The notes beneath the pieces are model-generated. The model was not told the DNA's origin. It worked only from the letters and a program-made list of their open reading frames with translations, and ran no database searches. From Sphagnum magellanicum (lineage: Eukaryota; Streptophyta; Sphagnopsida; Sphagnales; Sphagnaceae), in assembly GCA_021904315.1 (NCBI GenBank), contig CM038907.1, positions 19,785,223 through 19,849,222 on the forward strand: a DNA stretch of 64,000 bases. The letters are read 5' to 3'. The translations under genes and the position numbers were made by a program. Each line of letters starts with the position of its first letter. The stretch's first letter is position 1. Positions 1-64,000 of the stretch are shown in pieces.

Positions 1-70
1 GGACATGTTGAGACTATGACAATTTTCATATGAAACAATAAAAAATATTATGAGAAATGAAGTCTTTTGT

Positions 71-153
71 AATTTGTCCAATGCAACTAAAAAGTGTCTG
101 ATGCAACTAATTCTTAATTGCATTGAACACTTTTTAGTTGTGCTGGACAAGTT
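71..153. repeat. Fold-back (hairpin) repeat
   Basis: The left arm (71-106) and right arm (118-153) are reverse complements over about 36 bases with roughly five mismatches, and the loop is about 11 bases. The arms share the core AACTAAAAAGTGT. The size fits a fold-back MITE remnant or a microRNA-precursor-like hairpin, and the sequence alone cannot separate these. No promoter or flanking duplication was recognised. Confidence 0.6.
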
Positions 154-2797
154 GCAACAAACACAATTTTTTATAGTGTTAAAACTTTTAAACTTTTCGA
201 AAATCCAATACTAACAATTGACCATTTGAAAGTTGAAAAATCATAAAATAAAATTTATGTTAAAGGTCATCACATGATGCAACAATAGATATTAATAATT
301 CTTTGTTTCAAATTCAATAAAAAAAAATTGATCCTAACCACCAAGTTAGAACATGTTTAAAATTAAATGTTTAATCCAAAATTATTTAGATGCCTATTAT
401 ATCTGTTTGAATGAAAATGCTGAAGAAACTAAGGGATGAAATACATTTTGAAAGAGTAAAACAAGAAAATCTCAAGCTTGGAAAAAATTGGGAACTTTTC
501 TACCTCACAATGGAAGCATTCAATTCATTAATTTAATTGGGAAGAATACAAGGCAAGCATTTATGCATTAACCCCTAAATGTCATGCAGACCAAATTGGT
601 CAGTCTTTAATCTATATTTGGCTTTCTGATGATGCTTAGGAATTTATATTGTTCACCTACATGTTTACAATTGAAATATGTGACTTAGTTGATGTAATGA
701 TGCAACAAAGATGTCCTGTCCAACCTACAAGTATAGAGTAGATATCTCTTACATGTTTTGATCTAATTACAAAGTACAATACAATCTTTTCCAAAAGAAA
801 GATCTAATTGCTTTAAGAAAGGGAAAGGGTTTAGAACATGCATATTGCTCACGTGTCACGGATTGCTCACAAATTAACAAAAAATGTGAAAAGAAATACT
901 AGAGTGTCAACCTTAGCAACAAAGATTAAGAGGTACATACAAGAAAGCTGCATGGGCAATGAAATCTGAACAAAAGTGTTCAACAATCCAATGAGCACAT
1001 GAGAGTATAAAACAATAGAAGATTGCATAATATATATCTTCTCTTAGTTCAAAATCCGTCATGCCTTGAGGTCTTCCAGTGGAACTTCATAATCTGGGCA
1101 TATGTCACATGCAAACTTCTTTAGTCTTGGCTGTTGCTGATAGCTAAATTAGTTGGTGAAAATATATGTCATGAATGTGGGATCAAATCAATTCCTTCCT
1201 GAACTATTTGGAAACATCTAAGGACTGGCAACGAAAGACAAGAGACCCACACCCATTATTCCCTTCAAAGTGAAGTGGTCAGATCTTCGTACACATCACT
1301 GAAACCCAGGATCGTAGGGGATTGATTTTAGTCCTCCTTGTCAGCTTTGAAGATTGACCATCTTTGAGTACAATTTTTTCTTATTCAATGTCTATGTACT
1401 AAGTACGAGGATAAAATATTAAATAGAATAAGAAGCTTGGTGAGATCTGTTTCAATTTTGTTTTCCCTAGGCCTCAGTGCCCACCTTTTCTTGCTTTGAA
1501 GATGAGACCAGTGACCAGATCCAGCTGCCTTCTCGTAACAATGTGTGCCCAGTGAACAATGGGGTGCTTTTCTTTTCTTTTTCTTTTTCTTTTGGGGGCA
1601 CACACAAAATTAAAGAGCCAAGAAAAGATGAGCCATAAAAGCACATGGCACCCTTTCTTTCTTTCTTTCTCGAGGATCAGCCTTTTTCTGACTGCCGAAA
1701 TTTCGCCAAAAAGATAAATTATATATATTTTTAATGAAATGATTTTGGAGGGTTTCAATTGTTAGAAGTGAGAATTTTTTTGGCATACTCATATATTGGT
1801 CTTTTTCTCAGTGTAGCCACAAATACAGAAAGTTGATTGAAGATTTGTACTTCATATCTAGTTTAGAGCCAGATTTGGCTAAATCTTCTGAGGGATGATT
1901 GCCATTTTATCTACATCTTTCTATGGATGGTCATCACTTAGGCTACATTAGAAAATTCCTTTTTAAAAACACTGTTGAAGATACATTAACATACAGAGAG
2001 CTCTGAACTCTGGACGATACATCCATGACTACAGCTGCACTTGCATTTGCATTGCTCAGTTTACTAACTTGCCTGTGATTCATTTGCACAGAGCTTCTTA
2101 TCCCATTATCACCCACTGCAAGTATCTTACAACATAGTTGATAGGATGCAGTCATTTTATTTTATTTTTCATTTTAACTTTTAGCATATGCTCTCTCAGC
2201 TCTGCCAAGGAGTTTCATGATGCGCGACATCCACACTGCATGGCAGAGTAGCTGGCAATGTGACTAACATGTGAAGCATATGAAGTATAGTATTAAAAAA
2301 TATATTTGTTGCCAAAATCTGATAACAATTCTGTAACATAAACTATCAATTACATGCAAAGTTGCTAACGAAGATGAAGAATTACACATAAGCAATTTGC
2401 AAATGTCTCTCTCCATTCACCAACTCTCAAACTCCACAAATGCACTTAAAAGTCACAACCTACAACATGCCACCCTTTATTCACAACTTTGCCAAATGTA
2501 TTTAGGAACATTATAAAACATACATATATCACTTATGAAAGACTCTAGCATAAGTGGGGCTCACAAAACACAATCCAAAAATACCATCCAACACAAAAAA
2601 ATAATCATAAGTGCTAATTCTTGAAAGTACATAAACAATCATAGGTTTTAGTTGCTAGCTAGTTGTAACTTGTAACTAAAAGGCATTAAATCCAATAAAA
2701 GAATGATGGCCACAACCATCATAGGGGAGACAAAAAAGGAAGGCCAAAGAAAGGCCAAAAAACACACAACCCACACAAACCAAAAAAAGGGAGAAAA
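154..2797. other. AT-rich intergenic DNA without recognised gene
   Basis: No reading frame here resembles a protein family. The stretch holds pyrimidine-rich simple sequence near 1,570-1,590 and 1,650-1,670 but no terminal repeats that I could pair. The short open frames on both strands look like chance frames. Confidence 0.5.
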
Positions 2798-4400
2798 CTA
2801 GTCCTTTTCGTGGTGGGAAATTATCTCACCCACAGCCCCTCTAATGTCACCTCCATGCAAATTGCAAGATTTAATAATAATGGGAGGCTTAAAACAAGCA
2901 TCACTTGCCAATGCAATCTTTTTCTTTATAACAAAGGCTAAAACACGTTGAAAAGTAATACTAACATGTTGCTTGAAAAATTAAATGCAAAAAAACAAGG
3001 ATAAATGATTTCCCAATTTTCTATCGTGAAAAATACAAGCACATTCCCTAACAAAATGTTTCATATCACATTCGAGTGCGTTGTGCACCTCCATGGCCAT
3101 TGGAGTAAAGTGGAACCCCTCATCAAATCTTCTATACTTGCGAATTTTAACAATGGCGTTAAGTTTCACAGTTACACCTATTGGTTGATTAATGACATTC
3201 AAAGCCATCGACTTCTGCATTGGGTTAGTAACCATCACATTAACAACAAAGACCTAGTCCTTTTAGGTCATGTAAAGATCGGTTCATAATGAAACTCTTG
3301 ATGTAAAGGTGTACTAGTGTTTTCTCCATACAATGTGCCCATTCTTTTCAACGAGGGCATACACGACGTCTCGAATGGCGTCATGTGTGATTATTTGCTA
3401 ACCTTCAAATGGGCAACAAGTTAAGTGTGTGCCAAATGCATTCAACCTATGTCCACATTCACACATGAAAAAACTAGATGCTGATGGTTAAATCAAACCA
3501 AAATGAAAATGCAACGTTGAGGTGAAAATAAAGTGTGCAATGCAAAATGAACAAATAGATGGTTTAGCAACCAACCATAGCCTTGCCCCCTTGCCTAAAC
3601 AAGAACAAATAAACAACATGATAAAGGTGACAATGTTTGTCAAAGGCCCCCCAGCCTCACATAATTTTCTAAAAATAATAGCTTGCGAAACGATATTAAA
3701 AATATTTTTAATGTCAACCTACATCACAACCTAATCATGGTGTAGGTTGAGGAGGGTTTGGATGCCAAAAGGGATGGCCTCAAAGCCTCCAAGGGTTGAT
3801 ACCCCAAACTAATGGGGAGATAAATGCTCCTAAAATGGCCCCCAAAGTTGTAGAACAATGGAACGACTAATAAGTCAAAAAAACATTTCACTTACAGTAA
3901 TAAGATGAATACCACCAATGTCTTGCCAACAATTTGTTAGCCCCTAACACTAGGGCCACTGACCTAAGGATATTCATGCAAGCAACAACAATATCAACAT
4001 GGAATAATTCTGAAAGCTTTGAAGATGGGTTCTCTAGTATGAAACATTTCAAAAGATGTTCAAATATCATCCCAAAAAGCCCATTCGAAAACAAATGGGG
4101 AATAATGGCTAAGGCTTGGGCAAATAGAATTCTATCTAGGACAAAAGTGTGATCAAGCTAATAGTCAAAAATAGGTGGAAGGACAAGGTCTAAAGGAAGG
4201 GAGTGTAGCTGGCGTAGGGCAACAATGGTGTCTTTCGAAAGAATAGCTAGCATCATGGGCTAAAAAATTTTGACAACACAACTATACTCACTCGCTTTCC
4301 CTAAGGTTAAACATCGACAAAGAGGAGTGATTGAAGGATCTTCCTATGAGTGGTGAGAACAAAGCGCACATGAGACATGAAAAATATTCCTCCTAAAAAG
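2798..4400 (-). pseudogene. Decayed LINE (non-LTR retrotransposon) ORF2, reverse transcriptase and C-terminal domain
   Basis: Read on the minus strand through several stops and frame changes, this resembles the ORF2 protein of plant or algal LINEs. The N-terminal part of the RT lies at about 3,930-3,640: GGIHLITVSEMF, then EHLSPH, FGVSTLGG and VDIKNIFNIVS, the last matching the VD..NAFN palm motif. The catalytic YADD region that should follow is absent, so an internal deletion is inferred. Downstream come a cysteine/histidine cluster near 3,465-3,415 (CECGHRL...GTHLTCC), the motif HDAIRD near 3,380, and a C-terminal block with FTPMAMEVH and VSITFQRVLA. The frame ends at a TAG at 2,798-2,800. 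Stops inside the readable part show it is dead. The 5' end is not defined; weak similarity may continue to about 4,500. The LINE assignment rests on motif order recognised by eye. Confidence 0.72.
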
Positions 4401-5958
4401 AAAACTAATCCCCTACCGTAAATCTTTGAGACAAGCATAAACATTTCAATGACCTAAACGACCTCCTCAAGTAAAGCGCAAACACTAATGGGACAACTAA
4501 AATAACTAAAATAGGCAAAATCTAGCTCCTAGAGAATAATCAAAATACCTAAAAATATGGGCACCAAAGGAAAGCAATTGGCTAATGATATCTTGGGATT
4601 ACAAACTTTTATTTGGGGGGGAGTAGTCAAACCTTCAACAATATTTTTCCTAATATGTGAATGAAAGTGGCTCATTGCAAAAGAAAAGAATTGAACTTTG
4701 GGATGCACCCCAACCAATTAATAGAATTAGCAAATGGGTGCACATGATAAAAAAAAGTGAATAGTGTTCTGTAAAGAAAATAAATAAATCCATCAAAGAT
4801 GAGAGGCTTCTTGACCATGTCTTTCCTCCCCACCCCACATTTTATTCCTCGTATTTTGTCACTCCCCCTTTTTTGTCTTGGAATAAAGTCTTGCAGGTTC
4901 ACATTTTCTTGATCAATACTTGATCCATAAACACACCTGGCAAATAGTGACTCGAATAATATCTCTTGAAGAATCCTTCCTTGCCTTCAAGATCCACCAT
5001 TGTTGGGGGGAGGGGAGGGGGTATTTGCTTTCAGTCCAGGAGCCTGCAGGTCCATAATCACTTCCAGGCATTTGAATTTTGAGGCAGGTACAATACAACA
5101 ACTTTGTGAACACCTTCCACATAGGAATCTGAAAGAAAATAGTGAGTTTCCAAAACTTATCCATCCAGAGTATCTAACCTGGCATGCATATAGGTGTTCC
5201 CTAGATATTTTCTCATGTAAGTTTTGATGTTGCCAAATGTGATGTTCTAATTAAATGAATTCTTACAGGTACCATCATTACATGTTGGTGGCTAGAGTGG
5301 AAAAGGACCTGAGGTGAGAGGCCATGAGCTTGCTAAGGATGATCACAAGTGCAGTGTAGCTAGCATGCTATCCGATATAAGGACCTGATTAGTGACAGCA
5401 TCTTCAAGTTGTAGTCAATTGGAAATGTTGGAATTCACATCATTTTGTGGTTTTTCCTCATACAGTAATCCTCAGAATAATCAATTGTCAGACATCACTT
5501 AAACACTGCACATTAGAGTTCAACATCGTCCTCCCCCACCACGTTACTTTTTGTACCTGTATTTGTCTGTCTCGCACACACATGTCAAATTTGCGTTTAA
5601 AAGATGGCAACCAGTCACACGACATGATCAAATGATCTTGAAACCAACTAAAGATAGACAATAAATATTACCCATCAAAGGACATATCAAAAAAATAAAA
5701 TACCCATCATTGCTTTCATGATATTTTTCCCTACATAATAGAGCTATCTGTAATGTAACCCTGTCTTCACCCTGTCTTTGGACCTCCTTTCACCCCCTAT
5801 CCCCTCTTTCAGTGGTATCCACAAAGTAAGAAAATTATATTAAATCTCGGTATGAAATGCTGAAACTCAGCATTTAATGCACAAGGTTCGAGAGTAATTG
5901 TAGTAGTCGTACAAGTAGGAGCAGTGAAAATATATGTAGGAGCACTCGAGGCGCTCAG
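4401..5958. other. Intergenic DNA, nothing recognised
   Basis: Possible distant continuation of the LINE relic in the first 100-300 bases. Beyond that there are only short chance frames on both strands. GC content is slightly higher than in the 10-30 kb region. No paired repeats were found. Confidence 0.45.
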
Positions 5959-7156
5959 GAAAAACGAAGGACGGGATGAAACTCAGTTTACACAAAAATG
6001 GCTGCTTTTCGGAGCGCTTAACCCCCCCGCCCCCGCCCCACCCCCCCCCTTGAGGGGTTGAACGCTAATGTACTCGTTTGAAGGTTTATTTTTAATCTTA
6101 CACTGTGTATGACCAAACTTAGGGTTCTGGTGCTGCGTTTTACGGATGACTCTAATAACGCTATCCTTAAAGTCATCCGCAGGTAGGGGAAATCCAAAAT
6201 TAGGGATGAAACTCATTGAAGAACCAATTTAGGTCAGACACACAGTCTTCTTCTTTTTCTTTCCTCTGTACACTTTCATCTCCACTTTGGGGTATGTTAG
6301 GGATAAATCCAATAAGTGGTTTGGATGAACCAGCGCCTATACTGGTAGCATGGTAAAAACTTGATTCCTTATTCTGTTTTATATTAATTAGTTGGGGGTG
6401 CCTTTTGTTTTTTGCAATGAGTCGATTTGATTGGCCCATCACAAAAAAGAGTTGAAACTATGGAGGCTCCCCAAAATAGAAGATTCTATGGAAAGATGAA
6501 GTGCCTCCCCTTTTGGCCCACCTGTATAGGTGAGAATGGGAGGACTTTGGGCAAAACATATGGGATTAAAGCGAGGTGCTATAGGGAACCTAGGGAACAT
6601 ATTAGGAACCTGATAGGAACCCAATGGGAGCTTGAAGGGAACATGTTGGGAACAAAGGGAAAAAAAATCCACCCCCCAATCTGAAGCTTAAAAAAATAAA
6701 AATCAAGGCACTTTGAGTGCATGCTGAGCCTTCCCACTGGCTGCAAGAAATTTTTATGTTCCAAAACTGTTCGTCACCATTTTTGGCCTGGGCTAATACC
6801 CCCATTATAGACTGGGGGTACTTATTTGCTCAGTCAATTCCAATGAATATATATATACATGTAGGGGACAGGGCTATTGCCTGCCCTTGATATTGTGCCA
6901 CAAAGGTTTGGGACATTACACATGTGTCATCTCTGTTCAGTTATTCTCATTAGCTTTTAACAACAGGTCTCTATTTCTATAATGCAGGCCTACCTAGTTG
7001 CTTGCACCTTGGTAACTGCCTCCACACTGTTAATTCTTTCTCTCTTGTATCCAAATAAGTCTATGGGCTTGACTGGGACTCCAGCCAAGGTTTCTAGTTT
7101 ATACCAGTTTTGGGCAAGTAGGTAAGAACTGAGTTTCATCCTGTCTTTCGTTTTTC
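5959..7156. mobile_element. DNA transposon candidate with 30-bp terminal inverted repeats
   Basis: Bases 5,959-5,988 and 7,127-7,156 are reverse complements at 28 of 30 positions; the shared core is GGATGAAACTCAGTT in element orientation. A further copy of GGGATGAAACTCA lies inside at about 6,203. The 1.2 kb between the ends holds no transposase that I can recognise, so it would be non-autonomous. No clear target-site duplication was seen beside the repeats, and the superfamily is unassigned. A copy of a dispersed repeat (6,430-6,690) lies inside it. Confidence 0.55.
6430..6690 (+). repeat. Dispersed repeat family D, copy 1
   Basis: This copy carries a motif of the type CACCTrTATAGGTGA, then TTGGGCAAAACATATGGGAT and a run of GGGAAC-type steps ending in a purine tract and a C-rich stretch. 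Diverged copies lie at 33,580-33,790 (+) and 62,200-62,462 (-). Copies 1 and 3 still give partly alignable frames (IGE..T..K.YGIK), so the family may derive from a coding element, but I do not recognise the protein. Confidence 0.55.
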
Positions 7157-8122
7157 AGTTGCTTTGGTGAGTAAGAACCATCAGTTCTTGTTAGTAAGGA
7201 CCAACCCAAAGGAGGTCTGCTTGTCAGAACTTGAACCAGAAACTAGTTTTTTATTTATAAAAGAACTGAACTTGGAACTGGATTCCCGGATTTACTTACA
7301 TGTGGAGCCAGAACCAAAACTAAGGATGCATTCTTTGAAAGAACTGAGCATGGGAATTGCGGGGTTGACATGCGGTCAACCAGCAATTAACCACAGTTGA
7401 CTACCAGTTTTTTTTTATTCCAATTTATTTTTCAGAACTCAAACCAGAGGTTTTTTTTTTAATAAGAGTAAAGAACTGCCCAACTGCGGTTTCTATACAT
7501 GATGGAGGGGCTGAAAATCCAGAAGGGTCTGAAGCTAGACCTTCCATGTGTGTGAAAGGGTCTAATTGTCTGATTCGTTTTCTTCTTTTTCTTTTAAAAA
7601 AGAGATTCTTAAATCCGGGAAGGCCCAATTGACAGCCTGGTGGGGGACCTTCTGCATTTCAGAAGTTCCTATGACATCTTCGAGGGGGTGAGCATCCCCA
7701 AAATACACTAAGAAGGAATTTGGGCGGTTCTATACAAACAAGGGGGAGGAACTATCAAAGGGAAGAAAGGAGAGGTTCTTGAATGTCCATCCATCCATAG
7801 GGGCACCAAGGGGAGGAATTCTCATCTTCGTTAAGATTTGGAAGTTGAGAATGGTGTGGTCATTGTGTATGAACGAAGAGAAGAGAAGAAATGAGTGTTT
7901 CTTGAATGTCCGTCCATAGGGGCACCAAGGCCAAGTGATCATGAGGCCCACATACAAACAACCGCATGCCAACGCCAGCTTACAATGAATTTCCGCTGCA
8001 AATGGAACTACCTAAGTCTATGAGAGACTTGCCAGAATTTACTTGAGGGCGATGGTGTCGTGTAGTACTCAGATCTAACAGGGGCTATAGAGATGGAAAC
8101 TGATTCTTAGGAACAAAAAATT
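7157..8122. other. Intergenic DNA with a short direct repeat
   Basis: No gene recognised. A motif TTCTTGAATGTCC followed by ATAGGGGCACCAAGG occurs twice, at about 7,771-7,811 and 7,898-7,930, in direct orientation. Confidence 0.5.
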
Positions 8123-8222
8123 ATACCATCATGTACAAAGTAGATAAGAGTTGATTTGGCTTTCTCTCAAGGCCTGAAATAGAAAGCCAGCACTACTCTC
8201 ATCTACTTTGTACATGATGATA
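8123..8222. repeat. Fold-back repeat with imperfect flanking duplication
   Basis: Bases 8,123-8,150 and 8,195-8,222 are reverse complements over about 28 bases with few mismatches (core CATCATGTACAAAGTAGAT) around a 44-base spacer. Just outside each arm a related block GGCTTTC...AAGGCCTG occurs in direct orientation (about 8,157-8,175 and 8,233-8,262). This looks like a small MITE or a local inverted duplication. Confidence 0.6.
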
Positions 8223-9100
8223 TAAGAGCAGATGTGGCTTTCAGTCCTTTCTCTGAAGGCCTGCTATGTGGATAATGGCTACCGGATTCTGGAATTCCAA
8301 CATGGTCCAGAATTCCTGTTTATCTGCTAGTAGCAAAGTCAAACGGTGCGCAATGAAAAGGGCTCTAATAGTAACATGGGCTTTCCGAGTGCCAAGCATC
8401 TATGGGATGCCCAAAAATTGTCTCTCAAGGACCCAATATACCCAACAAGTTTGGGATGCGTCCCATTGCCGATTGGCGACAGCAAAATTGAATCCCCAGT
8501 TCGAAAAAACCAAGAACAACCACATTCGTCTTTCTGGGCTCTAAATTTAGCTCTGCATCCAGTAGTGTTGCTAAGAATATGACAATGATTGAACCCCACA
8601 CGATGTGTAAAAGATGGACTTTTTGTGCACGTGAGGAACCACAACTTATCTTGAAACGTTTTTTTTCACAATTTCACAAGATTCAGTCTATGGCAATCTA
8701 TCTATGAAGGAAGGTTGTTTGTTTGTTTCTTGTTGTTTGTCACAATGAGATCTCCCAAAACATGGTGCCTATTGTTGCACTCTTGGTAAGCCCTTGATGA
8801 GCATAGGTGCACAAAGTTGGTTTCATAATCTTTCAACCTGCAATGGAGAAATTATTGAATATTGAACAATTTTTTCACTAAATTTTTTAAATCCAAACTA
8901 AATATTATCAAGGAATTTGGGCACGCTTTTGGTCTTGTTGGAAAGCCTTCGATGATTAGTATTTAATGAAGATGATTTGAAAAAAAATAGACTTCATGAT
9001 TGAGAAATATTGAATTTTGAGTATTTTTCCATTTAAATTCAATTAAATTACAAAAATGGTTTTGGAAAGAACAATTAGTTGGGTAACCAATTCACACTTG
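8223..9100. other. Intergenic DNA, nothing recognised
   Basis: Overlapping open frames of 78-101 codons at 8,266-8,644 on both strands cover the same bases and show no family similarity. They are treated as chance frames. The rest is AT-rich sequence without a recognised feature. Confidence 0.45.
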
Positions 9101-9990
9101 GGCCAATGGCACATGCTACACTTGTGGATAATGAAGTTGCACATGCTGACAACTATAGCAAACACAAGCCCATGAGAAGGGGGAATGACATGTGATGGTT
9201 ATACTTATGCCTTTTGAATTTCACAAAAATCAACACGACGTTATGCACAATTCTACATAGTTGTGCAAGTGTTCTACAAAGAACAACACACATTCATGTT
9301 TTATTGCATAACCAAAAAAACCAATATTTATGTTATTTTGCAAGGAGAATAATTCAAACCTAATACCATGTCGACACAACAATGATTTCCAATAACCACA
9401 TATTGCAATATCTTTTTTAGAAAAACAAAAACCTCCATTGACATTTGGCCAAACCTTGCAACAGAACCACACGAGTGTTGAGTAGGGCTTTGCTTTGACT
9501 CTAGTGAAGTTCAATGGGGGTGTATAATATATTGCCTTGCACATAGCTTTTAAAAAAGTGTGTTGTAAAACATGGAATGATAACATCTTGAACTTTCTTT
9601 CAATACCACAAGATTTAACCTTTCATGATTCACAATGAAGTTGCAAATTTTGGGAACACATTGTTTACAATGTGACAAACACAATTCAATACAAAGGGGT
9701 GAATCAACCTACACATAGCTTACCAAAAAATGAAGTGTCATAAACAATGGAACAACTTGTTTTGAACTTTCATGCAATTTTACAAGATTCAATCTATAGC
9801 AACAAGCAATGAAAGCACACATTCTAATCATTATAACAAACACAAATTTGTGAGGGAGGAAAGTGACCTACATGTAGATTAGAAACAAAAGGGTGCCATA
9901 AAACATGACATTGCAAATTTTGTAAGGAACTACAACTCAATCTTCCATTCAACAAATCAAGCATCGCATCAAAGGACACTTTTCAAGGCT
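9101..9990. repeat. Degenerate tandem repeat, unit roughly 170 bases
   Basis: Related blocks recur in order. Each has a segment like GCTTACCAAAAAATGAAGTG or its variant, then CATAAAACATGGAA, then CTTGAACTTTC, then ACAAGATTCAATCTA, then GCAAACACAA with a purine-rich GAGAAGGGGGAATGACATG. Examples are near 9,150-9,200, 9,540-9,620, 9,710-9,800 and 9,830-9,910. Divergence is high and boundaries are approximate. The 118-codon frame at 9,230-9,586 lies within this repeat and shows no family similarity. Confidence 0.4.
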
Positions 9991-12600
9991 TTGGAACTCT
10001 ATAAGCTTAATCACCTAAATAACATTTCATTTTTGTTCTTATAATGTTGACTTTTTCTCAAATCATGCCTTGATTGTCAAATTCCATAATGTCAAAGACA
10101 CCCCAAACATAAGGCCTTTGCCCAAATGTAAGGCCAAGATTAGGCACACCAAGGTGACTCAAAAACAACAAATGAGTCCATTTGACCTAAAAATAAGGGT
10201 CAAAAACACAAAACCATTGGATACCTTCCTTTTAAATCTTTTTTTAGGAACTATGTTTTATCCACCATTTTTAATACTCTATACAACACTCTTGATGGAG
10301 ACACTTTAATCAAACTTGATTTTTTTGATATTGCAAAACACTTTACAAAATCCTAATAATTCTAACCCCCCAAAAGTACATGAACATGCATATTCACTCT
10401 TGTAATGACACTTTCAATAAAAAAAATTGTTTCCATTTCAATCACACAACTTACAATAAAATACATTAAATGTACATGGATGAATATTTCAAAACTTTAA
10501 TACCATTTACAAATTTTTGGTTAGAATAAATGGATTGTAACCTCAAATGTTTCACATATTTGAAAGTCCACCCTAAACCTTAAAATGGTCTTTTTTTTTT
10601 TTTTAATGAACTTCTTAAATATATATATATAAATAATTCATATTTATCATTTTTAATACATTAATTTATTAATTGGAATTAGGAAACATTCATTAACTTG
10701 GGAGTCTAATTTTTTTTCCTTGTTACAAAAAAAAATAGACAGTTAATGTGCCCTTTCCCAAGCTCTAACAACAATTAATGTGGAGAATTTTATGGATTGT
10801 GAGGTGGTGGAGCATATTGACTAGGGCAATGGGAACAAGTTGCCATGTTGACCATAATGTTCAAAGGTTGCAAAAGATAATCATAAAGCAAAAAGCTCAA
10901 AGAATGTGCCCTACATGCTCAAGCCTAAGCTACTACAAACATGCAACTACCACATTTAATTAGAAAATTGAAATCTTGTAGTATCAATTAGCCTACTAAC
11001 TATTCACCACATTTGAAAAGCTTATCATCATGGGCAAAACACATGAATGTTTGTGGAGGAGTGAAAAGTTTGACAAGCTTCAATGATGAATGCTTGTAAT
11101 CCACCATTACACACATCATGGGCCATGATTTGGCGATAGTAATTGTGTGAAATATGTTTTTTCAAAAGTTTGATTATTTGAACTTAAATGTTGTGCACCT
11201 AATACATGTTTGAAACACACATAAGTAGAATGCAAAAAATGTTATGTGGATCAAAACTTTCCATCCTACTTTCATATATGTTTAAATGCATGATACCCAT
11301 GTCTATACATTATGAACCTATGAAAAAATAAATTCTAGATGATTACTATTGCCAAATCATAACTCATGAAGTTTCTGATGACACCCTTAGTGTTAAAACT
11401 ATCAACCTAAACATATAGACATCATCATTAATTGGATAATCCCCCTAGCCACATGAATCAACACCTTCCCCCTTCCCATGCATAATAGTTTGTTTCACCC
11501 CCCATGCCACCTTATATAATTTCTTTCAATAAAATCTTAAGCCTTTGAATGTCCATGGATGCTTAATCAAATCATTTCAAAATGAAAAATGAATATTATG
11601 ATTTTCTAGTTCTTTCATGGGTTCCCTGTATGAATGTAACATTAATCCATTACACATTTTTATTACCAATTCATGTACAAAAAACCCTCCAAGTTGGTCA
11701 ATCCTTCATCTTCAATCACCATATTATGCACTATGAAACATGTTGTGCATGACAATGTTAATGCCTACAACTATCATTGTCTACAAACACACATCACAAA
11801 TGACATAAACCACATTAATGGTGCATCATTTCCAAACCAAAATATGACTCACCAACAAAAAAATAAGGATCCAAACCCAAAACACAAAAATCTACAAAGG
11901 AAAAAAATCATGTGTTATAGAATTTCAAATCACCAAAAATGATTTGAAAACCCACGACTTGGGATTATGTTCCTAAAATTAAATAACTCAAACCTCATTC
12001 ACACATGAAATAATTCCAATTAAAAAAATAATTAACTACAATATCTTAGTTTAACATTAACATGATTAAAACCTAAATGGGTACTAAAACTATCAATCTT
12101 GGCAAATGTTTTGTTTACAATGTCAGCACCGACAACTATTGTTGTCCACATACACATGTCACAAAAGATAGAAACAACCTTAATAGCACATCATTTCCAA
12201 ATTGACCCCCTATATGAGGTTAAGGTCCCCCTGAACCAAATTCCAATGTAAGGAATCCATGGACAATAAATCCATCAAAAATGAACACATTGGTTCTAAA
12301 GTGAAAAGTTCATAGGTTGGATGTAAATGTGAGCCCCGTCCTTAATCACCTTACTATAATCCCTCCAAATCCTTTACCAAATGTGTATTGCCATGGAGAA
12401 AACCTTAGGTTATTCCCTATTATTTAATTTCAAAAAAACCTAATTTTATTGTGCATTGAAAGCAAAACCATTTTCCAACAAGTACTTCATTCAAGGGTGG
12501 CATTAACCATCCCATATGTTAATTTCTTAAACATCGATCACACACCAACATAATTATTGTTTTTGAAGATTGCCCACACAACATACATCAAAGGTCAGCA
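9991..12600. other. AT-rich intergenic DNA with one direct repeat pair
   Basis: No gene recognised. A block of about 110 bases (core ACAAACACACATCACAAA and GCATCATTTCCAAA) at about 11,725-11,840 recurs diverged at 12,100-12,215 in the same orientation. This region should contain the 3' end of the minus-strand retrotransposon at 12.6-19.4 kb, but I could not recognise an LTR. Confidence 0.45.
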
Positions 12601-13640
12601 AGGACAATAACCAAAGAGGGGTCAATTTGGCCATCCACATGAGGAAAATGACACAACTTAAAATTTTGCATGCGATCTTTCCATGTCTAACCATCTTGGC
12701 CCTGCAACAACAATACTTCAAAAGGTTTGATACCTTTTACACACGCAAAATAATATATCTTGCAATCACATCCAACATAGTTACTGTCATTTGCTACATG
12801 TATACATAATCTCTTGGCTTGAATTTGAAATCTTGAAGTTGATAACCTCTTCCTCAAATAATGACGTAACATAATGTATCCTAATGTTAAATAGTTTGCA
12901 ATTTTTCTTTAACCATTAACATTACACGTTGGAACAAAGTTGTTCATTAATTACATGTTTGAAATCATACATTTGGATCATCCAAATTAATTATTTCCAT
13001 CACATCGCATCAAATTGAGGCCAATGGCCTAAATTCACAACTAAATAATATAAAATATGGTGAAAAGGATGCAAGAGAAGTTTGTTGATTTAACCTATAT
13101 CCCATGGTTAATTATGGTAATTACAAGTCCCAACATTTGGTATGGCCATTTTGAACCCCATACTTTTGTAAATTTTGTTTCACCATCTACATCATTTGTA
13201 CAACTAACCTATTTGCTTTAGGATGGGTTCGTGAAACTATGCAATGATCAATCAATGTTTTTTCACATAACTTTTGAAACTCCCCACATAATTTTGTACC
13301 TTAGTTAGTGAATACTTGAGCTAAAACACCAAACTTGTTAAAGACCATATCATAAAACACATAAGCAACACTTTCATTGATGTGATCCAACAACAACACC
13401 AATTCTAACCACTTCAAAAAATGTTTGATGATAACTATAGAATATAAATTTTGTTAGACTATTAAACTTGATGGGCCAACAAAATCCAAACTTCATTGAC
13501 ACCCAAGCCCAACGATGGGCAATGACTATAAATGAAGTGAAGGTGCATCAAATGACACCTAGACTCAATCACACACCATACATTGATAAACAAATTGTTG
13601 AACATGTAGTTGCATCCACTACCATTGATATTATGTTTGG
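12600..13640 (-). pseudogene. Integrase core and C-terminal domain of the old Ty3/gypsy element
   Basis: Minus-strand reading gives LDFVGPS at about 13,490-13,470, the usual start of the retroviral integrase core. It is followed by ESVAYVFYDMVFNKFGVLAQ and VFTN.GTKLCGEFQKLCEK; Asn stands where the second catalytic Asp is expected (TD.GTEF in relatives) and a stop follows it. Next come KYGVQNGH, LTMGYRL and SLASFSPYFILF, which are the conserved post-core motifs. At 12,872-12,687 a 61-codon open stretch (LRHYLRKRLSTSRFQIQAK, ending LLLQGQDG) fits the C-terminal GPY/F-like module. Transcribed last in the element. The HHCC zinc region is mostly lost at the junction with the inserted element. Confidence 0.78.
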
Positions 13641-13646
13641 AACAAA

Positions 13647-14785
13647 CACTAGTACAAAAGTGGGGTGCAGTTCATTAATCTAAATCACTATGGGACCTTA
13701 AAGTAAAATAAGTTCACCCCACCTTAATCATTTCACCTTGCTTAAAGTTATGTCACTATAGGATCATTATGTAATCATTGTGTTTCATTACTAATTGACT
13801 AGACTACTAATTGAAATAATTCATTATATTAAATATGTTTCTTTTTATGTTGTTGTTGGAAATACCATAGGTTACTATACCTTAAGCCTTAGGTTATTTT
13901 ACCCTACATTATTTTTAATTATTTTACCCTAGGTTATTTTGCACTATTCATTATTATTTTGCATTAAAGTATTATAGGTTATTTAAACCTAATTTATTTT
14001 TATATTATATTTTATTCCAACCTAGGTTATTTTAATTTATTTTACCTTAGGTTATTCCTAAATAATTTAAGTTATTCCACTTTAAGCTATTTTGAGTTAT
14101 TTTAAGTTATTTCACCCTAGGTTATTCTAAGTCATTTTAGGTTATTATATCCAAAGTTGTTTTTTATTATTATAAGATATTCCACCTTAAACTATTTTAT
14201 GTTATTTCATCCTAAACTATTATAGGTTATTCCACCTTAGGCTACCAGTCAACTATTATACCTTAGGTTATTACAAATCGTTTAAAATTATTCCAAAGTA
14301 TTATACTTTAAGCTATTATAAGTTACCCCCTAAAATAACCTAAAGTTATAACATGTAACAACCTAAGGTTACATAACTTAAAGTAATTGAGAATGGTTTA
14401 GGATAAAATAACCTAAAACAACCCAGGGAATAATTTAGAATAGCCGATAATAACCTAAGGTACAATAACCTATAATAACCAAAAATAATTTAGGGTAAAA
14501 TAAGTTTTTGAAAACCAAAATAAAATAACCTAAAATAAAATTTTAAATAGCCTAAGGTGGAATAACCTAAAATAAAGAAAGGACTAAGGTAGAATAATTG
14601 AAAATAATATAATGCGAAATAGTTTTAAATAACCTATGATGGATTAGTTTATAATAATTGAAAATAAATTAAAATAGCATAGGGTGGAATAACTAAAAAT
14701 ATCCAAAATAGCCCAAAGGTGGAATAACTTAAAATTTAGTTTAAGGTACAATAACTTAGAATAGCCAAAGTTGAAATAATTAACA
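13647..14785. mobile_element. CACTA-like non-autonomous element with palindromic low-complexity core (copy 1)
   Basis: The left end reads CACTAGTACAAAAGTGGGG, which matches the CACTA terminus and the left ends at 34,898 and 37,431. After a 200-base unique arm, 13,850-14,320 consists of degenerate TTAGGTTATT-type units. At about 14,325 the strand sense switches and 14,330-14,780 consists of the complementary AATAACCTAA-type units, so the core is a long imperfect inverted repeat. The right terminus seen in the other copies is not recognisable. It sits inside the integrase portion of the old Ty3/gypsy element and so inserted later. Confidence 0.65.
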
Positions 14786-14789
14786 TTAA

Positions 14790-15210
14790 CACCATATTGC
14801 ACATGCTTGCAATTATGTAACAATAAGTGCATCATCATGTATATTTAAGGCTCCATCACCATTCGATTCGATGTTTGCATCATGGGACTCCCAATTACCC
14901 AAGTTACTATAAAAAATTACATCCCCCAAACACCATAACAAGGTACATAGGTATGTAAAGGCATGTTAACCCATAAGTACTTCCAAATCCACATCACCAT
15001 GCCAATGAACCCTAGGCGTATATCTTCATTGGAACTTGGGTTCCAATTTAAACATCAAGATCCCAATTAACCCTACTAACCTTGTGAACTATATCAAAGT
15101 CATAATTTGATCAAATAAGTGCCCATTTGGCTAAATTTTCTTATCAAATAATATGATTGCATTAAAATTTTATGATGCTAGTGATCTATAACAAAAATGA
15201 ATGGGCAACC
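14790..15210 (-). pseudogene. RNase H C-terminus and integrase N-terminal linker of the old Ty3/gypsy element
   Basis: Reading the minus strand from 15,200, LVIDH corresponds to the TDH.PL motif at the end of Ty3/gypsy RNase H. It is followed by KFSQMGTYL (relatives: gKLARWal.L) and, after stops, NPSSNEDIR (relatives: LSRNP). Next is a linker WHGDVDLEVLMG and, at about 14,830-14,800, HDDALIVT, a conserved patch before the HHCC zinc domain in this element group. Stops occur throughout. The frame is then cut by the inserted CACTA-like element. Confidence 0.65.
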
Positions 15211-15499
15211 ATAAAAATAACACCATAATGATGGATCTTTTAAACAAAAACAAGGCATTACCTTTCATGCAAATTATATTTGGCTTTTATTTTGTTAGAC
15301 TAACTAACACATGCCACCATGAAATCTCAACCACATCATCAAGTTGAATAAAATGGGCCCTAGCCCTAGAGTATTCCATTAATATGTAACTCAAAAGACC
15401 ATTCCCATATGGGTTTTCACATAATGGGAATCGATGTGAACTTAAACCTTCAATTTTTGAAAAGTTTATTCTTGTGCCTTGAACCTCAAATGTATTCTG

Positions 15500-16200
15500 G
15501 ATCAATCTACATTAGCTAGGTCAAAGGTTCAACAATGTTGTTAAATCTTTTGACGAATCTTTGGTAATAATTACACAAGCTCAAGAAAGCTCATAACCAA
15601 CTAACATTTGATGGTTGGGGAATTTGTGAAACAACTTCAGCCTTGGCTTTTCAAACCCCCAATTGACCTAAATAAATCATATGACTTGAGAATTCCACTT
15701 GAGTATGAAAAAGGTATATGCTAAGATGCAACTTAAGGTTATGTCCCTTAAGTCTTTTAAACACTTCCTACAAGTGTTGCATGTGATCCCTTGGAGTTAT
15801 GTTTAAAATTATAATATCATCAATGTAGCATTTAGTAAAACCAAAACCCATTAAAACCCAATCCATAACTCATTGGAATTTTATACCGTCGTTTTTAAAA
15901 CCAAAAAGCAAGAATCTCCAATGATGTTAACAATCTTCCCATGTCCATCCATCCGCCAAAATGTCATCTTGACCTTGTCACCTTCCCCCTTAATGGTAAT
16001 TAACGATAGCCAAAGTGCAAGTCCAAAGTATTAAAAACTTTGGCCCACCCAAGGGCATCAAAGATTTCCTTAAATAAGGGCATGGCATATTTGTCCAAGC
16101 AAATCCATTTGTTCATCAAATGGTAATCCTTGCATATGTGGCATTTGGTCCAATTGATAAAATTATCTTTCTTGGTTAGCGTCATTATTGTGTAAGCATA
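15500..16200 (-). pseudogene. Reverse transcriptase of the old Ty3/gypsy element
   Basis: A 61-codon open stretch at 16,185-16,000 gives DKYAMPLFKEIFDALGWAKV then FNTLDLHFGY, the classic Ty3/gypsy RT block 2-3 (DKYPMPL..IFD.L..AK.FS.LDL.SGYHQ). Further on, EGDKVKMTFWRMDGHGK and the palm motif CYIDDII lie near 15,827-15,813. They are followed by DHMQHL.EVFKRLKGHNLKL, and by AFLSLCNYYQRFVKRF at about 15,600-15,540 (thumb/connection). The catalytic Asp pair is still encoded, but stops and frame changes make the protein non-functional. The order and spacing are normal for Ty3/gypsy pol. Confidence 0.85.
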
Positions 16201-16779
16201 TTCAACCTTGGATAATCTACCAAACTAGCATCCATTGAAACTCTAATCCCCAAGCTTGAACCAAGGCTCTTTCCATGCTTTTTCCACATCACCAAGATTG
16301 TAAGTTCAATTGAAAATTTAATTTTCATCCTCCATTATAATTTGGACCTCTTGTCCTTTCAACCAACCTAATTCTTTCAAGTTGAAGGCAAAACCTTCAA
16401 TGCGATCATGTAGAAATCATCTTGTTTTACACGTCTCAATTTATATAATTGTTAAAACAATATATGGTTCCCATGTTTTTACATTCATTTATTCATTGGG
16501 CTAGGATGAAAAATTATCCATGTTGCTCAAAGTCGATGAAAATGTTGCTTATGATTATTATGCATGAAATGGGGAGGTGCTAGATTGTTCTAGCACCCCC
16601 ACATTATTGACATCCCTCCCAACATCCATACATGCCCCTTAGCATTCATGATTGCACAACTTCCAAGGATGTATAACTTGAATTGTTCTAATATTGCCCC
16701 CACTTGCATTGATAAAGTTATCATAGTTGGAGGTGCAACATGTGATAACTTGGGTGGAATGGGTGTGTGTGATTGGGAA

Positions 16780-18240
16780 AAACATCTTTGTTCTATTAGT
16801 AATAAACTAAGCATCCAAATGAGGTAGTTATGGTTCATAACTTGCCCCAAATATGCTTGCAAGGTTTTTTGGAAATGCTTAACATGGTTAAGGTGCCAAT
16901 TTGGAACTTCATGGCATGTTCCCTTAATTTCATTAACATTTGATACTTCCACGAGGCAAAGATTCAATACCTCTTACCATGTCAATGTCTCCTAAGTCCA
17001 ATTAATATGAAATGTATAAAAAATGATTCATATTTATGATATATATTTGTATAGGAAACTAATACAAAAAAAAAGACCAAATTCATGACCATATTTTGGT
17101 CTTTGGACTTTTAAACTTGTGTTCCATCATGTGTTGAAATCCATACATGTTTTAAAATGGATTCGTAACACTTTGAATATTAAATCAAATGTCTTATGGT
17201 ATTCCACCATATGTTATATGACTAAAATGAAATCAAAAAATATTATTGGGGATGTGATTGCAAATGGAAGTAATCATTTAGGTAGTTTTAAAGCCCCAAA
17301 AATGTGGGAATTCATTAACCCATTTTCAATGTGAAAATTTTGAATTTGATCGAAGTTTCTTCATTCAAAATATTCAATAATGCATTAGGAAAGGAGGGCA
17401 ATAGATAGTTCTTGCAAAAAAATGATTTTAGGTTGATGGACATATTTATTGTGAAGGTGTTCATAACACTAAAAACAATCAAAAAATGGACTCCTATTGT
17501 GCCACTTGGTCCACCTTAGCTTGCAACTATACATGAATTGGAATCCCAAATCATCCTTTGGGCCTCCATCCCAAAACACACAAGAACATCAAATTCAAAA
17601 ATGTATGTAAGGTTATTTGTGGAAAGCTATTATTATTGACCATTGCCAAAAGTGATCAATCATCATGACAAACTACACATGATTGGAATCCTTGATCTAA
17701 TATGTCATCCACAAAGCATGTGGGTGACCTCAACATGAATTGATGTGCTCTTTCGATCACCTGTGGTGGTGTTAAGTTTGTCGTATCCACCAAAATTGAT
17801 GGGCTCATGAACCAATTGTTGCAACATCCATTTGCATTAGTTCATCGATCCAAGCATTGATCTATTGCCATCTTGTCTTGTCAAAATAACTAGATGAAAA
17901 TCTCCCAATGGTGGAACATTTTCCAACAAATATTCACATGACAACATTTATCCAACATGTAGATATTGTAAAATTTGGATCAATTTGCAAAATAAACATG
18001 ATTTAAGGATTGAAAGTCCTTACCCTATACCAACGTGTGAAAGACCTTGACATGACAATCTTGGGCAAATCCAATGTCCTTAATAATGTGATGTTCAAAA
18101 GGCAACATTAAAGATCTTAAGTCATCGACATTGGCAACAAATTAGGGTATCTTTGTTGCACAACAACACAATGTGGCATATGGAGGTTTTCCTAGCCTAT
18201 GGATCTTTCTCCATGTAGTGGTATCATCAAACCTTGATAT
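16780..18240 (-). pseudogene. Cytosine-C5 DNA methyltransferase relic inside the retrotransposon
   Basis: Between protease and RT the minus strand reads, in order: QQRYPNLLP (about 18,155-18,130); SCQG at 18,055-18,044, matching motif IV PCQG with the catalytic Cys codon at 18,052-18,050; then, 43 codons later in the same frame, LLENVPPLGD at 17,929-17,900, matching motif VI ENV. Next is GS.AHQFWWI at about 17,813-17,784, matching motif VIII (R.HRxRW type), where the Arg position is now TGA. FVDDILDQG follows at 17,713-17,687. Finally EVSNVNE and LGQVMNHNYLIWM (16,850-16,812) correspond to motifs IX and X. In C5 methyltransferases the PCQ Cys attacks C6 of cytosine and the ENV Glu contacts the base; the 43-residue spacing fits. 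Motif I (FGG) is not clear; MFGHNIV near 18,230 may be its remnant. Stops and indels make it dead. Such domains have been reported in retrotransposons of charophytes and dinoflagellates. Confidence 0.75.
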
Positions 18241-18653
18241 AAGATCACAATATTGTGGCCAAACATGAACTAATGCCTTTAAACACTTTTAATAGGCATA
18301 TTTGTCTTTGGGAATGCGCCATTGGATGACCATGGTGTCCAATGGGTTCAATCTTGGTGGCCCATTACCAGCATCCATGAATAATTGCGGGCTTGGTGAT
18401 GGTAGAATGTGCCAAACTTGATGAATGTAATGGTTGGCTACCACTTCCAATTCTAACAACGTACCCCGATGGTGGCATGGGATCCAATGTAGAAATCAAA
18501 ATCAATGGCATTCCATTTGCAAACCCCCAACATCATCAACCCAATACAATGGGATTCATCATATTGATCATGGATGTTGCCCACCAATAGATCCAAATCA
18601 TGGAAAAACCCTATTTAAATTTAGCCAACATAGTTGACTTATTAAGATCTCTT

Positions 18654-18675
18654 CCCCCCCCCCCCCCCCCCCCCC
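18654..18675. repeat. Poly-C tract (22 bases)
   Basis: An uninterrupted C run on the plus strand, between the protease and methyltransferase relics. Because it is a homopolymer, its exact length may be a sequencing approximation. Confidence 0.8.
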
Positions 18676-18734
18676 AAATCTCATTAGCAATGAAGCCTTA
18701 TGGGTAGTTCTTAATTACCATCCTAGTTAATAGT

Positions 18735-19200
18735 ACGTGGTTTCTTCCAAAATATCAATTGTAACCCCAAGGGGATACAAAACAACTTCTCCAACTAATA
18801 TGTCATAAAACATGGCATGTGTAACCACATTTTGAGCCCACATTCTAATATAATTTGTTAATGTTTTGCCTGATTGAATTGAATCATAATCTTTCATTTA
18901 ATTAATCCCCTAGCCTTATATGGTCCACCCATTGATGTCAAAAATTTGTAGGGGCATGGTTAAAGATTAGCATCAATAAATCCAAAACCCTCAACTATTA
19001 CCTTATTCAACATCAAAGGTTGAGCACCTAAATCTACCAAAATCTTCTAGGGTTAATATATTCATGTTATCACCCCTTTCAATTGAAAAACCTTTTTTTC
19101 ATTATGCACTACCACCACACCAAGAACAAATGCTATCCTATTGATGACTAGATGTGCTAAAAGGTCATGAAACTTGGGCATAACTACATGCCAAGATTCA
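18735..19200 (-). pseudogene. Aspartic protease of the old Ty3/gypsy element
   Basis: The minus strand gives ILVDLGAQPLMLNKVIVEGF with the active-site Asp codon at 19,034-19,032, in a D-L-G-A context (relatives: DSGA or DTGA). It continues with DANL.PCPYKFLTSMGGPYK and then, at about 18,850-18,745, MWAQNVVTHAMFYDILVG and VVLYPLGVTIDILEE, the C-terminal flap and hydrophobic core of retropepsins in this group. Upstream, VESWHVVMPKFHDLLAHLV (19,190-19,130) is the linker from gag. Stops are present. It is the last domain before the methyltransferase relic. Confidence 0.75.
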
Positions 19201-19450
19201 ACTTTTGACACCTTTATCTAATTGATTCAAAAATATGTTGGGGAATTATAATTGGTATTGAAGGGTCTTCCAATGTTACCACTTTCCTTGGTATTCCCCC
19301 ACCCTCACACAAAATGGTCACCATGCAAAACATTGCTACTAGTTGGATGCCAAAGATAACCAATGTTTTCATGAAAAACAATGGTGCTTGGTAAACTATT
19401 GTTGCCAACCCCATCAAACTAATTGGCGTTGTAGTTCTAAAGTGGAATTA

Positions 19451-20950
19451 TGTGCCTTTTTCAATGCAACCAACACACCATAGGAAATTGATGCCCCCAT
19501 AAGGTTAAAAATTATGTTTGTCAACAAAAATGATTGTCAAAGATGAACATGGCGTTGAACCTCCCCACAATGAAGATATAACATTTCATTGGCACCTTGT
19601 CATTCAAACATTTAAACATTTTTTTTCGTATAGGTGTAGATGTCAAAAAAATCTTAACTAATTTGGAGATCCTAACTTAGTATTCATCACCTCTTGATTG
19701 TGATCCATGATCTCCTAAAACATCCCCCATAATTTCATACATAACCATTGAACCTCAAAATATGATTCCATAAAATATATAAAATCATCATTCAATTTAA
19801 AAGATGAGGTGTTTTCTCATTCTTTCACCTTTCCTAAAACATGTGCATTGGACTTCATTTATGCCACCATGTTCATAACTAGGGCTTCCAAGCAAGCAAA
19901 TTTCACCTCCATGATGTTTGATTGATTTAAATTTAGTTTGGGGTCTTACCCCTTGTGTGAGGCATTCTTGCACACTTTCAACGTGAAGATATGCATTCAC
20001 AAAACCCACTTGGAAGTGGAACTACTATGTAGTTGTAGTTTAACAAGTAAGGTGGTTCAATGTAATGCAATGAAATTCACTAAAAATATAATGTGTTGTG
20101 TTCACTTGGAAGATACAAAATCATTGTAAATGTGGTTTACCAACCATCAATTTGCTTTCAACACCACAAACAATGGGAGAATTGATGATCAAATCTGAAA
20201 TATCCACAATAGTGCCAAAATCAATTGACATCCTAATTTTACTAAACATTAACCATTATGTTTAAGGAAATAAGGAACCAAATAGAACCTACACAATGAT
20301 CATAATTTATGGGTAGCATGATCCCATGCCAAACCATGCATTAACTATACCAACTACAACCCCAAGGTTCATTACAACAATTAGCACACATTGGAAAACC
20401 TTGGGTTTCCCACTATGAAGTGGACAAGTTTTTGTTAAATCAACCCAAGAGTGTGTGTTTATTTTAACATGTCAACCAATTGCACAAAATTTGGAAAACC
20501 CCCCTAGCCATAACCTAACAACACAAAATGAGAATGAATTTTTCATACAACACAATCCCCATTTTTTAATTTATAGGTGAAAATTTCAACATGAATTCAA
20601 AATCCTCCACATTTGTTGATGGCATGGCACTCCACTTGTGGGTTAATCTACTTCCAAACTTCAAATTTCATAGTTGCAATAATTAAGGAGTTTTTAAAAT
20701 TAAAAATCTACGTTTTGTTTCAATGGAGTGAATTTTGGTGCATATTAATTAAAGACCCAATCTCTATATTGAGTCAACTACTTTCTTTGCATACTTTTCC
20801 ATGCTTTCACCTTTGGTCAATTAATTTCAATCCAATATCATAAAAAGAAAGCTTTAAATTTTGGCCTCCAAAATAAGATAGAAAAGGTGCAAATTTTGGC
20901 CTAGGGTTGAAGTCTATATAAAAAGGTTAAATTTATGATTTTTTTTTTTT
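19451..20950. other. Expected gag/5' region of the old Ty3/gypsy element, not readable
   Basis: By position this should hold gag and the 5' end of the minus-strand element. Open stretches exist on the minus strand (for example 20,009-19,797), but I could not identify zinc knuckles, a primer binding site or an LTR. Confidence 0.35.
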
Positions 20951-21880
20951 CACTCAACGCATTATTTTGGAAAAATGACACAAAAGTAAAACTATGACTT
21001 AACCCTCATAGAATGAATGAAATGGTTTCCTTCTAGAAAAGTTACTGGATAATGGGCTTGAGATATTTATCTTGATTTGTGGGTATGTTCATATAATTAT
21101 ATTCATAGCATGGTTTATGTTGTTGGCCCATATGTGAACTTGTTGCCTAGGTAATTGAATTTAAATCTTGATTTTTTATTGAATTTACAATGACAAAATT
21201 GGTCAATATTCATTAACTCATGCATAATAGTTCTAAATACAATGAAACCACTTTAGTATACCCCTACTCATTATAAGATTTTCAATAATATCAATGGCAC
21301 AATGGGTGGCATAGTGATTTTGGAAATCTCAACATGACAAACAAACTACTTTCTTTAATAGATAAAATAATGTGGCCTATGATATTAGCCCAATTGGGAA
21401 CAACTAATTTATCTCAAAACCAAAATTTATTATTTGATCAAAATTTCAATGTTAAAAACTATTCACAATTCAACAATATCTCCTACACCTTAGGTGTAAC
21501 AAGTATGGAAGTGCATTCATTAAACCCTACTCATTGAAGGTTTTCCAACAATACTAATAGCAGATTGGCCAATTTCCTTAAGATTATTGGTTTTGATTTG
21601 ATTGAATTTTTAATGACAATATTGTTTCATATTGAACAACTTTTGCACATCATAGGTCTAAACCTTACAAAACCACCTCAAGTGCACCATTACTCATAAA
21701 TAGTTTTTTAATGCAACCAAAGTGTAGCAGGGGCCCAAGGGATGTAATTTCAGAGATCTTCACATGAACTTGACAAAACAAACAAACAACCTTCCTTGAT
21801 AGATAGATTAATATGGCATGTCCCATTGACCTAAGTGTGAATTCATTGCCCAACTAATAAAATTTGAACTTTGAATTTTT
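20951..21880. repeat. Tandem repeat family T, cluster 1
   Basis: At least three diverged units carry, in order, a block like TCTAAA.ATTACAAAACCAC, then GTGCA.CCCTACTCAT, then a short spacer, then AACATGACAAACAAAC, then CTTCCTTAATAGATAG, then GGCATGTCCCATTGACC and AAGTGTGAA. Unit starts lie near 21,230, 21,500 and 21,655. The same unit recurs at 28.9-30.2 kb. Confidence 0.6.
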
Positions 21881-23540
21881 AATGATGAATATTACTCATA
21901 ATTCAATATATGCACTTTATGTTTAGAAGTTATGAAATTTGTCACAACCTTAGCCTTGGGCTTATGACCAATGTTGATTAGTTATTGACTTTTGACCTTG
22001 GGAATTGGTTAGGTCCAAGTTTGTATATCAATAACTGGCCTATTTAATATGAAAATTTAAAAGAACTGACTTAATATCCTACCTCCCTAGTATTACATTT
22101 TTAAATGCATGCCAATAACCTACCTAGTTTATATCACTTTTGAATTTTTAATAACCTATATGTATTTAGTGTGAATATATATTTTTAGGCATGTTGGTTA
22201 TATTGTAAAAATCTAAACACTAAACACATGAAACCCATATTGCTTTAATGTTACCCTTTCTTTTAAACAATATTTCACAACCCATGCACATTTAAGGATT
22301 TATAATTTAACAACAATGTCAACTAACAACATCTTAGATCTTGATAAGGCATATAAATATAAAATGGCATTTAACTTGAAAATATATAAGGTTAAATATT
22401 CAAATCAAGGAGTTTCCTTCTTCAAGTTGAGTTATGGTTTTGTGTTTATTGAATCTTGAAAACATTTTGGACTTTGAATCTTTGAATTGAATCTGTTGCT
22501 TTACCATGCAGGTATTGTTGTAATGTGCAATCAAATTAAGAATTTGTCTTGTTCCTCTAGCTTACAATTGAAATTGAATAAGTCCATGAACATGTAAGAA
22601 TATAATGGGTAAAAACACAATCAAGGAGTCACCCAAGCGAATGGACATTCCTTAAAATTGCATTTTTGTGTGTTTGAAAAACCACAAGGTCCAAGCTAAT
22701 CCATAATAATTTGGATTGTCATAAAATTTTTTGGAATATTTTCTATTAATTACAAAGTTTATATGTTCAGAATTTGATGCAAATCAAATATGTTTTTACA
22801 TGTTCAAAAAATTCCAGATTGAATAATCTTTTTTTTTTCCCAAACATCCTTATTTATCTACCAAGTGGGCACCATTCCATCTGAAAATTGGAGAATATTT
22901 AGCAATAATGATTAGAAGGGCAAAAGGACTTGAACCAATGAATTTATTTTTTATTATCGATTTTAAAACATTTGGTTCAAATGTGTTTTTGACCTTGAAA
23001 ATTATGGATTTAAAAAATGTGGCCTTAATGAAAATTGTTCGTATTTATGTGATAGAAGGCATGAATGCACAATATATATGATGTTAACTCAATTTGTTGT
23101 ATTTATATCTAACACATAGTGTTAACCTCAATATCCAAATACAAAATTTTAAGTTATAAACCAACACGAAAATGACACTTGTCATGTGCAGTCCTTGGAA
23201 ATGTATTTTTACCTTAGTGCCCCTAGTTCCTTTGACCATGTTTTTACCCTAGTTACTTTTATAGATACTCATATGAATGTGGATTGTTTGTTGAATGATG
23301 AATTGGCATTAAGGGTGAATATTTACAATTGACTTGTTTGATTTTGAAATTCATGGAGTGTAACAACAATTATTGAAGGTGTTGCAAATGAAATAACAAA
23401 GGTTGTGTGGGAATCATGTTACATTTTCAAATGAAATTGAACCAAAAATTTTGGTCCTCACACCATCAACTAAAACTCTTGTGGGGGTTATTTGTGGTTA
23501 GTGATGGCAAACTTATAAATCCATGAGCTTTTCAAACAAT
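21881..23540. other. AT-rich intergenic DNA, nothing recognised
   Basis: No open frame with family similarity and no paired repeats were seen in this stretch. CpG is nearly absent. Confidence 0.45.
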
Positions 23541-24515
23541 GTGATGCATCATGTGCCATTTGATCTCCCAAGCTTGTAGTATCAATAACAATTCAAACAA
23601 GTGGAAAAACACAATCACTCACATTAAGGACCATGGGACCACATCAATGAAGAAATACATGAACTTCGAACATGCAAATGTTTGGATATGGTGGAAGGCT
23701 ATGAATCAAAATGTTGTTGAACAAAAAAAGGGCTAGGAAAAGTGAAAGCATTGAAGTGGTCATGGTTATGGAACCATCATTAAGAATGTTGGAAGTTGTA
23801 CTTCTTACCACAAGGAGGATTAAAGGCAAAAAAGTTCCTCAAAGATCTAGCATTATAGGTTGTGAAAGGTTATTTGCTGATTTTTATAACTAAAAACCAT
23901 TGGTTTTAGTAGATGGTATTGTGACAATGTCAAAGCAGGTGAATTTCCTAAACAAGAACCAAGTTGTTGAATTTGTAGTTATTTCAATGATAGTGATGAA
24001 GATTATGAAGGAACATGTCATCCTTAGTTTGGTTGAATGTGTGACAATTATTGTGTTGTTTGATCTATAAATGTCCAATTCATATAAGCACAACACACTT
24101 GTAATGACCTCAAGTGAGAGATGTAATACTGCAAATTTTCCCAATGGATGAACTCTCCTTATTCCACCACCTTAATTTGAGATGCCCCTAATTTGGTGGA
24201 AGACACATGAAGATCAATTTCCAAATGTATCTTGTGTTGCACACCAAGTCCTTGGTATCAATGGTTCACAAATTAAAACAAAAAGGATATTCAATGTTAT
24301 TAGAGTGTTTATGAGCCTACACTAATGCAAATTAGGAGTTGAAAATTTGGACAAACTTATCATGAGCTTGAAGAATTGACCAAATGGTGCATGGGTTGAT
24401 TATGATAGAAAAGGAGGGGTGTCCATCAATTAGTTTTTGATTCATGAAGTTCATATCATTAATGATCATTCTTTTGCACTTGATTCAATAGGGATTTTTT
24501 ATGACAAGGAGTAGA
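23540..24515 (+). pseudogene. hAT-family transposase relic with internal deletion
   Basis: The plus strand reads as a hAT transposase in pieces. An N-terminal BED-like zinc-finger end is at 23,640-23,705 (TTSMKKYMNFEHANVWIWW). Then comes a block near 23,840-23,880 (LKDLAL.VVKGYL) that matches the post-BED conserved segment of plant hATs. The core with the catalytic DDE residues is missing. From 24,188 the C-terminal dimerisation domain is clear: WWKTHEDQFPNVSCVAHQV, GINGSQIKTKRIFNVIRV, then CKLGVENLDKLIM. In intact hATs this domain (hATC) mediates transposase dimerisation. Stops, frame changes and the missing middle show it is non-functional. Terminal repeats were not found. Confidence 0.8.
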
Positions 24516-27500
24516 TCTGATAGGTTGTTTATGCATTGTAATTAACATAGTTTTGTTTTTATTACAATGGCATGCTTTTGTTTCTCACATTAGTGAAGGA
24601 CTTCAATGGTTGTTTGTTTGAATTCTAGACATAAATTTTGATAGAATGCAATCTTTTAATTGTTTTATTATTATTTTATGTGTTGAAGTTTACATACATG
24701 TGGTTCAGGGATTCAAGTTTTGGCATTGGATGCCATGAATGTGCTTATATGTGCTTCCATGAATTAATATGGCAATTGTTGGCTTTGTTGCAAGTTGTTG
24801 ACAATTTGGGGTTTTTGTTTGTAAATAAAGTCAATAATAATTGAGGGCTACATTGGTTGTGGGGTGTAATGTTTTTTTTGGTTGCATGCAAGGTGAAAGA
24901 CAAGTTGCCAAATTATTATAATGTTGGTTTTTGCCATTATTAATTGTAAAGGGATGCATTCCACCTTTCTAGCAACCAAGTGGTGTTGAATGTTGATATT
25001 TGTTGTGATGTTTTGGTCATTTGAAAAGTAAACAATAGACCGCATGACTGATACTTGAATTATAAATATTTAATACTTGCATTGTTTGGAAAACCTTGGT
25101 TATATTTCAAAAACAATATTTTCAGCTTGAAGACACTACTACAAAACAGGTCCAACTTGAACAAAGTGTTTGTTATAACAACATTCATAATATATTTCAT
25201 AATCAACCTCTAGATTTGAAAAGTTAGAGGTATATGATGGTTGAAAAGGTGTAAAATGATATGAGTAGGTAACATTTGGATAGGGTTTTTATTGGAATGA
25301 AAAAAACTTTAAACTTATAAGATGGTGGGAGTTAACATGCGATAATGAAAGTGTGAAAAAAGACAAGACAACTATAATTGAACCTAAACTTCTACTTTTT
25401 TCACAAAGCTCAAATGATAATATAAAATATGAAGAAAATGGGTACAATAACAAGAAGAATGATGTTGTCCGGACAAGCTTATATAATGTGCATTACAAAT
25501 CAAAACATTCAATAAAGCACACAAAACTTAAAAACCAAGGGATGAAAAAAATACCCACCTTAATATGAAGGTTGAAGCAAGTTGCTTCACATCAAAAACT
25601 TCCCAATCCTCTAGAATTGAATTCAACACCAATTTAAATGACCACTTTAAAATATGAAATATTAAACATTGGTTACATTTGCTTTGGTACATATTGTAAT
25701 ACCTTGGCATCTTTGACACTAATTATTATTTTTTCAAAATTTTTGAAATTTTCAGAAAATATTTTTGTTGAAAAAAATAAAATTGTGAAGGAAATTAGAG
25801 AATCTTTGAAAATATTTTGGAAATATTTGAGTTTTGGTCAAAATTAACTAATTATTTGACAAACATGTCTTGAGATTGGCCTTGTACTATTGTATTAACA
25901 TGGTTAAAACCAACTTGCAAACTCTTCGTGGATATGAAATTTTGTAATTATTTGTATGGAAAAAAAAAGGTTCATGGGATCATGAGGTTATATATTTGCA
26001 TGCTTTATGTTTGTTTATATAAAGGTTACCATAATCAATTATCTTTTGGAATTGGATTTGTTTTTTATTTCACACAAAGCTTAATTTGATGTTTTTAGTA
26101 TGTCAATTTTAAGCTAATGAAGAGGTGTGCAAAATATGAAAAAAATAATCTTTTGTGTTAATTCCCTTTTTATAACAAACATACAAGTATTTACACCTCA
26201 AGAATCCTAAAATAAATTGATTAAAAAAGCAAACTAGCCAAACCCATCCTTCATATGGTCATCACATGGTTGTCAACTTCAAAATTTTCATTTGGTCAAT
26301 AATATAATGATGTACTTCAATAATCCTTGCCATGTATTTGTTGCCCCAAATTAATGTACACCCATGTGTAGATTTTGGGTGCACCCGTACAATTGATGGG
26401 TTTTTAAAAAATTCTACCCATCTAGACTTGTTGGGTTTCTTCTCAAAATATGAATTTTGGGTAACTAATTTAATCATGCCTCTATATCATTTTATTATTT
26501 TTGGGTTGTCACTTGTCTTTTAATATCACGAGGTTTCATGTCACTATGAAATGTAAAAAAATTCATATGATGAATTTTTTAAATGAAATTTGTTTGATAA
26601 ACATACAAAATAGTTAGCTTCAATTCCTTTAGATTTTATTAAAATGAGATTTTAAGAAAATTCATTCAAAGATCATACAAAAATTGATTAAAGTAAAACA
26701 CATCAATTTAAAAATAAATCAAAATTTTAATATAAAATTCGTTTTTTAGATGTAAACGTCTTTAATTAATTTGATGTTATTAAAAAACCTTCAATAAGGT
26801 TTTGACGAAGATTTAATAAAAAAATTACAATGAGATAAAATTTTCATTGATTAATTTATTTGTATTGTTGTTGCCTTTTATATTTTTACTACCTTAATAG
26901 ACATGTATGTATGATTTTAGGTTTTACCAAACATGTATGAGGCAAACACAACTAGTTGGGCTTTGTTGGGAATAGGTGATTGATGCATGCATTTGTCTAT
27001 GTGAATCACATGGAGTGCCAAACCCTATTGATCCCATGCCCTTTGAGCAATTGGATATGTTTATAGAACTAGCTTCAATGTCATGTGGACATGATAAGAT
27101 TCATACAATTTGCTATGTAGAAATTCAATATAATTTTTATTTGATATATCAATTCTATTGATTCATCATGTAGTTATGTGTCACAAAAAATTATGGCTGG
27201 CAAGATTAGGCTTGGAGAATATTAGATACTTTTGTCCAATGTTGGGCCTTATCATTGCCTTCAAAAACTAAAGCTCAAATTTCCTTGGTTGGTCCAACAT
27301 AACATCTTCCTTTGGGTTCCTTTGGGTTTCAATGAGTGAAGTTGGTTTTGTAAATGTCTATTATTAGGTAATTGTTTTGGATGAACTCTTGAACTTCTCC
27401 TATATGTGTTGAGGATGATGAATTGGGAGTGGTGATGTGTCATACGTTTAAAAGGATGTCAAGGACATACTATGGTTGTAAAACATTTCTAACCAACCAA

Positions 27501-28880
27501 CCATATCAACAAAATTTTTGAACAATTCTATCAATACCTAAATTCAATTCAATTTGCAACTAGTGTCCAATATTCACAAAAAATAAAAATTCTCAAAAAA
27601 ATGTCATAGAAGAAAAAAAAATAGAAAAAAATAATTTGAAAAAAACCTTAAGATTTACCTTGCATGGGAATTATACTACTTAAATTTCAAAGTGGGTATT
27701 TGAAAAAATACCCTTTTGCATTACATGTGGTTATTGCTCAAAAAAATAATTGGTCAAATTGATAATTGGGGGCATTATTTTGATGATTATATTGATACCA
27801 ATAAACAAAAATTAGGTGAAAATTTTGATATTGATTAGTTGTGTGGTCCCCCCCTTGGAAGCCCTACTTGACCAAGTTTTGAAAATAAAATAAAATTGGC
27901 CAACATTGTTCATAACTAAAGTTGGTACAAGACAGAAATGACACATGTTAAAAATAAGCTAAGACAAAGGAGGCATTTGAACATGTTCCCTTGTGAGAAG
28001 GAAATATGTGAGGAAGCAAGAAAGAGCCCCCAAGACTCCCAAGCACATTCCCATTTTTCAAATTTTAGAATTTCAAGGCATCTTGCAATTTTGAAGTCAA
28101 GTTTAAAGGATAAAAACTTATCCTAATTGGGCCCTTTTTAGGCTATTGAAAATGTATTGAAGATTACATATTTAAAATGAGATCACATTCTCAATCTAGT
28201 ACATGATACATAAGTTATGGCCAATTGATGGTTGAAAGTCAAATTGATAGTTCAACTCCTAGCCATTCAAATATATAATAGAGAGGTCATTTTAATTATT
28301 TTGAATTTGGGAACTTCACTTTTTTGGAGTTTTTTTCCAAAGCTTACAATGTTTCATTTGAAATTTCTTGAATCAAAGTCCACATGAAGGAGTTATTACA
28401 TTGCAAAATAACAAGATTCATAATTTGACAATTTCAAAATTCCCACTTGGGAATCCCAAGAAGTTGTAGCACTTCAATGTAATCCCTACTATCATTTATA
28501 TAATGTACTATAGAAAAGAAAGTGATGTTTCTTTTCAAGTCTAGGCCATTGTGTGTATTGAAAGTCTGTGTAATTAGCCCATGGTTCTCCATGCACCAAT
28601 TTGGCTCCAAGTTTCATTAATCACTTTTTTTCATGGTTTGTACAAATTGATTTCACCTTGATTTTATCTTAATGAACTTATCAAAGTCTCATATGAATAC
28701 TTCCATGCCTTCTTTCTTTGTGGGAATTAAAGAATGTGCCATGGGTTTGCATTTTGTTACAAAACAACAAATTGACAAGGTTTTTTTACCCACGGTATAA
28801 AGGCATGTTTCAAAACCATCTCTATAAAATCTTCATCATTGAGTACTTTCTATCAATACAAAAAATGTGCCTTTGTCAAT
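24516..28880. other. AT-rich intergenic DNA, nothing recognised
   Basis: Many short frames of 60-84 codons occur on both strands but none shows family motifs. The sequence is CpG-poor and rich in homopolymeric A and T runs. Confidence 0.45.
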
Positions 28881-30250
28881 TTCCCTAGCGTGTTTAGTTT
28901 TGATTTATTTCATTTTTGTTAACAAAATTGTTCAAAATTCAATAGTTCATGCATCATATGTTTAAACATTATGAAACCACTTTAGTGCATCCCTACTCAT
29001 CAAAGCTTTCCAACAATATGAAGAATGTAATAGGGGGTGTTCTTGGTCTAGGAGATTTCAACATGACAATCAAACCAAACAAACAAACAAACAAACAAAC
29101 AACTTTGATCCTTAATAGATAGGTTAACATGTGGTATGTGCCATTACCCCTTTTGTGAACAAGACTATGTAATTGTTCCAAGTGTGAACATGAACTTGAT
29201 GGTAGAACCCAATTGTGAAATTTTGATTGTAAAATTTAAATCAATTTCAAGAGCTTGCCCCAATTTTCCTAAAAAATATGGTTTTGATTTTGTTAAATTT
29301 TCTTGGAAAGTTCTATTCAATATTCATATATGCTTGTTCCATAGGTTTAAACATCACAAGACCACCTTGATGCACCCCTAACATTGAGGGCTTTTTAACA
29401 TATCAAAAGTGTGATGGAAGGCATTGTAGTTTGAGAGATCTCACTTTGACAAACAAATAGAACAAACTAGCCTTTCTTAATATATAGATTAGTGTGCCTT
29501 GTACTAGTGTTGACCCAAGTGCGAACAATACTTGCCATTGTTCCAAGTGTGAATAAGACCCTAATTGTAATAAAACTATTTTAAGTTTTAAATTCATTTC
29601 CAAATACACAAAAAAACTCAAAATTCAAATTTCTTCAACACCTTAGTTCTAAAACTTACTAAATCATCTCCAGGCATCAAGGGCCTTCCAAAAATACCAA
29701 GAACTCACCCAAACTTCCTTTAGAAAGTTTAGTGGGATTGGGGCATTGCATGGTTTGGGAAATCTCAACATGTCAAACAATCAAAACAAACAAACAACCT
29801 TCCTTAATAGATAGATAGTGTGGCACATGCCATTGGCCCAAGTGTGAACTCATTAACCAAGTAATTTCCCCTTCCAATATTAATTATTTGTAATTTAATC
29901 TAATTTCAATTGATTTCAAATTTCAATATCTTCTACATCTTAAGTCTAAAAAACACAAAATCACCTCCATAAAATCCTACCCATTGATGGTTTTTAACAA
30001 AACAAAAAGTGTGTCCCAACTTCCTTCAAATTTTCAAATTTTGGTTTTATTGAACTTTCAACAAAAAATTATTTGATATTCAACAACTCATGCATGTTGT
30101 AAGTCTAAACATTACAAAACCACCTTGGTGCACCCTACTCATCAAGAGCTTTCTAACAATATCAAGTTGTGAGGGGGGGGAGAGGGGTAGGACTGTGGTT
30201 TGGGAGCTCTAAATGTGACAAACAAACAACCTTCTTATATAGAGGTTGAT
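28881..30250. repeat. Tandem repeat family T, cluster 2
   Basis: Four to five diverged units have starts near 28,955, 29,343, 29,645, 29,945 and 30,100, so spacing is about 150-390 bases. They share with cluster 1 the order TCTAAAC.TTACAAAACCACC, GTGCACCCCTACTCAT, TTTCCAACAATA, CTCAACATGACAAACAAAC, CTTCCTTAATAGATAG and CAAGTGTGAAC. A CAAA microsatellite lies inside the first unit (about 29,072-29,101). Confidence 0.65.
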
Positions 30251-30439
30251 GCTGTTTTATGTGGAATTTGAAAAGGCACTCGTAATGCTTTCAGTAGGTC
30301 ATGTTATGAATAACACAACATAATTTTTTGGATTGATTTGCAACCTTCTAGCTTTGAACTTGTTGTATTTAGCATCCATTTTATGTCTACCCACATCATT
30401 TAGGAATGGTTTAATCCAATTCAAGTAAATTGGTGGTTA

Positions 30440-30900
30440 TTAGGTAAGTAGAAATATATGTGGGTATTTAGTACAAACCTAATGATCATGGTTAACTATG
30501 CGACAAGAATACAACAAAGAAAAGTGTTTCCTGTCCACATACCATCCATCCTGCATGGTACACTGGTTGGTGTTGGGTTCACCTTGGACCCTTCCAAAGT
30601 GAACCAACACCCACCGGCTCACAAACCACAACTTAGTTGTGGATAAACTGCAACTGAGTTGAGGTTCAGTTTCACTTTGGTAAACTATGCTATAAAGGAT
30701 AGGGCAAGTAGATAGGTAAGGAAGATAATAAGTGGCTATTAGATTAAAAAAATACAAGTAAATGGTTAGTAAATAACTGAGTGCTAATGGCTTCTTAGTA
30801 GGTAGTAAACCTGGCAACTAAGCTAACCACTGTGGTTAGCTAGGGTAGTAGAGCCTAATAGAGAATTGTTTTCCTGTCCACTAACCATATGAAATCTAGT
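30440..30900 (+). repeat. Dispersed repeat family C, copy 1
   Basis: It contains GTGTTTCCTGTCCACATACC, CATCCATCCTGCATGG, a GTTGGTGTTGGGTTCACC-like block and TAGGTA-type simple sequence. Related copies lie at 32,640-33,040 in inverted orientation and 33,830-34,160 in direct orientation. Confidence 0.5.
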
Positions 30901-32639
30901 TATCATCCATTTAGGTTAGCAATATCTGATATATTCATTCATTTGCTTTGGTATTAGACAAGTGGGCCTGTGGGGCCTATTATGTCGGGGACCTCTGTCA
31001 AGGCAAGTAAGCTAGGGCGTTGTTGAAAGTTGTAAGGGGAGATTCCCATACGAGTGTGTGCTCCTAAGGGAGGGTCACCCGAGAGCATGAACCTGAGGGT
31101 GTTCCCAAACCTCAGAAGAATGCACGAGTACTGGAACCAGTACTCCCCTTAAGTAAACAACTCTCTTTTTTATCTCCTCCCTTTATTCCCCATTCATTAA
31201 AAAGAAATATTTCCATGGGAACTTGGGAACATATAAAATTGGGGGAGCTCCCTCAGCATAATGTCCTAGGGTTCTTCTGCTGGGGGGAGATTCCTCAAAA
31301 TACACATAGAAATAAAGAGAGAGTTCTTCCATACTCCCCTTAAGAAAAGAACTCTCTTTTTTATCCCCTTACCTTTTTTCCCATTTTGTAAAAAAGAAAT
31401 ATTTTCATGGGAACATGGGAACATACAAAACTGGGGAGCTCCCGCAGCATAACACCCTAGGGTTTTTCTGCTGGGGGAGATTCCTCAAAATTACACATAG
31501 AAATAAAAAAGGTTGTTGTTTCCGTAAGTAGGTAGCAAAAGATCATCTAAAGTGGTTGACAGAATTGGCACCCCGTTGTAATGACATTTTCACACATTCC
31601 AATAATTCCAATTCATGAAAAAGGATATTGTTGGAATTCAGGCAGACAAAGAGGAAAGAAGAAGAAGAAGAAGAAGAAGAAAAAGAAGCTCCTTCTTCTC
31701 CCTTTTTAAAAAAACATTTGGTGAAGACAAAATTTTGGCACCATATTCCCCATCTCTTCTTCTTCACCCTAAAAGAAGAAACCCTAAAGAGGTAAGAAGA
31801 AGAAACCCTAAAGAGGTAGTAACCCTAAAGAGACCTATCATTGCAATTCACCTCTTGTGGCAGACCAATTCCCCTATTATTCCCACACCTTTTTTTGGGG
31901 TTCCCTACCCTACCAGCACACAAATACCCTTATTATTATTATTATTGTCCCACACTTGGGGGTTTCCTATCCTTGCACATGTTGTCATGTTGGGTAGAAG
32001 GTGTGCAATGGCAAGTGCTTGGTGTGCATGACCCCCCCCCCCCCCCCCCCCCCCCCCAAAACCCTAATTAATTAGGGTTTTTTCTTTGGTGCATGCAGTG
32101 AGGTGTGCAAGGAAGTGTGTGACCATGGGGTAAATGGAAATGGCCAAGAACTTTGATTATATTCATTTGCTTCTATCTAGGCCATACATTTTCGTGTCCA
32201 AATCATATTTGCACTTCCTGAAAATTGGGTTTCATGGCCAACATCAGCGATTTTTCTTTTCAATTTTCTGATGTTGCATCATTGACTTGGATCCCAAGAG
32301 GGATTTTTAGCATTAAATGGTGACAATTTTTTAGAGCTTGTCTAAATAATTTTTTAAAACTAGTTTTAAAATGTTACCAAACTAAAAAATATTGAGTCCA
32401 AATATGATGAAAGAAATTCAAATTTTTTAGAAATTTGGGAAAAATTTAAAGAAATAACTGGAATATTGCAACATTATATTCTCTTTTCAATTTTAATTTC
32501 TTCGTTTTGGCTAAACTTTGCATTAAAAAAAACGTTGGCCAATGTAGGTGCCAATATACCAAATTTCTGCAAGAAATATTTTTGTGCAATAATAGGGTCA
32601 ACTATCCTACCAATAATAGTTATGGTGTTGGACTGGACT
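30901..32639. other. Non-coding stretch with simple repeats
   Basis: Besides the tandem duplication, it holds a GAA run (about 31,658-31,686), three short tandem units with AACCCTAAAGAGG (about 31,773-31,835), a TAT run near 31,930-31,947 and a 26-base poly-C tract at 32,032-32,057. The 138-codon plus-strand frame at 31,615-32,031 is built of these simple repeats and is not accepted as a gene. Confidence 0.55.
31141..31511 (+). repeat. Tandem duplication of a 191-base unit
   Basis: Unit 1 starts at 31,141 and unit 2 at 31,332, both with TACTCCCCTTAAG. They share ACTCTCTTTTTTATC, AAAAAGAAATATTT, CATGGGAAC, TCTGCTGGGGG and GAGATTCCTCAAAA. The second unit ends near 31,511. Identity is high but with several indels, so the duplication is not very recent. 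Confidence 0.75.
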
Positions 32640-33040
32640 AGTTTACCAGGATGGATGGCAACTGGTTAGGAAACAGTTTTCTCTTGGGTTCCAGTTCCCT
32701 AGCTAACTAACTATGTTGGTTACTCAGTTTAAAATTTAAAAAACTACTTACCTATTTACAACCGACTTACAGGTTGTTAGTAGGTAGGTAGTAAAAACAG
32801 CTCTTTCATATGTGTAAACCATCTACCTACCTACTACCTAGTAGTAGTCACCTATTTTTCTACCTAAATTTATATATATATATATAGGACCTACTTCTTA
32901 TAGAATGGGCTACCAAGGTGAAACCAGAGATTAACTCAGTTGAGGTTCATCCAAAACTGAGTAATAAGGGGTATCCAGTGGATGAAACACTGGTGGATGT
33001 GGGTTCACTCAACAACTTGGCTAACTTTTTGGTTAGCTGA
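32640..33040 (-). repeat. Dispersed repeat family C, copy 2 (inverted)
   Basis: It shares GGAAACAGTTTTCT, TTGGGTTCC, GTTGTTAGTAGGTAGGTAG, AAAACAGC, AAACCATCTACCTACC and CACCTATTTTTCTACC with the reverse complement of 33,900-34,120. A TA run lies at about 32,872-32,885. Confidence 0.65.
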
Positions 33041-33579
33041 GAACTCTAGAAAAATCGGTGATCCCAGCAACTTTAATTAATTTCTATGGGAGAATGATAA
33101 GCCCATTGAATCAAGCACAAGTGCAAGGAATTTGCCCATTGGCCCACCTTCCCAATTTATGTTTATGTGGAACAGGATGGTGAGATGCACCAATACAAGG
33201 ATGTGGCCAGTTTATTATTATTATTATTATTATTATTATTTTGATATCAATTTTTTGGCAATTTTTTTTTAATAATTTTGAAAAAATATTCGAATTTACA
33301 CTAGGAAAAAAAAAAAATATATATATATATATATCCCAATTTCTTTGTTGAAAAGTGGTCAAATTCCACCCCCAAAAAACCATTGGATCCAGCACAAATG
33401 AGTGTCACGGATACATACTGTCAATGGTATTGATTAGTTGTGAGGACGGGTGCATTCAAAGTGTTTTCTTTTTGTTGTCTGGTGGGCCTCTTTGATTGGC
33501 CTTAAACCGAAAAAGTTGCTCACAGTATGAATCCTTCTGAAATAGAAAATTATGTAGCCTTTCCTTTGGTCTCGCTATA
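33041..33579. other. Non-coding stretch with microsatellites
   Basis: An ATT run (about 33,213-33,242) and a TA run (about 33,318-33,334) lie here. The 94-codon minus frame at 33,111-33,395 crosses both and is not accepted as a gene. Confidence 0.55.
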
Positions 33580-33790
33580 TGATATACAAGGGTGAAAATT
33601 TGGGCAAAAGATATGAATTAAAGTGTGGGGGCAATTGGGAACACATGGAAACTTGAGGAACAATTGGGAGTGATGTTGGGAGCTATCGGGGGAACCTTGT
33701 GGGAACATGGTGTGAACATCAAAATCCAAAAAACAAACAAAACTCAAACCCCCCATCCACAAACAAAAAAACTGGCCCCTCCTCAATGCA
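33580..33790 (+). repeat. Dispersed repeat family D, copy 2
   Basis: Diverged copy of the 6,430-6,690 repeat, with AAATTTGGGCAAAAGATATG, stepped GGGAAC-type motifs and a trailing A-rich then C-rich end. Confidence 0.45.
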
Positions 33791-33829
33791 TATTGAGCCC
33801 TCCTCAGAGTTCACTTAGTCTAATAGTGT

Positions 33830-34160
33830 TACTAGGTGAGGAAGGTCATGAGTCATTAGAGTTGATGTTACCAGTTAGGACCCATCAAGGCTTGGTTAAC
33901 CTAATTCTGTAAGAAATAGGTCTCATATATAGGTAGATAGGTAGAAAAATAGGTGACTACTAAGTAAGTAGATGGTTTGTACATAGGTAAGGGCTGTTTT
34001 TGCCACCCACCTACTAACAACCTACCAACGGAGCTACCCACCATGGTTAGCTAATGAACGGGAACCCAACAGAAAACTGTTTCCTGACCATTTACCATCC
34101 ATCCATCATGGTGTGCTGGTGGGTGCTGGTTCACTTGTGGCAGTGTCCAAGCCAGCTGAG
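33830..34160 (+). repeat. Dispersed repeat family C, copy 3
   Basis: In reverse complement it matches 32,640-33,040. The end TTTCCTGACCATTTACC followed by ATCCATCCATCATGG also matches copy 1 at 30,530-30,560. Confidence 0.6.
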
Positions 34161-34897
34161 GAATTTTGCAACACCTAGTTCCCCTTAGAACTGGGACCCT
34201 CTACCAGCATTGTTCATTCATATAGTACACTGGCTTTCTCTTGAAGCAAAGATTATATTGAAAATCAAACTTACACCTACCATGATAGCATTGTCAATGC
34301 ATGGGGGGCTTGTGTTGAAACTTTGGCAAGATCAAGGACAAGTTAACTCCAAACACCTGAAGTTTGTTGCCATACAAAATGCTTTGTTCAACTTTCTTCC
34401 TTCTTTATACTTATTTGATTTTTTATCAATGCTATGGGAAAGTAGAAAGGTGGAGGACCCTAGCTTGTGTTTGGATGGACTCTTATAACCCATAATCTCT
34501 CCAAGGGCGGTTCCATTGAGTACTTGCACCTTCAACTTTTGAAGTTTGACTTATTGATTTGCGTTGCAAATGTTCCAAATCTATGATTTGCAAGACTTTG
34601 TTTATCAAACCCTAGCTCTTCACTGTAAGTCATACTTTATTTATAATTCAAGAAGGAAAGTTGAATTAAAGGAAGTTGGAGGTTTAAAACCATTAAACTT
34701 TATTTGTGTGGTTGCGTGTGGGTCTTGATCTTCTAGAATAAAATAGAGTAAATTTTTGGGGGTGCCCCATCTATTGTGTGGATTTGTAGTTATTTATAAA
34801 ATAGGAATTCATCCCATTTACTTCACTATCTTTTTTTTTTAACCTTGAAACTTTTATACATCTAATTTAAATCTTGTTTCACCAAAAACTTCCAATT
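34161..34897. other. Intergenic DNA, nothing recognised
   Basis: A 92-codon plus-strand frame (34,210-34,488) and an overlapping minus frame were inspected. Neither shows family motifs. Confidence 0.45.
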
Positions 34898-37110
34898 CAT
34901 TAATACAAAAGTGCAGTGCAATTCATTGACCTAAATCACTATGGAACCTTTAAAATGAAATAGGTTCACCACACCTTAGTCATTTCACTTTGGTTAAAGT
35001 TATGTCATGTAATAATCATGTTTCATTACTAATTGACATAATTTAATATTAGTTGAAATAATTCACTGTAATAAATAAGTTTTGTTAATGTTGTTGTTTT
35101 AAATACCTTAGGTTATACCTTAAATTATTAAAGGTTATACATTATTTTATTTTAAGTTATTCCACTTATGCTATTTTTGTCATTTTAAGTTATTTTAAGC
35201 AACTTCACTTGAAGATATTATAAGTTATTATTAATTATTATAGGTTATTCTACCTTATGTTATTTTTGGTTATTATATCTTATGTTATTTTAAATTATTA
35301 TACCACAAGGTAGAATAATATATAATAATATAAACTAAAATGATTTTGAATATATTTAAATAACCTAAAGCAATATATTTTTAATTAACTTTTAAAAGCA
35401 TAAGGTGGAATACCTTATAATAATTTATAATAGCCTAAGGTATAACATAGAACAACCTACAATAAAATAACATAAGATATAACTTAAGGTATAACTTAAA
35501 GTACAATAGCTTACTTTAGAATAACCTATGGTATAACTTAAATTGGAATAGTCTAATATAATAGCTAATGATAACATAAGGTATAATAACTTAAAAGAAC
35601 CTATAATAATTAATAATAATTTAAGGTGGAATTGTTTACAATAGCTAATAATAGCCTATGGTGGAATAACCCATAATAACCTAAGGTGTAATAACTTAAA
35701 ATAATAAAAATATAGTTCATATGGGTCCATTCATGGTTGAGGTAGCAAAAAAAGGAAAAAGAACTCCAAGACTTTTTTAGAATTGTTTTCTACAAATAAC
35801 ATTTACATGAAACAAATTCTAGTGAAAAAAATTGAATAGTCCAATTATAAGATAATTCATGTGGTGGTGGTGATTTTTCACATGCATACATAATTGTGCA
35901 TGAATATTTTGGTTTGTAAAAAGAAACATAGAAAATACACAAATGGGCTTTTAAAATTAACTAAACATTTTTTTTTCACATTGTTATTTCCTACACATGT
36001 GACGTGCATCTAAAGCTATAAATTTTGAACCTAATGGGTATTATTAAAAAAACCAAATTATTTAATAAAATAATCATTTCCCTTGTAGCCCTTTATTTCA
36101 AATTTTGAAGACTTTTTAATTTTCATTTGATTTTTTTCATCAAATTGACATAATGAACATGTAGTTGCATAAAGGGAAACATGTTTTTTCTTATATATAT
36201 ATTTTTTGAAATCAATTGCATCATTTTATGCATTCCTTTACATTCCTTTAACAAAAAACTATAATATGGACACTTGATTCTTTTTGATTTTATACAACAT
36301 CCAATAATTGTTGGATTTATTTTATAGCTTGTTTTTTTAATACTTTGATTATAGGAACACAAAAATACACCATAGTTGTAATATATTCGACACTACGAAA
36401 ATCTAAAATTTTTCATCAAAGTCTTTTTTTAATTAGACATTCCTTTTTGGTACCCTAGTTGTGAATGGACCCATATTGGTGAAATAACTTATAATAACCT
36501 ATGTATTTAGCTTCGGAATAGTTTATGGTACCATAAACTTAGCATAGGTTACATTAGCTTAGATAAAACTTAAGATTAACTTATGAATTTAATCTAAGGT
36601 AATTTACACTAGCCTTGAAATAATATAAAATAACCTACACAAGTTTAAGAAAAACCTATTAAAGATACTTAGGTAAATTAGGAAAATAATGTGCATAATA
36701 ATATGTGATGACAAAATATATCACTTAAATTTAAATAATGGTTCAATAGTTTAAAACTTGTTATTTGAACATGGATGTGAAGGGAGATGAAAGGTTAAAA
36801 CTTTCATGCACATTTACACCCTAAGTTGATGGGTTAGGTTGTGTAGGTGGCTTTGGTTAATTTATGTAGCTTAGCTTAAATTCCTAGGTGCCTAGCTTAG
36901 GTTCATAATTAACTATTAATGAATTTGCTTAACCATCAATGAATTAAATTATCTATTATTGAATTCCATTATCTATTGGTGAATTCATTTGTCCATATCA
37001 ATTAATCCTCATTCACTAAGGGTTGTCCACTTTCACCATCGTAAATTTGTCCAAGTTCACTCAAAATATAATGAAACACAAAATGAACTTGGACACATAT
37101 TGGTGTAATG
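34898..37110 (+). mobile_element. CACTA-like non-autonomous element with palindromic core (copy 2)
   Basis: The left end is CATTAATACAAAAGTGCAGTG and the right end reads, on the minus strand, CATTACACCAATATGTGTCC. Both match the ends of the short MITE at 39,781-39,888. The element is flanked by ATT on both sides (34,895-34,897 and 37,111-37,113), a 3-bp target duplication as expected for CACTA elements. The interior has TTAGGTTATT-type units (35,100-35,310) followed by complementary AATAACCTAA-type units (35,310-35,700), then a nested MITE, then more such sequence. No transposase is encoded. Confidence 0.68.
35719..36476. mobile_element. MITE nested in CACTA-like copy 2
   Basis: The ends are inverted repeats: left ATATGGGTCCATTCA from 35,719, right the reverse complement ending at 36,476. 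Similarity continues inward (GGTAsCAAAAA). The terminal ATAT is its own reverse complement, so terminal repeat and target duplication cannot be separated. The interior is AT-rich and has no transposase-like frame. It splits the low-complexity core of the host element, so it inserted later. Confidence 0.7.
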
Positions 37111-37430
37111 ATTATTGTGTTTTGATTCTAATGTTAGTTGTCATAATTGTTTTACCAATAAAAGTTGCATCATGAACTAGTGATTATTACCCTTTCATAT
37201 TTTTTTTTCACAACAAAGGTTATATCATTTGATGTTTGTAACAACATTTAAATGTGCTACTAACCTAATATTAACATTTGAGTTAGTAAAATAGTGCCAA
37301 TTGTGAATACGTGGTTGAATTTTTTTCGTCAACATCCATCTTCTTGTGACAAATGATTTCTTTCATGAAACCTTGTGTTTATGATCAAAATTATGAGGAA
37401 GTTGTTTGGGGAGGAAAAAGACTGTTGGAA
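37111..37430. other. Spacer between two CACTA-like elements
   Basis: About 320 bases of AT-rich sequence without a recognised feature. Confidence 0.5.
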
Positions 37431-39479
37431 CAATAATACAAAAGTGGGGTGTAGTTCATTAGTTTCAATCACTATGGGACCCTAAAAATGAAATAAGTTC
37501 ATTGCATTTTAATGATTTCACCTTGGTTAAAATTATTTCACTATAATATCACTATGTAAACATCTTGTTTCACTACTAATTGACATAATTCACTATTACA
37601 ATTTATTGTGATAAATAGGTTTATTTTTATGTTGTTTTAAGTACCCTATGCTACTTTATGATATACCATATATTATTTTTAAATACCTTAATTATTATAA
37701 CTTATACCTTAAATTACTATCATTTATTATATGATATTATAAATTATTATACCCTAAATTATTATATGTTATTTTACCTTAAGGTACCCTAGCTAACTTA
37801 TTATAACTTTTTATTTAAATTTATTTTAAATTAAATTATTCAACCAACCTTAGGTTATACTTTAAGTTATTTCATTTTAGGTTAATATATGTTATTTCAA
37901 GTTATATTTTATGTTATTATAAATTATTTTATCATAAGTATAACAATTTTAAATAATCTAAAATAAAATAGAATGACTTAAGGTAAAATAACATAAAATA
38001 GTTAATAATAACCTATCAAAAATAATTTAAAATAGCCTACAATAAAATAACTACCAATAGCCTATGATAATATAGCTAAAAAATCCAACAATAATTTATA
38101 ATAAAATAACCACCAATAGTTTACAATAAAATAACCAACAATAGCAACTAATAAAATAATCACAATAGTCATTAATAAAACAACCATTAGTAGCCATTAA
38201 TATCCACCAATAAAATAACAACCAATAGCCACTAATAGAATAACAGATAATAACTTCACATAGTTAAAAAATAGCCTAAAATGAAATAATTTATAATAAC
38301 TAAAAATATTTTATAATAATTGAAAATAGTTTAAGATGTAATAGCTTAAAATAGCCAAAAATAACTTATAATAACCGAAAATAGCCTAAGATGAAATAGT
38401 TTAAAATAGTTTAAAATAATTTATAATAAGTAAAAAAAAGCCTAAGATGAAATAACTTAAAAAACCAAAAATAACTTATAATAACCGTAAATAACTTAAA
38501 GTGAAATAGTTATAATAACAAAAAATAACAAAAAAATCCAATAATAACTTACAATAGTTGAAAACAACCTAAGGTGAATAGCTTAAAATAACAAAAAAAA
38601 ACATAAAATAACCAAAAGGAACTTAAAGTGAAATAACTAAAAATAACCAAAAATACCTGAGAATAGCCATAAATAGCCATAAATAATGTAGGGTGAAATA
38701 ACTTATAATAATGAAAATTAGCCCTAAAATAACTAAAAGTAGCCTAACATAGGTAATATTATATATTAGCAAAAATCTTATCCATTTATTAAATTTTTTT
38801 TTTTTCAAATGAATGGTCATTGAAATGTTATTGAATAGTGATATTCAAAAAAAAATTGTTCAAATGATTTTTTATTTTTAAAAAAAGTAATTATGTACAT
38901 TACTGAAAAAAAATAAAAATTAATCATTTCATTTGTAATGTTTAAAATGAAATATTTGATAAATATAATGCAATGTAACATATTATCATAACAAGTGTGT
39001 TGGTTTGATGATAGGGGTGTTTGCCTCCATCCTTGAGGTTAAAGGATCAAACTTCACAAATGATGTGTTTATGATCAATACTAGCAAGTTGATTGAATAT
39101 TTTTCCAATGTAGTTCCTTAAAATATGTGTTTACTTAGGTTGAGTATCTGGCCTATGTACCTAGGCTAGGTTTTTAACCTAACATAGGTAGTGACACGTG
39201 TCAATAATTCATAAGCTAAAAATCATGAAATTATCAATAATATTAAATATTGAATAATTTCAATTTAATTGATTTCCATGATGCCTAGTTAATTAACTAG
39301 CAAGTGAAATGGCTTAATAAATTTGTATTTCACTAAGTACTAATGAACCAATTCATTCTCTGTAACAACTAGTCACCATTCACTAAGGGGTTGACCAATT
39401 TCACCATGGTAAAAATCGTCCAAATTCACTCAAAATATAATGAAACCTAAAATGAACTAAGACACATTTTAGTGTAATG
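37431..39479 (+). mobile_element. CACTA-like non-autonomous element with palindromic core (copy 3)
   Basis: The left end CAATAATACAAAAGTGGGG and right end ...GACACATTTTAGTGTAATG match copy 2, as do the subterminal blocks TTCATTA and TTCACTAAGG plus TGAAAC.TAAAATGAACT (37,010-37,110 in copy 2, 39,371-39,479 here). The flanking triplets are GAA and GGA, so the target duplication is imperfect. The core is TTAGGTTAT-type units (37,620-37,930) followed by about 830 bases of the complementary AATAACC-type units. It is in the same orientation as copy 2, 320 bases away. Confidence 0.66.
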
Positions 39480-39780
39480 GGATGTTCTCCTTATGAAATT
39501 TGGTCCCATTTTAGTAACTAAATTGCCTAAAGGAAAAACATAAGTTCAAACAAATTCCCCGAGGATAATGGTAATGAAGGCCATGTTTCCCCAAGGAGCT
39601 TGGTTTAGTAAAAAAACAAAACATTTTTTTAATCAACAAGTTCTCACTTAAATGTTGTTTTCAACTATATTTCAATTAATAATTATATTTATTTACAAGT
39701 TTTTAGCATGGATGGTTGTACTCACCAAATAAGAACTTAAATGTTTATTAAGTTGATAAATGTACATGTAGGTTAAGTAG

Positions 39781-39888
39781 CACTACAACAAAAGGTGTCC
39801 TTATACACCAAGTGATTTCACTGGATTTTTAGTGAATTCACTGGTCTAGTGAACATGGATTAATGAACACCCACATTTTGTAGTAATG
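39781..39888. mobile_element. Short CACTA-type MITE (108 bases) with TAG target duplication
   Basis: The ends are CACTACAACAAAA and, on the other strand, CATTACTACAAAA. TAG flanks it directly on both sides (39,778-39,780 and 39,889-39,891). A related, diverged copy of 154 bases lies at 58,636-58,789. The ends match those of the larger palindromic-core elements, so the same transposase probably mobilised both. Confidence 0.75.
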
Positions 39889-40720
39889 TAGGTAGATAAC
39901 TAGGTGGGGAATATGTAAATAAGGTGTAAGTAATAGTATGTAGAAAAATAAACAATAGATATGTAAAATTATTGTTACTTACACCCTACCTTGAACCTAC
40001 CTACCTTCTTGCATATTGTTACTTACACCCTACCTTGAACCTACCTACCTTCTTGCATATTGTTACTTACACCCTACAACCTACGTACCTAACCTAAAAT
40101 ATAGGTTTATTTAACCCGCAACTTATTACCTACCTACTTAGTTCTTACCACTTGCCTATCAAAACTAACTAAGTAGTTGGATTAGATAATTAGTGAAGCT
40201 ATAGGTAAGTAAGTAACAATAAATAATTAAGTTATCAATTCCTACACCATATGTACATATTATTTGCCTAACTATTACCTACCTACCTACCTTCCTATTA
40301 GCTACATTTTTACCTACCATTATTTATCACCTACATAGTTAACATTACCTACTGCGTACCTAATTAAATAACCTATAAGTTAGTCTCCTATGTCTTAACC
40401 TATAATTTACCTAACTAACCTATAGGCCATCCATATTGGATGAATGAAATATAATATTTTGGAAACAATGTGTTGGCAAGAAATTCAAAATTTGAATTTC
40501 ATTCATTGAAATCGAAAATTAGTCGAAATTGTGTGAACTTGCATGGTTATAGATGATTCGACGTTTCAATTAGAATAATGTGATCTTGGATAGATGCAAG
40601 CATGTATTATAACTATAAAATTTTGAAGTAAATGAATCCATCATTGTTTTGGTCATTTGAACTCCATGGTCACATTTAAACTTTTATTTCCTTTCTACTT
40701 CTCTAAAGTCCTTTTGTAAC
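39889..40720. other. Low-complexity stretch with a 44-base minisatellite
   Basis: A unit of 44 bases (starts ATTGTTACTTACACCCTACC) is repeated 2.4 times at 39,971-40,076. Around it, to 40,430, the sequence is rich in CCTA/TAGG steps similar to repeat family C. The last 280 bases show nothing recognised. Confidence 0.65.
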
Positions 40721-41651
40721 CAAAAGAAGGGGGACATGAACGAATCCAAGGCACAGAACTCGCATAGGTACCCGTCCGACCCCTCTTGCCACCACAACTG
40801 CATTCTTTCTGGGACAATCACTCTCAGCTGCTCTCCTAGTATTGCTGCAGTACAATACCACTCTCCCAAAGCACACACTGCAACCTCTAAGCATACAAGC
40901 TACTCCTCTGAAACTGCAAATCTATTGAGACAATGTGCGATTCGTCCCATGACCCTCAGACCGGATCTCTCATCATGTAGCTACACAACCAGATGACAAG
41001 ACAGACACAAAACCGAACCCTCAAAACAACTGTTCGATCTTTATTTCATGCCGAATACTCCGACAGCACAAGCATCAATGCTACTGGGATTATTTTGATC
41101 TGTATTGCTACTCCTAGATTCAGAAGCTCGCGTCCGTCAGTTGCAGATCGCAGCGGAAGAAAAAAACAATGCAGACCGACCTAGAACGCTTACTAAGCTT
41201 CTGTTCTTCCTTTCTCTCACAGCATCACCAACAAAAAAACAGATCGACTACCTTCCATCTGGAGCTCTTCTCCACTTCTATTCCCGACGTCTAAATTCTC
41301 TACCTCCTTCCTTACTGGTTCTTCTTCTTCTTCTTCCCCCCCCGTTCTATTCTCCTTGTCTATTTAAATTAAGGTCCTACTTATCCTTCGTCTAGCCGTT
41401 TCTGGCTTCTTCCAGAAGCTTGGTTAGCCCTTTGCAGATTGTTTCCCTCCAAAGCTCATCAATGAGACGCCGTAATCCCTCATCAAATTCGTCGTCAAAG
41501 AGCCATGCATTCCATGCAAAGGAAATACCATCAACACAAAATCAGAGATCCGTCGTCACTCTCCATCAGAGGTGGCCAAACCGTCCCCTCGTTCACACGT
41601 CAAGTCCAGTCCAGAGAGTTTTCTGGAACGGTCACCCATTGTCCGGCTACA
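40721..41651 (-). repeat. 3' LTR
   Basis: 931 bases, aligned end to end with 47,854-48,783 at about 97% identity. It ends (element 5' side) with TGTAGCC at 41,651-41,645. Differences from the other LTR are mostly C to T or G to A in this copy, consistent with deamination of methylated cytosines. It contains no accepted gene, and the plus-strand frames here are chance frames shared by both LTRs. Confidence 0.92.
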
Positions 41652-41658
41652 TATGTAA

Positions 41659-41671
41659 CCTCTCCCCTTTT
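41659..41671 (-). other. Polypurine tract (plus-strand priming site)
   Basis: On the minus strand the sequence AAAAAGGGGAGAGG lies seven bases before the 3' LTR start. This is the expected place and composition for the RNase H-resistant primer of plus-strand synthesis. Confidence 0.75.
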
Positions 41672-41693
41672 GGAAAAGCTAAGTCCCTCAGCT

Positions 41694-43516
41694 TCAATCA
41701 GGAGGAACATAGTAAATCTATAGGTCCCTGCGAGACCTTTCCCACCGTCGTCCATCAGCATCATGGACAACACAGATCCGGCACCCTTCTTCGAAGTCGA
41801 AATCTCCCTTACCATCAGCATGCCCTATGAACTGGTAAGGGCCTTCCCAGCTGGCACTGAGCGCCCTTCTTTTGCCCGGAATCTTCATTTTTATCATAGA
41901 AACCCCTGCAACCAATCCTTCAAACAAATGCTTGCCTGCTCGGTTCGCGTATGTACCCCTCTGCTTCTTCTGTGCTTGGCCAACGTTAAGTAATATGTCC
42001 TTGTGTATACTGGCGATCAGTTTGACTTTCTCCAGGAATTGCTCAGCAGCGTTCTCCACAATGGAGGAATCATCAATCGCATCGGTCAGGGTGTTCAAGT
42101 GATTGTCCGCCCTGAGTCAGGGTGATCGACCAGTGAGGATCATGTACGGAGAAAGCTTCGTGCTTGCCTGCACTCCACATCGATAACCAAATAAAACTTT
42201 GGCAAGGTGATCATCCCAACAATTTGTGTTAGCCGGGTCAGCAACCAAAACAGTAATTCCATGTTTGAATGTCTTGATCATCCTCTCGGCCATCCCATTG
42301 CATTGTGGCCACTGAGGTGCAGTGCGCTGGTGGTGTATGGCATAATCCCTGCACATAGCTTCAAATTCGGCATCCCACTCACCCCCATTGTCAATGAGAA
42401 CAAACCTGGGAACCCCATACCTGCAAATCAGGTCGTCTTCCAAAAACCTGGTAGCACTCTTGGCCCCATGGTCAGCCACTGCTTTGGCTTCGCACCACTT
42501 CGAGTAGTGGTCGATCGCCACAAGGATATACTTGTTGCCCGCACTTGTCTTGGGTAGGGGACCAGCCGTGTCCAAAGAGATTCGATGAAATAGGTCACAA
42601 ATCGGGATGCTCTTTAGACGTTCGTCTCCAGAACGGATGCTTCCCTCACTCCTTACCAGCTGACATTGCTGGCAAGTTCTGACCATCTTTTTCACGCATT
42701 CAGTGCGATTGCTCCAGAAGTACCTCTGACATATTTCTGCCAGGGTCCTTTGTTCCCCAAAATGCCCCAGGTCCTTGTGCATTTGGGTCACTAATTCCAT
42801 GCGTTCTTCAGGTTTGGGTACACACAACCCTTTGAAGTATAATTTTCCTTCCTTCCAGCAATAATGTCTTGCCCGTTTCCGGACTCTCCTCTTTTCCTGA
42901 GAACTGACTTCGTCAGGGACAGAACCCTCTCTGAGCCATCCCATACACATTGTATCTTCCCAGATGTCTGTTTGGTTCGAGTCAACAGCACCAGCTTCCT
43001 CAGACCTCACGTTGCTGTCCTGATGTGCATCATTATCCATCAGTCCTTGGGCAGCAAGTATCAGTTCCAACTGCTGCTCCTTGTTATAGTACTTTGTTCC
43101 TCCTCTACAGACGATCTGTTTGCCCTTGGAGGATTCCGAGTGCGAGATCTCATCATCTCCTGTTGCTTCGGGGCCTTCATCGGACGAGTCATCTTCTTCA
43201 TCCGTTAGTACTTCCAGCATGCATAGTTGTTGCGGTTCTGGTCTTTGCCTGTGGTTAATGCCAAAACAGCATTCATGGTGCTGCCTCACCACTGCTGTTT
43301 GCCTCCTTAGACCAAGCCATTCCGACTGCCTGCCAAACTGGACAAAGAATATTCCTCCTGTCATGACAACTGAGTTTCCTGGCCCGGAACTGACGTCTCG
43401 GATTTCTTCACAGAAATCATCATCCTCCTGCGCTTCCCCGACTGGGTTTCGGCTTAGCGCGTCCACATTAGTGTGTTTCATTCCAGGTCGATGCAGGATT
43501 TTGAAGCTGAAATCCT
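41694..43516 (-). pseudogene. Integrase (pol C-terminal part) of the young Ty3/gypsy element
   Basis: Open from MKHTNVDALSRNP (43,481) to a TGA at 42,119-42,117, then in the same frame to a TAG at 41,720-41,718, with the probable natural end a TGA at 41,696-41,694. After the end of RNase H there is an acidic linker. The zinc domain follows: H-KDLG-H, then CQQC about 30 residues later. The core carries the catalytic triad: Asp in DTAGP (codon near 42,572), Asp in LIDNGGEW and Glu in GMAERMIKTF (near 42,287), spaced by 59 and 34 residues. The C-terminal GPY/F module reads SWEGPYQFIGH. The tail ends in ERSRRDL without a chromodomain. Integrase would join the cDNA to host DNA. Both internal stops are single transitions from Arg or Gln codons. 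Confidence 0.9.
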
Positions 43517-45423
43517 ACAGTAGGTCTATCCAGCGTCCCCTCCTTCCATTCGCATCAGAGACAGTCGCTAACCACTCCAACGGCTTATGATCTGTCCTTA
43601 AGGTGAAATGTGTACGATGGAGGTACTGTCTGAAGTGCATAACATTCTCCTTCCATAGGATGGAATCTCCTTTGCGCAGAGGTCAGTCCCTTGCTGGTGT
43701 ATGCTATGACTCTTTCCATCCTTCCGTCCCTCTGAGAGAGGATGGCACCGACTCCTTTCGGTGACCAGTCTACGTCTAGACAAAATGGCTTAGTGAAGTC
43801 AGGTCGAGTGAGAACAGGGGCAGCTACGAGAGCGCTTTTCAGGGTTTCAAAAGCCCTCTGACAACCCAAGTCCCACACAAAAGAAACATCCCTCTTTGTC
43901 AATTCAAATAAAGGAACAGCCAACCGAGAATATCCCCGAACATAGTTTCGGTAGTACCCAGTCAGTCCTAGAAAAGATCGGACATTTGTGACTGTCCTTG
44001 GTATAGGAAAATGTGCAACAGCAGTAACCTTCCCAGGGTCTGGTCTAGTGCCTTCTTGACTGACCACGTGCCCTAGGAACGTAATGCTCTTAGCAGCAAA
44101 ATAGCATTTCCCTGGATTGAGTTTTAGGTTCACTTCCCTTAGCTTAGGGAATACTGCCTCCAAGTGCCGGAGATGGTCCTCCCAACACTCGCTGTGGACA
44201 TTGAGGTCGTCCACGAACACTTTTAGAAACTTGTCACCCAATTCTTTGAATACCAAAGACATGGTTCTGGTAAAGGTGCTTGTTGCATTCTTGATAGCGA
44301 ACGGCATCACGTTCCAGTCATAGAGCCCTGTCTTGGTAATCAAGGCTGTCTTCTTCACATCCTCCGGAGCCATGCGTATCTGCTAGAACCCGGATTGCAA
44401 GTCCAACGCGGTAAACCAACTGGACCTTCCTAATTGGGAAATGACATCTTCGACTAGAGGCATTGGGAATGAATCCCTTCTAGTTTGCGAATTGAGTGGT
44501 CTATAATCCCCACAGAATCTCATACTCCCGTCTTTCTTCATTGGCAAGGTAACCCTGCAGGCATATTCCGAATTGCTCGGCTTCATCTTGCCCAGTCCTA
44601 CCAATATGTCAATTTGTCGCTTAACCTCAGCTTCCTCCCAGTAGGACAATCATCCAGGAGTCGCCCTACAGGGCACAAATCCCTGAGTGTCAATGGAATG
44701 CTCACCCACTGTGCAGCATCCAAGTTCTCCCTTATTCCAGGCAAATATGTCTCGGTACCTCTCCAACACTCCCCACAGCATTGGTCTTTTGAGCTCATCC
44801 AGGCCTGGATCAATTCGCAGCTTTTCACATATGTCCTCCCACCTCGAATCCTTGTTCGATTCCTTTGTGCCGACAGCTTGGCCCTCTAGAACTTTCCATG
44901 ATGCATTGTCGTCGACTTGTTGAATCTGTAATAGCGTGGGTACCTCAGGATTGGCCAAGCCCGAGAGAGCCTGCCTTTTTCTCTCCTCATCAGCTACCCA
45001 TTCAATCCAATCGGCATAATCGTCAGATTCCCAAATCTCCTCCTCCATGATGCGGTCAGCCTGTTCTTGCAGAGTCAGTTGTAAACTCTGCTCAGGCCCT
45101 TCCTGCTGGATCAATTGCTCCAATTCTGTGTCTTTAAATTCTGTCTCGACACAATCTAACTTGAACACCTGACACTCATCTTCTGAGCCCTCGGATGTAT
45201 CAGAGTTCAAATCTGATGTTTGTACAGCCATTCGTTGCTCCTGAACTCTGTCATCCGTGTGTTGTTGCTCTGCAACGACCTCGACCTCTCCATAATTCCG
45301 TGATTTTATTGGTGGAAGGTCTCTGAATTTGAGGCCTGTAACATATTTACCACGGTCAGAGGTAGTACCTCTACATCTGACCCTGGTCCATGTCTTACCT
45401 AGATCAGTCCACGCTCCACATCA
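43517..45423 (-). pseudogene. Reverse transcriptase and RNase H (pol) of the young Ty3/gypsy element
   Basis: The frame opens at 45,423, overlapping the end of the gag-protease frame, and begins with an acidic spacer of about 170 residues. The RT then reads YRDIFAW, KKDGSMRFCGDYRPLN, FTALDLQSGF, MAPEDVKKTALITKTGLYDW and VFVDDLNVHS, with the catalytic Asp pair at 44,211-44,206. RNase H starts near 43,790 with FCLDVDWSPKGVGAILSQ and ends with TDHKPLEWL in a shifted frame. Stops: TGA at 44,652-44,650, TAG at 44,385-44,383 and TAG at 43,517-43,515. At 43,640-43,632 the codons for ECYAL run directly into those for MHFRQYL in another frame, so several residues are missing. RT-RNase H would make the cDNA. 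The VDDLN form of the YIDD box is uncommon among plant Ty3/gypsy lineages I know. Confidence 0.92.
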
Positions 45424-46982
45424 ACTATCGCTCCTATCTTGATCAGGAAGTCGAGCCCCAGGAGCACATCGTAGCTGTCAGTGTCTACGATCATAAAGGT
45501 CATAGCACACTGCACCCCCCCAGTTTTGACCGACACCTCATCAATCCTTCCCATTGCCTGCGTAATCATCCCAGACGCAGTCTTGTAGGTTTCTGACCCA
45601 GAGACCAAATGCATCATCCCCATTTTTCTGACCACCGCAACGGCCATAACGGACATGGACGCCCCAGTGTCAACCAATCCCTCAATCAAGTAGCCATTAA
45701 TCTCAACAGATAGGTGTAAAGTTTTGCTCCTGTGCGTCTTGTTGACACAAATCCTTCTCAGGTTCGGAGATGCAGACACCAGCGATACCTGTGTCGCCTC
45801 TGTTTCTGCATCCCTTTTTCTTCGAGCAACTTTAACCAAATTCTCCAGCTGCTCTAATTCTCCCGGTATCATCATTACTGTCTCCATTGGAGTCAAGGAA
45901 ACCTTCCCTTTTATAAAATGGGCGAGGATCTTCGACATGATGGAGTTCTCCCGATTCACTGCTCCTCCATCTTCGGCAATCTCAGCTTGTGGTACCACTC
46001 CTGCTGGTGTCAATTCAACCGGCATCCTTCTCCTAGGCACCCGCGTGTATGAGAACACATTCTCATCCCCACAGAGCCTGTTGAGCTGTTGCAACGTCGC
46101 CTCCTCATCATTCAACAGTATCTCTAGGAAATTCGCCGTCCCCGGATGTGCTTTCCCATCCTTATTTCTCTTCCAGCACCTGTCCTCCGAGTGCCCTAGT
46201 CCTGAACAGAAGGAACACTTTATACCGCAATTGTCAGTCCTATGCGACAGACCACATTTGGCACATTTTTGTCGTGGTTCATTTTGCCTTGGACATGATG
46301 CGGCCACATGGTCCCTTCCCTTGCAAACCTGACATTCTTTAGACTGATTGAAAGAAGATGATGGCATGGGATTCGGCAAACCTCCCTTAAAGAAATTGAT
46401 CAATGTATCATTTAGAGTGGCAACCTGATGTTCCATGGTTGCTTCAGCTATTCCCTCCTCTTGTTCCTCCTTGAGAGGCTCGAAGGGGGTCTCTCCTAGC
46501 TCACCTAGTACCCTTTCCACTTCATTGGCTGCTCCAACCAATTCCTCTATATCAGTGAAATTTCTTACCACACATAGTTTCCGTATCTCAGGCCTCAATT
46601 TGGCCAAGAATCTTCTCTTCTGTTCAGCATCTGACGTTCTTCCCTTCCGAAAGAGTCTATCGAGACGCTTGAAATACCTCCGAACCCGCTCTCTGGGTTC
46701 CTGTCGAATGGCATCTAGCTTTGCCCTGATATCATCATCGTCGACATCGCCATACTTCTGCAGTATCAAAGTTCTCAATTCGATCCAGTCAGCAGGGGTC
46801 GGATTTTGCCTCCTGAGCCACTCCCGTGCTCTGCCACGCAGATTAAGTTTGGCAATTTTGAAAAGCTTGACCGCGTCAAGGTCACGCACTTCCGCGGCCA
46901 TTGTGAGCCTTTCGGCCCAATCAGTAACGTCTTCATGCTCACGCCCCTAGAACAGTTCATCCATACCCTGTGGACTCGACAT
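45399..46982 (-). pseudogene. Gag-protease of the young Ty3/gypsy element
   Basis: The probable start is the ATG at 46,982 (MSSPQGMDELF), followed by a TAG at codon 12 (46,949-46,947). The same frame then runs open for 500 codons from 46,901. The capsid region resembles retrotransposon gag (FKIAKLNLRGRAREWLRRQ). Three zinc knuckles follow: CQVCKGRDHVAASC, CAKCGLSHRTDNC and CSFCSGLGHSEDRC, which would bind RNA; one or two are usual. The aspartic protease has the active-site DTGAS with Asp at 45,671-45,669 and a hydrophobic-hydrophobic-Gly motif in YDVLLGLDFL. The frame stops at TAG 45,401-45,399, but conserved-looking sequence continues in frame (VRHGPGSDVEVLPL), so this stop too is a mutation. 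Pol follows in the -1 frame. Confidence 0.9.
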
Positions 46983-47114
46983 TCTTTGAAAGCGTCAAAA
47001 TTACAAGAGAAATTGCAAAATGTTCACAGACTTACAGTCTGCAGATAGAAGAAGGAAAATATACAAACATAGACTGCCTATTTGCTGCAGCTCGATCCTA
47101 ACACCAAGACTGAA

Positions 47115-47769
47115 CTACACACCAAACTCAGATTGAATGCCCTCATGCACAGGTGACAAGGGTTCAAAGTTAGAGGGGAAAGTTGAAAATCTCTGTTCAT
47201 CTGACGACAATTGTTGGAACTGCCATCCCCCAGTCCGATTTCTCCATATGCCCCAGCTAATGATGCGGGACCGCGAGCCACTGTGCTCGATTTGAACTAG
47301 GCGATCCCCTGGCGCAAATAGATCCTCTACGCCCGGCACATACAATCTTATAAAGTGATTTGGCGAGATTTCAGACTTTGGTATCCAGACATCTCCCACC
47401 CTGGGGATGCTACTCTGCCGTTCTGCAAACTCGGGACTTACCCTACGCAAGGTAGGAAGTAAAATAGAAACTAGACTGGAGTTCGGAGGTGCATGTCCAC
47501 CCCCTGTCTCCATCGACTACCTTCAGCCACACTCTTGCTCTGGTGAAGTACCCATTGTGGGTAACTTCCACTGCAATATCCCCCGTCCTTGCCTGATCGG
47601 GATTTATGCCGACCAACCTGACTACTCCAAATCCTAGAGCCCTCAGTATTATTGCTCCTCGATGAGGACCCTCTGGCACTGTACTAAAATCAAACCTCCT
47701 GATGATGCGATGTTCCCTGATCTCCTGAGCTAACTCTATGGGAATATCCTCATTACTAGAGGAAGACAT
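47115..47769 (-). pseudogene. Leader ORF between the primer binding site and gag (unknown function)
   Basis: Two overlapping open frames on the coding strand, 47,769-47,443 (108 codons, MSSSSNEDIPIELAQ) and 47,513-47,115 (132 codons, ending GIQSEFGV), appear to be one protein broken by a single frameshift near 47,440-47,510. The first ATG is 72 bases downstream of the primer binding site. Read across the break it would be about 215-220 residues. It has no transmembrane segment, zinc finger or coiled coil that I can see. It has alternating hydrophobic and charged residues typical of a folded domain (GDVWIPKSEISPNHFIRLYV). The amino-acid composition is protein-like and unlike chance frames nearby. 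Ogre-type Ty3/gypsy elements also carry an ORF before gag, but I see no sequence similarity that would prove kinship. Confidence 0.6.
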
Positions 47770-47841
47770 GACCCCTAGTGTGTCATCCTTAAACAGAATA
47801 CACAGAAACTCTGTAACCCACCACAGTCATATGATCGACAA

Positions 47842-47853
47842 GCTCTGATACCA
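47842..47853 (-). other. Primer binding site, tRNA-iMet type
   Basis: The minus strand reads TGGTATCAGAGC, complementary to the 3' end of plant initiator methionine tRNA. It directly adjoins the 5' LTR, as expected for the minus-strand cDNA primer. Confidence 0.92.
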
Positions 47854-48783
47854 AAAAGAAGGGGGACACGAACGAATCCAAGGCACAGAACTCGCACAGG
47901 TACCCGTCCGACCCCTCTTGCCACCACAACTGCATTCTTTCTAGGACAATCACTCTCAGCTGCTCTCCTAGTATTGCTGCAGTACAATACCACTCTCCCA
48001 AAGCACACACTGCAACCTCTAAGCATACAAGCTACTCCTCTGAAACTGCAAATCTATCGAGATAATGTGCGATTCGGCCCATGACCCTCAGACCGGATCT
48101 CTCATCATGTAGCTACACAACCAGATGACAAGACAGACACAAAACCGAACCCTCAAAACAACTGTTCGATCTTTATTTCATGCCGAATACTCCGACAACA
48201 CAAGCATCCATGCTACTGGGATTATCTTGATCTGTACTACTACTCCTAGATTCAGAAGCTCGCGTCCGTCAGTTGCAGATCGCAGCGGAAGAGAAAAACA
48301 ATGCAGACCGACCTAGAACGCTTACTAAGCTTCTGTTCTTCCTTTCTCTCACAGCATCACCAACAAAAAAACAGATCGACTACCTTCCATCTGGAGCTCT
48401 TCTCCACTTCTATTCCCAACGTCTACATTCTCTACCTCCTTCCTTACTGGTTCTTCTTCTTCTTCTTCCCCCCCCGTTCTATTCTCCTCGTCTGTTTAAA
48501 TTAAGGTCCTACCTATCCTTCGTCTAGCCGTTTCCGGCTTCTTCCAGAAGCTTGGTTAGCCCTTTGCAGATTGTTTCCCTCCAAAGCTCATCAATGAGGC
48601 GCCGCAATCCCTCATCAAATTCGCCGTCAAAGAGCCATGCATTCCGTGCAAAAGAAATACCATCAACACAAAATCAGAGATCCGCCGTCACTCTCCATCA
48701 GAGGCGGCCAAACCGTCCCCTCGTTCACACGTCAAGTCCAGTCCAGAGAGTTTTCTGGAACGATCACCCATTGTCCGGCTACA
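47854..48783 (-). repeat. 5' LTR
   Basis: 930 bases, the partner of 40,721-41,651. It begins TGTAGCC at 48,783 on the minus strand. It keeps more CpG sites than the 3' LTR at the differing positions. Confidence 0.92.
48493..48502 (-). promoter_or_regulatory. Possible TATA-like element in the 5' LTR
   Basis: The minus strand reads AATTTAAACA here and AATTTAAATA at the same place in the 3' LTR (41,361-41,370), about 280 bases into the LTR. This is the only AT-rich promoter-like block in an otherwise mixed LTR. Position and composition fit a U3 promoter, but nothing else supports it. Confidence 0.25.
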
Positions 48784-49345
48784 CTTTGTCCTAACCATTC
48801 CTTAAGGTTTCTTATTGTTCATTGGCATTTTTCTTCTTACATTTCTATTTATGGCCTATGTAAATGATCACAACTTATGACAAGGAGAAGAAAGAAGAGG
48901 AGAAATCACATCCAATTTCTCCTTTAAGTATTTTTCCTATCCTTTTATTATTTTTCTTATGCTTTCCTAGGCATTGGGCAATGGTTTTTATCATGTTGCT
49001 TTCATTTGGAAATGAATTGTTATTTTAGGTGGGCAATTGAATTATTTTCTTGTGATTTTTTTTTGTATCCTTTCCTAGGCATTGGGTAATGATTTTTAGC
49101 ACGGCACTTTCATTGGGAGGGGAATATATTCACTAAAAAATTGTTATTAATGTGAGCCATTCAATTGTTTTCCTACAATTTATTTTTCTTGTTTTTTCCT
49201 TAGGCATTGGGTGATGTATTTTAACATGGTATTTTCATTTGGAGAGGAGTTCATTCATTAAAGCTCATTGGCATTGTTCCTTTTACACTTTTACTTTAAA
49301 CATGAATTCAAGTGATCAAAATGATGAACAGAAGAGAGGATGGAT
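48784..49345 (+). repeat. Local tandem repeats beside the LTR element
   Basis: The block TTTCCTAGGCATTGGGTAATG with TTTCATTTGGA-type tails recurs three times (near 48,964, 49,072 and 49,195). The block CTCATTGGCATTTTTC...AAGTGATCA occurs at both ends (about 48,818 and 49,266). Age and boundaries are unclear. Confidence 0.5.
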
Positions 49346-51124
49346 CCAATTTCACCATATTTGATGCAAGCAAATTGTTATTATAAACACGGCCCTGAAA
49401 TTTGTTACAACTATATTAAAAACTTATATCCATTTAAATATTATTTATTTATGTGATGCAAGTCAAATAAATATTATTATTATTTCACATTATGTTGACT
49501 ATATTTACACAATTATGTATGGGTTTTTATAAGAGGATCAAATGTCACTGTACTTGAAATGTTCATTAAAGATGTGGTTTATTGGTTTTTTCACAATTGT
49601 ACAATGTGTTACAATTAAGTTGAACCAATAATCCACAAGAAGAAATTTTATCTTTTTCCACCCCCACACATTGCAATTATTGTCCGATTTGATTACATTT
49701 CAATTACATTTGGCCATTTAAAATTCACAAGTGACTTGTACCACTAATCAATGATCAATATTATTCATAGTTATTACGTTCACTATGTTGTTCATTTATG
49801 AGTATAATTTGGACCTTATTCAATTATTTAATAATTTCAAATTGTTGATGTGAAAATTGAGGTAGCATTTAACTTTATTTAGATAATGCATTATAATGGG
49901 TTAATTTTTTTATTATATTTCTTTAACTATCAACATGGTACATGAGTTGAATTAACTTTTAACGTGTCAAAACCATTACTTAACAAATTAAATTCTACAC
50001 ATACCATAATTTGTTAAAACACATGTAATACATTAAAACCCCACATTTATATTAAAATGAATTAGTGTTTTTTTTCACTTATCTTCAATTATCATAATTG
50101 AACCATTCACTTTTAGTATATTAAAATCATTATTCACAAATTTCATTTTTCACTTATTATAATACATTAAAAAACATGCAACTCAATATTTTACAACTAT
50201 ACTTGAATGGTTTAGGGATTTTTTCACATTTCTTGAATTATCAACATTTTTACACAAGTTGAGTCATTCACTTTGAGCTTATTGAAACCACTATTCAAAT
50301 GGTACATATTGCACCTTTTAATATATATTGAAACACATGTAACAACTTAATGCTTCACATTTATACTTGAATGGATTAATGATTTTTTTTCGCATTTCTT
50401 GAACTATTAACATTTGCATATGACTTAAATCATTCATTTTGAATGTTGTTAAATTCAATATTCATGAGTGGCATTTTGCACTCATCACAATTTTTTGAAA
50501 TGAATGTATAAAAATTGGGAAGTTTCACATTTATATTTGAATGCGTTAATGATTAGGTCAAAATGTTCATGTATGCAAAGTTTAAAATGCATGTAGACCT
50601 TTAAATTATAATTTGTTTATATATTAAGTTTTTTTACATTTATGTAAATTGGAATGTATGTTTTTACCCTAGTTTGTTTTAGGCATCATGGACAAGTTTG
50701 TTATTATGAATGTTCATGATGGCACACCAAAAATACCCCAAAAATAATTTTTAATTTTTTCCTCATTTTTTTTGGTGTATGAAAAAAGAAATCTGTGTTT
50801 TAAAAAAGGATTAATATTATGTATTATTATTATTACTAGTATGAAAAATTATTAATATTTTATACTTATTATTTTAATTTAAAAGACGGTTTATTAAAAA
50901 AATTAGACTTGTTTTGTTACATGTTTATGTTCAAATATTTAGAGATGGATTAAGAATTTCCATTCAAAAAAAAAAGAATGAATGGATTATAAATGGTGAT
51001 AATAATAATGGCATCAATAATTTTTTTAATTTTAAAATTTTAAAATTTTTGTAATCCTCTTCACGATCATCCATAAAAAATTTAGCCATTGGCTATAAGC
51101 CATATATGGAGGTTCAAATTTGTT
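49346..51124. other. Very AT-rich intergenic DNA
   Basis: No frame above 60 codons and no recognised repeat pair. Degenerate periodic blocks with CATTTATACTTGAATGG or similar recur between 49,900 and 50,560, suggesting an eroded tandem array. Confidence 0.45.
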
Positions 51125-51660
51125 AAAATAATTTTATATTTTGGATACAAGTCCTAGAACCCCTTGTATAATTATATCATTTTTAAAATATAAAAATATA
51201 AAATAATTATAAAATATTTTTTTGATGTTAATAGCCTTTCTACGTTTGCAAAATGGTATAAATTCATCACACAAAAGATTCAATTACATCATTAATGTTT
51301 ATTTTAAATTTTCAATAAAATTGACAAGGTTTATAATGATCTCAATGATTAAACTTAAAATTTTTCAAGTAAATTTGATGTCAGAATCTTTATGTGTTTA
51401 ATGTTGGAATTATTATAATTATTTTTAAAAAATTATTCATTAGAAATAACTCTTTTTTATTGAAATTTCAGACCTCAAAGTTTTGGTTTTTTTTTTTTTG
51501 AATTTTCATTATTTTTTCGATTTTTTTCCCAACAAAAATTTCCAAATTAAAAAAATTTGAACCAGAAAAACATGCTGGTTGTGGGAGGTGGGGTAATCCA
51601 ACTATTTAAACCAAAAATTTTACCAAATGTAAGTTAGTAATTATTTGTATTAATGTATGA
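51125..51660 (+). repeat. Direct duplication E, copy 1
   Basis: It shares with 52,215-52,780 the order AATTATATCAT, TTGATGTTAATAGCC, ATGTTTGCAAAATGGT, TTTATTTTAAATTTTCAA, AAGGTTTATAAT.ATCTCAA and GTTGGAATTATTATAATT. Both then have a poly-T block and GTTGG..GGGGAGGGGTAATCCAAC-like sequence. The two are about 1.09 kb apart and diverged. Confidence 0.65.
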
Positions 51661-52214
51661 TTCATTTTGCTAAAAAAAAATGGGCTTGATAATAAAATGG
51701 TTATATTGATTACTTAATTGATGTTTCTTCTTGTGGCCAATTTATGCCAATTTAATGGGGCAAAACATCAAGGAAAATAAATTTGAAAGGATTTTTTTGG
51801 TCAGATTTAAAAAATATATTTTCAGTTTTTTACAATAAAATATAGTATGCAACCATAATATTGAAGAATTTAAACAAACTTCCAACTACATAACTTGTCT
51901 ATAACCAAATGTGACAATTTTGTTATGGATGATTACCATTTTAGCAACATCACAAAAATAAGTAAATAAATTATACTTAATCATATTGGGGAAAATAAAA
52001 ACTTGCAAGTTTTTAAATTTTGGATATATTTTATGTATTGAAAATAAAATTGTAAAAGATTTAATGAATGCATTTAAAAATTGATATTCAATTTACAAAG
52101 ATTCCAAGTCAATTTAAACAAAAAAAAATTTGTCATTTGATTCGTGATATGCAATTTCAAGTTTTTTTTTAAAAATTAAACTTCCATTTTGTAAATTATA
52201 AAAAATATATATAC
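51661..52214. other. AT-rich spacer between duplication E copies
   Basis: No gene recognised. Sequence after each copy (CTTGATAATAAAATGG.TATA near 51,688 and 52,902) suggests the duplicated unit is in fact about 1.1-1.2 kb long. Confidence 0.45.
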
Positions 52215-52780
52215 AGTATTGATTAAAATATTTTGATATTTTGATTACACATCCTAAAGCCCATTGTAAAATTATATCATCAAAAAAGTCTAAAATTTTT
52301 AATTAATTTTTTTTAAATTAAAAAAATCCTTTGTTAATGTTGATGGCCCTTTTTATGTTTGCAAAATGGTTTCACCACAAAAAAAACCTTTGGTTACATT
52401 GTTAATATTTATTTTAAATTTTCAAAAACATTGGATAAGGTTTATAATCATCTCAAATATTGAACTTAAATATTTTCAAATGAATTTGATGTTTGAATTA
52501 ATTATGTGTTTAAGGTTGAAATTATTATAATTGTTTTTTTTAAAATATTCATTAAGAATAACATTTTTTTTTCAAAATTTTTATCATAATTTTTTGGCAA
52601 TTTTTTTGTTCATTACATTTTCCCTTCAAGTTGCACTATTGTTTCCAATTTTTCCAAAAAATAATTTCCAAATTAAAAAAATCCAAAACCAAAAAAACAC
52701 GTTGGCTAGGGGGAGAGGGGTTAATCCAACCATTTAAACCCAAAATTTCACCAAATTAAGTCGTGTCCTTTTACAAAGGA
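52215..52780 (+). repeat. Direct duplication E, copy 2
   Basis: See copy 1. The 68-codon plus frame within this copy is not conserved in copy 1 and is not accepted as a gene. Confidence 0.65.
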
Positions 52781-53724
52781 AAAAAATGTAAAACATATTT
52801 TCACATCATTTTAAAAATATATATGTTGTGATTTATTTTTCAAATTTGTGTAATTAATCATTGGTATTAGTGTATGATTAATCTTGTTAAATAAATATGG
52901 TCTTGATAATTAAATGGCTATATTTACTACTTGATATGTGTTGACTTATTCATGAAATGTTATTTAAAACTTTTTTTAACATTGTAAATCTAATTTTTGT
53001 AATATATATGTATGTATATACTTTATTGAATAAACTTTCAGATCATCTTTTCACTTGTAGCATTTGAATAAGTTTTGCAAAGGAAAATGTATGTTAAAAT
53101 TTGAATTTCGTAAAAAAATTCATCATTATTAATAAATTGTTGATGGCTAAAACCTCAGTGTGTTTCCATGAGGTCTTGGGTTCAATCCTTGATGGATACA
53201 TGCCACAATGTATCTTGTAAAAATGCAATTTACAAACATATACATTGTGGTGAATACACAAACATGTACATCATGCTTAAATGGTGTCAAAACATTTTTG
53301 TCAACAAAATTTGAAAAGAAAAAAAAACTTTATACTTTTTTCACAACATGTAAATTTGTCATGGCATTTCATGACAAAAATGTAATTTGTGACTCCACAA
53401 TTTGGGGGAAAAAAAAATATATATGATGAGATGACACATTAGTCCATGTCATATTAACTCGGGACCTCGTATATTCATGTCATAATTTCTTAATTACGAA
53501 TTACTAGTGTAACATGTGACTATCCAAAATGATTAAAAAACATTCCATTAAAAATGTCTTAATTAACTAGTATTTTTTTACCATAACCATAAAAGTTGCA
53601 TATTAATCAATTTTGTCCTATTTAATCAAAAACCTAATGAATTTGGGTAGTGAAAAAGTACAAGAATTTTTCTTGTGATCCATAATTACACGAATATTTT
53701 CAAAATATCCATGGCCTGAGGACA
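52781..53724. other. AT-rich intergenic DNA, nothing recognised
   Basis: Short frames only. The sequence is A/T homopolymer rich. No paired repeats were recognised except the continuation of duplication E near 52,860-52,940. Confidence 0.45.
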
Positions 53725-54490
53725 CTTAATGTAAAGTTTGGGGACCATGTGCATCATTCAACCATTTTTAGGGGGGGTACTAGCTTTTGAATTCTATTTT
53801 TTCCAACCCTATTATTATTTAATTTTATAATATGTACATATTTTAGCCACCTTACATTTATTTATACATTTAATCCAATCAATTTTGATACCTTATATTA
53901 GTTTAAATTTTTATAATTAAAAAATTGTGGTTGAAAAATGTATTTGGAGTGCATGTATGTGTGTATAACAAACCATGTATGTGAAGTGTATGTATGCATG
54001 TATAACAAACCATGTATGTGAAATGTATGTAATGGAAATGAAAATGCAATTTACAAATATTTATTGGTTACATATTCATTAAAAAAAACTACATCAAAAC
54101 AATTTAACCAATATTATTTTGTTTCCTTTTCACAATTCATGGTGACAATAGATATAATGGAATTAATGTCCACCCAATTGGTATTAGTCACATCATATTT
54201 AAATTTGAAATTACAACGGGATTTACGAAACCAATTTAATAACACCATTATAATTGGACCCCAATTATGTTCTTAACTACAACATTGGGTTTATTCATCA
54301 AGTAAATGGGTTGTTTTGAAAGTCCCCATCTATTTCCAACTCTCCTTCTAATTCTTTATACTCTCCCTAACCATCATGTTCCATTACTTGCAGCATTATA
54401 GATACAAATGGGTTTTCCTACTTTGGAATTCTTACTAATTCATCACCTTGAACTAGCTTGGTTGTCATCATCCTACACAAAGTACACCCC
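53725..54490 (+). repeat. Direct duplication F, copy 1
   Basis: Diverged copy of 60,505-61,250. Shared blocks include GTTTGGGGACCA.ATGCATCA, CTATTTTTT.CC, TAGCCACC, TGTGGTTGAAAA.TGTAT, ACAAACCATGTATG, AATATTTATTGGTTACA, TGTCCACCCAATTGrTAT, AATTTAATAACACCATTATA and CATCCTACACAAAGTACACC. It holds a decayed coding sequence on its minus strand. Confidence 0.8.
54080..54490 (-). pseudogene. Decayed unidentified protein, copy 1 (WWLGR family)
   Basis: The minus strand reads, through stops and frame changes, GVYFV.DDDNQAS, KVGKPICIYNAASNGT.WLG, RIRRRVGNRWGLSKQPI and LMNKPN. The same words occur in copy 2 at 60,860-61,260, which shows that this reading was once protein-coding. It has an eroded tail after LMNKPN. 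I do not recognise the family. It may be a non-enzymatic ORF of a transposable element. No start or end could be set. Confidence 0.5.
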
Positions 54491-56446
54491 ACAATTACTA
54501 TTCAAGAATAACAATCATTACTAAAAAACTTGTGCACTGTTGGATGTGGTTTCTAAACTATGTCCATTATGATTATAATCATGGGGGCCATAGTTGCAAA
54601 AGATGGTTATGAATGCAACCATGGATGTGATTGGTGGCATGTACAATAGGGACATTTGGACTACAAAGTCATGTAGTCATGGCTAGTCACGTATGGCATA
54701 TATGACCACAAATGTAATTTTTATGTAGTCCTATATGACATGTTTTGGTGTAATGATATTTAACTACCTGCCACCTACCTACTTATTGTTAATTAAACAA
54801 CAATTCAAAAAATGTTTCTTCAAGAAAAAAAATGTTTTCGTGACTTAATTTATACTTATACATGCCTACCCCACATATAATCTACCTACTTACCTATATT
54901 GATAATTATTTTTAAATGTGAACTTTGACAAATTTTACTTTGATGATGGAAAGTAATTTATAAATTAGCATATAAATAAAATGAAATTTGTATATATTTT
55001 CCCCATTCTAACAAAAATTTAAATTGATAGTAAAATATGTATATGTATATTAGATATTGTTTAACTTTAACAAAATATTGAATTTCCTCTTGAGTTATTT
55101 TTATGATTTTCTAAAATTATTAAGTAATTATTATTATTATTTCAAATTTTATGATTACATGTCCTATTTGAGTACAAGAACTTGTCATTTTTTACCAAAA
55201 ATGCCCATTTTGTATCCTACTTGATTAATGTAATATCCAAGTGGTACGAAATGTCACTTTAGCTAATTGAACTAATCAAAAGACATGTGTCACTTCAACA
55301 ATTAACAACCTTTAGTCAAATTAACTAAATTCATAGTCAAAACAAACAAGGTTGTTAAGTTGAACAATTTGAAAATCAATGGATTCTTGTAGTGCAACCA
55401 CATTTGATCAAATTCATCCAACCTTATTATTCCTAGCATAATCTTTGTGATCATTTCACATAATGATAATTGGCTCATGTTGTCATTGGAACCATTAGAC
55501 ATAACGTCCCAAACCTTACACCTTAAAATGTAGTCAATGTTTTCAACATGAATTCATTTTCCATTCAAACCTTCACTAAAAGAAAATTTAAAATATATGA
55601 TTGTGTTTATGACTAATATTCCAATCACAAAGGATAAAAATGGCAAATAGTTTTAAAGTCATTGCGAACAAGTTGTTTAGGACAATAGTCATTTAGGACA
55701 TGATGTGGCACAATAATGTGGCACATTTCATCCATTAGTTATAAATGACATATGTGAAGTCATTAGTGATAATTTAATCATAATTTAGTCATTCTTATTA
55801 CTACAAATTGGACCCAAAGACTTGGGAACATTAAAATCTTAAATTATAATATTTTAAATTATAAACTTATTATATATTATGCAAATAATTTTTTATTTTA
55901 ATATTTTCCATCCTATCAATTGTTGACATGTGTCACCACTTAAGTTAGGTTTAAACCTAGTTCAAATGGCTAAGTAGGCCACCTAATCTACCTACTTAGG
56001 CTCGCTTAGGCAAACACTTAAAACCTAAATAATTTAAGTAGTTAAATTATATTCCAACATCAACCACAACGATTATCATTTGTGAAGTTTGATTCCTGGA
56101 TCCCAAGGATGGAATTCAATTCTTTTACCACCAAGCCACCCATACTATGAAAATAATATATTGTTTATTATATTTTAACCATACATCATTTAAACATTAC
56201 ACAAAACCTCAAATTTGATGATTCATGCCTTATTGATAATTTGTCCAGATGAAAATTTTGAAAATTTATTTACAAAGTTCCTTCAACAATGTGCATAATT
56301 ATATATTTAAAAAATGTAAAATCATTTCAAAAGAAAAATATTTGAATTTTGTTATCAACTAACATGTCAATGACCATTATTTGGAAAAAAAAAATTCAAA
56401 CACATGATTTGTTAATGGAAAAACCTTTGTGGCCAACACAAGAATA

Positions 56447-56451
<5 letters not shown>
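54491..56451. other. AT-rich intergenic DNA, nothing recognised
   Basis: Short CCTACC-type simple sequence near 54,765-54,900 resembles the low-complexity DNA at 40 kb. No gene recognised. The 66-codon minus frame at 55,302-55,502 shows no family motif. Confidence 0.45.

Positions 56452-56508
<57 letters not shown>
56452..56508. repeat. TA dinucleotide microsatellite (57 bases)
   Basis: An uninterrupted TA run of about 28 units. The length may be approximate because such runs are hard to assemble. Confidence 0.85.
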
Positions 56509-56510
<2 letters not shown>

Positions 56511-58635
56511 TATTTTTTAAAATTTTGATTTAAGAATTTATATCAATATATAAATTTACTTCCAATATATTATAATTTTATTAATAAATTTTAATTTAGA
56601 CATGTGAATCCATATGATTTATCCACGTAAAATTATTATAAATGGATCATATATATATATAAGTCATATTAAATATGTTGTATAAATATAAAATAAATCT
56701 TTTATTTTAATTTGAAATATACTATTAAATATTAAAATATAACTAATTTTATGAAATGATAAACCTTATTCATTCTTAGACATATAATCTAATATAATTG
56801 TGTTATAATATATATTTTTTACACATGTTATGTATATATTATAAAATTTCATAACATTTCAAGCAAGTTTGTGTTGACTCCACTACAATGTTTCAAGATC
56901 AACCTTATAATTTGGATGTGATATTCCATCCATATTTGAAACTAGGTGGGTGGGTGCATGGTTGAATGGCTCATGTATGTGACATTGAATGTTTTGGTTT
57001 TTGTAGTACCCATATTGTTTCAATGTCTCTTAATCTTAAATTTGCCAATTGAAACTTGTTTCTAGATTAGCAACTTGATAATGAAAACATGTGTGTTAAT
57101 ACTTTTTGACAAAAATACACCTGCTTTTTGTAATGAATTTTTTTAATCAAAAAATATGAATGAGGCAGTTGATTATAATGGTAGATAATTTAAACATTCA
57201 TATTGATTTTCATTTCAAATTCCATACATTGATTCAATATGTGGTGGAACATGAAATAGTGAATGTTTATGTGGAAGTCTTCCTTAAAAAATTGTAGCCA
57301 AATTCTAACCAAGGATTTTTTAATGACCAAAATTGAGCCCAAGTTCAAGTGAGCCACTCATTAATGCATTCACCCATGCATCCATGACCCCATGGTCAAA
57401 AGTGCTATTGAATTAATAAATTAATAACTTATTTGAATTGGCTTGAACCTAACCCTTATGCATACAACTATTAAAAATATCATGAAATTGGGTGAAAGTA
57501 TGTGTCAAGTACCGTCCATGCCATATATAAGTTTCTAAGAATCTAGTTTTAATTTTAAATGAAAAGTAAATGAGATTAAAAAGTAGATAAAAACACATTT
57601 GAAACAAGTTGATTTAATATGCATTCAAATATGGTTTTACATTTAAAATTTTAATGAACTAGATATGTATTAAGTTAGAATATGAAGATTGACATAAATT
57701 CCAATAATCATCAAAATACATATATTTCTGGTTAGAACCTACTCGACAGCTACTTGAAACAAAAGTCCACACTCAAAAGTTTACACCAAAAGCTATTTAT
57801 TTATTCTAAGCTACTTGAAACTTACTTTTACATTGTGAAATTTGAAAATCAATATACATCAATGAAAAAATATCTTATCTTAGATCATTTAATTAAAAAT
57901 ATTGAATGTTCCACAATTTCATGATGGGTTTTGTTGCTACTTTACATTTATTTGCGTGGAACTTCAACAGGGATCATCAAATGTTCACTTTATATTGTTT
58001 ACATCCAACAAGGTTGTGAATGAAGGCATTCAACCTTGCCTTATTAATTTACACAAAAAATATTCAAGTACTCAATTCATTTTGAAAGGGGTAAACAATT
58101 TTTTTTCTTTCCTTCCTTTTTTTCCCCCCTAGGACTAATTGTTATAAAAGAAATAACTTGCATTCTCTATACCTTAAATTTTTATTGTAGTTTTTTTTTT
58201 TTGAAGACCTAATGGTTGCCAACATCCACTATAATTTAATACAACCCAATGATTGCCAAGTTTAAATGTTGACCGCCATTTTTTCCCCCCTATAACCATA
58301 TGCAATGTGGTGCATGTTAAATAATATTAATGACCCCCAATTTTTTTTTAATGAGGACCATATGTAACCCAATGGCCTTAATGACTGTTAGTTTTGTTTT
58401 AAGGACCATATGCAATATTCCCTACAACTAATGGGTTGTATTAATGGCCCATATGCATCTCAATGGTTATTCTAATACAACCTAGTAGCCCTTTGGTTTA
58501 TAACAACTTAGTGGCCTTTATGATTTAATACAACCTAACAACCCTTGTGTTTATAAAAACCTAATACCCCCAAGTTCTAATCCAAATGTTAAAAAGAAAA
58601 CCTCAAGATATCATTACAAAGTTGGCATCCAACAT
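56509..58635. other. AT-rich intergenic DNA, nothing recognised
   Basis: Between 58,200 and 58,600 short related phrases (CAACCTA.TGGCC, ACCATATGCAAT) recur, suggesting eroded tandem units. No gene recognised. Confidence 0.45.
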
Positions 58636-58789
58636 CTCTACAACAAAATGTGTCCTTGTACACCAAGTGATTTCATTAAATTTTGGGTGAATTCATTAGT
58701 CATAATGAATGAAACCTAGTGGGGATGAAGTGACATCACTAGTTTAGTGAACGAAGACTAATGAACTACACCCACATTTTGTAATAGTG
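58636..58789. mobile_element. CACTA-type MITE (154 bases), diverged copy
   Basis: The left end is CTCTACAACAAAATGTGTCC and the right end on the other strand is CACTATTACAAAATGTGGGT. It shares GTACACCAAGTGATTTCA and AATGAACACCCACATTTTGT-like blocks with the MITE at 39,781-39,888. The interior is 46 bases longer. A target duplication is not evident. Confidence 0.65.
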
Positions 58790-59480
58790 ATTTATCGAAA
58801 CTACCAATGTTACACACATGAAAATATGCACACAAATGATGGTTGTTTTGTGACTTTGATGTATTTTGAATTTGGATTTGTGCAATTTGTAAGTGAATAT
58901 TTTTTAAACATGAAATATGAGACCCTAGAGCCACACCACAATGATAAACCCCCCAAATATGAAAAAACTAAAACCGTGTTCATAGTAAATTATGTTCCAA
59001 TAACAAATAATAAAGTACATAAAACTAATGTCTTGTAGTAAATACCTACAAAGACCTAGTTTAATGAAATTGAAATGAATGTTACTTGTTGAGTGGTGAC
59101 AAGGACATGCACATAAATTTTTTCATGATCTTGATGGTGTGTTAAATCCCCTCAGTCATTTCAATCCTCCTAGGGTTCATCTTGACAACTTCCATTTGAA
59201 TCCCATGATCATCATGGGCCTCTTAAAAAACAAGCTCTAATGTAGGCTCAATTATTTCATGTTCTTTCCAATTGTGAAATTTGGCCATTGTATTGAAATT
59301 TGCAAGTTCATCTTCGATCAAAGTTCCCACCACTATAGTTTGATACAATGCATTGCAAAAAAAATTAAAGCTTTGGATGCATTATTTAGTTCCACACACT
59401 AAGACAATAAGGTGGTGCAAAAACTTTGGGATGGCATTAAGATGAGATTTTCAAGTTAAACTCCCAATCATAATAAAATT
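58790..59480. other. Intergenic DNA, nothing recognised
   Basis: An 83-codon plus frame (58,787-59,038) has no family motifs. The last six bases, AAAATT (59,475-59,480), are the left flank repeat of the next element. Confidence 0.45.
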
Positions 59481-60168
59481 AGGGTTTGGCTAACGCAACA
59501 CACCTCGATGATAGAAAAACACACCTCTTAACCCGATCTGCCTAGGTAGGCAGTACCATGGATTCCCACATCCACGAATCCCCATAGCCTAATGTTGAAC
59601 CCTTTAATCTTTAAAGTATGTACCACCTCGGTCATAGTGCAGAAACACCCTGACAACCTCATCTTTCTTCTTCTTTGTGCGAAATGAAGTAAGTGCCCAT
59701 CCATTAGGACCTATGAAAATGTTCAGATCTGCCATAGCTGCTACAAGAGAAGGCCATATTGGAGCCTCTGAAGGGGGTTCAATCCGCTCAAGCAGGTCGT
59801 CAGGCTCGCTTATATCGGGAACAAACAAGTCGTCATCCTGCTGTTGATGTTGTATCAGCTCTGCCTGTGCCTGTGCCTGTTGTGTATGTGATGACATTTG
59901 GGGCGATCCTAAAGGTGTAATTGGAGAGAAAGAAGGCCCGACATGCGAAGCTGTAGAAGTGCTAATGTAACATGAAAACAGGTCACCATACCAGTGTGAA
60001 CACTACTTGCTGTTGAGATTTAAGTTTGCTTTATTAGCCGTCATATTTTTGTTGCGGCGTCTCCATTATTGCTGCATGGGAAATGCATGGGAAATGCATG
60101 GGAAATGCCTATTTGGGTTAGAAGGTGTGTTTTTCTATCATCGAGATGTGTTGCGTTAGCCAGACCCT
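59481..60168 (-). mobile_element. 688-base DNA transposon with 54-base inverted repeats
   Basis: The left end 59,481-59,534 (AGGGTTTGGCTAACGCAACA...) and right end 60,115-60,168 are reverse complements at about 50 of 54 positions. AAAATT flanks the element on both sides (59,475-59,480 and 60,169-60,174), a perfect 6-base direct repeat. CpG is preserved, so insertion is recent compared with the surroundings. It encloses one ORF with possible transposase ancestry. The superfamily is open: the ends resemble hAT-like TAGGG termini, but 8-base duplications would be expected there, and Mutator-like elements give about 9 bases. Three direct copies of GCATGGGAAAT lie beside the right repeat (60,074-60,107). 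Confidence 0.75.
59604..59897 (-). CDS. Small ORF inside the 688-base transposon, possible FAR1-like N-terminus
   Basis: 97 codons from ATG at 59,897 to TAA. The same frame is open upstream for about 45 more codons without another ATG, so the real protein may begin in an upstream exon or be truncated. The N-terminus is rich in Gln and Ala, then acidic (DDDLFVPDISEPDDLLERI). The C-terminal part, GWALTSFRTKKKKDEVVRV then FLHYDRGGTYFKD, resembles the FAR1/MULE-type DNA-binding segment, which ends in a L.CDRGG.Y motif; Tyr replaces the usual Cys here. A full transposase would be several hundred residues longer, so this is at most the N-terminal piece. It is non-random in composition and intact. 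Function not established. Confidence 0.45.
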   Translation of the reverse strand: MSSHTQQAQAQAELIQHQQQDDDLFVPDISEPDDLLERIEPPSEAPIWPSLVAAMADLNIFIGPNGWALTSFRTKKKKDEVVRVFLHYDRGGTYFKD

Positions 60169-60174
60169 AAAATT

Positions 60175-60504
60175 ACACAAACCAAGGAAAAAGGGGAATT
60201 AATGCATTTGGAGTTAAATTGATGTAGGGATAAGTCATAAATAATGTTCACCAAGGCCCAAAATTGGGAAAAGTCATCGTTTTTGTCCCTTATAATATAC
60301 TTTGTAGCTTTTTGTGAAGACTACATTGAAAATTATACAACTTTAACTTTTTAATTACATGAATAACCAATATAGTTACAAACAACAAATTGCATATAAT
60401 TGCAAACAACTTTTCTTTTAGTGATGAAGTGCATGACTATAATTTTTAATTAATTTTTTGACTAAACATTGTTGTGTGGATTTCAATGAGATATTAATAA
60501 AATT
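60175..60504. other. Intergenic DNA, nothing recognised
   Basis: AT-rich, no frame of note. Confidence 0.5.
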
Positions 60505-61250
60505 AAGTATCTCATGTTTGGGGACCACATGCATCATTTAACCATTTTGAAGGGGGGGGGGAGGGGAGGGGGGTTATTAACATTTGAATTTCTATTTTTT
60601 GCCCACCCCATTATTATCTAATTTTTTAATAGGCACATATCTTAGCCACCCTATATATATATTCCAATCAATTTCAATACATTATATTAATTTTATTTTT
60701 TATAAAATATTTGTGGTTGAAAAGTGTATGTGGAATGCATGTATGTACACGTATAACAAACCATGTATGCGAGGTGTATGTATGTATATAAAAATAAAAA
60801 ATAAATTTATCAATATTTATTGGTTACAAATTCATCCAAAAAAGTTGCATCAAGACAATTTAACCAATATATATCTTTTTATTTTTCATAATCATGGTGG
60901 TAGTAAATATAATGGAATCAATGTCCACCCAATTGATATCAATCGCATCATATTTAAATTTGAGATTATCACGAGATTTACTAAACCAATTTAATAACAC
61001 CATTATAATTAGGCCCTCACTTATGTTATTAGCTTTAGCATTAGGTTTATTCATCAAATCAATGGGTTTTCTTGAAAGTCCCCATCTATTTCCAACTATT
61101 TTCCTAATTTTTTGCACTTTCCCTAACCACCATGTTCCACTACTTGTGGCATTACAGATACAAGTGGGTTTTCCTACCTTGGAATTCTTACCAACTCGTC
61201 ACTTTGAACCATCTTGGTTGTTATCATCCTACACAAAGTACACCCCACAA
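60505..61250 (+). repeat. Direct duplication F, copy 2
   Basis: Partner of 53,725-54,490, at about 85% identity by eye with a G-rich length difference near 60,551-60,573. The minus-strand coding relic extends further right here than in copy 1. Confidence 0.8.
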
Positions 61251-61800
61251 TCACTACCCAAGCTTAATAAACATGTACTACTAACTAATGTAGTTGTCAA
61301 ATAAACATTTAAATTATTGAAATACATAGATTTCCTCACATGTGTTAGCCCATATTTAGAAAAAAAGAGGATTTGCATTAAGTTGGTTCACCAATGTGGA
61401 CTTGTTTAGATCTTTACCTTCATATTTCACAATAGGGTGGATTACATTCTCAATACACCCACCATCAACTATAAACTAGTTTTCAATTTCGTTCAACATA
61501 TTTGAAATTACATATTGTGTTTTCAATTCTATGATTGCCACATCACCCAATTCATCAACAATTATAACAACCTCCACATGCATAACACTAGGTGGTAGAA
61601 TAGGTTCTAGTTCTTCATTTGCATGTGTGCTTGTTTGATCCTTGAACTAACATGTTCCTTGAGATCCTAAACCCACATTAACGGCATCTAACCATTTGAC
61701 ATAAAAAGAATACATAAAAGTTTGCTCTTTCTTTCAAAAAAACCAAATTAAGATCATCTAATGAGAAGATTTTGCCACAACCCTAAAATTATACCCAAAT
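60860..61800 (-). pseudogene. Decayed unidentified protein, copy 2 (WWLGR family), longer
   Basis: On the minus strand from about 61,800 one frame reads FYVKWLDAVNVGLGSQGTC to a stop, then NEELEPILPP, VEVVIIVDELGDVAIIEL and VISNMLNEIEN to a stop, then FIVDGGCIENVIHPIVKYEG and LNKSTLVNQLNANP. After a break, KVGKPTCICNATSSGTWWLG, KIRKIVGNRWGLSRKPIDL, IIMVLLNWFSKSRDNLKFKYD and INWVDIDSIIFTTTM follow. Only a few stops interrupt roughly 310 codons, and the second half matches copy 1. This is clearly an old protein-coding sequence. I do not recognise the family. It has no zinc finger or membrane segment. Its duplication suggests a transposable-element origin. Confidence 0.6.
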
Positions 61801-64000
61801 GTCCTAAACTAACCTTAAAACCTTAAATTGATGGTTACATGCTGGAAAATTAAATGTCTAAATGTTTTTTTTAGCCCACTTAAATGTTATAAAACCAAAT
61901 TTAATTTGATTTATTGACCCTACTTAATCAACATTACTTAACAACTAATTGAATCAACTAACATCTAATACCCTAAATTTTTAATGCACATGTTTTATTT
62001 TTAAAAAATTAATATAAAAAATTTACATGTGCACTATATTAATTATGATTTGGTTAAAAATATATAAATAACCCTATATTTGAACAAATAAACTTATAAT
62101 TTTTATTACACAACTAATATATTGCACCCTATATTTTTACTAACGTATTTTCTAATTTTTATGAGTAGTGTCCTTCTTGGGATTAGGTGCTGGAATTCAA
62201 CCTTTAATTGTTGAACCCCATTACCCACATTCCATAATGCAACAATGATGAGTGGGTGCGGGGGGGTGTTAAAAAAATCCATTGTTCCCAATGTGTTTTC
62301 TTTAGGTTCCCATTTTTTTCCCAACATGTTCATAATATAAACACCTTTTTTTTTTATCCCATATGCTTTGGCAAATGTTGTCTTCCTTTCACCTATATAG
62401 ATGGGTGAAAGGGGATTAGGAACACCAACTTTTTTATACTTTGGGGATAGTTGCAAGTGCATAGTTTTAGTGATAATAAAGTTTTTGTTTCATATCACTC
62501 CCATTTTAGAGTGGAATGGGAATTTTCTTTTCAAATATTATCCTAACTTTTGGCTTTTAGAAAGGTTTTTTTTGTCTTGAGCCAATCAATCAATTTATTA
62601 CATAAACAAAATTGTATTTTGAGCCTCACCTCCCCAATTAATTAATATGAATCACAAAATTTGTGATTATTGTTGACCTAGATTTTTTATTTTGATTTTG
62701 AGTGAAGGTAAAATGAATGTAGAAAGAACCCCTAGGGGTTAACTTAGAGGTTAAATGTTAATATTAGAGGCTGGTATTGTTAATTGACTTCGACGTTATG
62801 AATACTTATGTATGATTGTAACATAATTAAAAACAAATAATGTTTCATGTAATGGTTATGTCCCTTTTTGGCAAGTTACAAAGTAGCAATAGCTAAAATA
62901 TTAACCTTCCATGAAGATCCCAAAACCAATTTATATCAATTCAACTATACTGTGAACGAATTGGAGGTATTATATTTTATTTGGGTAATTTAATCTTGTA
63001 ACATGTAATGTGTGTAAAGTTTTAACAAAAGGATCCCACAAATTTTCAATATATGTAAAAATCATAAAAAATGGTGTAGGACCAAGTTGTTGAATCATTG
63101 CAAAAAAATTATTTTATAGCCTTTCAAAATAATTAGGTGAATTACACAAGCCCTCCAAATCATGGTAACCCAAGTATAATTTGAAAATATTATCCAAGTT
63201 TGGTTTATTTTAGGGTTGAATTTGTTAAAAAAAATTATCATATAGTTTTCTTTTTATATTCACACCCAAATATAACTTATGACTTTTTGGATGGATATTT
63301 TTATCATTTAAAAAAAGGTTTGAAATATTGGTTGAAAAAATCTTGAAATCTACAAAACAATTCCCATTGAAATATTTTGATATGAAAATCTTTTAGAAAA
63401 TTATCGAGGTTGGCTATAAAATAATGTTATAAAATTTGGTTCTTGTAAATGCTTCTCTTTAAATAAGGTTACAAGATATTTAAAAAAAATTGGGGCTATA
63501 GAAAGTATTTTCATAATCCATTAATTTTGGAGCATCCAAAACAATTATGCAAAGTCATAATTGAGTTTGTTGTTGTATATATTTTGTCACTATCATAATC
63601 AAAATCATCTAATGATGAATTTTCACAAGTATAAGTTTGAGATTCTGAATTTATATGCAAAATAAACAAACAAAATTTCCCATTGATGATGAATGGTACT
63701 ATTCAAATCTTTGAATTATGGAATTTGGATTACATTTTTAAAAGTGAAATCACCATACTTGGATGGACATTTCCTAACATATAAGGTGATATATATTCAA
63801 GATGTTGCTTTAGGAACACTTTTACTATTACTTCATCATATTATAAATGTGATAATATATTGAGCTTAATTCACGTTTGCAAGGACATTAATAACATTGC
63901 CATGCATTAACATAGCTTATATATCTTATGTTACATGTTAAACATAAGCTATGTGTATATAAGTTATGTATGTTATATGCATAGGGATAAATTAGAAATC
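61801..64000. other. AT-rich intergenic DNA with one dispersed-repeat copy
   Basis: Apart from repeat family D (next entry) nothing is recognised to the end of the window. Confidence 0.5.
62200..62462 (-). repeat. Dispersed repeat family D, copy 3
   Basis: The minus strand shows CATCTATATAGGTGAAAGG, GCCAAAGCATATGGGAT, ATGTTGGGAAAAAAATGGGAACC and TTGGGAACAATGG, in the same order as 6,430-6,690. It includes most of a 118-codon minus frame (62,106-62,462), which is not accepted as a gene because the other copies do not keep it open. Confidence 0.55.

Follow-up and report, generated by a model that had tools for sequence, protein, structure and literature searches.

The window, by which we mean the whole stretch of DNA analysed, comprises 64,000 nt of Sphagnum magellanicum (GCA_021904315.1, contig CM038907.1, 19,785,223–19,849,222 of the forward strand). 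Its minus strand carries a series of retroviral-type domains in decayed form. An aspartic protease remnant of pol (18718–19205) is matched in tblastn by L034 at 19205–18924 and 18828–18718 (E 9e-17) and by a frame of L033 at 19118–18927 and 18828–18718 (E 3e-14). It is followed by the remnant of a C5 methyltransferase of predicted Dnmt3 type, whose N-terminal part (17533–18316) and C-terminal part (16740–16924, the lower end being approximate) are separated by a dispersed repeat (16925–17532, minus strand) that is inserted in the methyltransferase and is not part of the enzyme. Next come the remnants of the reverse transcriptase (RT; 15480–16494; tblastn with the L033 RT, E 1.7e-59), which is also recognized directly on the window by Pfam RVT_1 (E 3.4e-7), of RNase H (15054–15470; tblastn with the L033 frame containing RNase H, integrase and PHD finger, E 5e-11), and of the integrase (12731–13648). 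The latter is matched by L033 at 13645–12731 (E 2.7e-91 jointly with the PHD part, which reaches 12453) and by L035 from 13648; the decayed frames of 13700–12800 gave no Pfam match. A PHD finger 3′ of the integrase (12453–12587) was detected by Pfam in a frame translated with X at stops (PF00628, E 3.9e-6, 27.2 bits against a curated cut-off of 24) and by alignment to L033. The paralogues L033, L034, and L035, which form group A, match the window collinearly and on one strand, L033 doing so across the protease (19118–18718), methyltransferase, RT (16494–15480), RNase H (15470–15054), and integrase with its C-terminal part, PHD finger included (13645–12453). In L033, L025, and the window alike, protease, RT, RNase H, and integrase follow each other on one strand in the order found in Ty3/gypsy LTR retrotransposons.

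An LTR search within the window found none for this copy, nor did gag give a significant match there; the gag frame of L033 carries a zf-CCHC domain (Pfam). The observed/expected ratio of CpG over 12450–19200 is 0.18–0.20, with CpA and TpG in excess, which is consistent with decay by methylation; the ratio is higher in all the paralogues compared (L024 0.53, L025 0.38, L033 0.27). Between the RNase H and integrase remnants, 13895–14750 is an AT-rich array made up of short, diverged repeats that occur in either orientation; it is perhaps a later insertion. The window also holds a second Ty3/gypsy element on its minus strand (41721–46946), with gag-protease, RT-RNase H, and integrase ORFs. None of the five ORFs matches a DNMT, PHD finger, or chromodomain in Pfam, and the RT of this element is 36% identical to that of L033, which makes it a natural contrast within the window.

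The segment thus very probably belongs to an inactive, mutated copy of a Ty3/gypsy LTR retrotransposon, from a family whose pol consists of protease, Dnmt3-type methyltransferase, RT, RNase H, integrase, and PHD finger, the methyltransferase having entered pol before the sampled lineages split and having been retained since.

The methyltransferase remnant and its nested repeat

The preliminary description of this DNA had recognized a C5 methyltransferase between the protease and the RT by a handful of short strings on the minus strand. All of them are present where it had placed them: SCQG (18055) and LLENVPPLGD (17929) share one frame, and AHQFWW (17804), FVDDILD (17715), and LGQVMNH (16850) lie in two other frames. 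The distance of 43 codons in one frame that had been reported between the first two strings is that between the catalytic Cys (18052) and the motif-VI Glu (17923), and the same spacing is found in L033. With motif I at about 18285, the motif-IV Cys, the motif-VI Glu, the motif VIII-like string at 17804, VDDILD at 17712, and motif X in LGQVMNH, the remnants are ordered as in L033, in agreement with the proposed C5-methyltransferase order. The bounds first given to the segment (16780–18240) do enclose methyltransferase remnants, but the enzyme starts further upstream, at motif I, and the middle of the segment (17532–16925) is the nested repeat, a feature that, like the PHD finger, was absent from that description.

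The search for PF00145 that had been suggested for these frames fails when run directly: a Pfam scan of three frames of 18240–16590, with X at stops, gave no match (0/3), and a PDB sequence search with one window frame returned no methyltransferase, because the window copy is too mutated. The evidence comes instead from paralogues in the same genome. The L033 methyltransferase, used as a tblastn query, matches the window at 18316–17849 and 17811–17593 with a joint E of about 1e-20. In a control with 500 dinucleotide shuffles, the real segment reached 55.1 bits (E 8.5e-22) and the best shuffle 28.1 bits (E 4.6e-4); any forward match was obtained with 494 of the shuffles, and a score comparable to the real one with none (0/500). 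The motif-X piece, where L033 residues 569–597 align at 16871–16785, is weak when taken alone (E 0.017 and 0.004 in two comparisons). At the DNA level, two further, decayed paralogues resemble the window on both sides of the repeat, L043 with 68% identity over 18539–17533, L044 with 68% over 18519–17533, and both with 67–68% from 16925 onward, the motif-X stretch included. Since these two loci align on both flanks with merely about 29 bp between them, 17532–16925 represents a dispersed repeat that was inserted later and recurs in at least 33 other places of the genome, mostly at 75–82% identity (40 of 253 candidates scored). Visual inspection of its last 60 bases showed no terminal inverted repeat.

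That random frames of an eroded retrotransposon should mimic methyltransferase motifs by chance, as might be thought from window frames that themselves match nothing in Pfam or the PDB and from motifs spread over three frames, is refuted by the strength of the paralogue match, the shuffles, and the DNA identity on both flanks of the repeat, and keeps practically no probability.

Copy number, age, and selection

Paralogues were sought in 438,994,042 bases of genome sequence in 31 contigs. A PF00145 search gave 124 matches, many of them in frames several hundred codons long, the longest having 2379, and the L033 methyltransferase as query gave at least 123 (122 of 1120 candidates scored). When the two lists were merged, with 122 of the 124 PF00145 rows entered, at least 184 distinct match places remained, at least three of which are DRM-like host genes. 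A listed DNMT match lies 1.0–2.4 kb upstream, on the same strand, at 94 of 150 RT matches (150 of 3960 candidates scored); among the 42 best RT matches, 29 have one and 13 do not. Six of the 56 RT matches lacking a listed DNMT were inspected, chosen mostly for open RT frames and from outside those 13: four have most of the DNMT, one has its C-terminal end, and one has none, and at this last locus the protease was not found either. The placement between protease and RT advanced in the preliminary description is therefore upheld by paralogues of the same genome, those looked at having mostly retained the methyltransferase in the same position, with one fetched RT locus devoid of it.

This recurrence also disposes of the idea that a host DRM/DNMT3 pseudogene landed by accident in a single retrotransposon copy: DRM-like host genes, as would fit a plant, do exist in the genome (L002, L005, and L041), but they show the rearranged DRM order, as judged by eye, against an unrearranged domain in the element, and the methyltransferase recurs upstream of many RT matches, shares a frame with pol in L025, and is also carried by a contig of different origin (L046, see below), which leaves the idea a vanishing probability.

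For a closer comparison, 20 stretches of 9.9 kb were fetched and their ORFs of at least 150 codons compared with the window by tblastn. L037, L038, and L040 were left out because they had no tblastn match to the element methyltransferases, and the 17 loci that had one are taken here as element loci (14 of group B, described below, and three of group A). Direct terminal repeats are present in 8 of the 17, with 91.8–99.1% identity and six of them at 98% or more, a count that may be low where a 9.9-kb stretch misses one end; those flanking L024, L029, L030, L033, L036, and L039 measure 287–315 bp. The element had been labelled ancient. This holds for the old window copy but not for the family as a whole, given that the same genome contains LTR pairs with identities reaching 99% and open frames as long as 2379 codons. 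The methyltransferase block is free of stops in 7 of 12 group B copies and in all three of group A. As to a methyltransferase in the pol frame, for which the preliminary description had looked to genomic paralogues, the domain is in one frame with pol in L025, and the methyltransferase frame of L033 is open.

The methyltransferase of group B is under purifying selection. Pooled pN/pS values, for which the copy sets differ between domains, the pairs are non-independent, and stop codons were skipped, are 0.20 for the DNMT (12 copies), 0.25 for the RT (12 copies), and 0.145 for a 119-residue PHD region (10 copies), so that methyltransferase and PHD finger are constrained about as much as the RT. 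In group A, the pairwise values for the methyltransferase (0.27, 1.03, and 0.65) rest on few changes and give no firm estimate of selection, because the pairs are too close.

Methyltransferase class, lineages, and relatives

Compared with the PDB, the L033 methyltransferase is closest to DNMT3A (E 2.3e-9) and DNMT3B (9.5e-7), followed by M.HhaI (6e-4), 4onj (7e-4; entry name: DNA methyltransferase), which we take to be a tobacco DRM, and entries named DRM2 (0.25). Its motifs I, IV, VI, VIII, and X are in the normal, unrearranged order; the element runs from I to X, and the DRM order, with VI–X before I–V, is absent from it. On the PDB ranking of L033 and this motif order, the element methyltransferase is assigned to the DNMT3 class. 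The whole pol frame of L025, from group B, matches PF00145 (E 1.1e-8), and the best 60 of its 112 PDB rows contain no DNMT3, consisting of RT, integrase, and PHD chains. AlphaFold2 run on alignment A1 gave a poor model (mean pLDDT 45.5).

Two lineages are distinguished by their catalytic motifs. Group A has retained PCQG and ENV in its three copies. In group B, the commonest lineage among the loci fetched, motif IV reads ECQG for PCQG (Pro to Glu) and motif VI reads ENT for ENV in 12 of 12 copies scored (L021–L030, L032, and L039, out of 14). These same copies retain the catalytic Cys and the motif-VI Glu without exception, the motif I pattern in 11, and the AHxxR of motif VIII in 10. In the window copy these motifs read SCQG and ENV. 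Its paralogue L044 resembles group A (49%) more closely than group B (36%), which puts the window copy, by sequence resemblance, on the group A side.

The two substitutions make the activity of group B uncertain. Its methyltransferase might be a pseudo-enzyme kept for binding nucleic acid or S-adenosylmethionine, or might have a changed target such as RNA, since both motifs are altered in every copy scored and selection nevertheless maintains the domain; SymbioLINE-Dnmt, as tested, likewise gave no de novo DNA methylation in yeast according to the text of de Mendoza et al. (PMC5890265). The retention of the catalytic Cys and motif-VI Glu throughout, and of motifs I and VIII in most copies, speaks against this reading, which we regard as rather unlikely. 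Whatever its activity, group B with its altered motif lends itself to comparison with group A.

A relative outside the Sphagnum genome was found by scanning genome contigs. L046 (CADCWO010000201.1, 1–7209) is a Gypsy element with DNMT and PHD finger, filed under an uncultured cyanobacterial (Synechococcales) MAG, in whose genome of about 4.8 Mb it is the sole match. One of its frames, open at the 5′ end, contains a protease-like part and the methyltransferase, and the next frame contains RT, RNase H, integrase, and PHD finger; the protease part, with a Pfam match below the cut-off, is 44% identical to the L033 protease. Since a Gypsy element with a PHD finger sits here in a cyanobacterial MAG, the contig is most simply taken as a misbinned eukaryotic one. 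In each of the four regions compared, the highest identity is that between group A and L046. Identities for A–L046, B–L046, and A–B are, respectively, 50, 45, and 42% in the methyltransferase, 64, 47, and 48% in the RT, 67, 56, and 54% in the integrase-PHD region, and 44, 37, and 33% in the protease, the ranking of the other two pairs differing in the RT. The agreement of all four regions on the closest pair, in a comparison of three tips only, fits one capture before group A, group B, and L046 split, which would have been followed by joint descent. Elsewhere, searches of viral contigs and phages with the decayed frames of the window, one of them a frame without the motif strings, returned nothing; with alignment A1 as query, one viral contig (L045) gave a distant match of 29% identity over part, and the genome contigs yielded a Streptomyces match (L047) of 35% identity over 103 residues.

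Proposed working and known systems

Chromoviruses are Ty3/gypsy elements with a chromodomain at the C-terminus of the integrase. By Pfam, no chromodomain was found at that position in the L033, L025, L046, and window frames scanned, and a PHD finger is found there instead, recognized by Pfam 3′ of the integrase in L033, in L025, and directly in the window, and present by tblastn in 17/17 element loci (14 of group B and three of group A). Its nearest solved relatives include the PHD fingers of CHD4, DPF3, PHF21A, ATXR5, KDM5, and BAZ2, several of which bind histone H3 with unmethylated K4. We tentatively propose that this finger, located where chromoviruses carry their chromodomain, directs the integrase towards chromatin in which H3K4 is unmethylated, a specificity suggested by its likeness to the solved fingers. 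The methyltransferase, for its part, has about an even chance of methylating the element's own cDNA or fresh insertion, by analogy with SymbioDIRS-Dnmt3 of dinoflagellates, which is reported to methylate CG sites de novo in yeast (main text of PMC5890265).

Taken together, the two domains could act as a reader–writer pair, sending new copies into silent chromatin, where they would be marked, and lowering both the harm to the host and the persecution of the element, a scheme that we consider speculative. In its fullest form, this would be a land-plant retrotransposon with a self-contained chromatin module, the PHD finger of its integrase as reader and the Dnmt3 in its pol as writer, that picks silent chromatin and methylates its own new copies, with one lineage having also re-tuned its catalytic loop (Glu-Cys for Pro-Cys) to a different, selected activity; so complete a picture is possible, although we would not expect it to hold in all its parts. 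The enzyme might instead disguise the cDNA, or shield it from host attack by deaminases or foreign-DNA sensing, and have no role in placing silent insertions. A disguise of this kind has been proposed for the DIRS elements of dinoflagellates in the text of PMC5890265, and the methyltransferase does adjoin the RT in pol, but the constrained PHD finger after the integrase is left unexplained, and we hold this to be doubtful. Whereas DNA methylation normally acts on transposons, here one of them encodes, by prediction, an enzyme of the de novo type in a land plant. With the PHD finger, the loose notion of self-methylation becomes the concrete reader–writer model, and near-identical LTRs and open frames make the benefit that a retrotransposon draws from methylating DNA approachable in a moss with a reference genome.

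The closest known system is KnitGypsy-Dnmt3 of the charophyte alga Klebsormidium nitens, described in the main text of de Mendoza et al. 2018 (PMC5890265) as an unrearranged Dnmt3 within the Pol ORF of a Gypsy element, in several copies and with the DNMT under purifying selection. Both are Gypsy elements with a Dnmt3 inside Pol; the host is an alga in one case and a land plant in the other, and a figure legend of the same paper gives the algal element a DIRS-like repeat structure, in contrast to the direct terminal repeats of the Sphagnum copies. According to the paper, the acquisition took place independently in the lineage of K. nitens. A single capture in an early streptophyte, shared by both elements, would run against that account, and we give it slightly less than an even chance. 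It would agree with the presence of the same DNMT class in the pol of a Gypsy element on both sides and with L046, which extends the architecture beyond the Sphagnum genome; it is opposed by the difference in repeat structure, and KnitGypsy-Dnmt3 enters this comparison through its published description.

SymbioDIRS-Dnmt3 and SymbioLINE-Dnmt resemble the Sphagnum element in being retrotransposons with a DNMT, but they belong to other retrotransposon classes and are reported, in the same text, as separate captures (PMC5890265). The main text of that paper, figures aside, does not contain the words moss, fern, gymnosperm, or PHD. Retrotransposon-embedded DNMT3 of streptophytes and dinoflagellates is noted, with reference to the 2018 work, in section 5 of a further article (PMC12344493). 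According to a passage of a 2019 paper, land plants lack methylase-encoding transposons, a statement with which the present element contrasts. In the portions of the literature covered by our search, to which subscription papers, preprints, and supplements did not belong, no land-plant case, PHD finger, or altered catalytic motif was reported. A Gypsy element with a Dnmt3 was already known from Klebsormidium; none of the literature covered showed one with a land-plant host, a PHD finger, or the altered catalytic motif that marks group B.

Two better-known systems frame the combination found here. With chromoviruses, the Sphagnum element shares the Ty3/gypsy domain order and a chromatin-reading domain after the integrase, but this domain is a PHD finger instead of a chromodomain, and a DNMT is added. 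Chromovirus clades of mosses were reportedly described by Novikova et al. in 2008. Animal DNMT3A and DNMT3B contain an ADD module, whose PHD-like finger reads H3K4me0. They are the solved methyltransferases closest to that of L033, and in both cases a PHD-type finger belongs to the same gene product as the methyltransferase; in the element, however, the finger comes after the integrase, with no fusion to the DNMT.
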